Assembly (NCBI GenBank): GCA_003285105.1
Contig: CP030158.1
Span: 744,001-808,000 of the forward strand
Direction: 5' to 3'
DNA from: Roseithermus sacchariphilus
GTDB taxonomy: Bacteria > Bacteroidota > Rhodothermia > Rhodothermales > MEBIC09517
Length of the DNA stretch: 64,000 bases
Position 1 is the stretch's first letter; every line of letters starts with the position of its first letter. Below are positions 1 to 64,000 of the stretch, piece by piece. Position numbers and translations under genes: made by a program. The notes under the pieces were generated by a model. That model made no database searches, had not been told where the DNA came from, and was given only the letters and a program-made list of their open reading frames with translations.

Positions 1-1194
1 CGCGACGACCGGCGGCAACGCATCTACGAGGGGCGGCCTGCCTACATGGCGCAGTACGACCCCAACAAGACCGAGCTGGAGGGCATGATCCGCAAGGTCG
101 GCGTGCTCGAGATCCTCCCGGACGGCTACGGCTTCCTCCGCTCGCCCGAGTACAACTACCTGCCCAGCCCGGACGACATCTACGTGTCCCCGTCTCAGAT
201 CAAGCGCTTCAGCCTCAAGCTGGGCGACACGGTGGACGGCGAGGTGCGGCCACCCAAGGAAGGCGAGCGGTTCTTCGCCCTGATCCAGGTCAACACCATC
301 AACGGGCGGCGGCCGAGCGAGCTGGAAGAGCGCCCCAGCTTCGACTACCTCACGCCGCTCTACCCGGAAAAGCACCTGCGCCTGGAGACGAAGCCGAGCG
401 AGTTCAGCACCCGCATCCTCGACCTGTTCAGCCCCATCGGCAAGGGCCAGCGCGGGCTGATCGTGGCCCAGCCCAAGACGGGCAAGACGATCCTCCTGCA
501 GAAGATCGCCAACGCCATCGCCGAGAACCACCCGGAATGCTACCTCATCATCCTGCTGGTCGATGAACGGCCGGAGGAGGTGACGGACATGATCCGCAAC
601 GTCCAGGCCGCCGAGGTGATCGCCTCCACGTTCGACCAGGAGCCCGAGCGGCACGTGGAGGTGGCCAACATCGTGCTGGAGAAAGCCAAACGGCTCGTCG
701 AAGCCGGGCAGGACGTGGTGATCCTGCTCGACTCGATCACCCGCCTGGCGCGTGCGCACAACGCGGTCGCCCCCAGCCAGGGCCGCACGATGAGCGGCGG
801 CATCGAGGCCGGCGCCCTGCGCGGGCCGAAACGCTTCTTCGGCGCCGCCCGCAACGTCGAGGAAGGCGGCTCGCTGACCATCATCGGCACCGCGCTGATC
901 GACACCGGCAGCCGCATGGACGAGGTGATCTTCGAGGAGTTCAAAGGAACCGGCAACATGGAGCTGGTGCTGAACCGCTCCCTGGCCGACCGCCGCGTCT
1001 TCCCGGCCATCGACGTCGTCAAGTCCGGCACGCGCCGCGAGGAGCTGCTGCTGCCGGACGTGATGCTCAGCCGCATCTGGATCCTCCGCAAGATCCTGGC
1101 GGACATGGAGCCCATCGATGCCATGCAGTTCCTCCTGGAGAAGATGCGCGGCACCCGCGACAACGAGGAGTTCCTCGTCACCATGAACACGTGA
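1..1194 (+). CDS. rho: Transcription termination factor Rho (5' end outside window)
   Basis: Hexameric RNA-dependent ATPase that releases transcripts. The reading frame is open back to base 1, and the first visible Met (base 46) sits at the start of the cold-shock RNA-binding domain, so the N-terminal helical part lies upstream of the window. Counting from that Met, the cold-shock domain covers about residues 8-90 ([13 protein letters not shown]). Walker A is AQPKTGKT at about 141-148, Walker B is VVILLD at about 224-229, the Q-loop is [14 protein letters not shown] at about 250, and the R-loop [11 protein letters not shown] follows. All ATPase and translocation motifs look intact. The gene ends at a TGA and is followed by a strong hairpin. 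The identification is certain; only the start is unseen. Confidence 0.97.
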
Positions 1195-1221
1195 GTTCGC
1201 CGGTCCGCTCTGTGCAAACGA

Positions 1222-1257
1222 CAGAGGGGCGGCGCCTGCGCAGGCGTCGCCCCTCTG
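1222..1257. terminator. Bidirectional hairpin between rho and the OM barrel gene
   Basis: A 36-nt near-perfect inverted repeat (arms CAGAGGGGCG... and ...CGCCCCTCTG) lies between two convergent genes. The flanking T-run is weak on both sides, so it may rely on Rho or act mainly as a 3'-end stabiliser. Confidence 0.6.
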
Positions 1258-1279
1258 CATTCTTCGCCGTCGCCCCGGG

Positions 1280-1987
1280 CTACCACCCGATGCCGACGGC
1301 GATGCGGAATCCGCGGGTGTGCAGCGCCGGGCCGCCGGCCTCCTCCATGAGGTCTGCCAGCCCCCAGGCGTACCGCGCATCGAACAGCACACGCCGCACC
1401 GGGCCGGCCTGCGCGGCCTCGTGTTCCAGCCCGAACCCGAGCATCAGCCCGTAATCTCGCGTCTGCAGGGTCTCGTCCAGATCCTCCGCCTCCACGACGA
1501 AGTTAGGATCGTCCACCCGCGTGAACAGCCGCGTGCCCAGGTACGGCCCCGCGCCCAGGTACGGCATGGTGCCGGCCACGTCTCCCGGCAGGTACGTCTT
1601 CACCAGCAACGGGACGTCGAGATACCCCAGCGTGAGATCGGCCTGCCCGGCCCCCGTGAACCAGGCATCGAGGTCCTCTTCGCCGCGGCGAACGGCGAGG
1701 TGCGCTTCGGGCTGCACGGCCAGCCAGGGAAGCAGCCGATAGCTCAGCTGAAGCCCCGCCGTAAAGCCCGCACCGCCTTGCCCGAACAGGTCCGCATCGC
1801 TGGTAAAGGTGGTGCCGATCATACCGGCACTCAGGTTGATCCCCCACCGGTGCGGCGATACCACCGGCTCCGGCGAGGACAGCGTCGTGGTCTGGGCATG
1901 CAGCGCGTGCGGCACACCGGCTCCAAGAGCAAGCACGAGCACGAGTGCCATCACCATGCGCTGCACCCGTAGCCATAGCGTCTTCAT
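1280..1987 (-). CDS. Outer-membrane beta-barrel protein (PorT-like fold)
   Basis: Predicted 235-residue secreted protein. The start at 1987 is chosen because an AGGAGGT (positions 1995-2001, minus strand) lies 7 nt upstream and the product then begins with a clean signal peptide (MKTLWLRVQRMVMALVLVLA, cut near HAQ). The mature part has alternating hydrophobic/polar strands with typical barrel phrases (GFTAGLQLSYRLLPWLAVQP, MPYLGAGPYLGTRLF, FRIAVGIGW at the very C-terminus, ending in an aromatic residue). This fits the small outer-membrane beta-barrel families common in Bacteroidota. No catalytic motif is seen. The gene stands alone, convergent with rho and divergent from the heat shock gene. 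Specific function unknown. Confidence 0.8.
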   Translation of the reverse strand: MKTLWLRVQRMVMALVLVLALGAGVPHALHAQTTTLSSPEPVVSPHRWGINLSAGMIGTTFTSDADLFGQGGAGFTAGLQLSYRLLPWLAVQPEAHLAVRRGEEDLDAWFTGAGQADLTLGYLDVPLLVKTYLPGDVAGTMPYLGAGPYLGTRLFTRVDDPNFVVEAEDLDETLQTRDYGLMLGFGLEHEAAQAGPVRRVLFDARYAWGLADLMEEAGGPALHTRGFRIAVGIGW

Positions 1988-2340
1988 GGCTGGTACCTCC
2001 TGATGATGGCGTCTGGTGGATCGATCGGTAAAGGCACCGCCTCGATGCAGGCGGCAGGTGCTCGGACCCGTATTCAAAGCTCATTCCAGCGGACGATGGC
2101 TGATGATCCGCACGTATAACCTGACAGACCCCCTCGACAAAGCGACAAACGCCGCGGGGCATCGGGCCGGCCGGCTCTGCCCGTTTGTCAGACGTCCCGG
2201 CGCGTGCAGCGGCCGCGGGCGCCCCGGCACACGCTTTGCGCAGGTGCCCGGATGTGAGCGCTCCCGGCGCTCTCCCATGTGCTGTATCAATTCGTGCTGT
2301 ATCATCCATCTTTTACCATCAACCGTAGGAGGTGCATGCT
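1988..2340. promoter_or_regulatory. Divergent upstream region of the barrel gene and hsp20
   Basis: This 350-bp gap must hold promoters for both neighbours, but no convincing -35/-10 pair or CIRCE repeat was found. The clearest structure is a 9-bp direct repeat (GCTGTATCA at 2281-2289 and 2296-2304, 15-bp period) about 40 bp upstream of the heat shock start, a possible activator or repressor site. An AGGAGGT at 2327-2333 serves the start at 2341. Confidence 0.35.
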
Positions 2341-2769
2341 ATGGCCAACCTGACGCAGTACACCTACCGGCCGCTGGCCGAATTGCAGCGGGAAGTGGAC
2401 CGGCTCTTCAACACCTTCTTCGCGCCCACCGGCACAACCACCTCGGCCGTCTGGGCTCCGGCCGTGGACATCGGCGAAACGGATGACGCCTACGTGTTTG
2501 CCTTCGACCTGCCCGGCCTCTCGAAGAAGGACGTCGAGATCCTGTATGAGGACGGGTACCTGATCGTCAGCGGCGAGCGTCGGCCGGTGCCGAAGCAGGA
2601 GCTGCGCTTCCATCGGATGGAGCGTCCGTGGGGCCGCTTCTACCGGTCGATCCGGCTGGACCGTCCCGTCGAAGTCGACGACATCCGGGCTCGCTTCGAA
2701 AACGGGGTGCTGATGGTCCACGTGCCGAAGACGGAGGAGAGCAAACCGCAGCGCATCAAGATCTCGTAA
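2341..2769 (+). CDS. Small heat shock protein, Hsp20/alpha-crystallin family
   Basis: ATP-independent holdase chaperone of 142 residues. The start is set by AGGAGGT ending 7 nt upstream; an in-frame GTG at 2332 overlaps that ribosome site and is unlikely. The alpha-crystallin domain runs from about residue 40 (WAPAVDIGETDDAYVFAFDL) through DLPGLSKKDVEI and the conserved GRFYRSIRL / ENGVLMVHVPK region. A short C-terminal tail ends in RIKIS, which carries the I-x-I anchor used for oligomer assembly. Length and motifs are normal for a bacterial class A/B sHSP. Monocistronic. Confidence 0.95.
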   Translation: MANLTQYTYRPLAELQREVDRLFNTFFAPTGTTTSAVWAPAVDIGETDDAYVFAFDLPGLSKKDVEILYEDGYLIVSGERRPVPKQELRFHRMERPWGRFYRSIRLDRPVEVDDIRARFENGVLMVHVPKTEESKPQRIKIS

Positions 2770-2790
2770 CAGGCGCTCGCGCTGCAGGCG

Positions 2791-2846
2791 ACAAAGCGGT
2801 CAGCGGTCAGCCGTCAGCGGTCAGCCGTCAGCCCGTAGCCAGAAGC
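2791..2846 (-). repeat. Heptamer array, GCTGNNN family (8 units)
   Basis: Read on the minus strand, this holds eight consecutive 7-bp units beginning GCT, mostly GCTGACG and GCTGACC, with degenerate end units GCTTCTG and GCTTTGT. The phase is unbroken over 56 bp. It lies 21 bp after the hsp20 stop and abuts a palindromic element (2849-2892). The same element-then-array order is found at 22184-22317. Confidence 0.85.
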
Positions 2847-2848
2847 TC

Positions 2849-2892
2849 CTCCCCTTGCGAAGGGGAGGTGTCGCGTAGCGACGGAGGGGTAG
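2849..2892 (-). repeat. Palindromic element adjoining heptamer array (copy 1)
   Basis: Two back-to-back hairpins are visible: CTCCCCTT-GCG-AAGGGGAG (2849-2867) and GTCGC-GTA-GCGAC (2870-2882), followed by a GGAGGGGTAG flank. On the minus strand the ACCCCTCCGTCGCT...CGCGACACC part matches 22184-22214 at all but two positions. It resembles REP-like intergenic palindromes. Confidence 0.8.
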
Positions 2893-3058
2893 CCTCCGGG
2901 CGAGGGCGACGCGGCGGCGGGTCGTGACCCCCTTCCCCCTGCGGGGACTTCCCCCTGTGCGGACTTCGGCCAGGGGGAAGGGCTCGTTCCGGCACGACGC
3001 AGAGAAGCAGCCGTCAGCGGGCGGCTGCCCGGTAAGCACCCTCGTGTCAGGCCAGAAC
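2893..3058. other. Intergenic region with further inverted repeats
   Basis: No credible gene. A 10-bp perfect inverted repeat CTTCCCCCTG/CAGGGGGAAG (2948-2957 with 2971-2980) is present, and the arm sequence CTTCCCCCTG also occurs directly at 2933-2942. The long antisense frame across this region is a shadow of the downstream protease gene. Confidence 0.5.
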
Positions 3059-3079
3059 GCTGACCGCTGAAAGCTGGTG
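3059..3079 (+). repeat. Short GCTGNNN heptamer run (3 units)
   Basis: GCTGACC, GCTGAAA and GCTGGTG follow one another exactly in phase, directly before a terminator hairpin. These unit types also occur in the 22.2-kb array. Short enough that chance cannot be excluded. Confidence 0.5.
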
Positions 3080-3113
3080 CGCCCTGCGCCCCTGGGGGCG
3101 GCAGGGCGTTTTT
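3080..3113 (+). terminator. Intrinsic terminator
   Basis: Outer stem CGCCCTGC (3080-3087) with GCAGGGCG (3101-3108), inner GCCCC/GGGGC stem, followed by TTTTT. It would end hsp20 read-through before the protease gene. Confidence 0.75.
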
Positions 3114-3336
3114 CGTGCCGGCGGGCCGCGAGGAGGCGGAACCTTCCCCGGCCCGGCAGATATGTGAGAACGCCCGGCGCTGCATGGTGGATGCAGGGAC
3201 CCGCTCCTCCGGCGGAGAGCCGGCTCCGGGCCGGCCCGTCCCGCCATCCTCGCCCGCCCCGTCCCGGCGCCCCGCGCTCGTCCCGCGCTGCCGTAGCCCC
3301 CGGGCCTCGCCCCCGTCTCACCAACCGCCCGGCACC

Positions 3337-6300
3337 ATGCGACGCTGCGTGCTTTGCCTGCTGGCCGTGGTGCTGGCTGCTCCGGCCGCCCTCGCCCAGA
3401 CGAGTCGCCCCTTCCTCCGCCATCCCGCCGTCAGCCCGGACGGCTCGCAGATCGCCTTCTCGTTCCAGGGCGACGTCTGGACCGTCTCGGCCGAGGGAGG
3501 CCGCGCCTATCGCCTGACCGTCCACGAAGCCTACGACGCCCATCCCCGCTGGAGCCCGGACGGCTCGCAGATCGCCTTCGCCAGCGATCGCTTCGGCCAC
3601 GACGACCTCTTCGTCATGGACGCCGCCGGCGGCCCGCCCCGGCGCCTCACCTTCCACAGCGCCGACGACCTGCCGACGGACTGGTCCCGCGACGGCCGCC
3701 TGCTGTTCGAGACGCGCCGCACCTTCGCCCAGGTCGAGCGCGAGCGCGAGATCTACCACGTCGCCCCCACCGGCGGCACCCCGGACCGCCTCCTCGACGC
3801 CCTCGGCTACCGCGCCACGCGCTCGCCCGACGGCCGCTACATCGCCTTCGAACGCGGCAGCAACGGCACCGAACGCAAACACTACCGCGGCCCGGCCAAC
3901 CGGGACCTCTGGCTCTTCGATACGCAGACCGACACCTACACGCGCCTCACCACGTTCGACGGCAACGACTACCACCCGGTCTGGACGGGCGACCGGACGC
4001 TCCTCTTCATCAGCGAACGCGACGGCACCTACAACCTCTACCGGGCCACCCTCGGCCCCGACGGCTCCTTCCAGAACGAGCCCGAAGCCCTGACCGCTTT
4101 CTCCGGCGACGGCGTGCGTACCGTCTCCGCCAGCGCCGACGGCCGCCGCATCGCCTTCGAACACCAGACCGACGTCTACGTGCTGGACCTGCCGGACCGC
4201 ACGCCCCGCCGGCTGGACGTGCAGGTCCCGGCCGACTACCGCTTCGACCCCGTCGAGCGCCGCACCTTCACCCGGCAGGCCACCGAGTACGCCGTCTCGC
4301 CCGGCGGTGACTACGTCGCCTTCGTCGTGCGCGGCGAGCTGTTCCTGATGGAGAACGACCCCGAGGGCACCCTCACCGTGCGCCTCACCGACCATCCCTA
4401 CCGCGACCAGGACGTCGCCTGGCTGAACGACTCGACGCTCGTCTTCGCCTCCGACCGCGCCGGGCAGTACGACCTCTACCGCCTCGAATCGGCCGACCCG
4501 AACGAGCCCGACCTGTTCAAAACGCTCCAGCGCCGGACCATCCGCCTGACGGACACGCCCGAGGACGAACGCCGCCCCGTCGTTGCCCCGGACGGCCGCC
4601 ACGTCGCCTTCCTGCGCGGCCGCGGCACGCTGCTCGTCGCGGCCGTCGACGGCGACCGCCTCGGCCCGGCGCGCACGCTGCTCGACGGCTGGGCCACGCC
4701 GGACGACCTGGCCTGGAGCCCGGACAGCCGCTGGCTCGCCTATGCCCTCGACGACCTCCAGTTCAACCGGGAGATCTTCATCCACGCCGCCGACGGCTCC
4801 CGGCCGCCGGTGAACGTCTCGCTCCACCCCGACGGCGACGGCTCGCCCGTCTGGAGCCCCGACGGCTCCAAGCTCGGCTTCATCTCCGACCGCAGCTCCG
4901 GCGACGCCGACGTCTGGTTCGTCTGGCTCCGCCAGGAGGACTGGGAAAAAACCCGGAGCGACTGGGAAGAACTCGATGAGGATGACGACGCGAACGACCG
5001 CGAGGACGGAACCGCCAACGGCGACGACGCTCCCCCGCCCATCGAGATCGACTTCGAGCGCATCCACGAGCGGCTGGTGCGCGTGACGGCGCTGCCCGGC
5101 AACGAGAGCAACCTGGCGATCTCGACCGACGGCGACACCTTCTTCTTCGTCGCCGGCCAGGGCGGGCGCACGCAGGACTTCGACACGGACGTGGACCTCT
5201 ACCGCATCAGCTGGGACGGGCGTGACCTGGAGCGGATGACGCAGGGCGGGCAGGCCCCCGGGGCCGTACGCCTCGGCCCGGACGGCAAGCACCTGTTCAT
5301 GATGCGCTCCGGCGGCCAGATCGCCCGGATCGCCACCGGCGGCGGATCGCCCGAAACGCTCTCCTTCGCCGCCCGCATGACCATCGACCACGAGGCGGAA
5401 CGCGGGCAGATCTTCGACGAAGCCTGGCGCGCCCTCGATCAGGGCTTCTACGATCCGCACTTCCACGGCGTCGACTGGGCGGCCATGCGAGCCAAGTACC
5501 GCCCCTGGGCCCTCTCGGCCTCCACCGACCGCGACTTCCGCGACGTCTTCAACCTGATGCTGGGCGAACTCAACGCCAGCCACCTCGGCCTCTACGGCGA
5601 CGACCGCGCCGAGACGCAGAACGAGCAAACGGGTCTGCTCGGCCTCGAGCTCGATCCGGTCGAGGACGGCGTCCGCATCGTCCGCGTCGTGCCGGACAGC
5701 CCGGCCGACCGGACGGCCAGCAAGCTCCTCCCCGGTGAGGTCATCGTCGGCGTGGACGGCGAGCGCGTGGCCGATGCCCCCAACTTCTACCAGCTCCTGA
5801 CCGACAAGGTCGACCGCCGCACGCTGCTGACCGTGCGCGCCGCCGACGGCGCCGAGCGCACCGTTGTCATCCGCCCCACGGCCAGCCTGCGCGATGCCCT
5901 CTACGAGGAGTGGGTGCGGGAGCGCCGCCGCCTGACGGACGCCTACTCGGGCGGACGCCTCGGTTACATCCACGTCCAGGGCATGAACTGGCCCAGCTTC
6001 GAGCGCTTCGAGCGCGAGCTCGTCGCCAGCGGCGAGGGCAAGGACGGCCTGCTGATCGACGTGCGCTTCAACGGTGGCGGCTGGACGACCGACTACCTGC
6101 TGGCCGTGCTGAACGTGCCGCGCCATGCCTACACCATCCCGCGCGGCGCCGCCGCCGACCCGACCGGCCCCGAGCGCACGGCCTTCCGCCCGCACTACCC
6201 CTTCGGCGAGCGGCTGCCGCTGGCGGCCTGGACGCGCCCCGTCGCGGCGCTGTGCAACCAGAACAGCTACTCCAACGCCGAGATCTTCTCCCACGCCTTC

Positions 6301-6606
6301 AAGAACCTCGGCCTCGGCCCGCTCATCGGCACTCCCACCTTCGGCGCGGTGATCTCCACCGGCGGCGTCGGCCTGATCGACGGCTCCTTCGTGCGGCTGC
6401 CCTTCCGCGGCTGGTTCGTCTATGCGGACGACCGGAACATGGAGAACGGCCCCGCCGTGCCGGACGTCATCGTGGAGAACCCGCCCGATGCGAAGGCCCG
6501 CGGCGAAGACCCCCAGCTCCGAGCGGCCGTCGAAACGCTGCTGCGGCAGATCGACGCCGGCGAGGCGAACCGTCCCGCGCCTTCCGCCCCCGGTGACGCC
6601 CGGTAG
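3337..6606 (+). CDS. Tricorn-like secreted protease (WD40 propellers, PDZ, peptidase S41)
   Basis: Predicted 1089-residue protein with signal peptide MRRCVLCLLAVVLAAPAALA; this Met is preferred over the in-frame Met at 3115, whose extension is proline/arginine-rich filler. Residues about 25-290 and 310-680 carry two TolB/WD40-like propellers (repeated SPDGSQIAF phrases). An acidic insert (EELDEDDDANDRED) lies near 550. A tricorn-type core follows (RGQIFDEAWRALDQGFYDP), then a PDZ domain at about 765-850 and the S41 domain from about 868. The likely nucleophile is Ser979 in NQNSYSNAEIF. Tricorn family enzymes trim peptides; the signal peptide suggests a periplasmic role here. An M28 peptidase follows 41 bp downstream and is probably co-transcribed. 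Confidence 0.93.
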   Translation: MRRCVLCLLAVVLAAPAALAQTSRPFLRHPAVSPDGSQIAFSFQGDVWTVSAEGGRAYRLTVHEAYDAHPRWSPDGSQIAFASDRFGHDDLFVMDAAGGPPRRLTFHSADDLPTDWSRDGRLLFETRRTFAQVEREREIYHVAPTGGTPDRLLDALGYRATRSPDGRYIAFERGSNGTERKHYRGPANRDLWLFDTQTDTYTRLTTFDGNDYHPVWTGDRTLLFISERDGTYNLYRATLGPDGSFQNEPEALTAFSGDGVRTVSASADGRRIAFEHQTDVYVLDLPDRTPRRLDVQVPADYRFDPVERRTFTRQATEYAVSPGGDYVAFVVRGELFLMENDPEGTLTVRLTDHPYRDQDVAWLNDSTLVFASDRAGQYDLYRLESADPNEPDLFKTLQRRTIRLTDTPEDERRPVVAPDGRHVAFLRGRGTLLVAAVDGDRLGPARTLLDGWATPDDLAWSPDSRWLAYALDDLQFNREIFIHAADGSRPPVNVSLHPDGDGSPVWSPDGSKLGFISDRSSGDADVWFVWLRQEDWEKTRSDWEELDEDDDANDREDGTANGDDAPPPIEIDFERIHERLVRVTALPGNESNLAISTDGDTFFFVAGQGGRTQDFDTDVDLYRISWDGRDLERMTQGGQAPGAVRLGPDGKHLFMMRSGGQIARIATGGGSPETLSFAARMTIDHEAERGQIFDEAWRALDQGFYDPHFHGVDWAAMRAKYRPWALSASTDRDFRDVFNLMLGELNASHLGLYGDDRAETQNEQTGLLGLELDPVEDGVRIVRVVPDSPADRTASKLLPGEVIVGVDGERVADAPNFYQLLTDKVDRRTLLTVRAADGAERTVVIRPTASLRDALYEEWVRERRRLTDAYSGGRLGYIHVQGMNWPSFERFERELVASGEGKDGLLIDVRFNGGGWTTDYLLAVLNVPRHAYTIPRGAAADPTGPERTAFRPHYPFGERLPLAAWTRPVAALCNQNSYSNAEIFSHAFKNLGLGPLIGTPTFGAVISTGGVGLIDGSFVRLPFRGWFVYADDRNMENGPAVPDVIVENPPDAKARGEDPQLRAAVETLLRQIDAGEANRPAPSAPGDAR

Positions 6607-6647
6607 CCCCGGTCGCTCCGCCCGTTCCGCCCACCCACCTGCACACT

Positions 6648-8798
6648 ATGCTCCTTCGCTACCGCCGGCCGCTCGTCTGCGCCCTGTTCCTTTTCCTGCT
6701 GGCTGCCCCCACGCTGCACGCCCAGCAGCTGACGGGCTTCTCGCCGGAGCAGGCCGGCCGCCAGGCCACCTGCGAGGCCCGGCTTCAGGCCCTGCCCACC
6801 CCCGAGGCCTTCCGCCGCCACCTGGAAGCCCTCACCCGCGAACCCCACCCCACCGGCTCCGAAGCCAATGCCCGCGTCGCCGCCTACATCGCCGACGCCA
6901 TGGCACGGGCCGGGCTCCAGGTCGAGCGCTACCCCTACGACGTCTACCTGCCCACGCTCGAAACCGACATCGACGTGGCGCTGGTGACCCCGATCCGCAA
7001 ACCCCTCAACAACCAGGAATACATCCTCCCGGAAGATCGCTTCTCCGATCACCCGGAACTGCGCCCGGCCTGGAACGCCTACAGCGGCAACGGCGACGTC
7101 ACCGCCGAGGTCGTCTACGCCAACTACGGCCGGAAGGAAGACTTCGAACGCCTGGCCGACCTGGGCGTCTCCGTCGAGGGCAAGATCGTCCTGGCCCGCT
7201 ATGGCGGCAACTTCCGCGGCTACAAGGCGAAGTATGCAGAGGCGCATGGGGCCGTGGGCCTGATCATCTACTCCGACCCGGCCGACGGTGGGTATATTGA
7301 GGGCCTGGCTTACCCCGAAGGCCCGTTCCTGAACGAGAGCACCGTCCAGCGCGGCTCGCTGCTGACGCTGGACTACACCGGAGACCCGCTGACCCCGTTC
7401 GAGCCGGCCCTGCCGCACGACACTCCCGGCGCTCCCGAGCGCCTCGCCCCGGAGGCAGTCGACGGCTTCCACGGCATCCCGGTCGCCCCGCTGCCCTACG
7501 GCTCGGCCGTGGAGATCCTGCAGCGGATGCAGGGCGCGCCGGTGCCCGGCGGCTGGCAGGGTGGCCTGCCGTTCACCTACCGCCTCACGGGCGGGCCGGC
7601 GCTGACCGTGCGCCTGCGGGTGCACCAGCCCAGGGCGCTGGTGCGCGCCACCAACGTCATCGGCCGCATCCCCGGCTCGGAGTTTCCCGACGAATGGATC
7701 ATCCTCGGCTCTCATTACGACGCCTGGGCCTTCGGCGCCGTCGACCCGAACGGGGGCACGGCCATGCTGCTGACCCTGGCCGAGGCCCTGGGCACCCTCG
7801 CCACCGAGGGCTGCCGGCCCCGACGCTCCATCCTGATCGCCCACTGGGATGCCGAGGAGTACGGCATCATCGGATCGACCGAGTGGGCCGAGCACCTGCG
7901 CGAGGCGCTCACGCGCGGCGCCGTGGCCTACCTCAACGCCGACGCCGCCGTCTCCGGCAGCCGCTTCGGCGGAGCCGCCTCGCCCTCGCTGAAAGGCCTC
8001 ATCGTCGAAGCCACCCGCTCCGTCGCCTACCCCGGCACGGATCAGACGGTGTTCGACCACTGGCAGGCGCGGGCGCCGGAGGCGGCCGAACCGCCGCTGG
8101 GCAACCTGGGCGGCGGCTCCGACCACGTGGCCTTCTACACCCACCTGGGCATCCCCTCGGCCGGGCTCTCCATGGCCGGCCGATCCCCGGTCTACCACTC
8201 CAACTATGACAACTTCGCCTGGTACGAACGCTTCGCCGATACGTCCTTCGTCTACGGCCCGGCGCTGGCCCGGGTGGACGGCGTGCTCGCCCTTCGCCTC
8301 GCCAATGCCGACGTGCTGCCCTACGACGTCCGCCGCTATGCCACCGACCTGGCCGCCCACGTGGCCGCGCTGCAACGACGCGGGCGCGAACAGGACCTGA
8401 CCGTCTCGCTGGATCGCCTGACCGCCGCCGTCGCCGAGCTCGACACGGCCGCCGCCGCCTTCGAGGCCGCCCGTCAGACCTACACCCGCCAGACTCGCCT
8501 CGACCGGCGGGAACTAGAACGGATCAATCAGGCGTTGCTATCTCTGGAAAAAGCATTCATTTACGCCGATGGTTTGCAAGGCCGCCCCTGGAGCCGATCC
8601 CTCTATGCCTCTCCCGATCCCTTCAGCGGGTATGCCTCCTGGATGTTGCCCGGCCTGCGCTACGAAATCGAACGACGGGACCCCGACGCACTCGCGGCCT
8701 GGGAAACCCGTTACACGGCCGCCGTACGCGACCTGACCGAACGGCTACAGGCCCTGACCGAACAGCTCACCCCTCGCAACCCACAACCCTCCCGCTAA
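6648..8798 (+). CDS. M28 family zinc aminopeptidase/carboxypeptidase (GCPII-like)
   Basis: Secreted 716-residue metallopeptidase with signal peptide MLLRYRRPLVCALFLFLLAA...HAQ. A PA domain (KIVLARYGGNFRGYKAKYAE, about 180-200) is inserted before the catalytic part. Di-zinc ligands and the general base are visible in SHYDAWAFGAVD (about 355-366), AHWDAEEYGIIGS, LNADAAVSGS and GGSDHVAFYTHLGIP. A C-terminal helical region resembles the transferrin-receptor-like dimerisation domain. Length matches glutamate carboxypeptidase II relatives (about 700-750). Likely acts with the tricorn-like protease in peptide degradation outside the inner membrane (inference from adjacency). Confidence 0.93.
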   Translation: MLLRYRRPLVCALFLFLLAAPTLHAQQLTGFSPEQAGRQATCEARLQALPTPEAFRRHLEALTREPHPTGSEANARVAAYIADAMARAGLQVERYPYDVYLPTLETDIDVALVTPIRKPLNNQEYILPEDRFSDHPELRPAWNAYSGNGDVTAEVVYANYGRKEDFERLADLGVSVEGKIVLARYGGNFRGYKAKYAEAHGAVGLIIYSDPADGGYIEGLAYPEGPFLNESTVQRGSLLTLDYTGDPLTPFEPALPHDTPGAPERLAPEAVDGFHGIPVAPLPYGSAVEILQRMQGAPVPGGWQGGLPFTYRLTGGPALTVRLRVHQPRALVRATNVIGRIPGSEFPDEWIILGSHYDAWAFGAVDPNGGTAMLLTLAEALGTLATEGCRPRRSILIAHWDAEEYGIIGSTEWAEHLREALTRGAVAYLNADAAVSGSRFGGAASPSLKGLIVEATRSVAYPGTDQTVFDHWQARAPEAAEPPLGNLGGGSDHVAFYTHLGIPSAGLSMAGRSPVYHSNYDNFAWYERFADTSFVYGPALARVDGVLALRLANADVLPYDVRRYATDLAAHVAALQRRGREQDLTVSLDRLTAAVAELDTAAAAFEAARQTYTRQTRLDRRELERINQALLSLEKAFIYADGLQGRPWSRSLYASPDPFSGYASWMLPGLRYEIERRDPDALAAWETRYTAAVRDLTERLQALTEQLTPRNPQPSR

Positions 8799-8814
8799 TA
8801 CACCCTCCACCATC

Positions 8815-9564
8815 ATGCAGCTCAAAGCGCTTTTCTTTGACATGGATGGCGTGCTCGTCGATGTCTCCCAGTCGTACCGGCGCGCCATCGAGGAAACCGC
8901 CGCGCACTTCACCGGCCGCGAGATCGTGGCGGGCACCGTCCAGCGCTACAAGAACCTGGGCGGCTTCAACGACGACTGGAAGCTGACGCACGCCATCATC
9001 CACGACACGGGCATCCAGGTGCCCTTCAGCCGCGTCGTCGAGGAGTTTCAGCGGCGCTACCGGGGGCATGACTGGAACGGGTTCATCGCGGAGGAGCCGC
9101 CGCTGATCTCGGAGCAGACGCTGCAGAAGCTGTGCGGCAACGGCCGGATCGCCGGGATCGTCACCGGACGGCCCGATGCCGAAGCGCAATGGACGCTGAA
9201 TCGCTTCGGGTGGAAACGGTACTTCCCCCTCGTCGTGGCCCGGGAGAAGCACGAGGGCCGTTCCAAGCCGGACCCGTTCCCGCTCCAGCGGGCGCTGACG
9301 ATCCTCAGCGCCGCCGGCCTGCACCTGCAGCCCGGCGAGGTGGCCTACATCGGTGATACGGTGGATGACATGGAGGCCGCCCGCGCCGCCGGCATGTGGG
9401 CCATCGGGGTGGTCCCGCCCTACCTCGATGCCGACTCACACGCGGAGGTCCTGCGCAGCCGTGGCGCGCACGTGATCGTGACGGACCTCAACACGTTGCC
9501 GGACGTGATCGAGTCGTTCGGGAAACAGGTGGCCGCCGAGGCCACGACGGCGACGGCGGCGTAA
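8815..9564 (+). CDS. HAD superfamily phosphatase, subfamily IA
   Basis: A 249-residue cytosolic HAD hydrolase. Motif I is FFDMDGVLVD (nucleophile Asp and acid/base Asp), followed by a VSQSYRRAIEETAAHF cap start; motif II is IVTGRPDAEAQW, motif III Lys is in HEGRSKPDPFPLQ, motif IV is YIGDTVDDMEAA. The DGVLVDVSQSYR opening recalls a small HAD-IA clade of unassigned function (recalled, not searched). It starts 17 bp after the M28 stop, so it is probably the third gene of the peptidase operon, and is closed by a strong terminator. Substrate unknown. Confidence 0.9.
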   Translation: MQLKALFFDMDGVLVDVSQSYRRAIEETAAHFTGREIVAGTVQRYKNLGGFNDDWKLTHAIIHDTGIQVPFSRVVEEFQRRYRGHDWNGFIAEEPPLISEQTLQKLCGNGRIAGIVTGRPDAEAQWTLNRFGWKRYFPLVVAREKHEGRSKPDPFPLQRALTILSAAGLHLQPGEVAYIGDTVDDMEAARAAGMWAIGVVPPYLDADSHAEVLRSRGAHVIVTDLNTLPDVIESFGKQVAAEATTATAA

Positions 9565-9590
9565 CCCACCGCCCGGCCCGGATCGCGAAA

Positions 9591-9622
9591 CGGCAGGCCC
9601 CCGGCGGGGCCTGCCGTTTTTT
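9591..9622 (+). terminator. Intrinsic terminator after HAD gene
   Basis: Perfect 11-bp stem CGGCAGGCCCC/GGGGCCTGCCG with a 4-nt loop, followed by six T. It also stands between convergent genes. Confidence 0.9.
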
Positions 9623-9673
9623 GTGCTGTGTGACGCCGCCCTCCGTTCGCAACGGCCACAAGCCCTCCACCCG

Positions 9674-10666
9674 TCACCGCCGGCGAAGGGTGATGCCGCC
9701 CCCCGAGCTCCGCAACAGCATCCGGGGCCCACCGCCGTTGATCGTCCCCTGCAGGTGGCTCTTGCCGACGGTGCCCCGGATCGTAACGGGCAGGTCGCTG
9801 CGCACCCGGCCCCCGGAAGCCTTCGCGTCCACATCAGCCCGCACATCGTCGCGTACCGCCAGCGAGATGCTCCCGCCGGAGGTCTTGAGCCGCACCGGAC
9901 CGTCCGGCTGCACGGCCAGATCGGCGGTGATGCTCCCGCCCGAGGTTTCAGCCTCGACGGTCCCGTAGATGTCATGCAGGCGGATGCTACCGCCGCTGGT
10001 GCGCGCCACCACGTCGCCCTGTACGTCTTCGATGGTGATGCGTCCCCCGCTGGTACGCACATCGACGTCCCCGCCTGCATCGACCAGATGGATGCTACCG
10101 CCCGACGTGCGGAGATCGACGCGGCCGCCGAGGCCCTCGCCTTCGATGGAGCCCCCGCTGGTCCGGGCCACGACGTCCCCCGCGATGTTTACCATGCGCA
10201 ACGCGCCGCCGGAAGTCCGGAGATGCGCATCACCGCGCACGTCCGTCACGGCGATACGACCGCCGGCCGTTTCCAGATCTACATGGTACTGCGCCGGCAC
10301 TTCGATCTCGAAGCGCACCTGCAATCGGGTTCCCCAGCGACGGGGCCGATCGTACATGCCCTCGACCTCGACGCCGCCCGGCGTCTGCCGGAAGTCCACC
10401 CGGAACGCCTCGAACCAGGCTTCGGCTCTGTCGCGGCGGACTTCGTTGACGCCTTTGATGACGCGGACGACCACCGCGTCCTTCCGGCTACCCGTCACCC
10501 GGACGCTTCCCAGGTCCGATTTCAGCCGAAGCGTCTGTCCGGCTTCGACGGCAAAGGTTCGTTCGAGGACCTCGTCGTGATCGAAGTCCTGGGCGTGAGC
10601 GGGCCGTGCGGCACCGAGCAGCAAAGCCAGCGCCAGCGTGGCTCCGGCTATCGTTGAAGCATTCAT
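9674..10666 (-). CDS. DUF4097-family beta-repeat exported protein
   Basis: A 330-residue protein with signal peptide (MNASTIAGATLALALLLGAA...AHAQ). The body is a repetitive right-handed-helix-like domain: about nine copies of a roughly 20-residue unit centred on RTSGGSI/RTSGGRI between residues 140 and 290. This is the hallmark of the DUF4097 'putative adhesin' family, which folds as stacked short strands. No enzymatic residues are seen. It stands alone, convergent with the HAD gene. Role unknown; cell-surface or envelope stress association is common for the family but not shown here. Confidence 0.88.
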   Translation of the reverse strand: MNASTIAGATLALALLLGAARPAHAQDFDHDEVLERTFAVEAGQTLRLKSDLGSVRVTGSRKDAVVVRVIKGVNEVRRDRAEAWFEAFRVDFRQTPGGVEVEGMYDRPRRWGTRLQVRFEIEVPAQYHVDLETAGGRIAVTDVRGDAHLRTSGGALRMVNIAGDVVARTSGGSIEGEGLGGRVDLRTSGGSIHLVDAGGDVDVRTSGGRITIEDVQGDVVARTSGGSIRLHDIYGTVEAETSGGSITADLAVQPDGPVRLKTSGGSISLAVRDDVRADVDAKASGGRVRSDLPVTIRGTVGKSHLQGTINGGGPRMLLRSSGGGITLRRR

Positions 10667-10745
10667 GGAAGCGTGGTCGGGCTGTGTAGAGAGAAGCGCG
10701 ATCCCTCTGCATGACGGCCCGACCGGCCCGAAGGTTACAGCCGGC

Positions 10746-14315
<3,570 letters not shown>

Positions 14316-14615
14316 ACGATCTGGCACGCGATGGCCGTGTGGATGGGGAAGGAAGATAGCCCTGCTGGTATCGACCATTCGGCCGCTTTGTTAACCCCTG
14401 CCCGCGCCCCGTTCCCCGGACGAGAACGAAGAGGCCGATGAGGCCCCGAACATCTGCCAGTATGGCACGCCCGGCCCGCCTGGTATGCTTTTCGAACCCG
14501 TGCATCCCGGTCGGCAACGGGGCCCTGCGCCCGACAGGCTGGCAGACGACCGACGCCGCGACCGCCGACCCCCAAGCCTCCCGATCCCATTCACGAACGA
14601 TCCACACAGACACAT

Positions 14616-17249
<2,634 letters not shown>

Positions 17250-17270
17250 CGCGACGGCGTCAGGCTGCGC

Positions 17271-17317
17271 CGATCAGGCCGCCGTGCCCCGTGTGGGTGC
17301 GGCGGCCTGATCGTTTT
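17271..17317 (+). terminator. Intrinsic terminator after clpB
   Basis: Perfect 14-bp stem (17271-17284 with 17300-17313), 15-nt loop and TTTT. It lies between convergent clpB and the permease gene. Confidence 0.9.
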
Positions 17318-17335
17318 CGGGCGCCCCGCCGGGGC

Positions 17336-18511
17336 TCAGGCGTCCGGCTCGCCCCCCGCCGGCGCGTCCGCCGGCGCGTCCGCCGGGGTGTCCGCCGGGG
17401 TGTCCGCCGGGGCGTCCGTCGGCGCGTCCGCCGGGGTGTCCTTGCCGGCTTCCTGGCGCTCGATCTCCTCGCCGTAGGTCTCCTGAAACATCTCCCAGAC
17501 CACCAGGAAGAAGGCCGCGATGATGGGGCCGATGACGAACCCGGAGATGCCGTAGAGCGCCAGCCCTCCGAGGGTGGCCAGCAGGATCAGGAAGTCCGGC
17601 ATCTTCGTGTCGCGCCCGACGAGGATGGGGCGCAGGATGTTGTCGACGAGGCCGATGAGGAGGGTGCCGGCGGCGATGAGCACCAGCCCCTTGAGGACCT
17701 CGCCGGTGGCCAGCAGGATGATGGCGGCGGGCAGCCACACCAGGGCCGAGCCCACGGCCGGCAGCAGCGACAGGATGGTCATGATGACCCCCCAGAACAC
17801 CGGCGCCGGGATGCCCAGCATCCAGAACACCAGGCCGCCCAGCGTCCCCTGCACGAGCCCGACGATGAGCGTCCCCTTGATCGTGGCCCGGCTGACCTCG
17901 GCGAACTTGGACAGCAGACGCTCCTCCCGGTGGTTGCCCAGCGGCAGGAAGCGGATCAGGGTGTCGACCAGCGATCGGCCGTCGCGCAGGAAGAAGAAGA
18001 GGATGTAGAGCATCAGGAAGAGCAGCACGGTGAAGCGCAGCGCCCCCTGGCCGACGTCCAGCACCTGCGAGGCCACGTAGCGGCTGGCCGCCACCGAGAA
18101 TTCCGACACCTTCCCGCGCAGCTCCTCCAGGCTGGTCCCGAAGCGCTCCGCATAGGCATTCACGACGGGGAGGTACTGTTCCAGCTGCGCCAGGATCTCC
18201 TGCACGTCGATCTCGCCCGAGGCGATGCGCTGATAGAGCAGCGCCGACTCCCGGGCGGCGGCGGCCCCGACGGACAGCAGCGGCACGATGACGATCAGCA
18301 CGATGGTCAGCAGCGTCAGCACGGCCGCCAGGGACGGCCGGCCTCCGACCCAGCGCTCGTAGCGCACCTGCAGGCCGTGAAACAGCGTGGCCAGCACCGC
18401 GGCCCAGAACAGCGGCTGGAGAAAGTCCCGGATCAGCCCGAAAAAGGCCAGCGTCGTCAGGGCCAGCAGGATGAAGAAGAAGACGTGCTGGATCGTCCGG
18501 TGGTGCTGCAT
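17336..18511 (-). CDS. AI-2E family (PerM/TqsA-like) membrane permease
   Basis: A 391-residue inner-membrane protein with about eight TM segments in the family's usual arrangement: two N-terminal TMs (HVFFFILLALTTLAFFGL), a soluble helical stretch (about 95-180), then a dense C-terminal TM core containing the family phrase GLVQGTLGG and PAVGSALVWLPAAI. Met at 18511 is chosen over 18607 because the extension is arginine/proline-rich. The family exports diverse small molecules or ions; the substrate cannot be told. The C-terminal tail is a low-complexity DAPA/DTPA repeat that is not part of the family domain. Confidence 0.9.
   Translation of the reverse strand: MQHHRTIQHVFFFILLALTTLAFFGLIRDFLQPLFWAAVLATLFHGLQVRYERWVGGRPSLAAVLTLLTIVLIVIVPLLSVGAAAARESALLYQRIASGEIDVQEILAQLEQYLPVVNAYAERFGTSLEELRGKVSEFSVAASRYVASQVLDVGQGALRFTVLLFLMLYILFFFLRDGRSLVDTLIRFLPLGNHREERLLSKFAEVSRATIKGTLIVGLVQGTLGGLVFWMLGIPAPVFWGVIMTILSLLPAVGSALVWLPAAIILLATGEVLKGLVLIAAGTLLIGLVDNILRPILVGRDTKMPDFLILLATLGGLALYGISGFVIGPIIAAFFLVVWEMFQETYGEEIERQEAGKDTPADAPTDAPADTPADTPADAPADAPAGGEPDA
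17361..17441 (-). repeat. 12-bp coding tandem repeat (DAPA/DTPA tail)
   Basis: Six full 12-bp units plus a partial one, such as GGCGCGTCCGCC and GGGGTGTCCGCC on the plus strand, encode alternating D-A-P-A and D-T-P-A tetrapeptides at the C-terminus of the permease. In-frame units make length changes by slippage harmless to the frame. Confidence 0.85.
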
Positions 18512-18561
18512 GAGGTCAGGGCCCGAGGCCGGGGGAACGTGCCGAGAAGGGGAGGGACGGA

Positions 18562-21456
18562 TCAACGTGGGGAGGGCGTGCCGGGGTCCGGGCGGGCGGC
18601 GTCCCACTGCGCCAGCCGGGCGAGGGCGCGTTGCGTCACCGGATGGCGGGCACCGCGCCGTTCGCTCAGGATCTGGACGGCCTGGCGCAGCAGCGGTTCG
18701 GCCTCCTCGTACCGGCCCTGCTGCATGAGGCAGGCCCCGAGGGCGCTGCGGGTCTCGGCCGTCTGCCAGTGGCCGGGCGGCAGCACGGCTTCACGGATCT
18801 CCAGGGCCTCCTGTAGCATCTCCATGGCTTCAGGGCGGCCCTGGTCGGTGCGCAGTTCCCCGAAGCTGCTGAGCGCCATCGCCCGCAGCGGATGCCGGGC
18901 ATACATGGAATCCGCCAGGACCGAGAGGGCCTGCTGAAACTCCGCTTCGGCGGCCGGCCACCGGCCCAGCCGGTGCAGCAGCGAACCCAGGTAGATCCGG
19001 CCCTGGGCCACCTGCGGGTGCCGCCCGCCATAGAGCGCCGTGCGGATCTGCACGACCTCCTCGAAGAGCGGCCGGGCCTCGTCCAGCGCGCCGCGGTTTC
19101 GCAACATCCAGCCCAGGTTGGTCAGCGCCTGCGCCACGAGGCGGTGGGTGTCTCCGAACACCTTGCGATAGAGGGCCAGCGCCTCACGGGCATACGGCTC
19201 GGCTTCCTCGAAACGCCCCTGATCCTGCAGGACCGCCGCCAGGTTGTTCAGGCTATGGGCAACGTGAGGATGGTCGTCGCCCAGCAGGCGGCGGCGCATG
19301 GCGAGGGCCTCGCGGTAGCCCTGCTCGGCCGCCTCATAGTCGCCCTTGTTCTGCTGCACGTACGCCAGGTTGCTCAGGCTGGTCGCCACGTCCGGATGCT
19401 CGGTACCGAAGAGCTTCGAGTACAGGTCCAGCGAGGCACGGGCGTAGGTTTCCGCCTCGTCGTAGCGCCCCAGATCCTGCAGCATCGCCGCGAGGTCGTT
19501 CAGCGCCCGGGCCACCTGCAGGTGCTCCGGGCCCAGCACCTCCCGGTACATGGCCAGCGCCTGGCGGTAGTACTGCTCCGCCTCGTCGTAGGCGCCCTGA
19601 TGGCGGCGCACGGCCGCCATGCTGCTCAGGCTCTCCGCCACATCCTCGTGGCGCGGGCCCAGCAGTTCCCGGCGCATGGTCAGCGCCTCGTTGAAGAGCG
19701 CCGCGGCGCGTCCGGCTTCCCCTTTGTTGTGCAGGACCCAGCCCAGGTCGCTCAGAGTCTGCGCCACGCGCACGTGCCGCTCCCCGAACAGGGCCCGCTG
19801 CATCGCCAGCGCCTCGGTCAGCAGCGACTCTGCCGTGGCATAGGCGCCCTGCGCCCGACGCAAGCGCCCCAGCTCCTGCTGCGTCTCCGCCACGTCCGGG
19901 TGCCAGTCTCCCAGCGCCTGCCGGCGCTCATCCAGCGCCAGGCTCAGCAGCGTCTCCGATTGCCGGTACATCCCCAGCTGTCGGTAGATGCGGCCGATGA
20001 CGTTCATGAGCATCGCCCGCGTTTCCGGCTGGTCGCGCAGCTCGGTTTCGATGCGGGAGGCCCCCCGCAACAGCAGCTCCTCGGCCGTCACGTCGGTCCC
20101 CTGCCGCTCGTTCGGATCCGATACCTGGAACAGCTCCACCAGGAACGACGCCATCTGCGCGGCTTTGTCGCGCTCCCGGGCTACCAGGTCGGCCTGCCGG
20201 GCGGTCACGAGCGCAAACCGGACGGACAACACGGCGAGCGTCACGAGCAACACCGCGATCACGCCGGCGGCCGCCACGGCGACGCGATGCTTGCGGACGA
20301 ACTTGGCGAAGCGGTACGTCACGTTGCCCCGGCGGGCACGCACCGGCCGCTGCTCCAGATACCGCTCGACGTCGCCCGACAGCGCCGCGGCCGACTCGTA
20401 GCGCTCGTCCGGGACCTTGCGCATGGCCTTGCCCACGATGGCGTCGAGGTCACCCCGGAGCCGGCGGCTCCACGGCGGCCGCGCGCCCCCGGGCGGCACG
20501 GCCTGGCTGGGCGGCGGCGGATCTTCCTCGCAGATGGCCCGCTCGATCTGGTAGGCGGTCGGCTCGAACCGTGCGTAGGGCCGCTGCCCCGTCAGTAGTT
20601 CGTAGAGCAACACGCCCAGCTGGTAGACGTCGCTGGCGGTGGTGACCCGCTCGCCGCGCAGTTGCTCGGGGCTGGCGTAGAGCGGCGTCATCGGGCGCAC
20701 GTCGGTGTGCGTCATCGCCAGATGCCCGTCCATCCCCGGCTGCATCAGCTTGGCGATGCCGAAGTCGAGCAGTTTCACCTGCGGTGCCCCCGTCTCGGCA
20801 CCGTCGGCAACCAGGATGTTGCCGGGCTTGAGGTCGCGGTGGACGATGAGGTTCTGATGGGCATACTGCACCGCCGCACAGACGTCCTGGAACAGCCGCA
20901 GCCGGGCCTCCAGGCCGAGGCGATGCGTCTCGCAGTAGTCGAGGATGGGCCATCCCTCAACGTATTCCAGCACGAAGTAGGGCCGGCCCGTCTCGGTCAT
21001 GCCGCCGTCGAGCAGCCGCGCGATGTTCGGGTGGTTGAGCGAAGCCAGGATCTGCCGCTCCGCCAGAAACCGCCGCACGACGTCATCCGAGGCAAACTCA
21101 CGCCGCAACAGCTTGATCGCCACCTGCTGGCGGTACTGCCCGTCGTCCCGCTCGGCATGGTAGACGGTACCCATGCCGCCCCGGCCCAGTTCACGGTCGA
21201 TGCGGTACGGCCCGATGCGGGCCGGCGGCGCCCCCGGCGGCTCCAGCCGGGCCGACACGATGGGCTCGACCTGATCGGCCAGGCGGGCGAAGAAGGGCTG
21301 GGCCGCCGTGTATGAAGCCAGCAACGACGCCACCTCGCCCCGCAGGGCTGCATCGTCCCCGCAGGCCTCGTCCAGGAACGCCTCGCGCGCCGCCGGCTCC
21401 AGGTCCAGGGCGCGCTCGAACAGCGTCTCGATATGCTCCCATCGCTCGGCGTCCAC
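18562..21456 (-). CDS. Membrane serine/threonine protein kinase with C-terminal TPR array
   Basis: Predicted 964 residues from a GTG at 21456, chosen because GGGAGG lies just upstream and the product then opens with the conserved DAERWEHIETLFERALDL region of this kinase class. Kinase domain about 82-360: GRGGMGTVY, VAIKLL (ATP Lys), HRDLKPGN, DFGIAK and YASPEQL are all intact, so it should be active. One TM segment (VAAAGVIAVLLVTLAVL) near 395-415 separates it from about ten TPR units of the 42-residue kinesin-light-chain type (AQTLSDLGWVLHNKGEAGRA and relatives). The ECF sigma gene ends 17 bp upstream, so the two form an operon; such pairs are common in Rhodothermota and Planctomycetota. Confidence 0.93.
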   Translation of the reverse strand: MDAERWEHIETLFERALDLEPAAREAFLDEACGDDAALRGEVASLLASYTAAQPFFARLADQVEPIVSARLEPPGAPPARIGPYRIDRELGRGGMGTVYHAERDDGQYRQQVAIKLLRREFASDDVVRRFLAERQILASLNHPNIARLLDGGMTETGRPYFVLEYVEGWPILDYCETHRLGLEARLRLFQDVCAAVQYAHQNLIVHRDLKPGNILVADGAETGAPQVKLLDFGIAKLMQPGMDGHLAMTHTDVRPMTPLYASPEQLRGERVTTASDVYQLGVLLYELLTGQRPYARFEPTAYQIERAICEEDPPPPSQAVPPGGARPPWSRRLRGDLDAIVGKAMRKVPDERYESAAALSGDVERYLEQRPVRARRGNVTYRFAKFVRKHRVAVAAAGVIAVLLVTLAVLSVRFALVTARQADLVARERDKAAQMASFLVELFQVSDPNERQGTDVTAEELLLRGASRIETELRDQPETRAMLMNVIGRIYRQLGMYRQSETLLSLALDERRQALGDWHPDVAETQQELGRLRRAQGAYATAESLLTEALAMQRALFGERHVRVAQTLSDLGWVLHNKGEAGRAAALFNEALTMRRELLGPRHEDVAESLSSMAAVRRHQGAYDEAEQYYRQALAMYREVLGPEHLQVARALNDLAAMLQDLGRYDEAETYARASLDLYSKLFGTEHPDVATSLSNLAYVQQNKGDYEAAEQGYREALAMRRRLLGDDHPHVAHSLNNLAAVLQDQGRFEEAEPYAREALALYRKVFGDTHRLVAQALTNLGWMLRNRGALDEARPLFEEVVQIRTALYGGRHPQVAQGRIYLGSLLHRLGRWPAAEAEFQQALSVLADSMYARHPLRAMALSSFGELRTDQGRPEAMEMLQEALEIREAVLPPGHWQTAETRSALGACLMQQGRYEEAEPLLRQAVQILSERRGARHPVTQRALARLAQWDAARPDPGTPSPR

Positions 21457-21473
21457 CGTGCCCTCCCGGCGGT

Positions 21474-22052
21474 TCAGGCGGTCAGGTCCTGCCGGATCTC
21501 CCGGTAGAGCCACGCCCGGGCGACGTTCCAGCCGCGCTTGACCGTAGCCGGCGAGATCCCCAGCACCGCCGCGGTTTCATCGACCGTCATCCCCCCGAAG
21601 AAGCGGCACTCGACGATCTGGCTCTGCCGCGGATGGACCGCTTCGAGCCGCTCCAGCGCGGCGTTCAGCGCGATGAGCTCGTCGGCCTCTTCCTCGGAGA
21701 CGAGATGGGCTTCATCCAGATCGACCGGCACACGCCCGCCGCCACGCTTCTCCCGCTGCATGGCACGCGCATAGTCGAGCAAGATGTAGCGCATGGCCTT
21801 GACGGCGATGCGGAAGAAGTGCCGGCGGTTCTGCCAGTCGATGGCAGCCCCACCGGCCAGCCGGAGATAGGCTTCATGGACCAGCGCCGTCGTGTTCAGG
21901 GCCGGTTTCCCCTGCCACCGGTAGCGCTGCTGCCGGGCCAGGTCGCGCAGTTCATCATACACCAGCGGCAACAGCCGGTCGATGGCCTCGCGGTCCCCCG
22001 CATGGACGTCCTTCAACAATCGGGTGACGTGTTCCGGAGTCTCTACGCGCAT
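21474..22052 (-). CDS. ECF-type RNA polymerase sigma factor
   Basis: A 192-residue sigma-70 family regulator. Region 2 (ELRDLARQQRYRW...ALVHEAYLRL...FFRIAVKAMRYILLDYAR) and region 4 (HPRQSQIVECRFFGGMTVDE followed by LGISPATVKRGWNVARAWL) are clear. The R-x-R-W-Q and LVHEAYLRLAGG phrases match the ECF subgroup that is typically adjacent to a large TPR protein kinase, exactly the arrangement here. No anti-sigma gene is present, so the kinase may control it. AAAGGA about 8 nt before the ATG is a plausible ribosome site. Confidence 0.94.
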   Translation of the reverse strand: MRVETPEHVTRLLKDVHAGDREAIDRLLPLVYDELRDLARQQRYRWQGKPALNTTALVHEAYLRLAGGAAIDWQNRRHFFRIAVKAMRYILLDYARAMQREKRGGGRVPVDLDEAHLVSEEEADELIALNAALERLEAVHPRQSQIVECRFFGGMTVDETAAVLGISPATVKRGWNVARAWLYREIRQDLTA

Positions 22053-22183
22053 GCGCCGATCCTTTCATGAGAACAACCGCGGTCCGTGGGCGTCGCTCAC
22101 CGTACCTGACAGCCCTGTAATTTCCCACCCGCCCGGCAATTAGTCAATGGAGGTACGTCATTGAGAGGGGTGCGGGGAGAAAT
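22053..22183. promoter_or_regulatory. Upstream region of the sigma/kinase operon
   Basis: An inverted repeat TCAATG/CATTGA (22144-22149 with 22159-22164) overlaps a TTGACT hexamer on the minus strand (22142-22147). A GAAATT 17 bp further in is only a poor -10. Possible regulated promoter of the sigma gene. Confidence 0.35.
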
Positions 22184-22214
22184 CTACCCCTCCGTCGCTC
22201 CGCGACACCGCCCC
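22184..22214 (+). repeat. Palindromic element adjoining heptamer array (copy 2)
   Basis: Matches the minus strand of 2860-2892 at 29 of 31 positions by eye, including GTCGC-TCC-GCGAC. A CCCC-AT-GGGG palindrome takes the place of the longer second hairpin of copy 1. It is followed at once by a GCTGNNN array in the same relative orientation as copy 1. Confidence 0.8.
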
Positions 22215-22219
22215 ATGGG

Positions 22220-22317
22220 GCTGCTGGCTGACCGCTGCGGGCTGCTGGCTGAAAGCTGCGGGCTGCTGGCTGAAAGCTGACGGCTGCTGGCTGAAAGCTG
22301 ACGGCTGGCCGCTGAAG
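22220..22317 (+). repeat. Heptamer array, GCTGNNN family (14 units)
   Basis: Fourteen exact-phase 7-bp units, all starting GCTG. The variable three bases are mostly CTG, AAA, ACG, CGG, ACC. A higher-order pattern is visible: the triplet GCTGCTG-GCTGAAA-GCTG(CGG/ACG) recurs three times (21-bp superperiod). Lies in the 500-bp gap between the sigma gene and smc; no gene is seen there. Confidence 0.92.
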
Positions 22318-22551
22318 GCTATGTCCCTGGCGGGGATGCATCCACCGGCCAACGCGCCGACCTCTCGGGAGGCCCCGGGTGGAAACAATAACGGACGACG
22401 TGCCCGTTAAAGGCGGCTCCGGCGGCCCGAGCCCCGCTTTTCGTAGCGCCACGGTCGTTTGCAAAACGGATGACCGCTGTGTTAATTGCGGCCTTCGGAG
22501 ACGCTTTCTCCCCCGGCCGGCTCACGGCCGCTCCCATCCATCGCCCCTCGC

Positions 22552-25500
22552 ATGTACCTCAGCAAGCTCGAACTCCACGGCTTCAAAAGCTTCGCCGACC
22601 GCACGGTGCTGCACTTCGCCCCCGGCACCACGGCCGTCGTGGGCCCCAACGGCTGCGGCAAATCCAACATCGTCGATGCCGTCCGCTGGGTCATCGGGGA
22701 GCAACGAGCACGGGTGCTGCGCTCGGAGAAGATGGAGAACGTCATCTTCAACGGCACCGCCCGGCGTCGCCCGCTCGGCATGGCCGAGGTGCAGCTCACC
22801 ATCGAAAACACCCGGGGCGTGCTGCCCACCGAGTACACGGAGGTCACCATCGGCCGGCGGCTGTTTCGTTCCGGGGAATCGGAATACCTGCTCAACGGAG
22901 CGCCCTGCCGCCTGAAGGACATCACCGACCTGTTCATGGACACCGGCATGGGCGCCGGGGCCTACTCGGTGATCGAACTCAAGATGATCGATGAGATCCT
23001 CTCCGAGAACGCCCAGGACCAGCGGCGGCTCTTCGAAGAGGCCGCCGGCATCACTCGATACAAGCTCCGCCGCCGCCAGACCCTGGCCAAGCTCGACAGC
23101 ACCCAGGCCGACCTGACCCGCCTGCGGGATCTGACCGACGAGATCGGCAAACAGGTCCGCAGCCTGAAACGCCAGGCGGACAAGGCGGCGCGCTACCAGG
23201 AGTACCGGACCCGCCTCCGGCAGCTGGAGCTGGCGCTGGCACAGCTGGAATACGACCGTCTGACCCGCCGGCAGGAAACCCTGCACGCGGAGATCGCCAC
23301 CCTCCGCCAGCAGAATGACACGGAGACGTCTCGCCTGGACGAAGCCGAGACGCGCCTGGCCGCGCTCACCCGGGAGCTGGGCGAACGGGAACAGGCCCTC
23401 GCGGCCGCTCAGGCGCACCTGCAGACCCACCTCGATGCCCTGCGTGCCCTGGAGGCCGAGCGCCAGCTCTGGCAGGAGCGCATGGAGACGGCCCTGCGCG
23501 AGCGCGACCGCACCCGCCGCGAAGCGGAACAGGACACCGAGCGTCGCACCCAACTGGAAGCCACGCTCGACCGGCTGAGCCGGGAGATCTCCGGGGCCGA
23601 GCCGGAGGTGGCCGCCGCCGAAGAGGCCCTCGACGCGGCCCGGGCCACCCGCGACCGGCTGCAGGCCGCCGCCGACGCCCTGCGCGAACGCCTCCTGAGC
23701 CTCCGGCAACAGGTGCAGACCGCCGAGGATACCCGCGCCGAACGCCGCCGCGCCCTCGACCGCCTCACCAGCCGCCTGGACGTGCAGACGCAGGAGCGTA
23801 CCCGCTTGCAGCAGGAGCTGGCCTCGCTCCAGCATCAGGCACAGACCCTCGATCAGCAGGTCGCCGAAGCCACCACCCGCCTCGAGGCCACCCGGCAGGC
23901 CGTCGCCACGGCCCAGGCCGCGCTGAAAACAGCCGAAGACGCTCGCGAAACACGGCAGGCCGCCGTGCAGGCCGCCGCCGATGCCCTGCGCCAGGCCGAA
24001 CGCCGCTGCGATGCCGCCGCCGCCGAAGTCCAGCTCCTCGACGCCCTCGTCTCCTCCTACGACGAGTTCTCCGACGCCGTCCAGTTCCTCGCCACCACGG
24101 CGGGCTGGTCGGACCACCCGCTGCGGACCGTCGCCGACGTGCTGGCCTGCGACGAGGCCCACCGCCTCGCCCTCGACGCCGCCCTCGGCGACCTTGCCGC
24201 CTGCATCGTCGTCGCCTCCCGGGCCGAAGCCGACGCCGCCCGGCGGCTCCTGCGCGACCGCGACCGGGGGCAGGCCACCTTCCTCGTCCTGGAGCATCTG
24301 CCCGATGCGCCCCCGACGCCGCCCTCCGGCGACGCCCGGCCGCTGGCATCGGTCGTCCGCGTGGTCGATCCGGCCTGCGCGTCGCTGCCCGCCGTGCTCC
24401 TGCACGACTGGGCGCTGGTCCCCACGCTCGACGAAGCCCGTACCCTGGCGCAGACCGTGCCGGCCGGCCGGTTCGTCACCCCGGACGGCGAATGGGCGGA
24501 TGCCTGCGGGCTGCTCCACGGCGGCAGCGCCCGGACCGCCCCCTCGCCCGCCGGCGGACGGCTCGGGCGCCGTGAGCAACTGGATGCGGCCCGGGCCCGG
24601 CTGGCCACCTGGGAGGCCGAGCGCTCCCGCCACGCCGAAGCCCTGGCCTCCGCACAGGCCGCCCTCGACGCCGTCCCCTTCGAAGCCCGCCGCACCGCCC
24701 TGCAGGACGCCGAGCGTCACCTGGCCGAGGCCCGGCAGGTCCACGCCCGCCTCACCTACGAGCAGGAAACCCTCCGCCGGCGGCAGCAGGAGGTGCAGCA
24801 GCGCCTCGACGCCCTGGCCCAGACGCTGACCGACGCCCACCGCCAGATCCAGACCCTCGAGGCCGACGTGGCCGCGGCCGAAACCGACCTGGACGCCCGC
24901 CGCGCCGAGCGCTCGCAGGCCGACGACGCCTTCCAGACCGCCGAGGCCGAGAGCCGGGCCGCCATGCAGCGCTTCAGCGAAGCCCACGTCGCCGCCGTGC
25001 AGGCCCGCAACCGCCTCGACAACCTGCGCCGCGACCGGGAACGCACGCAGCAGGCCCTGCACGACCTCGACGCCCGCGCCCACGCTCGCGCCGAGCACCT
25101 CGACACCCTGGCCGCCACCCTCACCGATGCCGAACACCACCTCCACCGCCTGACCGAGCAGATCGACGCCGCCGGAGACGAACAGGCCACCCGCCAGCGG
25201 GCCGTGGACGAGGCCCACACCGAACTGCAACGCACCAAAAAGCAGATCGCCGACATCGACGCCGTGCTCCGGGGGCTGCGCCGCAACCGCGAACAGCAGA
25301 TGCGGGAAGAAAACCTCCGCGCCGTCCGCCTCGCCGAGGTCGACACCCGCCTGAACGACCTGGTCGCCAACGTCCGCGAAGACTTCGACCTCGACCTGTC
25401 CGCGACGCGCATCGACCTCGAGGAGGCGTTCGACGAAGACCGTGCCCGGGCCGAGGTGACCGACCTGCGCGCCCGCATCCGCGCCCTCGGCGCCGTCAAC

Positions 25501-26106
25501 GAACTGGCCCTGGAAGCCTACGAACAGGAAAAAGAGCGGCTGGACTTCCTCCTCGAACAACAACAGGACCTCGAACGGGCCGAAGCCACCCTCCTCGAAA
25601 CCATCGACGAGATCAACACCACGGCCTCCGAACGCTTCCTGACCACCTTCTCCGCCATCCAGGACCACTTCGCCCGCATCTTCGCCGAGCTGTTCGTGGA
25701 CGACGCTACGGCGTCCCTTCGCCTGGCCGACCCGGAGGACCCGCTCGAATCCCCTATCGACATCACCGCCCGGCCGCGCGGCAAGCGCCCCAGCACCATC
25801 GCCCAGCTCTCCGGCGGAGAAAAAACCCTCACCGCCATCGCGCTGCTCTTCGCCATCTATCTGGTCAAACCCAGCCCCTTCTGTATCCTCGACGAGGTGG
25901 ACGCCCCGCTCGACGACGCCAACGTCGACCGGTTCATGAACCTCATCCGCGCCTTCTCCGATCAGACGCAGTTCATCCTCGTCACCCACAACAAACGGAC
26001 GATGGAGATGGCCGACCGGCTCTACGGCGTCACCATGCAGGAGCAGGGCGTCTCCAAACTCGTGGCCGTGCAGTTCGACGAAGCCGTCGAGATGGCCGGC
26101 GCGTGA
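22552..26106 (+). CDS. smc: Chromosome partition protein SMC
   Basis: Structural maintenance of chromosomes ATPase, 1184 residues, full family length. Starts at MYLSKLELHGFKSFADRT, the canonical N-terminus; the in-frame Met 22 codons upstream is not. Walker A GPNGCGKSNIVDA is at 31-43, with the R-loop region following. Two long coiled coils (about 170-500 and 670-1000) are separated by a hinge near 510-650. The C-terminal head holds the signature LSGGEKTLTAIALL and Walker B FCILDEVDAPLDDANV, plus the D-loop and a switch His (VTHNKRTME). Acts with ScpAB in chromosome compaction; scp genes are not in the window. Confidence 0.98.
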   Translation: MYLSKLELHGFKSFADRTVLHFAPGTTAVVGPNGCGKSNIVDAVRWVIGEQRARVLRSEKMENVIFNGTARRRPLGMAEVQLTIENTRGVLPTEYTEVTIGRRLFRSGESEYLLNGAPCRLKDITDLFMDTGMGAGAYSVIELKMIDEILSENAQDQRRLFEEAAGITRYKLRRRQTLAKLDSTQADLTRLRDLTDEIGKQVRSLKRQADKAARYQEYRTRLRQLELALAQLEYDRLTRRQETLHAEIATLRQQNDTETSRLDEAETRLAALTRELGEREQALAAAQAHLQTHLDALRALEAERQLWQERMETALRERDRTRREAEQDTERRTQLEATLDRLSREISGAEPEVAAAEEALDAARATRDRLQAAADALRERLLSLRQQVQTAEDTRAERRRALDRLTSRLDVQTQERTRLQQELASLQHQAQTLDQQVAEATTRLEATRQAVATAQAALKTAEDARETRQAAVQAAADALRQAERRCDAAAAEVQLLDALVSSYDEFSDAVQFLATTAGWSDHPLRTVADVLACDEAHRLALDAALGDLAACIVVASRAEADAARRLLRDRDRGQATFLVLEHLPDAPPTPPSGDARPLASVVRVVDPACASLPAVLLHDWALVPTLDEARTLAQTVPAGRFVTPDGEWADACGLLHGGSARTAPSPAGGRLGRREQLDAARARLATWEAERSRHAEALASAQAALDAVPFEARRTALQDAERHLAEARQVHARLTYEQETLRRRQQEVQQRLDALAQTLTDAHRQIQTLEADVAAAETDLDARRAERSQADDAFQTAEAESRAAMQRFSEAHVAAVQARNRLDNLRRDRERTQQALHDLDARAHARAEHLDTLAATLTDAEHHLHRLTEQIDAAGDEQATRQRAVDEAHTELQRTKKQIADIDAVLRGLRRNREQQMREENLRAVRLAEVDTRLNDLVANVREDFDLDLSATRIDLEEAFDEDRARAEVTDLRARIRALGAVNELALEAYEQEKERLDFLLEQQQDLERAEATLLETIDEINTTASERFLTTFSAIQDHFARIFAELFVDDATASLRLADPEDPLESPIDITARPRGKRPSTIAQLSGGEKTLTAIALLFAIYLVKPSPFCILDEVDAPLDDANVDRFMNLIRAFSDQTQFILVTHNKRTMEMADRLYGVTMQEQGVSKLVAVQFDEAVEMAGA

Positions 26107-26128
26107 GAACCGGCACTACGCGCACTCC

Positions 26129-26446
26129 TCAGCCGGCCACCAGCTCCGTCTGCTCCGGCAGGTCCGGCGCGTGCGACACGTCCCACACGCCCTGTGCCAC
26201 GAGCCGCCCCACCTCGTGCTTCGGCCATGCCTTGTAGCGCAGCGCGGCCGGATAGGACACGTAGGCCCCGCCCTCGGTCAGCCACTCCAGATACAGGTGT
26301 ACCGAATCCTCGAACAGCACGCCCAGCGTGCACCCCTTGCCGCACAGGTAGTACTTGTAGCACGTGCCGGGGCAGATCCGCTCGCTCGGCTCGAAACCCG
26401 CCGGGCCATCCTTCCAGAAATCAGGTACCGGGCTCATGGGCGCCAT
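26129..26446 (-). CDS. Small cysteine-cluster protein, unknown function
   Basis: A 105-residue protein, or 102 from the second Met at 26437. Not recognised. Four Cys are packed as C-x3-C-x5-C-x3-C (ICPGTCYKYYLCGKGC, about 24-39), which could bind a metal or an Fe-S cluster. The rest is mixed alpha/beta without TM segments or a signal. It is convergent with smc and preceded by an AT-rich palindrome (26464-26482), suggesting dedicated regulation. Codon use is GC-rich like its neighbours. The conserved-looking Cys spacing argues it is real. Confidence 0.65.
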   Translation of the reverse strand: MAPMSPVPDFWKDGPAGFEPSERICPGTCYKYYLCGKGCTLGVLFEDSVHLYLEWLTEGGAYVSYPAALRYKAWPKHEVGRLVAQGVWDVSHAPDLPEQTELVAG

Positions 26447-26463
26447 GAAATCAGCAACATAGA

Positions 26464-26482
26464 TTTAGAACGGATCTAAATT
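26464..26482. promoter_or_regulatory. Palindromic operator candidate
   Basis: Perfect inverted repeat ATTTAGA-ACGGA-TCTAAAT located 18 bp upstream of the Cys-cluster gene start, overlapping where its promoter should be. In a genome this GC-rich such an AT palindrome is notable. The binding protein is unknown. Confidence 0.55.
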
Positions 26483-26775
26483 ACCTTCCTTCCCGGAGCC
26501 GACACAAGCCCGGCGGATGAAAAAGCCGTCAAGCCATCCGGGGCTACGCCACGAAACGGCCGTTTCCGGCCCCCGAAAGGCCTGCGTCCACTGGACGACC
26601 CGACCACCGGGACAATCCATCCCACGGCGCTGCATCGCGACAAATCGCCACCATATGCTTATCTGGATTGATTACAAATTTATACGTTCAAGAACCCATC
26701 TATTTCTAGCCTCGTAAAAGCAGGCGACAGGTTAAAACGAGTGATTCCATCCGACCCCAACAGACTCCTGGAGCC
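26483..26775. other. Intergenic region with AT-rich island
   Basis: No gene found. Bases about 26640-26760 are markedly AT-rich (for example TTGATTACAAATTTATACG) against GC-rich surroundings, and probably carry the promoter of the next small gene. Confidence 0.5.
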
Positions 26776-26994
26776 ATGACTTACGAGATTCAATCCCAGT
26801 GCCTGGCCTGCGCCCATCTGAACCGCGAGGCCGAACAACCGACCTGTGCGGCATTCGAGGAGGGCATCCCTGCCGAGATCTGGACCAACCGGCACGACCA
26901 TCACCAGCCGTACCCGGGTGACAACGGCATCCGCTTCGAGTTGATGCCGCTGGAACAGGCCGAACCCTCCCGGACGAAAGCCTCCGTATCCTGA
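26776..26994 (+). CDS. Small conserved Cys protein, unknown function
   Basis: A 72-residue cytosolic protein. It opens with a C-x2-C motif (QCLACAHLNRE), has a third Cys at CAAF, then the pattern GIPAEIW...DHHQPYPGDNGIRFE. I recognise this C..C / C.AFP.GIP / DH..PYPGD.GIRFE pattern as recurring in small bacterial hypothetical proteins, but no function is known to me. The third Cys and the His residues could complete a metal site. Preceded by an AT-rich leader, followed by a strong terminator. Confidence 0.75.
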   Translation: MTYEIQSQCLACAHLNREAEQPTCAAFEEGIPAEIWTNRHDHHQPYPGDNGIRFELMPLEQAEPSRTKASVS

Positions 26995-27030
26995 ACCCGG
27001 ACTGATTCGCCCAAGGAACGAGAAAATGGA

Positions 27031-27067
27031 AAAGGCCGGCGCCTCTACGGAGGCGTCGGCCTTTTTT
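27031..27067. terminator. Bidirectional intrinsic terminator
   Basis: Fifteen-bp stem with one G-T pair (27031-27045 with 27050-27064), TACG tetraloop and a run of T. Serves the small Cys gene and probably also the convergent FKBP gene. Confidence 0.9.
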
Positions 27068-27115
27068 TGCGTGTCCACCGGCCCGTACCGCCGGGCCGGT
27101 CGGGCCGTCGCTCGG

Positions 27116-27544
27116 TCAGTCGACCGACACGACCTCGATGTCGAAGATGAGGGTCTGACCCGCGAGCGGGTGGTTGGCGTCGATCGTCACGGTTTCGTCG
27201 GTGACCTCCGTGATGATGGCCGGGATCGTCTGGCCGCCCTGCAGGTGGACCTGAAGCTGCTGCCCCACGGCCGGCTCGGTACCGCCGCTGATCTGATGGC
27301 GTGGGACTTCGACCACCATGTTCGGGTTGCGCTCGCCATAGGCCTGTTCGGGCTCGATCGACTGCGTCGTCGACCCACCGACGTCCAGGCCCACGACGGC
27401 CTCCTCGAAGCCAGGAATCACCTGGCCGGCCCCGACCTCGAAGGTCAGCGGTTCGCGATCCCGGGAGGAGTCGAAGACGGTGCCGTCTTCGAGGCGCCCC
27501 GTGTAGTGGACCGACACCCGGTCGCCTTGTTTGACTTGTGCCAC
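27116..27544 (-). CDS. FKBP-type peptidyl-prolyl isomerase, SlyD-like
   Basis: A 142-residue prolyl isomerase/chaperone starting at a GTG (rc of 27542-27544). FKBP core: VSVHYTGRLEDGTVFDSS, EVGAGQVIPGFEEAVVGLDVG, then an IF (insert-in-flap) domain about 70-120, and return to the core with HPLAGQTLIFDIEVV. This split arrangement is typical of SlyD/FkpB-class proteins. The His-rich metal-binding tail of E. coli SlyD is absent. No signal peptide, so cytosolic. Confidence 0.95.
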   Translation of the reverse strand: MAQVKQGDRVSVHYTGRLEDGTVFDSSRDREPLTFEVGAGQVIPGFEEAVVGLDVGGSTTQSIEPEQAYGERNPNMVVEVPRHQISGGTEPAVGQQLQVHLQGGQTIPAIITEVTDETVTIDANHPLAGQTLIFDIEVVSVD

Positions 27545-27608
27545 AGTGTTCTCTCGTCGGATAGTGAGATGGTCGTGAAGGATGCGTACTCTGCAACGGA
27601 AGCGATGT

Positions 27609-28115
27609 TCAATCGGGGTCCGGCGGGTCCGGGGCTTCCTCTTCGCGATAGCGCACGAAGCCGGCTCGCTCGTAGAGGTGCAGCGCCCGCGGGTGGTCGA
27701 GCGTACAGGTATGTACCCAGACGCGGGCGGGCTGGTACTGCCAGGCTGCGCGGACGGCCCAGTCGAGGAAGAACCCGCCCAGGCCCTGCCCGATGAACTC
27801 CGGGATCAGACCGAAGTAGGCGAGTTGCACATCCGGCGGCCTCCGGCGGTCGAACTCGGCATAGCCGGCCGGGGTGCCGTGGTGGTACAGGACGTGCACG
27901 GCCACGGCGGGGTCCTGCACGATGGCGGCCAGGTCGGCGTCGCTGAGGCGGTTGCGCTCGTACCATCGCCACGGCGCCCCCACGGCGTTGTACAGGTATC
28001 GGTAAAACCCGACCGTCGGCCGCTCGGCTTCCATCACGAGCGTACCGGGCGGCGCCGGACGGGGCGCTCCGGACGGGGGTTCGAGCATCTCCAGGTAGGT
28101 GATGAGGACGGACAT
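27609..28115 (-). CDS. GNAT family N-acetyltransferase
   Basis: A 168-residue acetyl-CoA-dependent acetyltransferase. The acetyl-CoA loop is in AYFGLIPEFIGQGLGGFFLD (motif A; Q/GxGxG/A-like GQGLGG), followed by motif B with HPRALHLYERAGFVRY. The substrate is unknown. The tail is rich in Pro/Asp (APDPPDPD). Upstream FKBP and downstream RidA genes are on the same strand but separated by 60-100 bp. Confidence 0.9.
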   Translation of the reverse strand: MSVLITYLEMLEPPSGAPRPAPPGTLVMEAERPTVGFYRYLYNAVGAPWRWYERNRLSDADLAAIVQDPAVAVHVLYHHGTPAGYAEFDRRRPPDVQLAYFGLIPEFIGQGLGGFFLDWAVRAAWQYQPARVWVHTCTLDHPRALHLYERAGFVRYREEEAPDPPDPD

Positions 28116-28210
28116 CTGGACGGCGGTCTGTGTTGATGTGTTGACATGAAGGATGTCGGGCGGTTATGGGATCCCTGCGACCGTTGCCCCGGGTCATCCG
28201 ACGCCCCTGA

Positions 28211-28597
28211 TCATTCGACGTAGGCATCGGCCTCGATCTCGACGAGCAGGCGGGGGTCGATAAGCCGGCGGACTTCGACCATGCTGGTCGCCGGCCGGAT
28301 CGCGCCGAAGGCAGCCCCGTGCGCCCGCCCGACGGCTTCCCAGTGGTCGATGTCGGTCACGTAGATCCGGGTGCGGACGACGTGCTCCAGCGTGGCCCCG
28401 GCGGCCTCCAGCGCCGCCCGGATGTTGGCGATGGCCTGCACGGTTTGCGCACCCGGGTCGCCCTCCCCCACGATCTGCCCCTCGGCCGTGGTTGCCGTCG
28501 TACCGGAGACGTGCACGTAGGGCCCGACCCGAACGGCCCGGGCATACCCGACGATGGGTTCCCAGCGGGTTCCGGTGGAGATGATCTGGCGTTCCAT
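28211..28597 (-). CDS. RidA/YjgF family enamine/imine deaminase-like protein
   Basis: A 128-residue trimeric RidA family member. Start [20 protein letters not shown] at 28597; the longer in-frame extension to 28954 overlaps pyrD and is a shadow. Family motifs: VHVSGTT, A-x-Q-N-I-like [13 protein letters not shown], and [14 protein letters not shown] with the conserved Arg that binds substrate carboxylate; the C-terminal part [19 protein letters not shown] fits. Closest to the RidA-like subgroup whose members act on varied substrates. Confidence 0.92.
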
Positions 28598-28822
28598 GGG
28601 CTGCAGCCGGTGTGTGACAGCAACGGGACGAGCCCGGCCGGCGGTCGGTCTTCGTCGCGCGGTCTTCGCAGCCAGGCCCCCCAACATACGCAACGGCGGC
28701 GACGGCGGCGCCCCTGCGGGGGCGGGTTCCGCCGGATTTCGCGCGAGCGGCGTGCAGCACACGTCCTGGTTGCGTAGTTTCGGCCGTCCTCGCCCCCTCT
28801 CGTTCCTCGGTGCCCGTTTCTG

Positions 28823-29935
28823 ATGTACGCGTACGTGCGGCGGCTCCTGTTCGGCCTCGATCCCGAGCGCGCCCATCATCTGGGGCTGGGTGCGGCACGG
28901 CTGGCGCAGGCCGTCACCCCGGCGCTCGTCGACCCGCTGTTCGAATACGAGCACGCCCGGCTACGGCAGACCGTCTGGGGGCTGGACCTGCCCAACCCCG
29001 TCGGGCTGGCGGCCGGGTTCGACAAGAACGCCCGGCTGATTCCGTTCTGGAAGCACGTCGGCTTCGGCTTCGCCGAGGTCGGCTCGGTCAGCGCGCGGCG
29101 GTCGAAGGGCAACCCCCGGCCCCGGGCGTTCCGGCTGCCCGAGGACCGCGCCCTGATCAACCGGATGGGTCTGAACAACGACGGCGCCGAACGCATCGCG
29201 CGGCGGCTGCGCAAGGTGGTCGGTGCCAACGGCGCCAAGAGCCCGCTTCCGCTCGGCATCAACCTGGCCAAGACGCACGACCCGGCCATCATGGGCGAGG
29301 CGGCCGTGGAGGACTTCCGCCAGAGCTTTCGGCTGCTCGCCCCGATGGCCGGCTACATCGCGCTGAACATCTCCTGCCCCAACACGGCCGAGGGCAAGAC
29401 CTTCGAAGATCCCGACGCGCTCGACGCGCTGCTGGCAGCCCTCTTCGCCGAGCGCAAGGCGATGGGGTTGCTCGTACCGATCCTGCTCAAGCTGAGCCCT
29501 CCCGAGACGGAGAAGGTCGTCTACGACAGCCGGGTGGAGGAGATCGTCGCGATCGGCCGGGCGCACGGGGTCCACGGGTACATTGCCACCAACACCGCCT
29601 CGGACCGGCAGGGCCTGCGCACCGATGCGGCGCGGCTGAAGGCCATCGGCCCCGGGGGCCTGAGCGGGGCTCCGCTGGCTCCCCGCGCCACCCGGCTCCT
29701 CCGCTACCTCTATCGCCTCACCGAGGGGCGGGTGCCCCTCATCGGCGTGGGCGGCATCGCCTCGGCGCAGGACGCCTACGAGCGCCTGCGGTCCGGCGCC
29801 ACGCTGGTGCAACTCTACACCGGCCTCGTCTACGAAGGACCGGGGCTCGTCAAACGCATCAAGGAAGGCCTCGTCCGCCTGCTGGAGCAGGACGGGTACG
29901 GCGCGGTCCGGGACATCATCGGCCTCGACGCCTGA
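28823..29935 (+). CDS. pyrD: Dihydroorotate dehydrogenase (quinone), class 2
   Basis: Oxidises dihydroorotate to orotate in pyrimidine synthesis, passing electrons to quinone at the inner membrane. At 370 residues it has class 2 length, with the N-terminal amphipathic helix region ([15 protein letters not shown]) that tethers it. FMN site residues in [16 protein letters not shown], the NRMGLNNDG loop, the catalytic Ser of [10 protein letters not shown] and the C-terminal [12 protein letters not shown] / [15 protein letters not shown] are all present. Monocistronic here. No clear Shine-Dalgarno. Confidence 0.97.
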
Positions 29936-30124
29936 CCTCCGGGCCAGCCATCGGAATCGACCGCCGGGACCGCGCCCCCGGAACCGCTTTTTCCCGCCTC
30001 ACCGGCCATCCGGTGAAGGCCGTCGTCCGCACCCGGAGCCCCCCGGCGCGATTGCCTTTCCCTCACCCTGCGTGTAGATTGCCTTCGTTTGCCCATCCGG
30101 GCGCGCCCACCAGAGATCCTCGCC

Positions 30125-32014
30125 ATGGCTGCCATCGTCGACTTCGATACCATCCCGCAGATGTTCAACCGGCTGCACGCGCTGTATGCCGGGCAGGGAC
30201 GCACCGTGCTGCGCTACAAAGACCGCCATACCAAGACGTGGGTGGACATCGACTGGGACGAGTTGCAGCGGCAGGTACACGCGTTTGCCGGCTACCTGCA
30301 CCGGCAGGGCGTCCGCCCCGGCGACCGCGTGGCCATCCTCTCCGAGAACCGACCGGAGTGGGCCGTGACGGACCTGGCCACGCAGCTGCTGGGCGCCGTC
30401 AACGTCGCCCTCTACACGACGCTGCCTGCCTCGCAGGTGGAGTACATCCTCAAGGATGCCGGGGCCAAGCTGTTCGTCACCTCCACCAGCATCCAGTTGC
30501 GCAAGGCCGAGGCCGTCTTCGAGGCCTGCCCGGACCTGGTCGAGGTCGTCACGATGAGTGAGTTGCGGGGCGATCACCCGGCCTACGTGCGCCCCTGGGA
30601 GGCGGCGATGGACGAGGGCGCCGCCTACTGGGCCGAGCACGAAGCCGAGCTGCGCCCCCTGGCCGATGCCGTGCAGCCGGACGACCTCTCGGCGCTCATC
30701 TACACCAGCGGCACCACCGGCAAGCCGAAGGGCGTGATGCTGACGCACCGGAACTTCTGCTCCAACGCCCAGGCCTCCCTGAAGCACATTCCCTTCGGGC
30801 CGGAGGATCACCACCTTTCCTTCCTGCCGCTGTGCCACTCCTTCGAGCGCACGGCCGGCTACACCTGCGTCCTGGCCTGCGGCGCCACGATCAGCTACGC
30901 CGAAAGCATCGAAGCCGTCAGCAAGAACCTGACGGAGGTGCGCCCGACGGTCATGATCTCCGTGCCGCGCCTGTTCGAGCGGATCTACAACCTCATCGTC
31001 AAGTCCGTCGACGAAGGCCCCGCCGTCAAGAAGCGCATCTTCGAGTGGGCGGTGAGCACGGGCAGGAAGGTGGCCGAGCGCCGCCGCAACGGCGCCGGCG
31101 TGGGTCCGATCCTGAGCGCACAGCGCGCCCTGGCCCACCGGCTCGTCTTCGCCCAGTTGCACGAGAAGCTGGGCGGCAACCTCCGCTTCGCCGTCTCCGG
31201 CGGCGCGGCCCTGCCCCGAGCCATCGGCGAGTTCTTCGAAGCCGCCGGCATCACCATCGTCGAAGGCTACGGCCTCACCGAGACGGCCCCGGTGCTGGCG
31301 GCCAACCCCGTCGACGCACCGCGCTACGGCACCGTGGGCCACGTCATCCCCGGCGTCACCGTCGGCATCCAGCGCGTCAGCGACGGCGTGCTCCTCGGCC
31401 AACTCTGCGGCGACGACTACCCCTCCGACCTGACCACCGACGAGGGCGAGATCGTTGCCCGGGGGCCGAACATCATGAAGGGCTACTGGAACAACGAGAC
31501 GGCCACGAAGGAAGCCATCGACGCCGACGGCTGGTATCATACGGGAGACATCGGCCGGTTCGACCGGGGCTACCTGATGATCACCGACCGCCTCAAGCAC
31601 ATGATCGTCTCGAAGGGCGGCAAGAACATCTACCCCGGCCCGATCGAGGACCTGTTCAAGACCGTTCCCTGGATCGACCAGATCATGGTCGTCGGCGAAG
31701 GCCGGGAGTACCTGACGGCGCTCGTGGTGCCCTCGTTCGAGGCGCTGCATCGCTATGCCGGAGAGCAGGGCATCGACTACACGGACGACGCTGACCTGCT
31801 GACGAAAGAGCCGATCCGGCAGTTGTTCGCCAACGAGTTCCGCACCTACTCGCGCACGGCCGCCTCGCACGAGAAGGTTCGCGACTTCCGCCTCATCCCC
31901 GAGCCGTTCACCGTCGAAAACGGCATGCTGACACCCACGCTGAAGCTCCGGCGCCGGGTCATCGAAATCGAATACGCGGACCTCATCAACGAGATGTACG
32001 AGGACGTGGTGTGA
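30125..32014 (+). CDS. Long-chain fatty acid-CoA ligase (AMP-forming)
   Basis: Activates fatty acids to acyl-CoA through an acyl-AMP. A 629-residue protein starting MAAIVDFDTIPQ at 30125. Core motifs: P-loop YTSGTTGKPKGVMLTH, adenine-binding GYGLTETAP, YHTGDIG and the hinge region DRLKHMIVSKGGKNIYPGP. The long form, with insertion around IVKSVDEGPAVKKRIFEWA, matches the FadD15/long-chain (eukaryote-like) branch of Bacteroidota and actinobacteria. Cytosolic, peripheral membrane. Separate from pyrD by about 190 bp. Confidence 0.95.
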   Translation: MAAIVDFDTIPQMFNRLHALYAGQGRTVLRYKDRHTKTWVDIDWDELQRQVHAFAGYLHRQGVRPGDRVAILSENRPEWAVTDLATQLLGAVNVALYTTLPASQVEYILKDAGAKLFVTSTSIQLRKAEAVFEACPDLVEVVTMSELRGDHPAYVRPWEAAMDEGAAYWAEHEAELRPLADAVQPDDLSALIYTSGTTGKPKGVMLTHRNFCSNAQASLKHIPFGPEDHHLSFLPLCHSFERTAGYTCVLACGATISYAESIEAVSKNLTEVRPTVMISVPRLFERIYNLIVKSVDEGPAVKKRIFEWAVSTGRKVAERRRNGAGVGPILSAQRALAHRLVFAQLHEKLGGNLRFAVSGGAALPRAIGEFFEAAGITIVEGYGLTETAPVLAANPVDAPRYGTVGHVIPGVTVGIQRVSDGVLLGQLCGDDYPSDLTTDEGEIVARGPNIMKGYWNNETATKEAIDADGWYHTGDIGRFDRGYLMITDRLKHMIVSKGGKNIYPGPIEDLFKTVPWIDQIMVVGEGREYLTALVVPSFEALHRYAGEQGIDYTDDADLLTKEPIRQLFANEFRTYSRTAASHEKVRDFRLIPEPFTVENGMLTPTLKLRRRVIEIEYADLINEMYEDVV

Positions 32015-32134
32015 GGCCGCACGTCGGTCTTCGTGACACCTGGATGCGCGCGCAATGTGGATAAAGCTTAAAGGTTGCCGGGAAACTGGATCTCTGGGCG
32101 GGCCCTGCCGTATATTCGGATTCCCGGGAAACAT

Positions 32135-32208
<74 letters not shown>

Positions 32209-32221
32209 CAGGGATCTGCCG

Positions 32222-32260
32222 AAAGAGGCCTTCGTGGAGACGCGAAGGCCTCTTTTTCTT
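32222..32260 (+). terminator. Intrinsic terminator of tRNA-Pro
   Basis: Thirteen-bp stem (32222-32234 with 32243-32255), 8-nt loop, T-rich tail TTTTTCTT. Confidence 0.9.
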
Positions 32261-32429
32261 TATCATCGGCCTGTTCCGTCCCCAGCATGGGAACGGCCCG
32301 TCGCTGCGCAGCACGCGCCCGCCGGGCACCCCGGACCGGCCGTAGCCCTCGCGGTCCCACCGCCTCCCTGCGCGAGTGCGCTCCCCGGCTTATCTTTCCC
32401 GATCCCTCTTCACCCGACCTCTGCACCGC

Positions 32430-34073
32430 ATGAAGACTCTCCCCCTCTTCCTCCTCCTTCTCGGCGTCTGGCTGCTCAGCGCCTGCGCCGGCTCTGCTCC
32501 GTCGAACCCGGTCGTCACCGTCAAAAACGGGGCGCTGCAGGGCCTCACCGACTCCACCGGGATCCATGCCTTCAAAGGCATCCCCTTCGCGGCACCGCCC
32601 GTCGGCGATCTCCGGTGGAAGCCGCCGCAGCCGGCGGCCGACTGGGAGGGCGTCCGGCCGGCCCAGGCCTTCAGCCCGGCCTGTATGCAGGCCCCCGTCT
32701 TCGGGGACATGATGTTCCGCGGCAACGGCACGAGCGAAGACTGCCTCTACCTCAACGTCTGGACGCCCGACCCCTCGCCCGAGGCCCGGCTGCCCGTGCT
32801 GGTCTACTTCTACGGCGGGGGCTTCGTGGCCGGCGCCGGCGATGAAGCCCGCTACGACGGGGCCAGCATGGCCCGCAAGGGGATCGTGACGGTCACGCTC
32901 AACTACCGGCTCGGCGTCTTCGGCTTCCTGGCTCACCCCGAACTGACGGCGGAGTCGCCGCAGGGCGCCTCGGGCAACTACGGGCTGCTGGACCAGACGG
33001 CGGCGCTGCGCTGGGTGCGGGACAACATCGCCGCTTTCGGCGGGGACCCGGACCGCGTGACGATCGCCGGGGAGTCGGCCGGGTCGATCTCGGCGAGCGC
33101 CCAGATGGTCACCCCGCTGGCCCGGGGCCTGTTTGCCGGCGTCATCGGCGAGAGCGGCTCGATCCTCGGAGCGCTCCCGCCTCGCCCCCTCGCCGAGAAC
33201 GAGGCACGCGGAGCCCGCTTCGCCGAAGCGGTCGGCGCCGCCTCGCTGGCCGACCTCCGCGCCCTGCCGGCCGACTCGGTGCTGGCCGCCGCGTCGACCC
33301 CGGAGATGCTCTGGGCCTTCCCCCCGACGCTCGACGGCTACTTCTTCCCGAAAGAGCCCATCGAGGTCTTCACCGCCGGCGAACAGGCTCAGGTCCCGCT
33401 GCTGGTGGGCTGGAACTCGGAGGAGATGACCTACCTCGCCCTCCTGGGGCCGAACGAGCCGACGCCGGAGAACTACGCCCGCGTCGTGCGCGAGCTCTAC
33501 GGCGATCAGGCTGACGAGGTGCTCCGGCTCTACCCGGCTTCCACGAACGAGGAGGTCATCCAGGCGGCGACCGACCTGGCGGGGGATCGCTTCATCGGCT
33601 TCAGCACGTGGCGGTGGTTCGAGTGGCACCGACGGACCGGCAACGCGCCCGTGTACCTCTACTACTACGAACACCCGCGGCCGCCCCTCCGGGAGGAGGG
33701 AGCCACGGAAGGCCTGGCCGGCGGCGTGGTTCGGGGGGATGACGCGCAGGCGGCTCGCCCCCCGCGCCCCCGCGGCGCCGTCCACGCCGCCGAGATCGAG
33801 TACGCGCTGGGCAACCTGGACACCAATCCCATCTATGCCTGGACGGAGGACGACTACCGCGTCTCGGAGGTGATGCAGGCCTACTTCGCTCACTTCATCA
33901 AGAACGGAGACCCGAACGGCCCGAACCTCCCGGAATGGCCGGCGGCTTCGAACGACCCGGACGCGCCGTACCTGGTGATGCGGCTGAGCGTGGAACCCCG
34001 GGCCGAGCCGGAGTGGCGACGCGCCCGCTACCTGTTCCACGAGCGGCTGGCGTCTTCCCCGGCCGGCCGGTGA
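32430..34073 (+). CDS. Type B carboxylesterase lipoprotein
   Basis: Secreted lipoprotein of 547 residues (signal MKTLPLFLLLLGVWLLSAC with lipobox LSAC), alpha/beta-hydrolase of the carboxylesterase/para-nitrobenzyl esterase family. Oxyanion-hole region YFYGGGFVAGAG, nucleophile Ser in IAGESAGSIS, acid Glu near GWNSEEMT, and His in GAVHAAEIEYALGN complete the triad. The early phrase GIPFAAPPVGDLRWKPPQPA is typical. Anchored to a membrane, likely hydrolysing ester substrates outside the cytosol. Alone, closed by a strong terminator. Confidence 0.94.
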   Translation: MKTLPLFLLLLGVWLLSACAGSAPSNPVVTVKNGALQGLTDSTGIHAFKGIPFAAPPVGDLRWKPPQPAADWEGVRPAQAFSPACMQAPVFGDMMFRGNGTSEDCLYLNVWTPDPSPEARLPVLVYFYGGGFVAGAGDEARYDGASMARKGIVTVTLNYRLGVFGFLAHPELTAESPQGASGNYGLLDQTAALRWVRDNIAAFGGDPDRVTIAGESAGSISASAQMVTPLARGLFAGVIGESGSILGALPPRPLAENEARGARFAEAVGAASLADLRALPADSVLAAASTPEMLWAFPPTLDGYFFPKEPIEVFTAGEQAQVPLLVGWNSEEMTYLALLGPNEPTPENYARVVRELYGDQADEVLRLYPASTNEEVIQAATDLAGDRFIGFSTWRWFEWHRRTGNAPVYLYYYEHPRPPLREEGATEGLAGGVVRGDDAQAARPPRPRGAVHAAEIEYALGNLDTNPIYAWTEDDYRVSEVMQAYFAHFIKNGDPNGPNLPEWPAASNDPDAPYLVMRLSVEPRAEPEWRRARYLFHERLASSPAGR

Positions 34074-34129
34074 ACCGGGATCGCTTCGACCTGGCCTGAT
34101 CCGGCCGACGACCCGGCGTCTGCATCTCA

Positions 34130-34166
34130 GGGCGGCGTTCTCCTCATGGGGACGCCGCCCTTTTTT
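34130..34166 (+). terminator. Intrinsic terminator between esterase and GH130 genes
   Basis: GGGCGGCGT/ACGCCGCCC stem (34130-34138 with 34152-34160) and TTTTTT. It also marks the 3' end of the convergent minus-strand sugar operon. Confidence 0.88.
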
Positions 34167-34191
34167 GCACCGGCCCGGGCACCGGCCGGAC

Positions 34192-35283
34192 CTATCGCGC
34201 CCCTGTCTCCAGCGCCGCCACCAGCGCTTGCACGTTGACCCGGGCGCCGAAGATGCGGCTGTCGGCAGCCGCATAGGGGATGATGAGGTCGTCCCCGGAA
34301 CGATAGTTGGCGCAGGTAAAGAGCACGTTGTCGACGCCCAGTTCCGGGTCGCCCACCTGCTCGGCCGCGCCGCTGGGGCGCATCAGCGGCTCGATGCGGG
34401 CGCGCACCGGGTCCTCGGCCCGCAGGTCCAGCAGCGCCGCCGCCAGGTCGTACTCGCGCGTGCCCTCGGGGGTGTAATGACCCTGGTGGTAGATGGCCAG
34501 AAACCGCCCGTCGCCCAGCGCCAGGGGCGGCCCCCCGGCGCCGATCCACGACCGGGCGAACTCGCGGTACCGATAGCTCTCAAACAGCTTCCCGCACGAG
34601 CGCCACGGTCCGGCCGGCGAGGCGGCTTCGGCCAGGTGGATCGTCATGGCATCGGGCCCCGCCATCGGGCGGTGGAACAGGTACCACGTGCCGTCGACGG
34701 GTTCGGGAAAGAGGGCCGCATTCTTGTTGTCGACGTCGTTGAGATCGCCGGCAACGGGACCGTGGAGGGTCCAATCGACGAAATCCGTGGTGGTGGCGAG
34801 GCAGATGCGTACCCGGCGCGGGGCAGCGGGATCGGCGAGGTCATCCGTGCTGTAGCCGGTGTAGTAGAGGTAGTAGGTATCCCCCACCGGCGTGCAGCGC
34901 GCATCCTCGACCCCGAGGTTGTGAAACGCCGCCTCGGGCCGCAGCACGGGCACCGGATGACGATATACGAGCTCCAGCTCGGGTGTAAAGACGGCGAGCC
35001 CGAGCGACGACGGGGCTGCCTGTTTCACGGGATCGACCTCGCCCTGAGCCCGGTAGAGCATCACACATGCCCCGCCGGCTTCCTGCAGGCGTTGTACCGC
35101 CGCCTCCGGCAGTCCGCACCGGGCCGCCACGCGGTCCAGCACGGCCCGGTCGTGGACCAGTACGGCGGCCGGGTTCAGGACGACGCGAGACTCCCAGGCG
35201 TGCCCGGGATGGGGTTCGAGAATGGGCCGGCCTCCGTGCATTCGCTCCGGGGTCAGCGGCGGCATGGTTTCGATGGAACGCAT
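34192..35283 (-). CDS. GH130 family glycoside phosphorylase/hydrolase (copy 1)
   Basis: A 363-residue five-bladed beta-propeller enzyme without signal peptide, so cytosolic. GH130 features: catalytic region HNLGVEDARCTPVGDTYYLY with the conserved E-D pair, NKNAALFPEPVDGTWYLFHR, SWIGAGGPPL and DPELGVDNVLFTC. GH130 members cleave or phosphorolyse mannosides (beta-1,4 or beta-1,2) and some arabinofuranosides; the exact activity cannot be told. Last gene of the operon. Its start codon is preceded directly by a heptamer array, leaving no Shine-Dalgarno sequence. Confidence 0.9.
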   Translation of the reverse strand: MRSIETMPPLTPERMHGGRPILEPHPGHAWESRVVLNPAAVLVHDRAVLDRVAARCGLPEAAVQRLQEAGGACVMLYRAQGEVDPVKQAAPSSLGLAVFTPELELVYRHPVPVLRPEAAFHNLGVEDARCTPVGDTYYLYYTGYSTDDLADPAAPRRVRICLATTTDFVDWTLHGPVAGDLNDVDNKNAALFPEPVDGTWYLFHRPMAGPDAMTIHLAEAASPAGPWRSCGKLFESYRYREFARSWIGAGGPPLALGDGRFLAIYHQGHYTPEGTREYDLAAALLDLRAEDPVRARIEPLMRPSGAAEQVGDPELGVDNVLFTCANYRSGDDLIIPYAAADSRIFGARVNVQALVAALETGAR

Positions 35284-35419
35284 GGGGATTGGGAAATGCG
35301 GAATGTGGAGTTTGGAATGGGGAATGGGCGAGGGTCGAGGGACGGGCCCGGGAAACGGTTTTCTCTCCGCCCTTCGGCCTTCTTCCTTCGACCTTCACGC
35401 TGATGCAGGTCGGCGGCTG
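35284..35419. repeat. Composite heptamer gap element upstream of GH130 copy 1
   Basis: The whole 136-bp gap is patterned. At 35288-35329 six 7-bp units of the AATGNGG type (CATTCCN in the transcript) end 4 bp before the ATG. A linker carries GGGAAACGGTTTTCTCTCCGC (positions 35350-35370), and 35372-35399 holds four CTTCNNN units. The same order and similar linker occur at 39656-39785 upstream of the second GH130 gene. Confidence 0.88.
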
Positions 35420-38400
35420 TCATCGAACGAGCACTACAGCCCGATGGAGGGTGAGGCCGTCGGCTTCCAGCTGGAGCACATACAGCCCGCCGGCCACGCG
35501 CTGTCCGGTCCGGTCGCGGCCGTCCCATACGGCCCCATGGCGACCTGCGGGAAGGGTCCGGGCAAGCAATCGGACCACCTCCCGCCCGAGCAGGTCATAC
35601 ACGGCCAGGCGAACGCCACCGGCGAGCGCGAGGTCGAACGGCACGGTGACAGACGTAGCGAACGGATTGGGATACGGGCTGCCGAGCGTGGTGCGCGGCG
35701 GCAACACCGGCACGGAACCAGACGGGACGGCGGCCTCAAACAGAGCGCGACCCTCCTGCTCCGTAAGGGCACGGTTGTAGACGCGCACCTCATCCAGCGT
35801 CCCTCGCAGGTTGAACCGTGCATCGCCCGGCATCATCTGGCCCAGGGTCAGGTCCAGCGCCGTCGTCGCCAGGGGCCCCGTCGCCGCACGCTCGGCCACG
35901 CGCTGCCCGTCGCGATACAGCCGCATCATGGTGCCATCGTACGTCGCCACGACGAACGTGTAGGTACCCACCGGAACGGGGTCCGGGTCGTCGAGGTCGT
36001 AGGTTCCGTCCCGGGTCTTGACCGTCCAGCGTAGCCGCTGGGCGGGCGTGAGCGAAAGCTTCCATCGGTTCTGCCAGCTGCCGTGCGAGAGGATGAAAGC
36101 CTCCCGCTGCAGCGCCTGCTCGGTGCGGAGCCAGAGGCTCACGGTAAGGCCCCCGGTGAACCCCAGCGACGGATGCATCGGCACGCGGAGGTGATCGTCG
36201 ACGCCATCGAAGGCGAACGCCTGGCCGGGCCGGCCGGCGCGATCCGTGGTGAGCGTGGCCCCCTCGACAACGGCGTGATTACCGAATCCGCTGGCATCGG
36301 TGGCATCGCCGGCAAAGGGCAGGTGCAGCACCAGACGCCCGGCGGCCACGCCCACGCTGTCCGCCGCCGCGCTCCCCTGCGCGTCGGTGACCGTGCAGAC
36401 GGCGGTGTAATAGCCCGGCGTCTCCGGCAGCGTCCAGGTCACACGCGCTCCCTCGCCCACCAGCATACCGCCGGTCACGGTCCAGTCGAAGACCAGCGTC
36501 TCCCCGTCCGGATCATTCGCCGTACAGGCGAGCGCGGTCGTCCCGCCGAGATCGACTTCGGGCGGCTCGGCCGTGACGGCCGTAACGACGGGCGGGGGGG
36601 TGTCGAGAACCGTCAGCGCCAGCGAGTCGGTGGCAGTGGCCTGCCCGTCGGTCACGGTACAGACGACGGTGGCAACCCCGGCCCTGGACGGGGTCCAGGT
36701 GGCCGTGGCCCCGTTACCGACGAGCGTGCCATGCGTCACGGACCAGGCGACGGCAAGCGCATCGCCGTCGCGGTCCTCGGCGGTGCAGTAGAGCATCGCC
36801 GGTTCTTCCCGCACCGGCCTCGGGCGATCCGTCGCCAGCGCCTTGATGCGCGGCGGCGCGTTGCCACCCGGTCCGGCCGCGAAGTCCACCACGACGCCAT
36901 TTACCAGCCGGCGCGGGCCGTCCTGCGTCACCGTCCCCCCGGCGGGCGTGACGACGAGCAGCACCGCCGCGTCCCCGGGCACCGTCACCGCAGCCGCCCC
37001 GCTCACGCCGACGGCGACGACCTGGTTGGTGAGCGACTCGTAGAGGTCGTGCGTCCCCTCGGGCACGGGAAGCGTCACGGTCTGCGGCACGTCGTACGGG
37101 TTGTAGAGGAGATACGTCGGATAGCCGTCGTCGCTGAAGAAGTCGGTAGCGCGAGCGTCGAGCCGCAGCAGCCCCGGCACGTCGGTCGTGTCCACGACGG
37201 CGGCGAGGTAACCGACGCTGGAGGACGAGTAGAGCGACAGGTTGGTGCGCGCCCAGTTTCCATCCCGGGCATCCCCCGTAGCGAACGGCGCCTTGCCCAG
37301 CCAGCTCTCGCGCAGCGCCTCCTGCGCGATCACGGCATCCGGGTCGTGCACCGCCGACCAGGCGGCATCCTCCTGAAGCTCGGCCGGCAAGAAGCCCGGG
37401 TAGAACAGCCGCGAGGCGTTGGCGAGGTTGAGCACCCACTTGCCCACGGACCGGGCGAAGCGCTCGTCGTAGCGGACCATAGGCACGAGGGCGGCCGCCT
37501 GATGGAAACCGTTCATCACGAACGCGTAGTCGCGGTGGAAGCCGTCCTCACCGACGAGCCCGTGCACGTCGTATCCGCCCCAGGTGCCCACCAGCGTCCC
37601 CCATCGCCGCAGGGGGCCGACCTCGAAGACCCAGTTGACCAGCCTCTCCAGATCATAGGCCGTCCCGAGCTCGGCGTGCATGCGAGCGGCCGCGTAGACG
37701 CCGTAGGCCAGTTGCAATTCATACGAGGGGTTGGTCGTCTGCCCGTTCAGGAACTCCATCGCCTGCTCGGCCCCGATGCGATAGCGGTCGTCGCCGGTTT
37801 CGACGTAGGCGTGGTAGAGCAGCCACGCGATGGCCCCGGCGGCCTCCGGCTCCGGCACCCCCTCCGCCGCCGGCTGCATCGTCGAGAAGGCGAAGGCGCG
37901 GTAGTTCATCGCGGGCACGGTCCACGGCGTCGTGCCGCCACCCAGGGCCTGCACGGCCGCCAGCCAGCGGTCGGCGACGGTGCGGAACTGCATGGCGAAG
38001 GCACCGACCTCCGGGCCATAGCGGTCGTAGAGCTGGTAGAAGAAGACGTTCGGCATCGTCTCGTACCACCAGTCGACGCCGCTGCGGGCGGTGGGGCCGT
38101 TGAGGTAGACGTTCTCCTCGGGCCGGCGGTTGAAGAACTGCTGCGCCATCGCCACATAGTCCGGCCCGCCCCGCTTGTCGATGCCGACGAGGGTGGCCCC
38201 GACGAGCGCGGGCAGCACGTTGATGGCCTCGGCGTTGGCGGGGCTGTAGGTGCCTACGTACGTGTGCAGCCCGAAGAAGCCGACGTCCGGGTAATTGGGC
38301 CCGGCGGGCTGGTGCCAGATGACCGGCAGATGCTCGCCGGTCTTCGCCGGATCGAACACGAAGGCATCGTAGGCGCGGGCGACGGCCTTCCAGTCGCGCA

Positions 38401-38548
38401 TCTCGTAGGGCACGGGCCGGTTCGGCATCTGCTCGATGCGCGGGACGGTGACCTGACCGGGCTGCGCCCCGGCCGTCGGAACCAGGAGCAGGGTCAGCAA
38501 CATCCCGATCACCCCGCGTTGCGGGCTCCTATCTATCGCCATCGCCAT
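35420..38548 (-). CDS. T9SS-exported protein: alpha-helical domain, two PKD-like domains, LamG
   Basis: A 1042-residue protein; the start at 38548 has GGAGGT 6 nt upstream. Signal peptide ends near LVPTAGAQ. Residues about 25-560 form a mostly helical region with repeated W/Y-rich hairpins (WWYETMPNVFFYQLYDRYG, ATWGGYDVHG-like stretch), suggestive of an alpha/alpha toroid as in many carbohydrate-active enzymes, but not assigned. Then two PKD/Ig-like repeats (VVCTVTDGQATATDSLALTV, AVCTVTDAQGSAAADSV), a LamG/concanavalin-like domain (FAFDGVDDHLRVPMH; LDEVRVYNRALTEQE) and a type A sorting domain (SPYPNPFATSVTVPFDL ... ending HRAVVLVR). Probably a surface polysaccharide-acting or -binding protein. 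Confidence 0.85.
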   Translation of the reverse strand: MAMAIDRSPQRGVIGMLLTLLLVPTAGAQPGQVTVPRIEQMPNRPVPYEMRDWKAVARAYDAFVFDPAKTGEHLPVIWHQPAGPNYPDVGFFGLHTYVGTYSPANAEAINVLPALVGATLVGIDKRGGPDYVAMAQQFFNRRPEENVYLNGPTARSGVDWWYETMPNVFFYQLYDRYGPEVGAFAMQFRTVADRWLAAVQALGGGTTPWTVPAMNYRAFAFSTMQPAAEGVPEPEAAGAIAWLLYHAYVETGDDRYRIGAEQAMEFLNGQTTNPSYELQLAYGVYAAARMHAELGTAYDLERLVNWVFEVGPLRRWGTLVGTWGGYDVHGLVGEDGFHRDYAFVMNGFHQAAALVPMVRYDERFARSVGKWVLNLANASRLFYPGFLPAELQEDAAWSAVHDPDAVIAQEALRESWLGKAPFATGDARDGNWARTNLSLYSSSSVGYLAAVVDTTDVPGLLRLDARATDFFSDDGYPTYLLYNPYDVPQTVTLPVPEGTHDLYESLTNQVVAVGVSGAAAVTVPGDAAVLLVVTPAGGTVTQDGPRRLVNGVVVDFAAGPGGNAPPRIKALATDRPRPVREEPAMLYCTAEDRDGDALAVAWSVTHGTLVGNGATATWTPSRAGVATVVCTVTDGQATATDSLALTVLDTPPPVVTAVTAEPPEVDLGGTTALACTANDPDGETLVFDWTVTGGMLVGEGARVTWTLPETPGYYTAVCTVTDAQGSAAADSVGVAAGRLVLHLPFAGDATDASGFGNHAVVEGATLTTDRAGRPGQAFAFDGVDDHLRVPMHPSLGFTGGLTVSLWLRTEQALQREAFILSHGSWQNRWKLSLTPAQRLRWTVKTRDGTYDLDDPDPVPVGTYTFVVATYDGTMMRLYRDGQRVAERAATGPLATTALDLTLGQMMPGDARFNLRGTLDEVRVYNRALTEQEGRALFEAAVPSGSVPVLPPRTTLGSPYPNPFATSVTVPFDLALAGGVRLAVYDLLGREVVRLLARTLPAGRHGAVWDGRDRTGQRVAGGLYVLQLEADGLTLHRAVVLVR

Positions 38549-38647
38549 CCGAGCACCTCCGGGCCATCCCGTTCATCGCCGTGCCGAAGTCGGCCGCGGG
38601 CCCCCCGTACGCACGGTGTGGCCCTCTTCTCCTGCGCTTCCTCGATG

Positions 38648-39655
38648 TCATACACGAACCTCGTGCAGGAGCGCCAGCACGTCCGACAGCGGGGCATGCG
38701 CGTGCCCGATGACCTTGTCCGCCGCGCCGTAGTAGAGATGGAGCGTCCCGTCGATGACGGCCGCGCCTTCGGGAAAGACGACGTTGGGCACATCTCCTTC
38801 GCGCTCGAATGGCAGCGTGGGCTCCAGCACCGGCTCCGCGGTTCGGGCGATCACACGGCGCGGGTCATCGAGGTCCAGCAGAATCAGCCCGGCCCGGTAG
38901 ACATAGTGATCGTCCACGCCGTGGTAGATCAGCAGCCATCCTTCCTCGGTTTCGATGGGCGTCGGACCGGCGCCCACCTTCTTGCTCTCCCAGGTGCCCG
39001 GCACCGGGCGGAAGACGACGTGCCGATCCAGATCGGCCAGGTGTCGCTCCCAGAAGCCCTCCGGCGGATGCAGGAGCTGCTCCAGGTCGTCGAAATAGAC
39101 GAGTTGCACGTCCGGCACCACGCGATGGAGCATGGCGATACGCCCCCCGATGCGGCGAGGAAAGAGCACCGCGTCCTTGTCCCGCACCGGGGGGCCGACG
39201 ATGCCGTGTTTCTCGACGCGCCGGAAGTCCCGCGTCGAGGCCAGGCCGATCCGCACGCCGTCCTCCGGCCCGAAGGCCGGAGCCCCCAGCGCCGTGTAGG
39301 TGATGAAGTACGTGTCGTCGATGCGGGCCACGCGTGGGTCCTCCGCCCCGAAGCGGTCGAACGAGGCGTCCGGCGCGATCAGCGGCGTAGCGCGGAGGGC
39401 GAAGCGGCGCCCGTCGGTGCTCTCCGCATAGCCGATGTACGAAACATAGTCTGCGTAACCGAACGCCGGCTCGCCGGGAGCCGGGTCCGGCATCGCCATC
39501 CGGCGATACCCGGACGGCACGGCACGGAAGAGCAGATGGACGCGCTCGCCATCGTACCAGGCGCCGGGGTTGAAAACCGCTCCGCTTGCCCAGGGGAGCG
39601 ACGAATCCGGTTGCAGGATGGGCCGGGGGGTCCGACGAAACAACGAAAGGGCCAT
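38648..39655 (-). CDS. GH130 family glycoside phosphorylase/hydrolase (copy 2)
   Basis: A 335-residue cytosolic five-bladed propeller, only distantly similar to the other copy. Motifs: FNPGAWYDGERVHLLFRAVP, FGAEDPRVARIDDTYFITYT with the catalytic-region E-D, RDKDAVLFPRRIGGRIAMLHR, GAGPTPIETEEGWLLIYHG and VFPEGAAVIDGTLHLYYG. This resembles the GH130 subgroup containing mannosylglucose/mannobiose phosphorylases, but specificity is uncertain. Two different GH130 enzymes in one operon suggest sequential processing of imported manno- or similar oligosaccharides. Confidence 0.92.
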   Translation of the reverse strand: MALSLFRRTPRPILQPDSSLPWASGAVFNPGAWYDGERVHLLFRAVPSGYRRMAMPDPAPGEPAFGYADYVSYIGYAESTDGRRFALRATPLIAPDASFDRFGAEDPRVARIDDTYFITYTALGAPAFGPEDGVRIGLASTRDFRRVEKHGIVGPPVRDKDAVLFPRRIGGRIAMLHRVVPDVQLVYFDDLEQLLHPPEGFWERHLADLDRHVVFRPVPGTWESKKVGAGPTPIETEEGWLLIYHGVDDHYVYRAGLILLDLDDPRRVIARTAEPVLEPTLPFEREGDVPNVVFPEGAAVIDGTLHLYYGAADKVIGHAHAPLSDVLALLHEVRV

Positions 39656-39785
39656 GAGGGAGTCTGGAATGGGGAATGCGGGTTTTGGAGTGCGGAATGC
39701 GGAGTCTGGAATGGATGAATGAAGGATGAGGGTCGGATCCGAGAAACGGATTCTTCCGCCCCTCGCACTTCGTCCTTCGACCTTG
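39656..39785. repeat. Composite heptamer gap element upstream of GH130 copy 2
   Basis: Eight in-phase 7-bp units at 39661-39716 (AGTCTGG, AATGGGG, AATGCGG, GTTTTGG, AGTGCGG, AATGCGG, AGTCTGG, AATGGAT) start 6 bp from the ATG. The linker GAGAAACGGATTCTTCCGCC (39741-39760) precedes CTTCGTC-CTTCGAC-CTTGTCA (39768-39788), whose last unit overlaps the upstream stop codon. Paralogous to 35284-35419. Confidence 0.88.
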
Positions 39786-41198
39786 TCAGGATGCTAAAAA
39801 GGCTTCGAGCGCATCGCCTTCGAGAAGGCGGAACGGGCTGCCGTCGGAAGGCACAGCCACAGCCAGGCGGCGGCCCTCCCCGGCACGGAAGACGCGGTAA
39901 CGGTAGACCGTGCCGTCGCGTTCGACGGATTGCGGCGCATCGCCCCGGGCGAAGAGCCAGGCCCGGGCCTCCGGATGCCGCTCGACGGCCTGGAGCGTCA
40001 GCAGCGCCTCGATGGTCGACTCGGCACCGGCGTTGGCGTTGATCCGGTCCGGGCTGAGGATGCCGTCGTACCCGCGGCCGGTAGCGGGATCGTACATGGG
40101 CGTGGCAGCGGCGTTGTTGCCCGTCAGCCAGCTCGCCGCCAGCCCGGCCAGGACGGCGTAGCGACGGTCGCCGGTGGCCTCGGCCAGGGCCAGCAGGCCG
40201 GTGACGACGGGACGGACGCCGTAGGCGATCTGCTCGAAGCGGCGCACAGTGCCGGTTTCCAGGTCCACGCTGTGCAGCCAGCCGTCCACCAGCAGCCTCG
40301 GGAAGAAGCGCTCGGCCTCCTGCACGGCGCCGGCCGGATGCCCCGCCGCCACGAGCGCGGCGCTCTGGGCGTTACCCCAGGCGTGCCAGAGGGCACGCCA
40401 GGAGAGGTGCGCCGACGGCACCAGCGGATGGTCGGCATCCATCTGCATCAGCGCCACGCCCTCGGCCAGCCGATCGATCACCGACTGGAGCGTCGAATCC
40501 GGCCGGACGGCGCGCAGCGCCGTCAGCCCCAGCAGCAACTCGCTCGTCGCGTCGGCGGCCACCTCGCCGGGTAGCCAGCGCGGGTAGACGCGGCCGCCTA
40601 CGGTCGTCGTCTCGCCATAGCGGTGCAGGAGTTGCTGGAGGTGCGGCATCACGCGGAGGGCGCGCTCGGCGTACAGCGTGGCGGCGGCCGGGTCGGCGGA
40701 GTGCAGCACCCGCGCGCCCTCGCCGAGGGCCCAGACGGCCCGGGCCGTCCACCAGGTCACGCCCTCGGCCCGGCTGTTCGGGTGCTCCGTGTTGATGCGC
40801 AGCGTGCGGTCCCACACGAAGTTGTCGAACAGCCCGTCGGGCCGCTGCATGTACAGGATGAAGCGCAGCAGCGCCTCGGCTTTCGCCCGCGCCTCCGCAT
40901 CGCCCGTCTGCTCAACATGACGCAGGTACACCACCGCCGCGCGCGCCGCGTCGTCCACGCAGGCGATCCCCTCGTCGTCGTCGCCCACCCAGGCGTAGTC
41001 CGGCGCTTCGGCATAGATGTGAACGAGGCGATACGTGGTATCCCCACGCACGACCGTCTCCCCGAGGTGATCGAGGTGAGCCAGGTTGACGAGCGAAGGT
41101 GCCGCTTCCGGTCCAGCCGGCGCGTCCTTGCCGCCGCCACACGCCGCCCCGACGAGGGCGAGGCAGAGGACGAGGGTGCGGAATGCGGATGCCGGCAT
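39786..41198 (-). CDS. Alpha/alpha-toroid-like lipoprotein of the sugar operon
   Basis: About 470 residues from Met at 41198, giving a compact lipoprotein signal (MPASAFRTLVLCLALVGAAC). The frame stays open through a heptamer array to an ATG at 41300 that directly follows the permease stop (TAAATG), so a longer coupled product with an odd 34-residue leader cannot be excluded. The mature part is helical and W/H-rich: YAWVGDDDEGIACVDDAARA, FILYMQRPDGLFDNFVWDRT, EGVTWWTARAVWALGEG, LSWRALWHAWGNAQSAAL. This looks like an (alpha/alpha) toroid seen in glycan-processing proteins, but the family was not identified. Confidence 0.75.
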   Translation of the reverse strand: MPASAFRTLVLCLALVGAACGGGKDAPAGPEAAPSLVNLAHLDHLGETVVRGDTTYRLVHIYAEAPDYAWVGDDDEGIACVDDAARAAVVYLRHVEQTGDAEARAKAEALLRFILYMQRPDGLFDNFVWDRTLRINTEHPNSRAEGVTWWTARAVWALGEGARVLHSADPAAATLYAERALRVMPHLQQLLHRYGETTTVGGRVYPRWLPGEVAADATSELLLGLTALRAVRPDSTLQSVIDRLAEGVALMQMDADHPLVPSAHLSWRALWHAWGNAQSAALVAAGHPAGAVQEAERFFPRLLVDGWLHSVDLETGTVRRFEQIAYGVRPVVTGLLALAEATGDRRYAVLAGLAASWLTGNNAAATPMYDPATGRGYDGILSPDRINANAGAESTIEALLTLQAVERHPEARAWLFARGDAPQSVERDGTVYRYRVFRAGEGRRLAVAVPSDGSPFRLLEGDALEAFLAS

Positions 41199-41292
41199 GC
41201 GGCATGCGGCATGCGGCATGCCAGTACCGCATCGCTCGGCACCCATTCGACATTCGACACGCGACACGCGGCCATCGACGTTTGTCATTCGA
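41175..41292. repeat. Two heptamer blocks overlapping a gene start
   Basis: Block 1 (41175-41223): GGTGCGG, AATGCGG, ATGCCGG, CATGCGG three times, CATGCCA. Block 2 (41244-41292): CATTCGA twice, CACGCGA, CACGCGG, CCATCGA, CGTTTGT, CATTCGA. Each block is 7 units in unbroken phase; 20 bp separate them. They lie between the permease stop and the lipoprotein signal peptide and are in an open frame with the latter. Confidence 0.85.
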
Positions 41293-41300
41293 ATCATCAT

Positions 41301-42110
41301 TTACCCCTTGAGCCCGGTCGTGGCGAGGCTGCTGATGAAGTGGCGCTGGAAGAACAGATAGGCCACGATGATGGGCAATCCCAGCAGCAGCGCCGCGGCG
41401 AGTTGCGGGCCGAGCCGGGCCTGCGCCCCGCCGCCGACGGCAAAGAGCGCCACCATCTGCGGCATCGTCATCCATTGCTCCTGTCGGATGACGATGAGCG
41501 GCCAGAGCACCTCGTTCCAGTTGCCGATGAACACGATGATGCCGGCCGTCACCAGCGCCGGCACCGAGAGCGGCCAGACGATGGTGAACAGGATGCGCGC
41601 CTCGCTGCACCCGTCGATGCGGGCGGCGTCCACGATGTCCTGCGGGATCGTCAGGAAGCTCTGCCGGAGGATCAGCACGGCCGTCGCGTTCATCATGAAC
41701 GGCACGATCAGCCCGAGGAGCGAGTCTGCCCAGCCGAAACGCACCACGAGCGTGTAGAGCGGGATGAGCAGCACCAGAAACGGCACCATCATCGTAAAGA
41801 GGATGAGGCTGAAGACCGCCTCGCGCCCCCGCCACCGGAGCCGCGCCAGGGCATAGGCCGCCATCGACCCGAAGACCAGCGCCGATCCCGTCACGGCGAC
41901 GACCACGATGACGCTGTTCAGGAAGGCCCGCTCCAGCGGGATCGTCTCGAAGACGAGCCGGTAGCTCTCGAGCGTCCACCGCGAGGGCCACAGCGCCAGT
42001 TCGCCGATCTCCAGCTCCGGCTTGAACGTCGCCAGCGCCATCCACACGAACGGGTAGGCAAAGACCACCGTCCCGAGGACCAGGGCTATGTAGGCCAGGG
42101 CTTTTTTCAT
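41301..42110 (-). CDS. CUT1 ABC sugar transporter permease (MalG-like)
   Basis: A 269-residue inner-membrane permease with six TM segments. The EAA loop that docks to the ATPase is DAARIDGCSEARILFTIVWP (about 155-175). N-terminus MKKALAYIALVLGTVVFAYPFVWMA and SLATTGLKG at the end are typical of MalG-type CUT1 permeases (ending GxxKG). It pairs with the MalF-like gene upstream and the binding protein. No ATPase gene lies in the window, so a shared MsmK-like ATPase elsewhere is likely. The 42-bp gap before it is a heptamer array. Confidence 0.95.
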   Translation of the reverse strand: MKKALAYIALVLGTVVFAYPFVWMALATFKPELEIGELALWPSRWTLESYRLVFETIPLERAFLNSVIVVVAVTGSALVFGSMAAYALARLRWRGREAVFSLILFTMMVPFLVLLIPLYTLVVRFGWADSLLGLIVPFMMNATAVLILRQSFLTIPQDIVDAARIDGCSEARILFTIVWPLSVPALVTAGIIVFIGNWNEVLWPLIVIRQEQWMTMPQMVALFAVGGGAQARLGPQLAAALLLGLPIIVAYLFFQRHFISSLATTGLKG

Positions 42111-42112
42111 CG

Positions 42113-42147
42113 GCTGTGGGCTGATCGCTGACGGCTAACGGCTGACG
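42113..42147 (+). repeat. Heptamer array, GCTNNNN family (5 units), filling an intercistronic gap
   Basis: GCTGTGG, GCTGATC, GCTGACG, GCTAACG, GCTGACG in exact phase, then GCCATTC. The array begins 2 bp from the MalG-like start codon and ends 5 bp from the MalF-like stop, so the gap between the two permeases is essentially all repeat. Confidence 0.85.
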
Positions 42148-42152
42148 GCCAT

Positions 42153-43052
42153 TCAATACACCTCCGTCTCGACGAAACGGCGTTGCACCAGCACCACCAC
42201 CAGGATCACCAGGGCGAAGAACAGCCCCAGGGCGGCGGCATAGCCCATGTGGTTGAAGTAGAACGCCTGGTTGTAGATGTAGAGCAGCGCCGAGAGGGTG
42301 CTGTCCATCGGACCGCCGCCGGTGAGCACGTACGGCTCGATGAACAGCGAAAACCCGCCGATGGTCGAGAGCACCAGCACCGTCACCATCACCGGGTTGA
42401 GCAGCGGCAAGGTGACGTGCCACCACCGCTGCCACGTCGTCGCGCCCTCCAGGTGAGCCACCTCGTACATCGATGCGGGGATGTTCTGCAGACCGGCCAG
42501 GAACAGGATGACGTAGAAGCCGACGTTCTTCCACGTTGCCATGAGCGCTATCGAGGGCATGGCCCACGCCGGCGAGACCAGCCACGGCACCCGCTCGCCC
42601 CCCAGCGCCGTGATCACCTGGTTGACGTAGCCCGTCTCGTAGGAGAACAACTGCTGGAACAGGATGGTGATGACGACGCCCGAGACGACCACCGGCAGGA
42701 AGTAGATCGTCCGGAAGAACGCGCGGCCCCGGAGCTTCTGGTTGAGCAACTCGGCAAAGAACAGGGCCACGACGATCTGTAGCGGGATGTGAATGCCCAG
42801 GAACAGGCCCGTATTCAGCAGCGCCCGGAAGAACAGGTCGTCCTGCATCAGCCGCAGAAAGTTCTTCAGCCCGACGAACTCCATCGGCGTGACGATGTCC
42901 CAGCGGTGGAAGACCAGCACGAAGGCAAACAGCAGCGGATAGCCGAAGAAGATCGCCAGGTGTACCACGTACGGCGCCACCATCGCATAGGGCGTTCCCC
43001 CCTTGCGGAGCCTGGAACGAAGCATGTGGAACCGGGAAGCGCGGCGCGGCAT
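42153..43052 (-). CDS. CUT1 ABC sugar transporter permease (MalF-like)
   Basis: A 299-residue inner-membrane permease with six TM segments. N-terminal TM in YAMVAPYVVHLAIFFGYPLL, EAA loop in YEVAHLEGATTWQRWWHVTLP (about 215-235). Standard length for the short UgpA/MalF-like group. Translated after the binding protein and before the MalG-like partner; with them it forms the membrane core of an oligosaccharide importer. Confidence 0.95.
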   Translation of the reverse strand: MPRRASRFHMLRSRLRKGGTPYAMVAPYVVHLAIFFGYPLLFAFVLVFHRWDIVTPMEFVGLKNFLRLMQDDLFFRALLNTGLFLGIHIPLQIVVALFFAELLNQKLRGRAFFRTIYFLPVVVSGVVITILFQQLFSYETGYVNQVITALGGERVPWLVSPAWAMPSIALMATWKNVGFYVILFLAGLQNIPASMYEVAHLEGATTWQRWWHVTLPLLNPVMVTVLVLSTIGGFSLFIEPYVLTGGGPMDSTLSALLYIYNQAFYFNHMGYAAALGLFFALVILVVVLVQRRFVETEVY

Positions 43053-43060
43053 GGACGAGG

Positions 43061-43197
43061 GCTTCTGGCTGTGGGCTTCTGGCTATTCGCTGCTGGCCGG
43101 GGGCTGTGGGCTATTGGCTCAGGGCTGGCGGTTCAGGCGAATACCCCCCGTAAGCCTGTGCTGCCGACGCATTCCGCATTCCAACATCCCAATGCCG
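43061..43197. repeat. Gap with both heptamer families
   Basis: Block 1 (43061-43137): eleven in-phase units starting GCT/GCC/GTT, such as GCTTCTG, GCTGTGG, GCTATTC, GCTGCTG, GCTATTG, GCTCAGG. Block 2 (43170-43197): CATTCCG, CATTCCA, ACATCCC, AATGCCG. Block 1 starts 8 bp upstream of the MalF-like start; block 2 ends 10 bp from the binding-protein stop. No gene is seen in the gap. Confidence 0.85.
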
Positions 43198-43207
43198 CAG
43201 TCCTCAT

Positions 43208-44542
43208 TCACGAGTTCCACTCCAGGATGACGCGGATGCGTTCGGCGGCACGGCGGGTGGCTTCCTCGGGCGGGTAGGCATCGTACACCGCCGCCGCCTC
43301 GAACGGCCGGGCGATGGCGTCGAGGATCTCGGGCAAGCCGTCGACCTCCTCTATACCGCGCGTGGCGGGCACCTGCTCGGCGAAGGGCACGAGCCGGGGG
43401 TTTCGTTCGAAAAACGCCGCAAAAGTCGAGTCTGTCAGCAGATCCCGGCGGATGGGGATCTGCGTGGCCAGTTCCAGCAGCAGCAGATCGGCCTGCCGGG
43501 AGACGAGGTACTTCGCAAAGCGCCAGGCCGCCTCCGGGTGCTTCGTGCTCGAAAAGATGGCGATGTTCTTGTAGTCGCCGTAGGTGTACTGCGGGCCGTC
43601 GTAGCCGTCCGGCACCGGCAGCGGCGCGTAGTCGAAGCGCAGGCCGGGCGGTGCGTTTTCCTCCAGCCACGCGATGTTCCAGGGTCCGACGAACTCGGTG
43701 GCGGTCTTCTGGGCGACGAAGGGGTTGCCCTGGAATTTCGCCTTCGGGAAGTAGCCGTGGCGGTAGAGTTGCTGGAAGAAGCCAAAGACCTGGTTGGAGG
43801 CCGTCGTATCGAGTTGCAGGCGGCCGTCCTCGAAGAGCGTCCGCCCACCCGAAGCGGCGATGTAGAAGGCATAGAAATCGAAATACCGCTGGTGCCAGAT
43901 GGGCTGAATGTCCCGGTAGCCGATCCAGCGGTCGTAGCGCCCGTCTCCGTCGAGGTCCTTCGTGATCTTCGCGGCGGCCTCGAGGAACTCCGTGTAGGTG
44001 CGTGGAGGCGTCTCGAACCCGGCTTCGCGAAAGAGCCCCACGTTGTACTGCATCAGGATCGGGTTCGACTTCCAGGGGATCTGATAGACGTGGCCCTCGG
44101 GGGTCTGGAACTGTTCCATCAGCGCCGGCGGCACGCGGCTCTGCATGAGCGAGTCGAAACCGGCCAGCGTGTCGAGCCGCAGCACGCCACCGGCCCGGAC
44201 GAACTCGCTGACGATGCCCGGCCAGATGTTCGAGCACAGATCCGGCGTCGTCCCGGCTACGACGGCGGCCAGGAGCACCTCCTCGCTGGACTGCCCGGCC
44301 GGGATGGGCTGGACGGTCACCTGCACGTCCGGGTTCTGGGCGTTCCAGGCCTCCACGAGGCGACGGGCCAGTTCCCGCTCCTGCGGGTTCTGGGACGACC
44401 AGTAGGTCAGCCGGATGGGGCCTTCGGCGGGGGCCGACCCGCCGGCATCGCCCCCGCTGCAGGCCGCCAGCCCCAGCGCGAGCAGCAGCGTCGCCGCCCG
44501 TCCGGCCCACATTGCCGCTTCGGTTCGTCGCGAGGGGTGCAT
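43208..44542 (-). CDS. ABC sugar-binding lipoprotein (CUT1 substrate-binding protein)
   Basis: A 444-residue lipoprotein; the start at 44542 has GGAGG close upstream and gives the signal ...AATLLLALGLAACSGG with lipobox LAAC. Family 1 solute-binding fold: IRLTYWSSQNPQERELARRL, VQVTVQPIPAGQSSEEVLLA, GTTPDLCSNIW, EFVGPWNIAW, and KNIAIFSSTKHPEAAWRFAK. It captures an oligosaccharide in the periplasm for the two permeases that follow. Starts 13 bp after the PorV-like gene, so co-transcribed. Confidence 0.95.
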   Translation of the reverse strand: MHPSRRTEAAMWAGRAATLLLALGLAACSGGDAGGSAPAEGPIRLTYWSSQNPQERELARRLVEAWNAQNPDVQVTVQPIPAGQSSEEVLLAAVVAGTTPDLCSNIWPGIVSEFVRAGGVLRLDTLAGFDSLMQSRVPPALMEQFQTPEGHVYQIPWKSNPILMQYNVGLFREAGFETPPRTYTEFLEAAAKITKDLDGDGRYDRWIGYRDIQPIWHQRYFDFYAFYIAASGGRTLFEDGRLQLDTTASNQVFGFFQQLYRHGYFPKAKFQGNPFVAQKTATEFVGPWNIAWLEENAPPGLRFDYAPLPVPDGYDGPQYTYGDYKNIAIFSSTKHPEAAWRFAKYLVSRQADLLLLELATQIPIRRDLLTDSTFAAFFERNPRLVPFAEQVPATRGIEEVDGLPEILDAIARPFEAAAVYDAYPPEEATRRAAERIRVILEWNS

Positions 44543-44555
44543 AGGCCTCCGCAGA

Positions 44556-45623
44556 TCAGAGCGCCAGCCCGAGGCCGACCACGTGCAGCCCCCCCAGGCG
44601 ACCGACGTCGCGGAAGGCATAGTCGAGCTTGAGCAGGCCGCCGTCGAAGAGGCGCTGCCGCACGCCGAGGCCGGCGGAGAGCCCGCCTTCGCCGTCGGTC
44701 AGCAGCAGCCCGTTGAAGCCGCCCCGAAAATAGACGCGCTCCTGGAAGTCGTATTCCAACCCGACGTTCACGCTCTCGTAGTTCGAGCTGGGGTGGCGGG
44801 CGTCGGCCTGGAAGGTAAGCCGGTGCATACGCGTCGCCACCGGCTGCAGAGCCACGCCAAACTGGAAGTTCAACGGCAGCGCGAAGGCGTCCAGTTCGTA
44901 CGAGGCCGGGATGCGGCCGTTGTTGCCCAGTTCGGTCGGGTTCGGATCGGTGAAGGTGCGGGTGTCCCGCCCGCCGAGGCGCAGGTCCGCACCGAAGTTG
45001 CTCACCATCGCGCCAATGACGAGGCCACCGAAGAAGTCGGTGCGAAACTGCGTGCCCAGGTCGAAGGCGAAGCCCTGCGCCTGCATGTGCCAGATGCGCT
45101 GCTGGATGTACTTGCCCGTCAGCCCGACGCTGAAGCGGTCGGTGATGGCGCGGCCATAGCTGAGCCCGATGGCGAGGTCGGCGGCGTCGAAGACCTCGCC
45201 GGTACCCTCCTGCCGCTCCTCGGTCCGCACGGTCATCTCGGGCACGCCCAGCATCGTCACCGAGACGCCGACGGTGCCCAGGGCCCCCATGCTGAACCCG
45301 ACGCCCAGGAAGTCGAAGTTGACGTCGGCCAGCCACTCGGCATGAGTGGCAAGCGCCTCCACCCCGTGGAGCCGGGCCAGCCCGGCCGGGTTCCAGTAGA
45401 GCGCCGACGCATCGTCGGCCTGCGCCACGAAGGCCCCGCCCAGCGCGATCGCCCGCGGCCCGACGTCGACCTGCAGGAACTCGGCCGCCGTCGTGCCGAC
45501 TTTCGAGACGCGCTGTGCGCGGGCCGCCGCCGGCACGGCCAGCAACAGCACGAGGACGATCAGGCTCCGGCTCCACGTGTTCACAGGCGGAAGCAACGGC
45601 ATCATCGCTGACAATCGGTTCAT
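44556..45623 (-). CDS. PorV/PorQ-family outer-membrane protein
   Basis: A 355-residue outer-membrane beta-barrel of the FadL-like PorV/PorQ family that shuttles T9SS cargo to the surface attachment complex. Signal peptide ends near PAAARAQ. Signature N-terminus: FLQVDVGPRAIALGGAFVAQADDASALYWNPAGLAR, given here in part; the GGAFVA..DDASA.YWNPAGLA pattern is diagnostic. C-terminal strands end LHVVGLGLAL. It follows the T9SS cargo gene by 10 bp, suggesting a dedicated partner. GGAAGGGA lies before the ATG. Confidence 0.93.
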   Translation of the reverse strand: MNRLSAMMPLLPPVNTWSRSLIVLVLLLAVPAAARAQRVSKVGTTAAEFLQVDVGPRAIALGGAFVAQADDASALYWNPAGLARLHGVEALATHAEWLADVNFDFLGVGFSMGALGTVGVSVTMLGVPEMTVRTEERQEGTGEVFDAADLAIGLSYGRAITDRFSVGLTGKYIQQRIWHMQAQGFAFDLGTQFRTDFFGGLVIGAMVSNFGADLRLGGRDTRTFTDPNPTELGNNGRIPASYELDAFALPLNFQFGVALQPVATRMHRLTFQADARHPSSNYESVNVGLEYDFQERVYFRGGFNGLLLTDGEGGLSAGLGVRQRLFDGGLLKLDYAFRDVGRLGGLHVVGLGLAL

Positions 45624-45633
45624 CGTTCCCTTC

Positions 45634-48600
45634 CTATTTGATCACCGCAAACCGTCCCACGTGCTCGCCGATGCCGGGTGCCTCCACGTGGTAGAGATAG
45701 ACGCCATAGGCGACGTCCATCCCGTCTCGGGTCAGCAGGTCCCACGCCAGCTGCCCGTTATCGAGGGTGCTGTCGTGGTGGAGGGTCTGCACGAGCTGGC
45801 CGGTGAGGGTGTAAATGCGGACGGTGCACCGGGGCGGCAGGTTCATGAAGTAGAGCCGCCGCTCCCCGCGTCCGACGAGGTACGGGTTGGCCGGTTCGAA
45901 CCGGCTCGTGGCGACGTACGGGTTGGGCACCACGTAGATGTCATCCAGGTCGTCGCGGGCCTTTTCGGCGTCGAAGGTCGCTGGCGAGAAGGCGAAGGTG
46001 ACGCGATCGCCCGTCTGAAAGGGTTTAGCGGTCCGGAACGAGAGCACCGTACCCGGTGCGGGCGGCACCACCGGCACGCCCTCGTCGATCAAGGGATCGG
46101 GCGGGACGAGGCGGAACGCCCATCCGGCCCGCCAGCGGCCTCCCTGGAACTGCGGCTCCAGGCCCGGGGCCTCGCCGTCGACGAGGACGACCAGGTCGCC
46201 GTGGTCATACTGCCCGTTGCGCAGCGAATCCACGTCTTCCACGACGATCACCGGCTGCCGCTCGCCCGTCGTCCGGTTCTCTACGTAGAACGGCAGCGGC
46301 ATCTCGCGCAGGCCGAAGGCCAGCCGCAGCGACGTATCGGCCGGCGCCCCGGTCAGGTGCACGGCATAGTCGGCCGGGAACGGCACGAAGCGCTCCGGGC
46401 TGACCACGGCGGAGACGGTGCCAGGGGTGACGACGGGCCGGTAGGTGCCGCCGTCGCCCGCGGTGAACTGCACGGTCGAGTCGATCACGGCGATCTCGCC
46501 AGGAGCGTCGAGCGTGATGGCGAAGCCATCCACCACCGGCAGTTCGAACAGCCCGCTCGGGACGGTCCCCTCCTCCAGCACCGTGTTCGTGGCAAGGTCG
46601 GTGAGGGTATAGGCCGGGTTCACATCCGTCCCCCAGACGTCCTCGTTCCGGAAGGCCAGTTCGTAGCGGGCCTCGCTGCGCAGCGCCGTCGGGGCCAGGA
46701 TGTGCACGTCCACGGCACCCGTGCCGGTCAGCGCGGCGTCATAGGTGGCCAGGTCGGGCGGGACGTAGCCGGCCGCCGGAGCGCTCGGCGTCACGCAGGC
46801 CGTGTTCTGATCATAGACCAGATTGCCGGCCAGGTCGCTGTTGATCGTGGCCGTGGTGATCGACGGCGAGATCCCGTCCACCTGCCCGTCCGGCCGCGTC
46901 GGCAGCGAGCCGTCCTCGTTGGGCGTTACCAGCCCGCGGTCGTACGCAACGACGGCGTAGCAGTAGGTCTGGCCGTTGACGACGTCGCGGTCGATGAAGC
47001 TGTGACGCAGGCCGCTGTCCGTGCCGAGGTTGAACTGCACGCCGTTGACGGCCACGGGGTGCAGCCCCCGGATGCCGTTTTTGAGGTCGAACTGCGCCAG
47101 CGGCTGCTGGTAGACGACGTTGCCGTAGGCGTCGGTGATGGAAAGCCGCTCGCGGAAGTTGGGCTCGGTGGAGCGGTAGACGAGGTAGCCCTCGAAGTCG
47201 AATTCGCGCAGGAACGGGTCGTAGGATTGCTCGGCGCGCTTGTCCCAGACGAGCGTGACCTGCCCGTCGCCGGGGATGACCTGGAGCGTCGGCTTGTCCG
47301 GCGGGCGCGCGAAGCGGTAGTTGGCGTTGTAGATCTGCTGGACGGTCTGCTTCTTCCGGGCCAGCGCCGAGTTCTCGACCTGCCGGGGGTCGGTGAAGTC
47401 CTTCTCGGCGAAGAGCAGCGCCATGGAGAAGCGCTCGGTCTGCCCGGCTTTGAGGGGAAACGGCCCGGAAGCGAAGAACATGCCGAGGTTGCGTCCGCCC
47501 TCGAGCACGACGTCGTCGATGGGTGGCAGGGCGCGGGAGAAGATGCGGAAGTTCTCCTCGTCGTCGATCAGCTCGTAGCGGTGCACGTCGAAGACGGAGA
47601 AGCCGGTCAGGCCGATCTGATCGGACTCGTCCTTGTCGAGCGCGTCGAAGTTCGGCTCGCCGGCGGTGGGGCGGCCGTCGCCCTCGCCGAGGTCGCGGCC
47701 GGGGTAGTTGGGCGCGGAGGGGCCGAGGCCGTCGGCGCCGACGTCGTCGTTGAGCGGCTCGCCCTCGTCCCATTCGCCGTTCTCGTTGAGGTCGCTGAAG
47801 CCGCGCCAGTTCAGGTTTTCGTCACCCGTCCACCCGTAGCCCTGCTGCATGGCCGCGGTCCGCTCCAGCGGGCCGTAGAATGCCTCGAAGGCGGCGAGGT
47901 CATAGCGGGCCTCCACGTAGGCCCGGATGGCGTCGGACCCCTCGAGGCGCTCCCCGGGGCCGCCGTCGCGCACCTCGTCCGTGATCCCGTCTTCGTCGTT
48001 GTCGATGCCGTCGGTGGCAATGCCGGGCGACTCGAGGAACGCATAGCCCACCGTTCCCACCGGCCCCCACTGCCCGGGCGAGCCGACGCCGTCGAAGTCC
48101 CAGGCGAAGGCGAGGTCGAGCTTCGTGTTGTAGGCGCCCTCGTCGTCTCCCGAATCGTCCGTGCCGCCCACGCCCCAGTCGATGTACTGCGCGAAGTAGA
48201 CCTCGTCGTAGTCGACGTCGCACTCGTTGGTGATCTCGTAGATCCAGAAGATGACGTCCTGGGCCAGCGGGTGGCTCCACTGGAAGCCGCGCGCGGCCAC
48301 CTCCAGGCCGAGCCCGCCGCGCGTGGTGTCGTCCGGGCAGGGGAAGAAGCGGTGGGGCTCCTGCGTCCACTCGCGGTCGGGGGCATCGTCGAAGACGAAG
48401 TAGGTTTCCACGTCCGCGTTCTGCACCCCGCGGCCGAAGAAGCCGTTCCACTGGCCGGCCCAGTCGACGGGCCGGTCGGGCCAGGTGGCGGGCCAGGTCG
48501 AGGGATCGTCCGAGCGGGCCGGCGAGGCCTGGCGCGGGTTGGCATAGCCGGGCACGGGCGCCCAGCCCCAGGCGACCTTCGTGACCGGGTCGCGGTCGAT

Positions 48601-49050
48601 GAACTCGCGGTAGTTGGTGCTCATCGGGTAGATGGTGCGGCCCTCGGCGTCGCGGGTTTTGGCCGAGACGATGAAAGCCACCCCGTCCACGTAGGAATGG
48701 CCGCTGCCTTTGGGCCACTCGCCGGAGGGTTGATCCGGCCACCGGGCGATCTCGCCGTAGTTGGAGTAGAGCGTGCGGACGCGGTTACCGTCGAGCACGC
48801 CCCATTGCGTCAGGCGCGGCTCACCCTGAGCCGGATCGGGGACGCGCTGGCCCAGGGCCGGCCCGGCGAGGCAGGTCAGCAGCAGAATCGCTGCTGTGAA
48901 GGCGGATTCCGGAACGATGCCAATGCGGAGTTTGGAATGCGGAATGCGGAATGAGTCCAATGCGGAAGGGAGGCGCGAGAGGGCCGAGGGTGCCATCGTG
49001 GTGAGAGAGCGGCACACAGCGAGGGTGGTATGAAGGAGGGGACTCATCAT
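45634..49050 (-). CDS. Large T9SS cargo protein with fibronectin-like domains
   Basis: About 1138 residues. The start is uncertain: ATG at 49050 overlaps the upstream stop as ATGA, but it puts about 45 residues, part encoded by a heptamer array, ahead of the signal peptide (SAFTAAILLLTCLAGPALGQ). No Met lies closer than 48996. The mature protein has an N-terminal domain with WGWAPVPGYANP, Ca-binding-like DGIDNDEDGITDE and DLNENGEWDEGE, a fibronectin III-like part (PDKPTLQVIPGDGQVTLVWD), further beta domains and a C-terminal sorting domain (VVPNPY; TVRIYTLTGQLVQTL; VYLYHVEA). It resembles uncharacterised surface proteins encoded next to PorV and TonB genes. Function unknown. Confidence 0.82.
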   Translation of the reverse strand: MMSPLLHTTLAVCRSLTTMAPSALSRLPSALDSFRIPHSKLRIGIVPESAFTAAILLLTCLAGPALGQRVPDPAQGEPRLTQWGVLDGNRVRTLYSNYGEIARWPDQPSGEWPKGSGHSYVDGVAFIVSAKTRDAEGRTIYPMSTNYREFIDRDPVTKVAWGWAPVPGYANPRQASPARSDDPSTWPATWPDRPVDWAGQWNGFFGRGVQNADVETYFVFDDAPDREWTQEPHRFFPCPDDTTRGGLGLEVAARGFQWSHPLAQDVIFWIYEITNECDVDYDEVYFAQYIDWGVGGTDDSGDDEGAYNTKLDLAFAWDFDGVGSPGQWGPVGTVGYAFLESPGIATDGIDNDEDGITDEVRDGGPGERLEGSDAIRAYVEARYDLAAFEAFYGPLERTAAMQQGYGWTGDENLNWRGFSDLNENGEWDEGEPLNDDVGADGLGPSAPNYPGRDLGEGDGRPTAGEPNFDALDKDESDQIGLTGFSVFDVHRYELIDDEENFRIFSRALPPIDDVVLEGGRNLGMFFASGPFPLKAGQTERFSMALLFAEKDFTDPRQVENSALARKKQTVQQIYNANYRFARPPDKPTLQVIPGDGQVTLVWDKRAEQSYDPFLREFDFEGYLVYRSTEPNFRERLSITDAYGNVVYQQPLAQFDLKNGIRGLHPVAVNGVQFNLGTDSGLRHSFIDRDVVNGQTYCYAVVAYDRGLVTPNEDGSLPTRPDGQVDGISPSITTATINSDLAGNLVYDQNTACVTPSAPAAGYVPPDLATYDAALTGTGAVDVHILAPTALRSEARYELAFRNEDVWGTDVNPAYTLTDLATNTVLEEGTVPSGLFELPVVDGFAITLDAPGEIAVIDSTVQFTAGDGGTYRPVVTPGTVSAVVSPERFVPFPADYAVHLTGAPADTSLRLAFGLREMPLPFYVENRTTGERQPVIVVEDVDSLRNGQYDHGDLVVLVDGEAPGLEPQFQGGRWRAGWAFRLVPPDPLIDEGVPVVPPAPGTVLSFRTAKPFQTGDRVTFAFSPATFDAEKARDDLDDIYVVPNPYVATSRFEPANPYLVGRGERRLYFMNLPPRCTVRIYTLTGQLVQTLHHDSTLDNGQLAWDLLTRDGMDVAYGVYLYHVEAPGIGEHVGRFAVIK
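48922..48965 (-). repeat. Heptamer array, CATTCCG orientation in transcript (6 units)
   Basis: Plus-strand AATGCGG, AGTTTGG, AATGCGG, AATGCGG, AATGAGT in phase (48922-48956), then AATGCGG shifted by 2 bp. It is read in frame within the 5' coding region of the T9SS cargo gene. Relative to 49451-49560 it is inverted. The 13-nt run CATTCCAAACTCC (minus strand) is shared exactly with 35284-35419. Confidence 0.85.
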
Positions 49051-49433
49051 GCCGACTTCTGCAAGCACTTGTTGCGGCGGGCGGTGCGGATCGAGGTGAC
49101 GATGATGGCCAGGAGTTCGTTGGCTTCCTGGAGCAGGAGTTCGACGCGGGCGGCCTCGACCAGGTCGGCCCCGATGAGCAGTTCGATCCAGTAGATCGTC
49201 TCATCGGCTTCCTCTTCGACGATTCCCATCTTCGCGATGAACTCGGCCCGCGAGCGGCCCCGGCACGCGGCCCGGTAGTTGGCGCCCACGGAGGTCGCGC
49301 TTCGCAACAGCTGGCGGCCGATCACATCCGCCGTGCGCCCCCGCGGCAGCGCCTCCACCAGCCGAACCACCCGCAATGCAAAGGCCTGCGTCCTCTGCTT
49401 CAAATCCTTCTCTGTCACCTGTTTGCCCGGCAT
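49047..49433 (-). CDS. Four-helix bundle protein (S23/Avd-like, TIGR02436 type)
   Basis: A 128-residue all-helical protein. Start MPGKQVTEKD at 49433 is supported by GGAGGG 4 nt upstream; the frame also runs open through the heptamer array to a TTG at 49562. Family pattern: QLLRSATSVGANYRAACRGR, SRAEFIAKMGIVEEEADETI and YWIELL. This is the four-helix bundle family first known from ORFs inside 23S rRNA intervening sequences and related to the Avd accessory protein of diversity-generating retroelements (established knowledge). Its molecular role is unknown. It is out of place in a sugar operon and lies between two inverted heptamer arrays, as an inserted cassette would. Confidence 0.93.
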   Translation of the reverse strand: MPGKQVTEKDLKQRTQAFALRVVRLVEALPRGRTADVIGRQLLRSATSVGANYRAACRGRSRAEFIAKMGIVEEEADETIYWIELLIGADLVEAARVELLLQEANELLAIIVTSIRTARRNKCLQKSA

Positions 49434-49450
49434 AATGCCCTCCGTCGAAT

Positions 49451-49560
49451 CATTCCGCATTCCCCATTCTGCATTCCGCATTCTGCATTCCCCATTCCCC
49501 ATTCTGCATTCCACATTCCCCATTCTGCATTCCGCATTCTGCATTCCCCATTCCGCATTC
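49451..49560 (-). repeat. Longest heptamer array, CATTCNN (15 full units plus one partial)
   Basis: Fifteen consecutive 7-bp units on the plus strand, every one starting CATTC; the last two bases are CG, CC, TG or CA. A sixteenth CATTC overlaps the TGA stop of the TonB receptor gene. In the transcript it reads NGGAATG/CAGAATG, giving an ATG every 7 nt between that stop and the four-helix-bundle ribosome site. Because no unit puts A after TG, it is free of stop codons in this strand's frames apart from the receptor's own stop. Confidence 0.95.
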
Positions 49561-52237
49561 AAAAGTTGATACTCATCCCCAGCGTCACCTGCCGCGGCGC
49601 AGCGTAGAAGTCCGGTCGCTGGAGAAACTCGGTCTTGCTGTTGAGGCCCTGTGCGGTGCCGCTGTAGTAGCGCAGGTTCGGCGTGGGGCGGCCGGTGTCG
49701 GTGTAGACGCTGGTCACGTTGCGCGCATCAAAGACATTGTAGACCCGCAGGAACAGCCCGGGCTGCAGGCGGCCGAGGGCGAGCCGGCGCGAGGCGAACA
49801 GGTCGAACGTAGCCGTGCCGGGCATCCGGGCCGAGTTCTCCAGGCCCGTTCGCTCGTCGGCGATGGACGGCGTGTAGGGCAGGCCCGTGCCCAGCCGCCC
49901 GATGAGGCTCACCAGCCCGGCGCCGCGATCGGCCTGGCCGACGGTCAGGCGCAGGTTGAGCTGGTGCCGGCGGTCCCAGTCCAGCGGCACGAGCTGCTTG
50001 TTCGGCTCGGCACCGCTCTGCTCGGCGATGAGCACGTCGCGCGGGTTGCTGGCATTGCCGCGGGCGATCTGGAACGTGTAATCCACCGCCAGCGTATAGC
50101 CGTCGGCCGGCCGCCGCTCGAAGGACAGGATGACGCCCTTGACCTGGCCGTAGTCGCGGTTGACGTACCGGCCGTAGCGGGAGAGCTGGAAGTCCTCACC
50201 CACGCCGGCCGCGATCGTCTCGATGCGCGTGCCGAGCAGGTTGCGGATGTCCTTGTAATAGAGCGTCACGTCCATCCCGATGAGGTCCGTAAAGGCCTGC
50301 TGGAGCCCGATCTCGTAGGCGATGGTCTGCTGCGGCTCCAGGTCGGCATAGCCGAAGGCCCGGTTGAGGCCCTGCTCGGGATCGTAGATGTAATCCGGGT
50401 TGGTGTAGAGGAAATCGAACGGGGGCATCTGGAAGAAATGGCCGTAGGCCACGTGCACGACGCCGCGCTCGGAGAGCGGGTAGGCCAGCCCGAAGCGCGG
50501 CGAGAGCTGCCACTTGACCGAGGTGGGCCTCCGCTCGCCGGTACGCGGCCGCCCGAAATCTTCGAGCACCTCGGCGCGGGCGTCGAAGTAGTCCAGCCGC
50601 AGGCCGAGGTTGACCACCAGGTAGTCGAACTCCATCTTGTCCTGCACGTAGGCGCTGCCCTCGACGGGCTCCTGGAGGTAGGCCACGTGATCCGGCGTCC
50701 CGGCCGGCGGGATGGCCGGCTGGAAGCCGGTACCGGCATTGTTCTTCACCTCGAACGAGGTCAGGTCGAGGCGGTGGCGCTTGACCTCCACGCCGGTCTT
50801 CACGAGATGGCGGCGGGTGACCTGGCTGGTGAAGTCGGCGCGAGCCACCTGCGTCCGCGTCTGACGGCTGAAGTGCGTCATGCGCGCGCCGCCGAGGAAG
50901 AAGCTGAAGCTGGGCCGCAGCTCGCGCAGGGCGGCATCGCGCGGATAGCGCGGGTCGAGCGGGTCTTCGTAGACGTATTCGTCGACGCCGTTCTGGAACA
51001 GCGCCAGCTTGAGGTCCAGGAAGCTGCGGGCGCCGAAGACGTGGTTGTAGGTCGCCAGCAGCGAGTACGAATCTCCGTAGACCGTAGGGATGCCGTCGGG
51101 GTTGTAGCGAAACAGGTGGTCGTAGTTCTGGCCCCGGTCCTGCTGACGCAGGCCGTTCAGCGTGAGCCGGCTGCTGCCCCAGAGGCGCGCGCTGAGCTTG
51201 AGCTGGGCGGTGGCCTGCTCGCTCCAGTTCATCGGCACATAGGCGCTGTCCCCGAGCGCCGGGACGAGCACGACGCGCGGCTCCTGGCTGCCGTCATCGA
51301 CCACGACGGCCTGCCGGTCGGGCGTTTCGGCGTAGACCGGCTCGACGATGCGGCGGCCGTAGAGGAAGCCGTCGTTGCGCACGAACCGGCCGGAGCCGAA
51401 GAACGTCAGCCGCTCGCCGAGCCCCGGCACCGGCCCGCTCAGCGTCCCCTGCACCTCGTAGGTGCCCGTGGGCGAGACGCCACGGCCCCGCGGAAAGAGG
51501 TCGGTGGCCGCCGTCGCATAATCCCCCAGGTACGCGTTCAGGCTCCCCTCGTACGTGGCGCCGCCGTCCTTCGTGACGATGTTCACCACCCCCGACTGGG
51601 CCTGCCCGTATTCGGCGTTGAACGTGCCGGAGATGATCTCGACCTCCTGGATGGCGTTGTTCTCCACCTGAAAGGCGAAGTTCTGGTCGTAGACGTCGTT
51701 GACCGGCACGCCGTCGACCAGGTAGGCCACCTCCCCGATGCGTCCGCCGCGGAAATGCCCGTCCACCACACCGGCCTGCAGATTGACCACGTCCGAGAAG
51801 CTCTGCACCGGCAGGGCGTCGAGCTGCTCGGAAGACACCGACACGGAGGACGAGGTCAGGTCTCGCTGCACCAGCGGCCGCGAGGCCGTCACGACGACCT
51901 CCTCGCCCTCGAGCACCTCCTCGGCCAGCTGGAAGTCCAGCTCCGTCGTCTGGTTGATCAGCACACGCACGCCCTCGACGACCTGCGGCGTGAAGCCGAT
52001 GAGGGAGGCCCGGACGGCGTAGGTGCCCGGACGGAGGTTGAGGATGGTGTAGTATCCGTCGACGTCGGTGGCGGCACCCAGGGTGGTGCCCTGCACGACC
52101 ACGTTCACACCCGGCAGACCCTCGCCGGTAGCGGCATCCAGCACCCGCCCGGCGATCTTGCCCGTCTGGGCCGCCGCCGGGGGCACCAATCCCACCAGCA
52201 ACAGCAGCACGACGCCCCGGATCATGCGCTCGGCCAT
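49559..52237 (-). CDS. TonB-dependent outer-membrane receptor with carboxypeptidase-regulatory domain
   Basis: About 892 residues from Met at 52237 (signal MAERMIRGVVLLLLVGLVPP...AAAQ); the frame continues to an ATG at 52336 overlapping the upstream stop. N-terminal CarboxypepD_reg-like domain (GKIAGRVLDAATGEGLPGVN), plug domain (VVVTASRPLVQRDLTSSSVS; AYLVDGVPVNDVYD; NAEYGQAQSGVVNIVTKDGG) and a 22-strand-like barrel ending in QVTLGMSINF with a terminal Phe. Energised by TonB-ExbBD, it probably imports oligosaccharides across the outer membrane for the ABC system. SusD is absent; the neighbouring beta-sandwich protein may serve as surface binder. Confidence 0.94.
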   Translation of the reverse strand: MAERMIRGVVLLLLVGLVPPAAAQTGKIAGRVLDAATGEGLPGVNVVVQGTTLGAATDVDGYYTILNLRPGTYAVRASLIGFTPQVVEGVRVLINQTTELDFQLAEEVLEGEEVVVTASRPLVQRDLTSSSVSVSSEQLDALPVQSFSDVVNLQAGVVDGHFRGGRIGEVAYLVDGVPVNDVYDQNFAFQVENNAIQEVEIISGTFNAEYGQAQSGVVNIVTKDGGATYEGSLNAYLGDYATAATDLFPRGRGVSPTGTYEVQGTLSGPVPGLGERLTFFGSGRFVRNDGFLYGRRIVEPVYAETPDRQAVVVDDGSQEPRVVLVPALGDSAYVPMNWSEQATAQLKLSARLWGSSRLTLNGLRQQDRGQNYDHLFRYNPDGIPTVYGDSYSLLATYNHVFGARSFLDLKLALFQNGVDEYVYEDPLDPRYPRDAALRELRPSFSFFLGGARMTHFSRQTRTQVARADFTSQVTRRHLVKTGVEVKRHRLDLTSFEVKNNAGTGFQPAIPPAGTPDHVAYLQEPVEGSAYVQDKMEFDYLVVNLGLRLDYFDARAEVLEDFGRPRTGERRPTSVKWQLSPRFGLAYPLSERGVVHVAYGHFFQMPPFDFLYTNPDYIYDPEQGLNRAFGYADLEPQQTIAYEIGLQQAFTDLIGMDVTLYYKDIRNLLGTRIETIAAGVGEDFQLSRYGRYVNRDYGQVKGVILSFERRPADGYTLAVDYTFQIARGNASNPRDVLIAEQSGAEPNKQLVPLDWDRRHQLNLRLTVGQADRGAGLVSLIGRLGTGLPYTPSIADERTGLENSARMPGTATFDLFASRRLALGRLQPGLFLRVYNVFDARNVTSVYTDTGRPTPNLRYYSGTAQGLNSKTEFLQRPDFYAAPRQVTLGMSINF

Positions 52238-52252
52238 ACGTCGCTCAGGCCG

Positions 52253-52316
52253 GGGGTTGCGAGGGACGAGGCACACCTCCCCGAGGAGGGCACCGAACCT
52301 CATCCCCCGCAACCCC
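52253..52316 (-). promoter_or_regulatory. Nested hairpin in TonB receptor leader
   Basis: Outer 9-bp stem GGGGTTGCG/CGCAACCCC (52253-52261 with 52308-52316) encloses a CCTCC-CCGA-GGAGG hairpin. It occupies the 95-bp gap before the preferred receptor start and could attenuate or stabilise the mRNA. Confidence 0.45.
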
Positions 52317-52332
52317 TGCTCTGCACCCTGCA

Positions 52333-54975
52333 TCATTTCACCAGCACCATCCTGCGCGTCTCGACGTGATTTGCCGTGCGGAGCACGTACAGATACGTTC
52401 CGCTCGGCAGACCGGACGCGTCGAACTGAACCTCGTGCTGTCCAGCCCGCATCAGCCCATCGACCAGCGTGGCCACGCGCTGTCCGAGGAGGTTGTAGAC
52501 GGCCAGCGTGGCATGGGTCGCTTCGGGCAGGTCGAAGCGCAGCATCGTGGTCGGGTTGAAGGGGTTCGGGTAGTTCTGGTGGAGCAGATACCGGCCCGGC
52601 AGTTCGTTCGTCCCGGGCTCTTCTTCGATGGCCGTGCCGGTGAGGCTCCCGCCTCCCAGCGCGACGATCGAGACGTCATCCCAGTAGGTGGTGCCTTCGA
52701 AGGCGTGCCAGTAGCGCAGGCGCAACTCCATCCCGACCGCCCCCTCCTTCGGATACACCACGAACGCATACTGCGTCCAACCCGTCGACGCCTCCCGCTT
52801 CGCCAGCGGAATCACCTGCTCGTTGTACTCCCCGTTCAACCGGATGTCCACACCCCCGATCTCCCCCCAGCCGGCCGCACCGCCCGACAGGTTCTCGTAC
52901 CACAACGCCGTCATCCCGATGTTGTAGTCCCCCGCCTCCGGATCCCCGATCTTCTCCGGCTCCGGTACCCCCTCGGTCTTCACCCAGAAACTCACCAGCA
53001 CCGGCTCGCCCTCCGTCACCGGCACCCGCTCCGAAATCGCCACCGACTCCGTCGCCTCCGTCACGTTCTGCACCAGCTTCAAACTGTACGTGCCCGTGTG
53101 CGCCGCCTCGTCGCTCACCGTCTGGATGAACGGCTGGTTCTCCGGCCAGTCCGCCCTCCCGCACGGAAAGCAGTCCCACCAGTAGTACCACGTGTCCCCC
53201 GCGTCCACGTTCGCGTTGAAGATGTCGCCCGGCCACACGTCCGGCGTCGTCGTCGCCACGAACCAGTCGTCGACGTAGACCGTCCCCGTCGCCGCGGCCC
53301 CCTTGCGCACCGTGATGCGCGCGCTCTGCGCGTCCTGCGGCAGCGTGATCGCCCCCAGCGTCGTGTTGTCCACCTTCACCCAGCCCTCGCTCGAGGCCGC
53401 CTCCTGCGGCAGGTCGATCACCACCGCCTCGCCCAGCAGGTTCGTCCCCCCGGCCACATCGAAGAACTCCAGCACGATCTGAAACTTCTCCTCGTCCGAG
53501 GCCGGGTTCGTGTTCACCCCCTCGGTCTTCACCCACGCCCCGAACTGCAACTCCGCGTTGCCCGGAAAGCGCGGTGACCAGTTGCGCACGGCCTCGTCCA
53601 TCACCCAGGCCGCCGCCCCCTCGCCCGAGAGCTTCAGGCTGTAGGCCGGCGTGCGGCTCTGCTCCGTCGTCCACGTCGCCCCGGACCCCTCGGCCCGCCA
53701 GTACGCCGGCTTCCCCGCCTCGAATCCCCCGTTCGTCAGCAGGTTGGGCAGGACACCCAGCACGCTGCTGACCGGAGCAACGAAGACGTCATCCCAGTAG
53801 GTGGTGCCCTCGAAGGCGTGCCAGTAGCGCAGGCGCAACTCCATCCCGACCGCCCCCTCCTTCGGATACACCACGAACGCATACTGCGTCCAACCCGTCG
53901 ACGCCTCCCGCTTCGCCAGCGGAATCACCTGCTCGTTGTACTCCCCGTTCAACCGGATGTCCACACCCCCGATCTCCCCCCAGCCGGCCGCACCGCCCGA
54001 CAGGTTCTCGTACCACAACGCCGTCATCCCGATGTTGTAGTCCCCCGCCTCCGGATCCCCGATCTTCTCCGGCTCCGGTACCCCCTCGGTCTTCACCCAG
54101 AAACTCACCAGCACCGGCTCGCCCTCCGTCACCGGCACCCGCTCCGAAATCGCCACCGACTCCGTCGCCTCCGTCACGTTCTGCTCCAGCTTCAAACTGT
54201 ACGTGCCCGTGTGCGCCGCCTCGTCGCTCACCGTCTGGATGAACGGCTGGTTCTCCGGCCAGCCCGCCTCCCCGCACGAAAAACAGTCCCACCAGTAGTA
54301 CCACGTGTCCCCCGCGTCCACGTTCGCGTTGAACAGGTCCCCGGCCCACACGTCCGGCGTCGTCGTCGCCACGAACCAGTCGTCGACGTAGACCGTCCCC
54401 GTCGCCGCGGCCCCCTTGCGCACCGTGATGCGCGCGCTCTGCGCGTCCTGCGGCAGCGTGATCGCCCCCAGCGTCGTGTTGTCCACCTTCACCCAGCCCC
54501 CGCTCGAAGCCTCGGCCTGCGGCAGGTCGATCACGACGGCCTCGCCCAGCAGGTTCGTCCCCCCGGCCACATCGAAGAACTCCAGCACGATCTGAAACTT
54601 CTCCTCGTCCGAGGCCGGGTTCGTGTTCACCCCCTCGGTCTTCACCCACGCCCCGAACTGCAACTCCGCGTTGCCCGGAAAGCGCGGCGACCAGTTGCGC
54701 ACGGCCTCGTCCATCACCCAGGCCGCCGCCCCCTCGCCCGAGAGCTTCAGGCTGTAGGCCGGCGTCCGGCTCTGCTCCGTCGTCCACGTCGCCCCGGACC
54801 CCTCGGCCCGCCAGTACGCCGGCTTCCCCGCCTCGAATCCCCCGTTCGTCAGCAGGTTCACGGGCGAATCGGCTGTCAGCATATCCAGCCCGCTCTGCTG
54901 AGCCCGGACGGAGCCGGGATGCAGCAGGCCTACGGCTACCACGAGTAGCGATAACATGCGTAGCGTTGATTTCAT
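52333..54975 (-). CDS. T9SS surface protein with two near-identical 371-residue repeats
   Basis: About 880 residues from Met at 54975 (signal MKSTLRMLSLLVVAVGLLHP...RAQ). Each repeat contains two beta-sandwich modules of carbohydrate-binding type (LLTNGGFEAGKPAYWRAEGS; AITVRKG-like strand; SYSLKL and FWVKTEGV phrases; EGTTYWDDV), resembling CBM4/9-like or galactose-binding folds (inference). The C-terminus is a classic type A sorting domain (LLHQNYPNPFNPTTMLRFDL, then LAVYNLLGQRVATLVDG, ending RRMVLVK). First gene of the operon, just downstream of a LacI-type operator; likely a surface glycan-binding protein feeding the TonB receptor. Confidence 0.88.
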   Translation of the reverse strand: MKSTLRMLSLLVVAVGLLHPGSVRAQQSGLDMLTADSPVNLLTNGGFEAGKPAYWRAEGSGATWTTEQSRTPAYSLKLSGEGAAAWVMDEAVRNWSPRFPGNAELQFGAWVKTEGVNTNPASDEEKFQIVLEFFDVAGGTNLLGEAVVIDLPQAEASSGGWVKVDNTTLGAITLPQDAQSARITVRKGAAATGTVYVDDWFVATTTPDVWAGDLFNANVDAGDTWYYWWDCFSCGEAGWPENQPFIQTVSDEAAHTGTYSLKLEQNVTEATESVAISERVPVTEGEPVLVSFWVKTEGVPEPEKIGDPEAGDYNIGMTALWYENLSGGAAGWGEIGGVDIRLNGEYNEQVIPLAKREASTGWTQYAFVVYPKEGAVGMELRLRYWHAFEGTTYWDDVFVAPVSSVLGVLPNLLTNGGFEAGKPAYWRAEGSGATWTTEQSRTPAYSLKLSGEGAAAWVMDEAVRNWSPRFPGNAELQFGAWVKTEGVNTNPASDEEKFQIVLEFFDVAGGTNLLGEAVVIDLPQEAASSEGWVKVDNTTLGAITLPQDAQSARITVRKGAAATGTVYVDDWFVATTTPDVWPGDIFNANVDAGDTWYYWWDCFPCGRADWPENQPFIQTVSDEAAHTGTYSLKLVQNVTEATESVAISERVPVTEGEPVLVSFWVKTEGVPEPEKIGDPEAGDYNIGMTALWYENLSGGAAGWGEIGGVDIRLNGEYNEQVIPLAKREASTGWTQYAFVVYPKEGAVGMELRLRYWHAFEGTTYWDDVSIVALGGGSLTGTAIEEEPGTNELPGRYLLHQNYPNPFNPTTMLRFDLPEATHATLAVYNLLGQRVATLVDGLMRAGQHEVQFDASGLPSGTYLYVLRTANHVETRRMVLVK
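52671..54858 (-). repeat. 1113-bp-period internal tandem duplication
   Basis: 52671-53745 and 53784-54858 are aligned copies (1075 bp each, period 1113 bp = 371 codons) with roughly two dozen differences by eye, grouped in patches such as the WWDCF(S/P)CG(E/R) region. The reading frame is kept. Confidence 0.95.
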
Positions 54976-55084
54976 GACGATCACCGTTCTGGTTTACGTG
55001 ACAGGGGGAACCGGGCAGACGACGGGGAGGCGGACCGCGCCTCCGCATACGGGCCCTGTTCGGCCCTCGAGGATTCGAGTATGT

Positions 55085-55094
55085 GAAGCGCTTC
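55085..55094. promoter_or_regulatory. LacI-family operator upstream of the sugar operon
   Basis: GAAGCGCTTC, identical to the core of the operator at 56188-56209, lies 110 bp upstream of the first operon gene in the gap after lacI. Flanks (TG...CA) fit the LacI/GalR consensus. Confidence 0.7.
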
Positions 55095-55132
55095 CAGCAG
55101 ACATAACCTGCGCGGCATCGGGACTCGGTGTA

Positions 55133-56173
55133 TCAGGTGGAGGCCCGGACGACGAGGTCCGTAGCCAGGCGGGTCGTGTGATTGCCGCGGTCGTAGCGCG
55201 TCGCCGCCGTTTCGGAGGCTCCGATCAGATCGGCCAGGTAGCGGAGGGCGAGCTCTCCCAACTGCTCCTTGTAGACCCGCACCGTCGTCAGCGGGGGCGA
55301 GGCCGTCGAGGCACTATCGACATCATCGAAGCCGACGACGGCCAGGTCTTCCGGGACGGAGCGCCCGGCAGCCTGCACGGCTTCGATCACGCCGAAGGCC
55401 ACCGCGTCGTTGACACAGAAGGCCGCGGTCACGGGAGGGTCGAGGGCCAGGAGACGGGCCGCCAGGCGGCGGCCGGTGTCGCGCCGGGGCTCCCCCGGCT
55501 CGTCCAGGACCCGCGCCGGATCGTACGCGATACCGGCCTCGTCCAGCGCCAGCCGATAGCCCTCGGCCCGCGCCTTCAAGCTGGGATGCTGCAGGTCCGC
55601 CCCCACCATCGCGATGTGGCGATGCCCGCGCTCGATGAGGTGACTGACGGCCGCCCGAGCGCCTCCCTGGTTGTCAATCACGACCGAAGGGAGGGCCTCC
55701 CGCTCGTAGTCGATCAGCACGACCGGCAGCTTCTGCGCGGCCACTTCGTCCAGAAACCCCGGGGGCACTTTGCCGGCCACCAGCACCCCGTCGACGTTGC
55801 GCTCGTGCAAAAACCGCGGCGTGTGCGTGCCGGGTTCATACTCCTGCGGGATGGTCGCCAGCAAGACGTACAGATTCTGGTGCCGCGCCTCGAACTCGGT
55901 GCCCAGAAAGATGCGCGTGTAAAACGGCTCGCTCCGGGTGAAGTGGTCTTCCCGCAAGACGAAGCCAATGTTACCCGTCTTCTGCGCCGCCAGTTGCTGC
56001 GCCGCCTTGCGCGGCACATACCCGAGCCGCCGCGCCGCCTGCTGGACGCGCCTCCGCGTCTCGGCACTGACGTTGGTCTTGCCGTTCATCACCAGCGACA
56101 CCGTCGAGATCGACACCTGGGCCTCGGCGGCCACGTCGCTGATCGTCACGCGTTTGCTGCGGCTGAGGGTCAT
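55133..56173 (-). CDS. LacI/GalR family transcriptional regulator
   Basis: A 346-residue repressor: N-terminal helix-turn-helix VTISDVAAEAQVSISTVSLV with hinge helix (RRVQQAARRLGYVPRKAAQQL), then a periplasmic-binding-protein-like effector domain (GNIGFVLRE, VDGVLVAGKVPP, VVLIDYE, HRHIAMVGADLQHPS, AAFCVNDAVAFGVIEA, VGFDDVDSASTASPPLTTVR). It is the obvious regulator of the operon that follows: its consensus-type operator core occurs both over its own promoter and upstream of the operon. The inducer is likely a sugar released from the imported glycan. Confidence 0.95.
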   Translation of the reverse strand: MTLSRSKRVTISDVAAEAQVSISTVSLVMNGKTNVSAETRRRVQQAARRLGYVPRKAAQQLAAQKTGNIGFVLREDHFTRSEPFYTRIFLGTEFEARHQNLYVLLATIPQEYEPGTHTPRFLHERNVDGVLVAGKVPPGFLDEVAAQKLPVVLIDYEREALPSVVIDNQGGARAAVSHLIERGHRHIAMVGADLQHPSLKARAEGYRLALDEAGIAYDPARVLDEPGEPRRDTGRRLAARLLALDPPVTAAFCVNDAVAFGVIEAVQAAGRSVPEDLAVVGFDDVDSASTASPPLTTVRVYKEQLGELALRYLADLIGASETAATRYDRGNHTTRLATDLVVRAST

Positions 56174-56187
56174 CGATACACAAAAAG

Positions 56188-56209
56188 TTTATCGAAGCGC
56201 TTCGATAAA
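56188..56209. promoter_or_regulatory. Perfect 22-bp LacI-type operator at the lacI promoter
   Basis: The 22 bp are a perfect palindrome around GAAGCGCTTC with TTTATC/GATAAA arms. It starts right after the -10 box and covers the expected +1, the classic position for autorepression. Confidence 0.88.
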
Positions 56210-56238
56210 ATTATAACACCTCCGGTCCGTCGTGTCAA
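56210..56238 (-). promoter_or_regulatory. Consensus sigma-70-type promoter of lacI
   Basis: On the minus strand TTGACA (56238-56233), exactly 17 bp, then TATAAT (56215-56210). Full consensus is unusual for this phylum, whose main promoters are normally TTG / TAnnTTTG. Confidence 0.8.
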
Positions 56239-56380
56239 GCAGCCGGCGATGCGAGCCGTGGGCCCGGGGTGACGAAGCGAATCAGAGGTCTGCCCGCGGG
56301 GCTTTTTTTTCGTTTATTGGCCCGGTCCGCCGGCAGCAGCCGGATGGCCCGGTGTCCGTCTCTCCTTCCTTCGGTGTGCG

Positions 56381-57532
56381 ATGACCACACGGCTTCTCTC
56401 CCGGCTGTTCGGGCTTCTCTTCGTCGCGGGGCTCCTTGCCCCCCCGGCCACCGGGCAGGACGTGCGCGAGTTGATCGGCGTACTGCGCCGTGAGGGCGCT
56501 ACCGCCCTGGAGGCCGACCCGGACCCGGCCACGCGCCGGCAGCAGTTCACCACCTACCTCAACGTCCTCGCCGCCGAGGAACAAGGGCAGGAGCGGATGC
56601 GGGGTACCATTGCCTTCGGCCTCAACGGCGACGAGACGGGCGACGAACAGCTCTACAAGATCAACGCTGGCATCTCCCTCGCCCGCGGGCAGTATCCCAG
56701 CCAGGTCGAGTTCGCCTCCCGGGTCGGGGTCACGCTCGATGGCGACGCCTTTCAGGAGAACGTCTCGGATCTGCGGCTGAGCTACGACTACCACCCGTCG
56801 CTCTCCTGGGAAACGTTTGTCTTCCTCGAGCGGCGGACGGACAACTTCATGAGCATCGACCAGCGGTACGAGGTGGGTGGCGGGGTCGTGCTGAACCGCT
56901 TCCTGGGGCTCACCGAAGACGGCCGCGCCCGCCGGGAGGCCCTGGCGCTCCGCGACGCCGTGCAGCCGGTGTTCCGTGCCTTGCTGAGCCCGGCCGAGCA
57001 GCAGGCGATGGACCGGGCGCATGCGCGCGCGCTGCCGGCCATCCGCAAGCGCCACAGCCGGACGCGACTGGCATTGCTGGTCGGGGTCCTGGCCGAGTTC
57101 GAGCAGGCCACGCTGACGTGGACCGCCCCGGACGGCACGACGGTCGACGAACGGGCGCAGGGCCGCCGCAGCAAGCTCCGCTGGGAGGTGCGCCCCACCC
57201 TCGACGTGCAGCCGGTCGACGGGCTGGAGTGGAAACTCCGGCCCTACCTGAAGCTGCCCTCCCCCTGGGTCTGGACGGAGACGATCGGCCGTGGGACCAC
57301 CGCTACGCAACGGGCCGATTACCGGCTGGATCTCTATACGGACCTGACGATCTCGCTGGGGGGATCCGAGGTCTTCGGCGGCGGCGTCAGCCTTACTCTG
57401 AGCTATCAGATGCTCTACGACCACGCCCCACCCTATGCCCGCGTCGAGCCACCCGGCGGCGAACCCATCCTCCTCCAGGCCGAGGATCTGCACCACGTCG
57501 TCCGGCTCAGCTTCGGCCTACAATTTCGATGA
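56381..57532 (+). CDS. Exported beta-rich protein, unknown function
   Basis: A 383-residue protein with signal peptide (LLSRLFGLLFVAGLLAPPATG). The mature region has barrel-like alternating strands (QYPSQVEFASRVGVTLDG, LSYDYHPSLSWETFVFLERR, YEVGGGVVLNRFLG, YRLDLYTDLTISLGGSEVFG, ending VVRLSFGLQF R), reminiscent of DUF481-type outer-membrane proteins. A helical insertion (LLSPAEQQAMDRAHARALPA) interrupts. Not assigned to a family. Divergent from lacI, separated by the operator region, so it may share regulation. Followed directly by a CCCGGG-containing tandem repeat. Confidence 0.75.
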   Translation: MTTRLLSRLFGLLFVAGLLAPPATGQDVRELIGVLRREGATALEADPDPATRRQQFTTYLNVLAAEEQGQERMRGTIAFGLNGDETGDEQLYKINAGISLARGQYPSQVEFASRVGVTLDGDAFQENVSDLRLSYDYHPSLSWETFVFLERRTDNFMSIDQRYEVGGGVVLNRFLGLTEDGRARREALALRDAVQPVFRALLSPAEQQAMDRAHARALPAIRKRHSRTRLALLVGVLAEFEQATLTWTAPDGTTVDERAQGRRSKLRWEVRPTLDVQPVDGLEWKLRPYLKLPSPWVWTETIGRGTTATQRADYRLDLYTDLTISLGGSEVFGGGVSLTLSYQMLYDHAPPYARVEPPGGEPILLQAEDLHHVVRLSFGLQFR

Positions 57533-57536
57533 CCGG

Positions 57537-57590
57537 CCCCGGGCAGACCCCGGGCAGACCCCGGGCAGACCCCGGGCAGACCCCGGGCAG
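57537..57590 (+). repeat. 11-bp tandem repeat with CCCGGG core
   Basis: Five copies of CCCCGGGCAGA (last one partial), beginning 4 bp after the stop codon of the previous gene. Units are identical, implying recent expansion. Confidence 0.95.
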
Positions 57591-57810
57591 GAGGTGGCCG
57601 GAGGCCGGACGCTGAGGGCGTTCAATACACGTACGTGCCATGCATAACCTGTTCGTGGAGGTTCATGGCATCGCCCTTGCCCTCCCGGATCCCGTCCCTT
57701 TATATGAGGGAGTGCCACGCATGCCGCCGGGAGCTCGCGCCCCGGCCGTTCCGTGACGTGGCAGGGACCCAGCGTTCTTTGCCCTCCTCTATTCTTCTGG
57801 TGATCCAGCG

Positions 57811-58806
57811 ATGATTTCCATCCTTCTCGGCTTCCTGATGCTGCTTCCGGAGCCGTCTGGCTCCGTCGATCCCCACCCCGGCACTCCGCCCATCGACATC
57901 CAGGAGTGGCCCGTCCCCTGGGAAGACACCCGCCCCCGCGATCCCTATGTGGACCAACAGGGGCGGGTCTGGTTCTGCGGCCAGCGGGGCAACTACATCG
58001 CCTACCTCGATCCGGCTACCGGTGATTTCAAGCGGTACGAGGTGCCCGACAACACCCACCCGCACAACCTCATCGTAGATGCCGAGGGCTTCGTCTGGTA
58101 TGCCGGCAACCGCAACGCGCACATCGGCAAGCTGGACCCCGAGACGGGAGCCATCACGCAGTTCCCCATGCCCGACCCGGCAGCGCGAGATCCCCACACG
58201 CTCGTCTTCGACCCGGACGGCCACATCTGGTTCACCGTCCAGGGAGGCAACTTCATCGGACGGCTGCACACCGAAACGGGGCAGGTGGACCTGATCCAGG
58301 TCCCCACCGAACGCGCCCGGCCCTATGGCATCAAGATGGATCCGCAGGACCGTCCCTGGGTCGTCCTGTTCGGCACGAACAAGATCGCCCGCGTCGACCC
58401 GGAGACGATGACGCTGGAGGAGATCGAGATGCCGGATGAGGGAGCTCGGCCGCGCCGGCTGGAGATCACGGCCGACGGGATGCTCTGGTACGCCGATTAC
58501 GCCCGGGGCTATCTGGGCCGGCTCGATCCCGAGACGCATGCGGTGAAAGAATGGCTGCTGCCGGGCGGCGCCAACGCCCGCCCGTATGGTACGGCGTCAG
58601 ACCACCGGGGCCGCATCTGGGTTGCCGAGTCGGGCCCGGAGCCCAATCGCCTCGTCGGCTTCGATCCGGCGACGGAGACCTTCTTCAGCACCACCGAGAT
58701 TCCCAGCGGGGGAGGCACCATCCGGCACATGTACTTCCATCCTCCCACGCAGGAGATCTGGTTCGGTGCCGACACCAACACCATCGGCCGCGCCCGCATT
58801 CCCTAG
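57811..58806 (+). CDS. Vgb-like (streptogramin lyase-type) beta-propeller protein
   Basis: A 331-residue protein with a hydrophobic N-terminus (MISILLGFLMLLPEP), probably a short signal. Seven-bladed propeller of the virginiamycin B lyase/NHL type: repeats with DPYVDQQGRVWFCGQRGNYI, AYLDPATGDFKRYEVPDNTH, LIVDAEGFVWYAGNRNAHIG, LVFDPDGHIWFTVQGGNFIG. True Vgb enzymes use a conserved His/Glu pair; candidate HPHN and PHTL His residues exist, but most such homologues are not antibiotic lyases. The next gene starts 5 bp later, so the two are coupled and may act together in the periplasm. Confidence 0.85.
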   Translation: MISILLGFLMLLPEPSGSVDPHPGTPPIDIQEWPVPWEDTRPRDPYVDQQGRVWFCGQRGNYIAYLDPATGDFKRYEVPDNTHPHNLIVDAEGFVWYAGNRNAHIGKLDPETGAITQFPMPDPAARDPHTLVFDPDGHIWFTVQGGNFIGRLHTETGQVDLIQVPTERARPYGIKMDPQDRPWVVLFGTNKIARVDPETMTLEEIEMPDEGARPRRLEITADGMLWYADYARGYLGRLDPETHAVKEWLLPGGANARPYGTASDHRGRIWVAESGPEPNRLVGFDPATETFFSTTEIPSGGGTIRHMYFHPPTQEIWFGADTNTIGRARIP

Positions 58807-58811
58807 CCGCT

Positions 58812-59345
58812 ATGCCGTTGCGTCTGGCGCTTACAGGACTCGCCGTGCTGCTCATCGGGCTGGGCTATGCCGACGGCCCCCCGCCCGCCCACACCGGCGG
58901 CTTCGGCGAGCCCACCTGCCTGTCGTGTCACTTCGATGGTGAACTGAACGCACCGGGCGGCTCCCTGGCGGTGGACGGCCTCCCCTCCACGTACACGCCC
59001 GGCCAGGCCTATCCCCTGGCGATACGGCTGTCCCGACCCGGCGTGCAGCGCGGTGGCTTTCAACTGTCGGCCCGGTTTACCGATGCAGGCCACCAGGCCG
59101 GCCGGTTCACCCTCACCGGGGAGCGTATCGCCACGGACCGCCAGGCCGGCATCGTCTATGTCCGGCACACCCCGGCGGGTACGGTGCCGGATCGGGACAC
59201 CCTCCGCTGGTCGCTGCTCTGGACGGCACCCGACACGGCACGCGGGCCCATTGCCATTCACGTGGCCGCCAACGCCGCCAACGGAGACGACTCGGAGTTC
59301 GGAGATTACATCTACGCGCTCGAAGCAATCATCGAAGCGCCGTAG
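58812..59345 (+). CDS. Exported CxxCH protein with Reeler-like (choice-of-anchor V) domain
   Basis: A 177-residue protein with signal peptide (MPLRLALTGLAVLLIGLGYA). Just after it comes HTGGFGEPTCLSCHF, a CxxCH haem-c attachment motif, followed by an immunoglobulin-like Reeler/choice-of-anchor V-type domain (STYTPGQAYPLAIRLSRPGV, GGFQLSARF, SLLWTAPDTARGPIAIHVAA NAANGD region). Family members often pair a single CxxCH with this domain. It may be a small periplasmic cytochrome-like electron or surface protein. Coupled to the propeller gene upstream. Confidence 0.82.
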   Translation: MPLRLALTGLAVLLIGLGYADGPPPAHTGGFGEPTCLSCHFDGELNAPGGSLAVDGLPSTYTPGQAYPLAIRLSRPGVQRGGFQLSARFTDAGHQAGRFTLTGERIATDRQAGIVYVRHTPAGTVPDRDTLRWSLLWTAPDTARGPIAIHVAANAANGDDSEFGDYIYALEAIIEAP

Positions 59346-59361
59346 CCGCTCTGCCCGCGTC

Positions 59362-59691
59362 CTACGCCGGGCGGGGTCCGGCGAAGTGGAATACTTCGCG
59401 CAGGTCGGTGCTCTGCGGGCTGGCGTCCGGGTTGGTCGGCATCAGCGGCTGCATGAAGCGCCACCAGCGCCGGCACACCTCCGTCTCGGCGATCGCGTTC
59501 CAGCGGGCCTCGTCTTCGACTTCCACGTAGGCGAACAGGCTGCCGTCGGACGGGTCGAGGAAGATCGAGTAGGAGTGGACGCCGTGCTCCTTCAGCACCG
59601 CGGCGAGTTCCGGCCAGATGGGGTTGTGGCGCGCCTCGTAGGCCTCATACCGGCCGGGATGCACGGCCATGCGGAAGGCCTTGCGGATCAT
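59362..59691 (-). CDS. rhaM: L-rhamnose mutarotase
   Basis: A 109-residue dimeric alpha/beta enzyme interconverting alpha- and beta-anomers of L-rhamnose. Start [20 protein letters not shown] at 59691. Key features: [20 protein letters not shown] with the catalytic His, [20 protein letters not shown] and [18 protein letters not shown], all typical of the RhaM/RhaU family. Last gene of a three-gene set with an NCS1 permease and a small membrane protein, suggesting the permease may carry a deoxysugar or related compound. The longer in-frame extension to 59766 is repeat-derived and unlikely. Confidence 0.94.
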
Positions 59692-59761
59692 GACAGGCTC
59701 GAACGAGAAAAGGGCTGTGGGCGAATGGTGCGTGAGCAACGGGGGCCGACCGACGTGCCAC

Positions 59762-59820
59762 GTCACCCGCCCGGGCCGTCACCCGACCGGGCGGTCACCC
59801 GACCGGGCCGTCGCCCGTCT
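59762..59820. repeat. 16-bp tandem repeat
   Basis: Three units of GTCACCCGACCGGGCC type (59762-59777, 59778-59793, 59794-59809) and a partial fourth. The array spans the gap before rhaM and the last codons of the small membrane protein, whose stop lies in unit 3. Confidence 0.85.
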
Positions 59821-59977
59821 TCATCCAGAACGGAGCCGTGACGAACCACAGGATCGTACCGGCGAGGACCAGGTTGGCGTGGGCCTCCCAGGTCAGCCGC
59901 CCGGCGAACACGAGAAACGCCGGCACGATGGTCAGGCCGAGCCCGGCGGCGGAGAGGAGTTTCAGGACGAGGCTCAT
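59795..59977 (-). CDS. Small two-TM membrane protein
   Basis: A 60-residue protein with two TM segments (LKLLSAAGLGLTIVPAFLVF and ANLVLAGTILWFVTAPFWMK). The ATG overlaps the permease stop as ATGA, so it is translationally coupled. Similar small membrane proteins accompany transporters in Bacteroidota; it could be an accessory subunit of the NCS1 permease. Not an obvious shadow: no gene is on the other strand and composition is strongly hydrophobic. Confidence 0.8.
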   Translation of the reverse strand: MSLVLKLLSAAGLGLTIVPAFLVFAGRLTWEAHANLVLAGTILWFVTAPFWMKTGDGPVG

Positions 59978-61422
59978 GGCGACGATGCAGTGAGGGGTTC
60001 AGCGGCGGCGAGGGCGTCCCGGCGTTGCTGCCAGCGGCTCAGGCCGAGGTAGAGCCCGACGGCGATGAACCAGCCGGGCAGCCCGAGGAAGAAGATGTCC
60101 AGCCCCCAGGTCCGGTTGATGACCCAGCAGGCCACCAGCGTTCCGAGCCAGGCCACGGCCGTGGGCCAGCTGACCAGCAGGTGCTTCCACTCCGCGTAGT
60201 TCTGGCGCAGGCCCAGCCGGGGCATCAGCCAGAAATCGGCGAAGATGACGGCGCCCATGGGCATCAGCAGCAGGCCATAGAGCGCGACGAAATCCAGCAG
60301 CCGCATCATCAGCGCCGGGAACAGCGCCGCGATGGTCGTCACGGTGCCGGCGGCCAGCGTCATCTTCCAGCGCTTCCAGTTCGGGGTGACGGTTTGCAGC
60401 GCCAGGCCGGCCCGGTAGAGCGTCGGGTTGGAGGTCGTCCACCCGGCGATGATGACGGCGATGGCCCCGGCCACTCCTGCGCCGAGGAACGCGATCGGCC
60501 CCGGCGCGATGTCCTGCCCCGTCTGCATCGCCAGGGCGACGAGGATGCCGGAGGCGATCCAGGCGATGAAGTGGCCCAGGTACATGCCGAAGGCGCTGGC
60601 AAAGCCGTACGTCCACTTCTTCGCGTAGCGCAGGATGGTCATGTCCGCCATGCCGATGTGCATCGCCATGTTGCAGAACCAGGCGAAGAACATCACGTGC
60701 CAGAAGGTGAAGTGCACCCGGCCCTCCTGCGGGATGCCCGTCCAGATGACCTCGTTCGCCACGCGCCAGAAGTCGCCCGCAGACTGCACGCCGAGCTGCG
60801 GCAGCACGGCCACGCCACAGGCCACGAACACCAGAAACATCCACGGGGCGGCGATCTTGGAGAACTGCGCGATCTTCTCGAAGCCGAGGATGGCCAGGAC
60901 CGTCACCACCGCGCCGACGAGCACCACCGTCACGACCCAGGCCAGGCTGCTCGGGTAGAGGTCGTCCAGCGCGGGCATCGGCATGTCGAAGGGCAACCCG
61001 ACGGCGGTGGCGGCCACGGAGATCATCGAGCCGGCCAGGAAGCAAAACATGGCGGCGTTGACCAGGTTGTAGACCAGCAGCAGCCACGGCCCGGCCACCT
61101 TGCGCAGCTGCCAGTACAGGTTCAGCCGCGTCCGCGTGGCGATGGGCGCACAGATGAAGGCCCAGGAGAGCACCGCCAGCATATTGCCCACGAGCAGCCC
61201 CAGGAACAGGTCGGCCGCCGCCACCCCGTGCGCGACGAACAGCGGCCCGATGACGAACTCGGTGCCGGCCACGTGTTCCCCGGCATACAGACCGATGAAG
61301 CTGCCCGGGCCCTGCAGGCGATCCTCGGAGACGGGCTCGCGGTCGAACTCGTTCAGCGCATCGAGCCGGGCGACGATGGAGTCGCCGGGCGGGGCGGAAG
61401 GCGACGGGGAGGCGGGCATCAT
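59974..61422 (-). CDS. NCS1 family permease (cytosine/purine permease-like)
   Basis: A 482-residue inner-membrane symporter with about twelve TM segments. Family features include the N-terminal motif region QGPGSFIGLYAGEHVAGTEF, unwound-TM1-like part FVIGPLFVAHGVAAADLFLG, FAWFCNMAMHIGMADMTILR and AGWTTSNPTLYRAGLALQ, with the conserved TSNPTLY segment. Classical members import cytosine, uracil, allantoin or hydantoins with Na+ or H+. Its operon partner is L-rhamnose mutarotase, which does not fit nucleobase uptake, so the substrate is uncertain. Confidence 0.9.
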   Translation of the reverse strand: MMPASPSPSAPPGDSIVARLDALNEFDREPVSEDRLQGPGSFIGLYAGEHVAGTEFVIGPLFVAHGVAAADLFLGLLVGNMLAVLSWAFICAPIATRTRLNLYWQLRKVAGPWLLLVYNLVNAAMFCFLAGSMISVAATAVGLPFDMPMPALDDLYPSSLAWVVTVVLVGAVVTVLAILGFEKIAQFSKIAAPWMFLVFVACGVAVLPQLGVQSAGDFWRVANEVIWTGIPQEGRVHFTFWHVMFFAWFCNMAMHIGMADMTILRYAKKWTYGFASAFGMYLGHFIAWIASGILVALAMQTGQDIAPGPIAFLGAGVAGAIAVIIAGWTTSNPTLYRAGLALQTVTPNWKRWKMTLAAGTVTTIAALFPALMMRLLDFVALYGLLLMPMGAVIFADFWLMPRLGLRQNYAEWKHLLVSWPTAVAWLGTLVACWVINRTWGLDIFFLGLPGWFIAVGLYLGLSRWQQRRDALAAAEPLTASSP

Positions 61423-61900
61423 GTCAGAACGAACCAGGGGAGTCCGAAGGAGGCGGATCGGAGGGCATCAGGCCCCGCCGGCGGCTGCATAATAAATGAG
61501 CCGCCGCAGGGCAATTGCAAGAGCACCGCCGGACCCGCATGAGACCCGGCACCAGCCCGATCAGCCACAGCCGCACGGCGGCACCGAAGCCCGGAGCCGT
61601 CGTCAGCACCGTTTGCAGGCGGAAACCGGCCTTCACGGCCATCCCGCCCATCGGCCTGACGATCCAGAACATGCTGTCGCTGGCGTGCGAAGGGACCGTT
61701 GCCGTCCCGTCCCCGCCGTCCCGTCCCCATGGCGCAGCGGGCCATACCGGGCGGCCGTGCGGCTCGTTACGCCCCTGTGCCACTCGTTGCATCCTCGTGG
61801 CAGCCGGGCCGCACCGGGTTGCCTTCGGCGGCGAATCATCCCATTTTGTCAGGTCCTGGAGGTGCGGGAACCCGCCTCCTGTCACGATCTGGTAGAGCCC
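61423..61900. other. Divergent gap between NCS1 permease and sensor kinase
   Basis: Holds the promoters of two divergent genes, but no clear boxes were found. A minus-strand frame 61424-61672 (starting SMFWIVRPMGG, 82 codons from the Met) has coding-like third-position GC and a hydrophobic stretch; it could be a small gene or a remnant and is left uncalled. Confidence 0.35.
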
Positions 61901-63058
61901 ATGACCCCTCCTTCCTCATCCCGCAGCTCGACCACACGACGGCTGTGGATCGAGGGCGCTCTGGTGGTGGCCTTCTGGGGCATGATCCTGATGCTGAACG
62001 TCGGGCAGCGTGCCATCGACCCGCGGGGCGGCACCGGGATCACCATGCCCGTGCTGGTGATCACGTCGCTGGAGTACATCCTGTGGGGCTGCCTCACCCC
62101 CGCCATCTTCTGGCTGACCCGCCGCATCAGCCTGGAACGCAGCGACTGGCTGCGCCCCGTGCTGCTGCACATCGGCATCGCCTTCGTCGTCGCCTTCGTC
62201 ATGGACGCCGTCGTACACCTCGCCTTCGACCGGCTGTATCCCGGACAGCGGCCCTGGCGCTACCACCCGCTCCATCAGCTCCTCACGCTGCGCTTCCTCG
62301 ACGAGTGGATCACCTACCTGGTCGTCCTGGCCGCCGGGTTCGCCCGCGACTATTTTCTGCGCTACCGGGAGCACCTGCAGGAGTCGATCCAGCTGGAGGC
62401 GGACAAGGCCCGGCTGCAGGCGCAGCTCACCGAGGCCCGGCTGCAGGCGCTGCGCATGCAACTCAACCCCCACTTCCTGTTCAACACGCTGCACGCCATC
62501 GCCTCGCTCGTCGAACGTGACCCGCGGGGCGTGCGCCGGATGATCGCCCGCCTGAGCGACCTGCTGCGCTACACGCTGGAACAGACGGGCGCGCAGGAGA
62601 TCCCGCTGCACCAGGAACTGGACCTGCTGCGCCGCTACCTGGACATCCAGCGCGTGCGCTTCCAGGGCCGCCTGGACGTGACGGAGGACATCGCCCCCGA
62701 GACCGCCGACGCGCTCGTACCCAACCTGATCCTGCAACCCCTCGTCGAAAACGCCATCAAGCACGGCGTCAGCCGGATCGACCGCGTCGGGCACATCCAC
62801 CTGCGCGCCTGGCGAGAAGGCGACGCGCTGCACCTGAGCGTGAGCGACAACGGCCCCGGCATCGCCGGCGACGGCGTCCCCGACCTGGAACAGGGCGTCG
62901 GCCTGCGCAACACGCGCGAACGCCTGGCGGGCCTCTACGGCGAGGCCTATCGCCTCACGTTCGACACCACCGGCCCCGAAGGCCTGACCGTTCACGTCGC
63001 GCTGCCCTTCCACACCGCGGCGGACCTGCTCACGCACGCCGTCACGGAGCCGTCCTAG
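61901..63058 (+). CDS. LytS-like membrane sensor histidine kinase
   Basis: A 385-residue kinase of the His_kinase (PF06580-type) family. Four TM segments in residues about 15-150 (LWIEGALVVAFWGMILMLNV, VLLHIGIAFVVAFVMDAVVH, YLVVLAAGFARDYFL), a short coiled coil, the phosphoacceptor motif QLNPHFLFNTLHAIASL (His about 200) and a HATPase domain (LILQPLVENAIKHGVS; SVSDNGPGIAG; GLRNTRERL). Start at 61901; the frame is open further upstream but without coding character. It phosphorylates the LytTR regulator encoded 46 bp downstream. Confidence 0.95.
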   Translation: MTPPSSSRSSTTRRLWIEGALVVAFWGMILMLNVGQRAIDPRGGTGITMPVLVITSLEYILWGCLTPAIFWLTRRISLERSDWLRPVLLHIGIAFVVAFVMDAVVHLAFDRLYPGQRPWRYHPLHQLLTLRFLDEWITYLVVLAAGFARDYFLRYREHLQESIQLEADKARLQAQLTEARLQALRMQLNPHFLFNTLHAIASLVERDPRGVRRMIARLSDLLRYTLEQTGAQEIPLHQELDLLRRYLDIQRVRFQGRLDVTEDIAPETADALVPNLILQPLVENAIKHGVSRIDRVGHIHLRAWREGDALHLSVSDNGPGIAGDGVPDLEQGVGLRNTRERLAGLYGEAYRLTFDTTGPEGLTVHVALPFHTAADLLTHAVTEPS

Positions 63059-63104
63059 CCAGCAGCCCCCGCACGCCACTCGTTCCTCTGCTCCCCCGCT
63101 TGCC

Positions 63105-63914
63105 ATGTCCTCCGAACCCCTGCGCGTCCTCATCGTCGACGACGAACCGCTGGCCCGGCAACGGCTGGAAGACCTCCTCTCCGACCGGGACGGCGTCGAG
63201 ATCATCGGACAGGTCGGCAGCGGAAAGCAGGCCGTCGAGGCCATCCGGGAAGAACGGCCCGACCTCGTCTTCCTCGACGTGCAGATGCCGGAGATGACGG
63301 GCTTCGACGTAGTCCGGGCTATCGGCCCGGAGGCGATGCCGCCGACCATCTTCGTGACGGCCTACGACCAGTACGCCCTGACGGCCTTCGACGTGGCCGC
63401 GCTCGACTACCTCGTCAAGCCGTTCGACGACGACCGCTTCGAGCAGGCCTTCGAGCGGGCCTGCGAGCTGATCCGGATGCGCAAGGTCAGCGTGATGACG
63501 GACAAGCTGCTGTCGCTGCTCCAGGAGGCGCGGGGGCCGGCCGTCTCGCCTCGCCCGACCACCGCCCCCCGCTACCTCGAACGCATCGCCGTCGAGATGC
63601 GGGGGCAGGTGCGTGTGGTGCCGGTCGAGCGGATCGACTTCATCACGGCCAGCGGGCCCTATGCCGAGCTGCACGTGGGCGAGGAGACGTTCATCATCCG
63701 CGAGCGGATGCAAACCCTGGAGGAACGCCTCGACCCCGACCGGTTCTTCCGCATCCACCGCTCGGCCATCGTCCAGCTCGACCGCGTCGAGGCGCTGCTG
63801 ATCAGCGGTGGGGGCGACTATGCCGTGCGTCTGAAGGACGGCCGGCGCCTCCAGGTCAGTCGCAGCCGCAAGGAGGAGCTGGAGCAGCGCCTCGGGCTGG
63901 ACGCCCTCGGGTAG
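63105..63914 (+). CDS. LytTR family response regulator
   Basis: A 269-residue regulator. Receiver domain about 5-120: VLIVDDEPLARQRLEDLL, phospho-Asp in LVFLDVQMPEMTGFD, FVTAYDQYALTAFD and DYLVKPFDDDRF. LytTR DNA-binding domain about 160-265: VRVVPVERIDFITASGPYAE, EETFIIRERMQTLEERL, FFRIHRSAIVQLDRVEAL. Forms a two-gene operon with the upstream sensor. Such systems in Bacteroidota control envelope or nutrient functions; targets are unknown. Gene complete; the window ends 86 bp later. Confidence 0.96.
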   Translation: MSSEPLRVLIVDDEPLARQRLEDLLSDRDGVEIIGQVGSGKQAVEAIREERPDLVFLDVQMPEMTGFDVVRAIGPEAMPPTIFVTAYDQYALTAFDVAALDYLVKPFDDDRFEQAFERACELIRMRKVSVMTDKLLSLLQEARGPAVSPRPTTAPRYLERIAVEMRGQVRVVPVERIDFITASGPYAELHVGEETFIIRERMQTLEERLDPDRFFRIHRSAIVQLDRVEALLISGGGDYAVRLKDGRRLQVSRSRKEELEQRLGLDALG

Positions 63915-64000
63915 CGCGGGATGCCCTCGGGGAGATCGCGGCGTCCTTTTCCTGAAATCGATTTAAGGTTCGGCCCGGCCCGGCCGATACCGAACCCGCG
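63915..64000. other. Window end, possible promoter
   Basis: Contains the palindrome AAATCGATTT (63955-63964), AT-rich against its surroundings, perhaps part of a promoter for a gene beyond the window. Confidence 0.25.

Follow-up and report, generated by a model that had tools for sequence, protein, structure and literature searches.

Structures of S23 proteins have been available since 2006, and despite these structures we know of no function that has been assigned to the family. An S23 open reading frame (ORF) is found in the intervening sequence (IVS) of the 23S rRNA of Coxiella burnetii, which has a 28-bp terminal stem within which RNase III cuts (PMC4990558). Three copies of the heptamer GACAGAT and one of GACAGAA are located upstream of this ORF, and their copy number varies between strains (PMC4990558). 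We infer that these four heptamers form the terminal stem of the Coxiella IVS (4 x 7 = 28). The related four-helix protein Avd is, in solved structures, a component of the reverse-transcriptase ribonucleoprotein of diversity-generating retroelements (DGRs; 8ub7, 8ube). Intergenic heptamer arrays have been described in Xanthomonas (GGGAATC) and Nostoc (GGGGA(C/T)T) (PMC4692102) and in Beggiatoaceae (TAACTGA; PMC4679880), and Xanthomonas has about 70 convergent inverted array pairs per genome (PMC4692102). One of these two papers treats quadruplexes and the other translational regulation, and a text search of both found no mention of S23. Among open-licence papers in PMC we found none that links S23 to heptamers.

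We found that an S23 gene in the window (the whole stretch of DNA that was analysed, 64,000 nucleotides) lies between two converging heptamer arrays, and that gene and arrays almost certainly make up one composite inserted element (48922 to 49560, minus strand). The gene (S23, 23S_rRNA_IVP or four-helix-bundle; 49047 to 49433, minus strand) is 387 bp long, begins with ATG and encodes 128 amino acids. The upstream arm (49451 to 49560, minus strand) contains about 15.7 units of GAATGNN as read on the sense strand of the gene, that is, five fixed positions followed by two free ones, or CATTCNN on the plus strand. The downstream arm (48922 to 48965, plus strand) contains inverted units of the GAATGCG type: 4.6 copies of AATGCGG from 48922 to 48953, becoming degenerate to 48965. 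The initial annotation had described a four-helix-bundle (S23/Avd-like) gene of this length between opposed arrays, and both the coordinates and the HMM profile scores agree with it (PF05635, 62.7 bits, cut-off 33.8; TIGR02436, 87 bits, cut-off 24). PF05635 is the sole Pfam domain in the protein.

Three consecutive GAATGNN units with at most two mismatches matched 22 times in the window, compared to 0.09 expected from shuffles. The 4.81-Mb genome has the exact triple at just four places; two of these flank the S23 gene, and the reversed pattern that served as a control does not occur. Two more arrays of the GGAATGC type stand alone in the window, with no adjoining S23 gene (35282-35328 and 39659-39713), and are possible non-autonomous remnants. 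Other period-7 arrays in the window, whose units are AGCGGTC, GGGCTGC/GGCTGAA, TGCGGCA, CGGCTGA and CGCATTC, lie at 2795-2840, 22218-22320, 41177-41270, 42111-42149 and 43168-43182. Elsewhere in the same genome (C1, at about 948 kb; L309:3880-4102), an array of GTCGAAG-like units adjoins an array of CATTCCC, again with no S23 gene. The window also has a protein of 883 amino acids with two near-identical halves (52333-54984), from a recent internal duplication of ~1.1 kb, a perfect 11-bp repeat in 4.9 copies (57537-57590) and a 16-bp repeat in 3.6 copies (59761-59817).

The element is located between two protein genes and outside any rRNA gene. To its left is a gene for a TonB-dependent receptor (49559 to 52336, minus strand) whose stop codon (49559-49561) overlaps with the first repeat, as had been reported. 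To its right is a gene for a secreted protein of about 1140 amino acids (45634 to 49050, minus strand). The initial annotation placed the other array inside the 5' end of this gene, which was correct, and stated that its signal peptide had no start codon nearby. This can be refined: an in-frame ATG-ATG at 49050 overlaps the S23 stop codon. The frame can open there and run through the downstream arm before reaching the signal peptide.

We compared this junction to the orthologous one in relatives. Six genomes, which belong to four other families of the same order, have orthologues of the TonB receptor (67-75% identity) and of the right gene (69-76%) directly next to each other, with neither S23 nor arrays. 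The gap between the aligned parts is 46-201 bp in these six relatives and 682 bp in the window. The window element starts at the TonB stop codon, and its downstream arm occupies what in the relatives is the start of the right gene. Because six relatives are empty here, the gene and arrays are not conserved at this site throughout the phylum. A conserved resident gene of the order was rejected on the same grounds and because PF05635 is absent from 31 of 60 relatives. Phage cargo was also rejected; only 7 relatives were found among 2.9 million viral contigs.

Empty sites, which the initial annotation had proposed looking for, were found at two other junctions as well. Between trpG and trpD, four genomes of one family have an element, and the site is empty in G032 of the same family and in the other genomes examined. 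Between trpS and trpG, G005, G019, G047 and G054 have an element, and three congeners of G047 and G054 do not. These sites show insertion or loss, and the two cannot always be separated, as with G032 at trpG-trpD. No target-site duplication of the kind expected for an insertion sequence or MITE was identified; the inverted array ends are present, and their limits are too degenerate for a duplication to be delimited. The der site shows decay. S23 is intact there in one species, two species have wrecked frames and have kept the arms, and in one further species the gene is gone and what remains is a hairpin of array sequence about 80 nt long. Where S23 is intact, it evolves under purifying selection, with dN/dS < 0.3 in the orthologous pairs for which both values could be computed. 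The earlier description of the locus as a candidate mobile cassette is supported in the sense of an element that is inserted and polymorphic for presence and absence, short of autonomous mobility.

The window element is one copy of a class that is spread over many bacterial phyla. We took 80 homologue loci, chosen by protein sequence alone, from more than ten phyla; several of the loci in this work come from MAGs. Up to 300 bp from the S23 domain, period-7 arrays had a density of 2.0 per kb, compared to 0.09-0.19 per kb farther out, and none of the other periods between 4 and 13 was enriched locally in this way. An array was present within 300 bp at 57 of the 80 S23 loci and at 23 of 218 control ORFs. 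Several of these controls turned out to be second S23 genes. The proposed enrichment near homologues held. By this strict test 23 of the 80 loci had no array. Polarity was nearly fixed: upstream arrays were 54 sense to 1 antisense and downstream arrays 6 sense to 55 antisense. Inverted array pairs 280-700 bp apart enclosed an S23 gene in 39 of 45 cases. We considered whether array pairs carry different cargo and rejected this; of 11 ORFs from such pairs that were inspected by eye, 4 look like further S23 genes, and the others showed no common family.

The same arrangement of gene and arrays is found on plasmids of Cyanobacteria, Chloroflexota, Bacteroidota, Spirochaetota and Bacillota, and in operons that include hsdS/hsdR, cas2/cas1 and DISARM/BREX-like genes; the four-helix-bundle/S23 family in cas loci had already been remarked on in a survey (PMC3936711). 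Median gaps to the neighbouring genes over all loci were 53 bp upstream and 31 bp downstream. In Patescibacteria, 22 of 30 S23 loci had arrays, and no rRNA was found at 20 S23 loci, so that an rRNA location was rejected for this group. PF05635 was present in 134 of 240 Patescibacteria genomes (G060-G316), with up to 13 copies in genomes of ~1 Mb. A deltaproteobacterial locus (L168) has many arrays, with units of the types GATTGCG, GTGAACC, GTGTCAG and GGTCAGT, and the genome to which it belongs, G066, has 19 PF05635 matches. Translated arrays give 7-residue repeats such as LRFAICD and SAIRTPQ (L127:529-1029; L184:3590-4288), because 21 bp is seven codons, and can produce gene calls that are spurious or too long. 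Repeats of this kind should not be taken as protein.

The two arms of an element match each other. Among 40 loci of the window's order, the mean score for arm complementarity was 27.98, compared to a maximum of 21.35 in 20,000 permutations. In the diverse set, 29 of 42 loci had arms that matched at 6 or more of 7 positions, compared to 17% when loci were swapped. For orthologous elements, arms of the same element scored 29.8 and arms from different loci 22.3, indicating that both arms switch unit together. The unit at trpG-trpD, for example, is GGGTACN in one species and GGGTTCN in another, with both arms agreeing, and at another orthologous site it is GTGATGC or GTATTGC. This joint switching indicates homogenisation between the arms, by conversion or templated synthesis. 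The unit also follows the protein. Over 138 loci, S23 protein identity correlated with unit similarity (r = 0.56; 0 of 2000 permutations). For loci of a single order, among which less variation in base composition is expected, r was 0.48. The consensus unit over diverse phyla is GAWTKNN.

It could be argued that these are ordinary microsatellites, that is, heptamer slippage arrays that build up in tolerant spacers where S23 genes happen to sit. Among the intergenic tandem repeats of prokaryotes, heptamers are the most frequent (PMC6344855), and some arrays do occur without S23. However, this reading does not account for a local density at least tenfold higher and limited to period 7, a polarity of 54:1 and 55:6, arms that are inverted and matching, a unit that is predicted by protein clade, and an empty site that lacks both arms. 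We consider it very improbable, and chance or a generic microsatellite is ruled out by period specificity, polarity and matched arms. Alternatively, the arrays might be operator or leader sites through which S23 regulates its own transcript or shields it from the host operon, with the element spreading passively by recombination. Such self-regulation would fit arrays that flank the gene closely and have a fixed polarity, and concerted arms are consistent with selection for pairing. This alternative leaves unexplained the stand-alone arrays distant from S23 and the arms that persist at the der site after loss of the gene, and we regard it as quite unlikely.

Arrays and S23 are not tied together everywhere. 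About half of the arrays (98 of 208) were not near any S23 gene. In a gammaproteobacterial family with GGGANTN arrays, 15 of 22 S23 loci were flanked, and over 59 genomes of the family S23 and arrays were associated (15 with both, 5 with S23 only, 10 with arrays only, 29 with neither; odds ratio 8.7, p = 6e-4). With ten genomes having arrays and no detectable S23, and five having S23 and no arrays, neither strictly needs the other today. A profile specific to the family found no diverged S23, of a kind that PF05635 would not match, in the ten genomes with arrays alone, indicating that arrays can persist without S23.

The AlphaFold model of the window S23 is a four-helix bundle (mean pLDDT 91). 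Foldseek placed the S23 structures 2rld (TM 0.86-0.91) and 2gsc first, followed by Avd (4dwl, TM 0.80-0.83) and then Avd in the DGR ribonucleoprotein (8ub7, 8ube). The relation to Avd that the initial annotation had pointed out is supported by the 4dwl match (TM 0.83). In the minimum-energy RNA fold of the window element, the arms are paired around the ORF (z = -2.9).

The arrays might instead act as DNA. In such a system, similar to RAYT and REP, S23 would bind the arrays as a hairpin or cruciform and mobilise them through a host or partner enzyme, and pairing in RNA would be incidental. Arrays that stand alone at dispersed places and short array hairpins, with units of like kinds, speak for such a system, as do the association of S23 with GGGANTN arrays, the der-site remnant that has arms and no gene, and the 5 of 80 elements that are antisense to both neighbours. 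In contrast, S23 is a four-helix domain alone, with no recognisable catalytic domain, nuclease or transposase, and 51 of 80 elements run in the same direction as both neighbours, an arrangement that speaks for a function at the level of the transcript. We think that a DNA-level system is unlikely.

Our preferred reading, to which we assign a probability of roughly 60%, is that the element is inserted, that its arms pair and are processed in RNA, and that S23 is the cognate binder and propagator of its repeats. Pairing of the arms in a read-through transcript would form a long imperfect stem whose loop contains the S23 coding sequence, similar to a 23S rRNA IVS. RNase III would cut this stem, and host genes would then tolerate the insertion. 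By analogy with the IVSs, it is probable that the arms pair and are processed in this way. An S23 oligomer with the Avd-like fold would bind the unit (GAATGNN in the window) as its cognate partner; recognition of the heptamer by S23 is likely, a view that the protein-unit correlation and the fold strengthen. S23 would help to propagate or rewrite the element. It may even be required for spread, a point on which we lean slightly to the negative. Stand-alone arrays and short array hairpins would be non-autonomous derivatives, as REP is relative to RAYT.

It is conceivable, although we hold this only tentatively, that S23 and heptamer arrays form a single widespread gene-repeat system, older and broader than the known rRNA IVSs, in which the heptamer specific to each clade is read by an S23 oligomer that also actively rewrites the two arms, through templated synthesis or conversion. 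If so, arm rewriting by S23 would explain the joint switches of unit, as well as a large part of the abundance of intergenic heptamers in prokaryotes, which has had no explanation. With the preferred reading, heptamer repeats in bacteria that have had no explanation gain a candidate partner protein and each S23 protein gains a putative repeat partner. The 23S rRNA IVSs would then appear as one special case within a wider class of elements, and there would be a reason for the small 'four helix bundle' genes that interrupt trp, restriction, BREX/DISARM-like and cas operons.

The window element and the 23S rRNA IVS, as the latter is described in PMC4990558, both have an S23-family ORF in a loop between complementary inverted ends. 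The IVS is inside the 23S rRNA gene and is excised by RNase III, whereas the present elements are between protein genes and have heptamer arrays that are longer and fast-changing. Similar to RAYT and REP(IN), the S23 element has a gene flanked by inverted repeats and dispersed repeat copies that outlive the gene. However, RAYT is a Y1 HUH transposase, whereas S23 has the S23/Avd fold, which is not known to be catalytic. Each REP is a single palindrome, and the repeats of S23 elements are tandem heptamers. Avd (4dwl, 8ub7) has the same four-helix fold as S23 (TM 0.79-0.83) at about 15% identity. Avd of DGRs is next to a reverse transcriptase and template and variable repeats, none of which was seen beside the window element; the genes that adjoin it encode a TonB receptor and a secreted protein. 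The arrays of Xanthomonas, Nostoc and Beggiatoaceae, like those at S23 genes, are intergenic and have conserved and free positions, and GGGANTN units as in Xanthomonas also flank S23 in the gammaproteobacterial family that was sampled.
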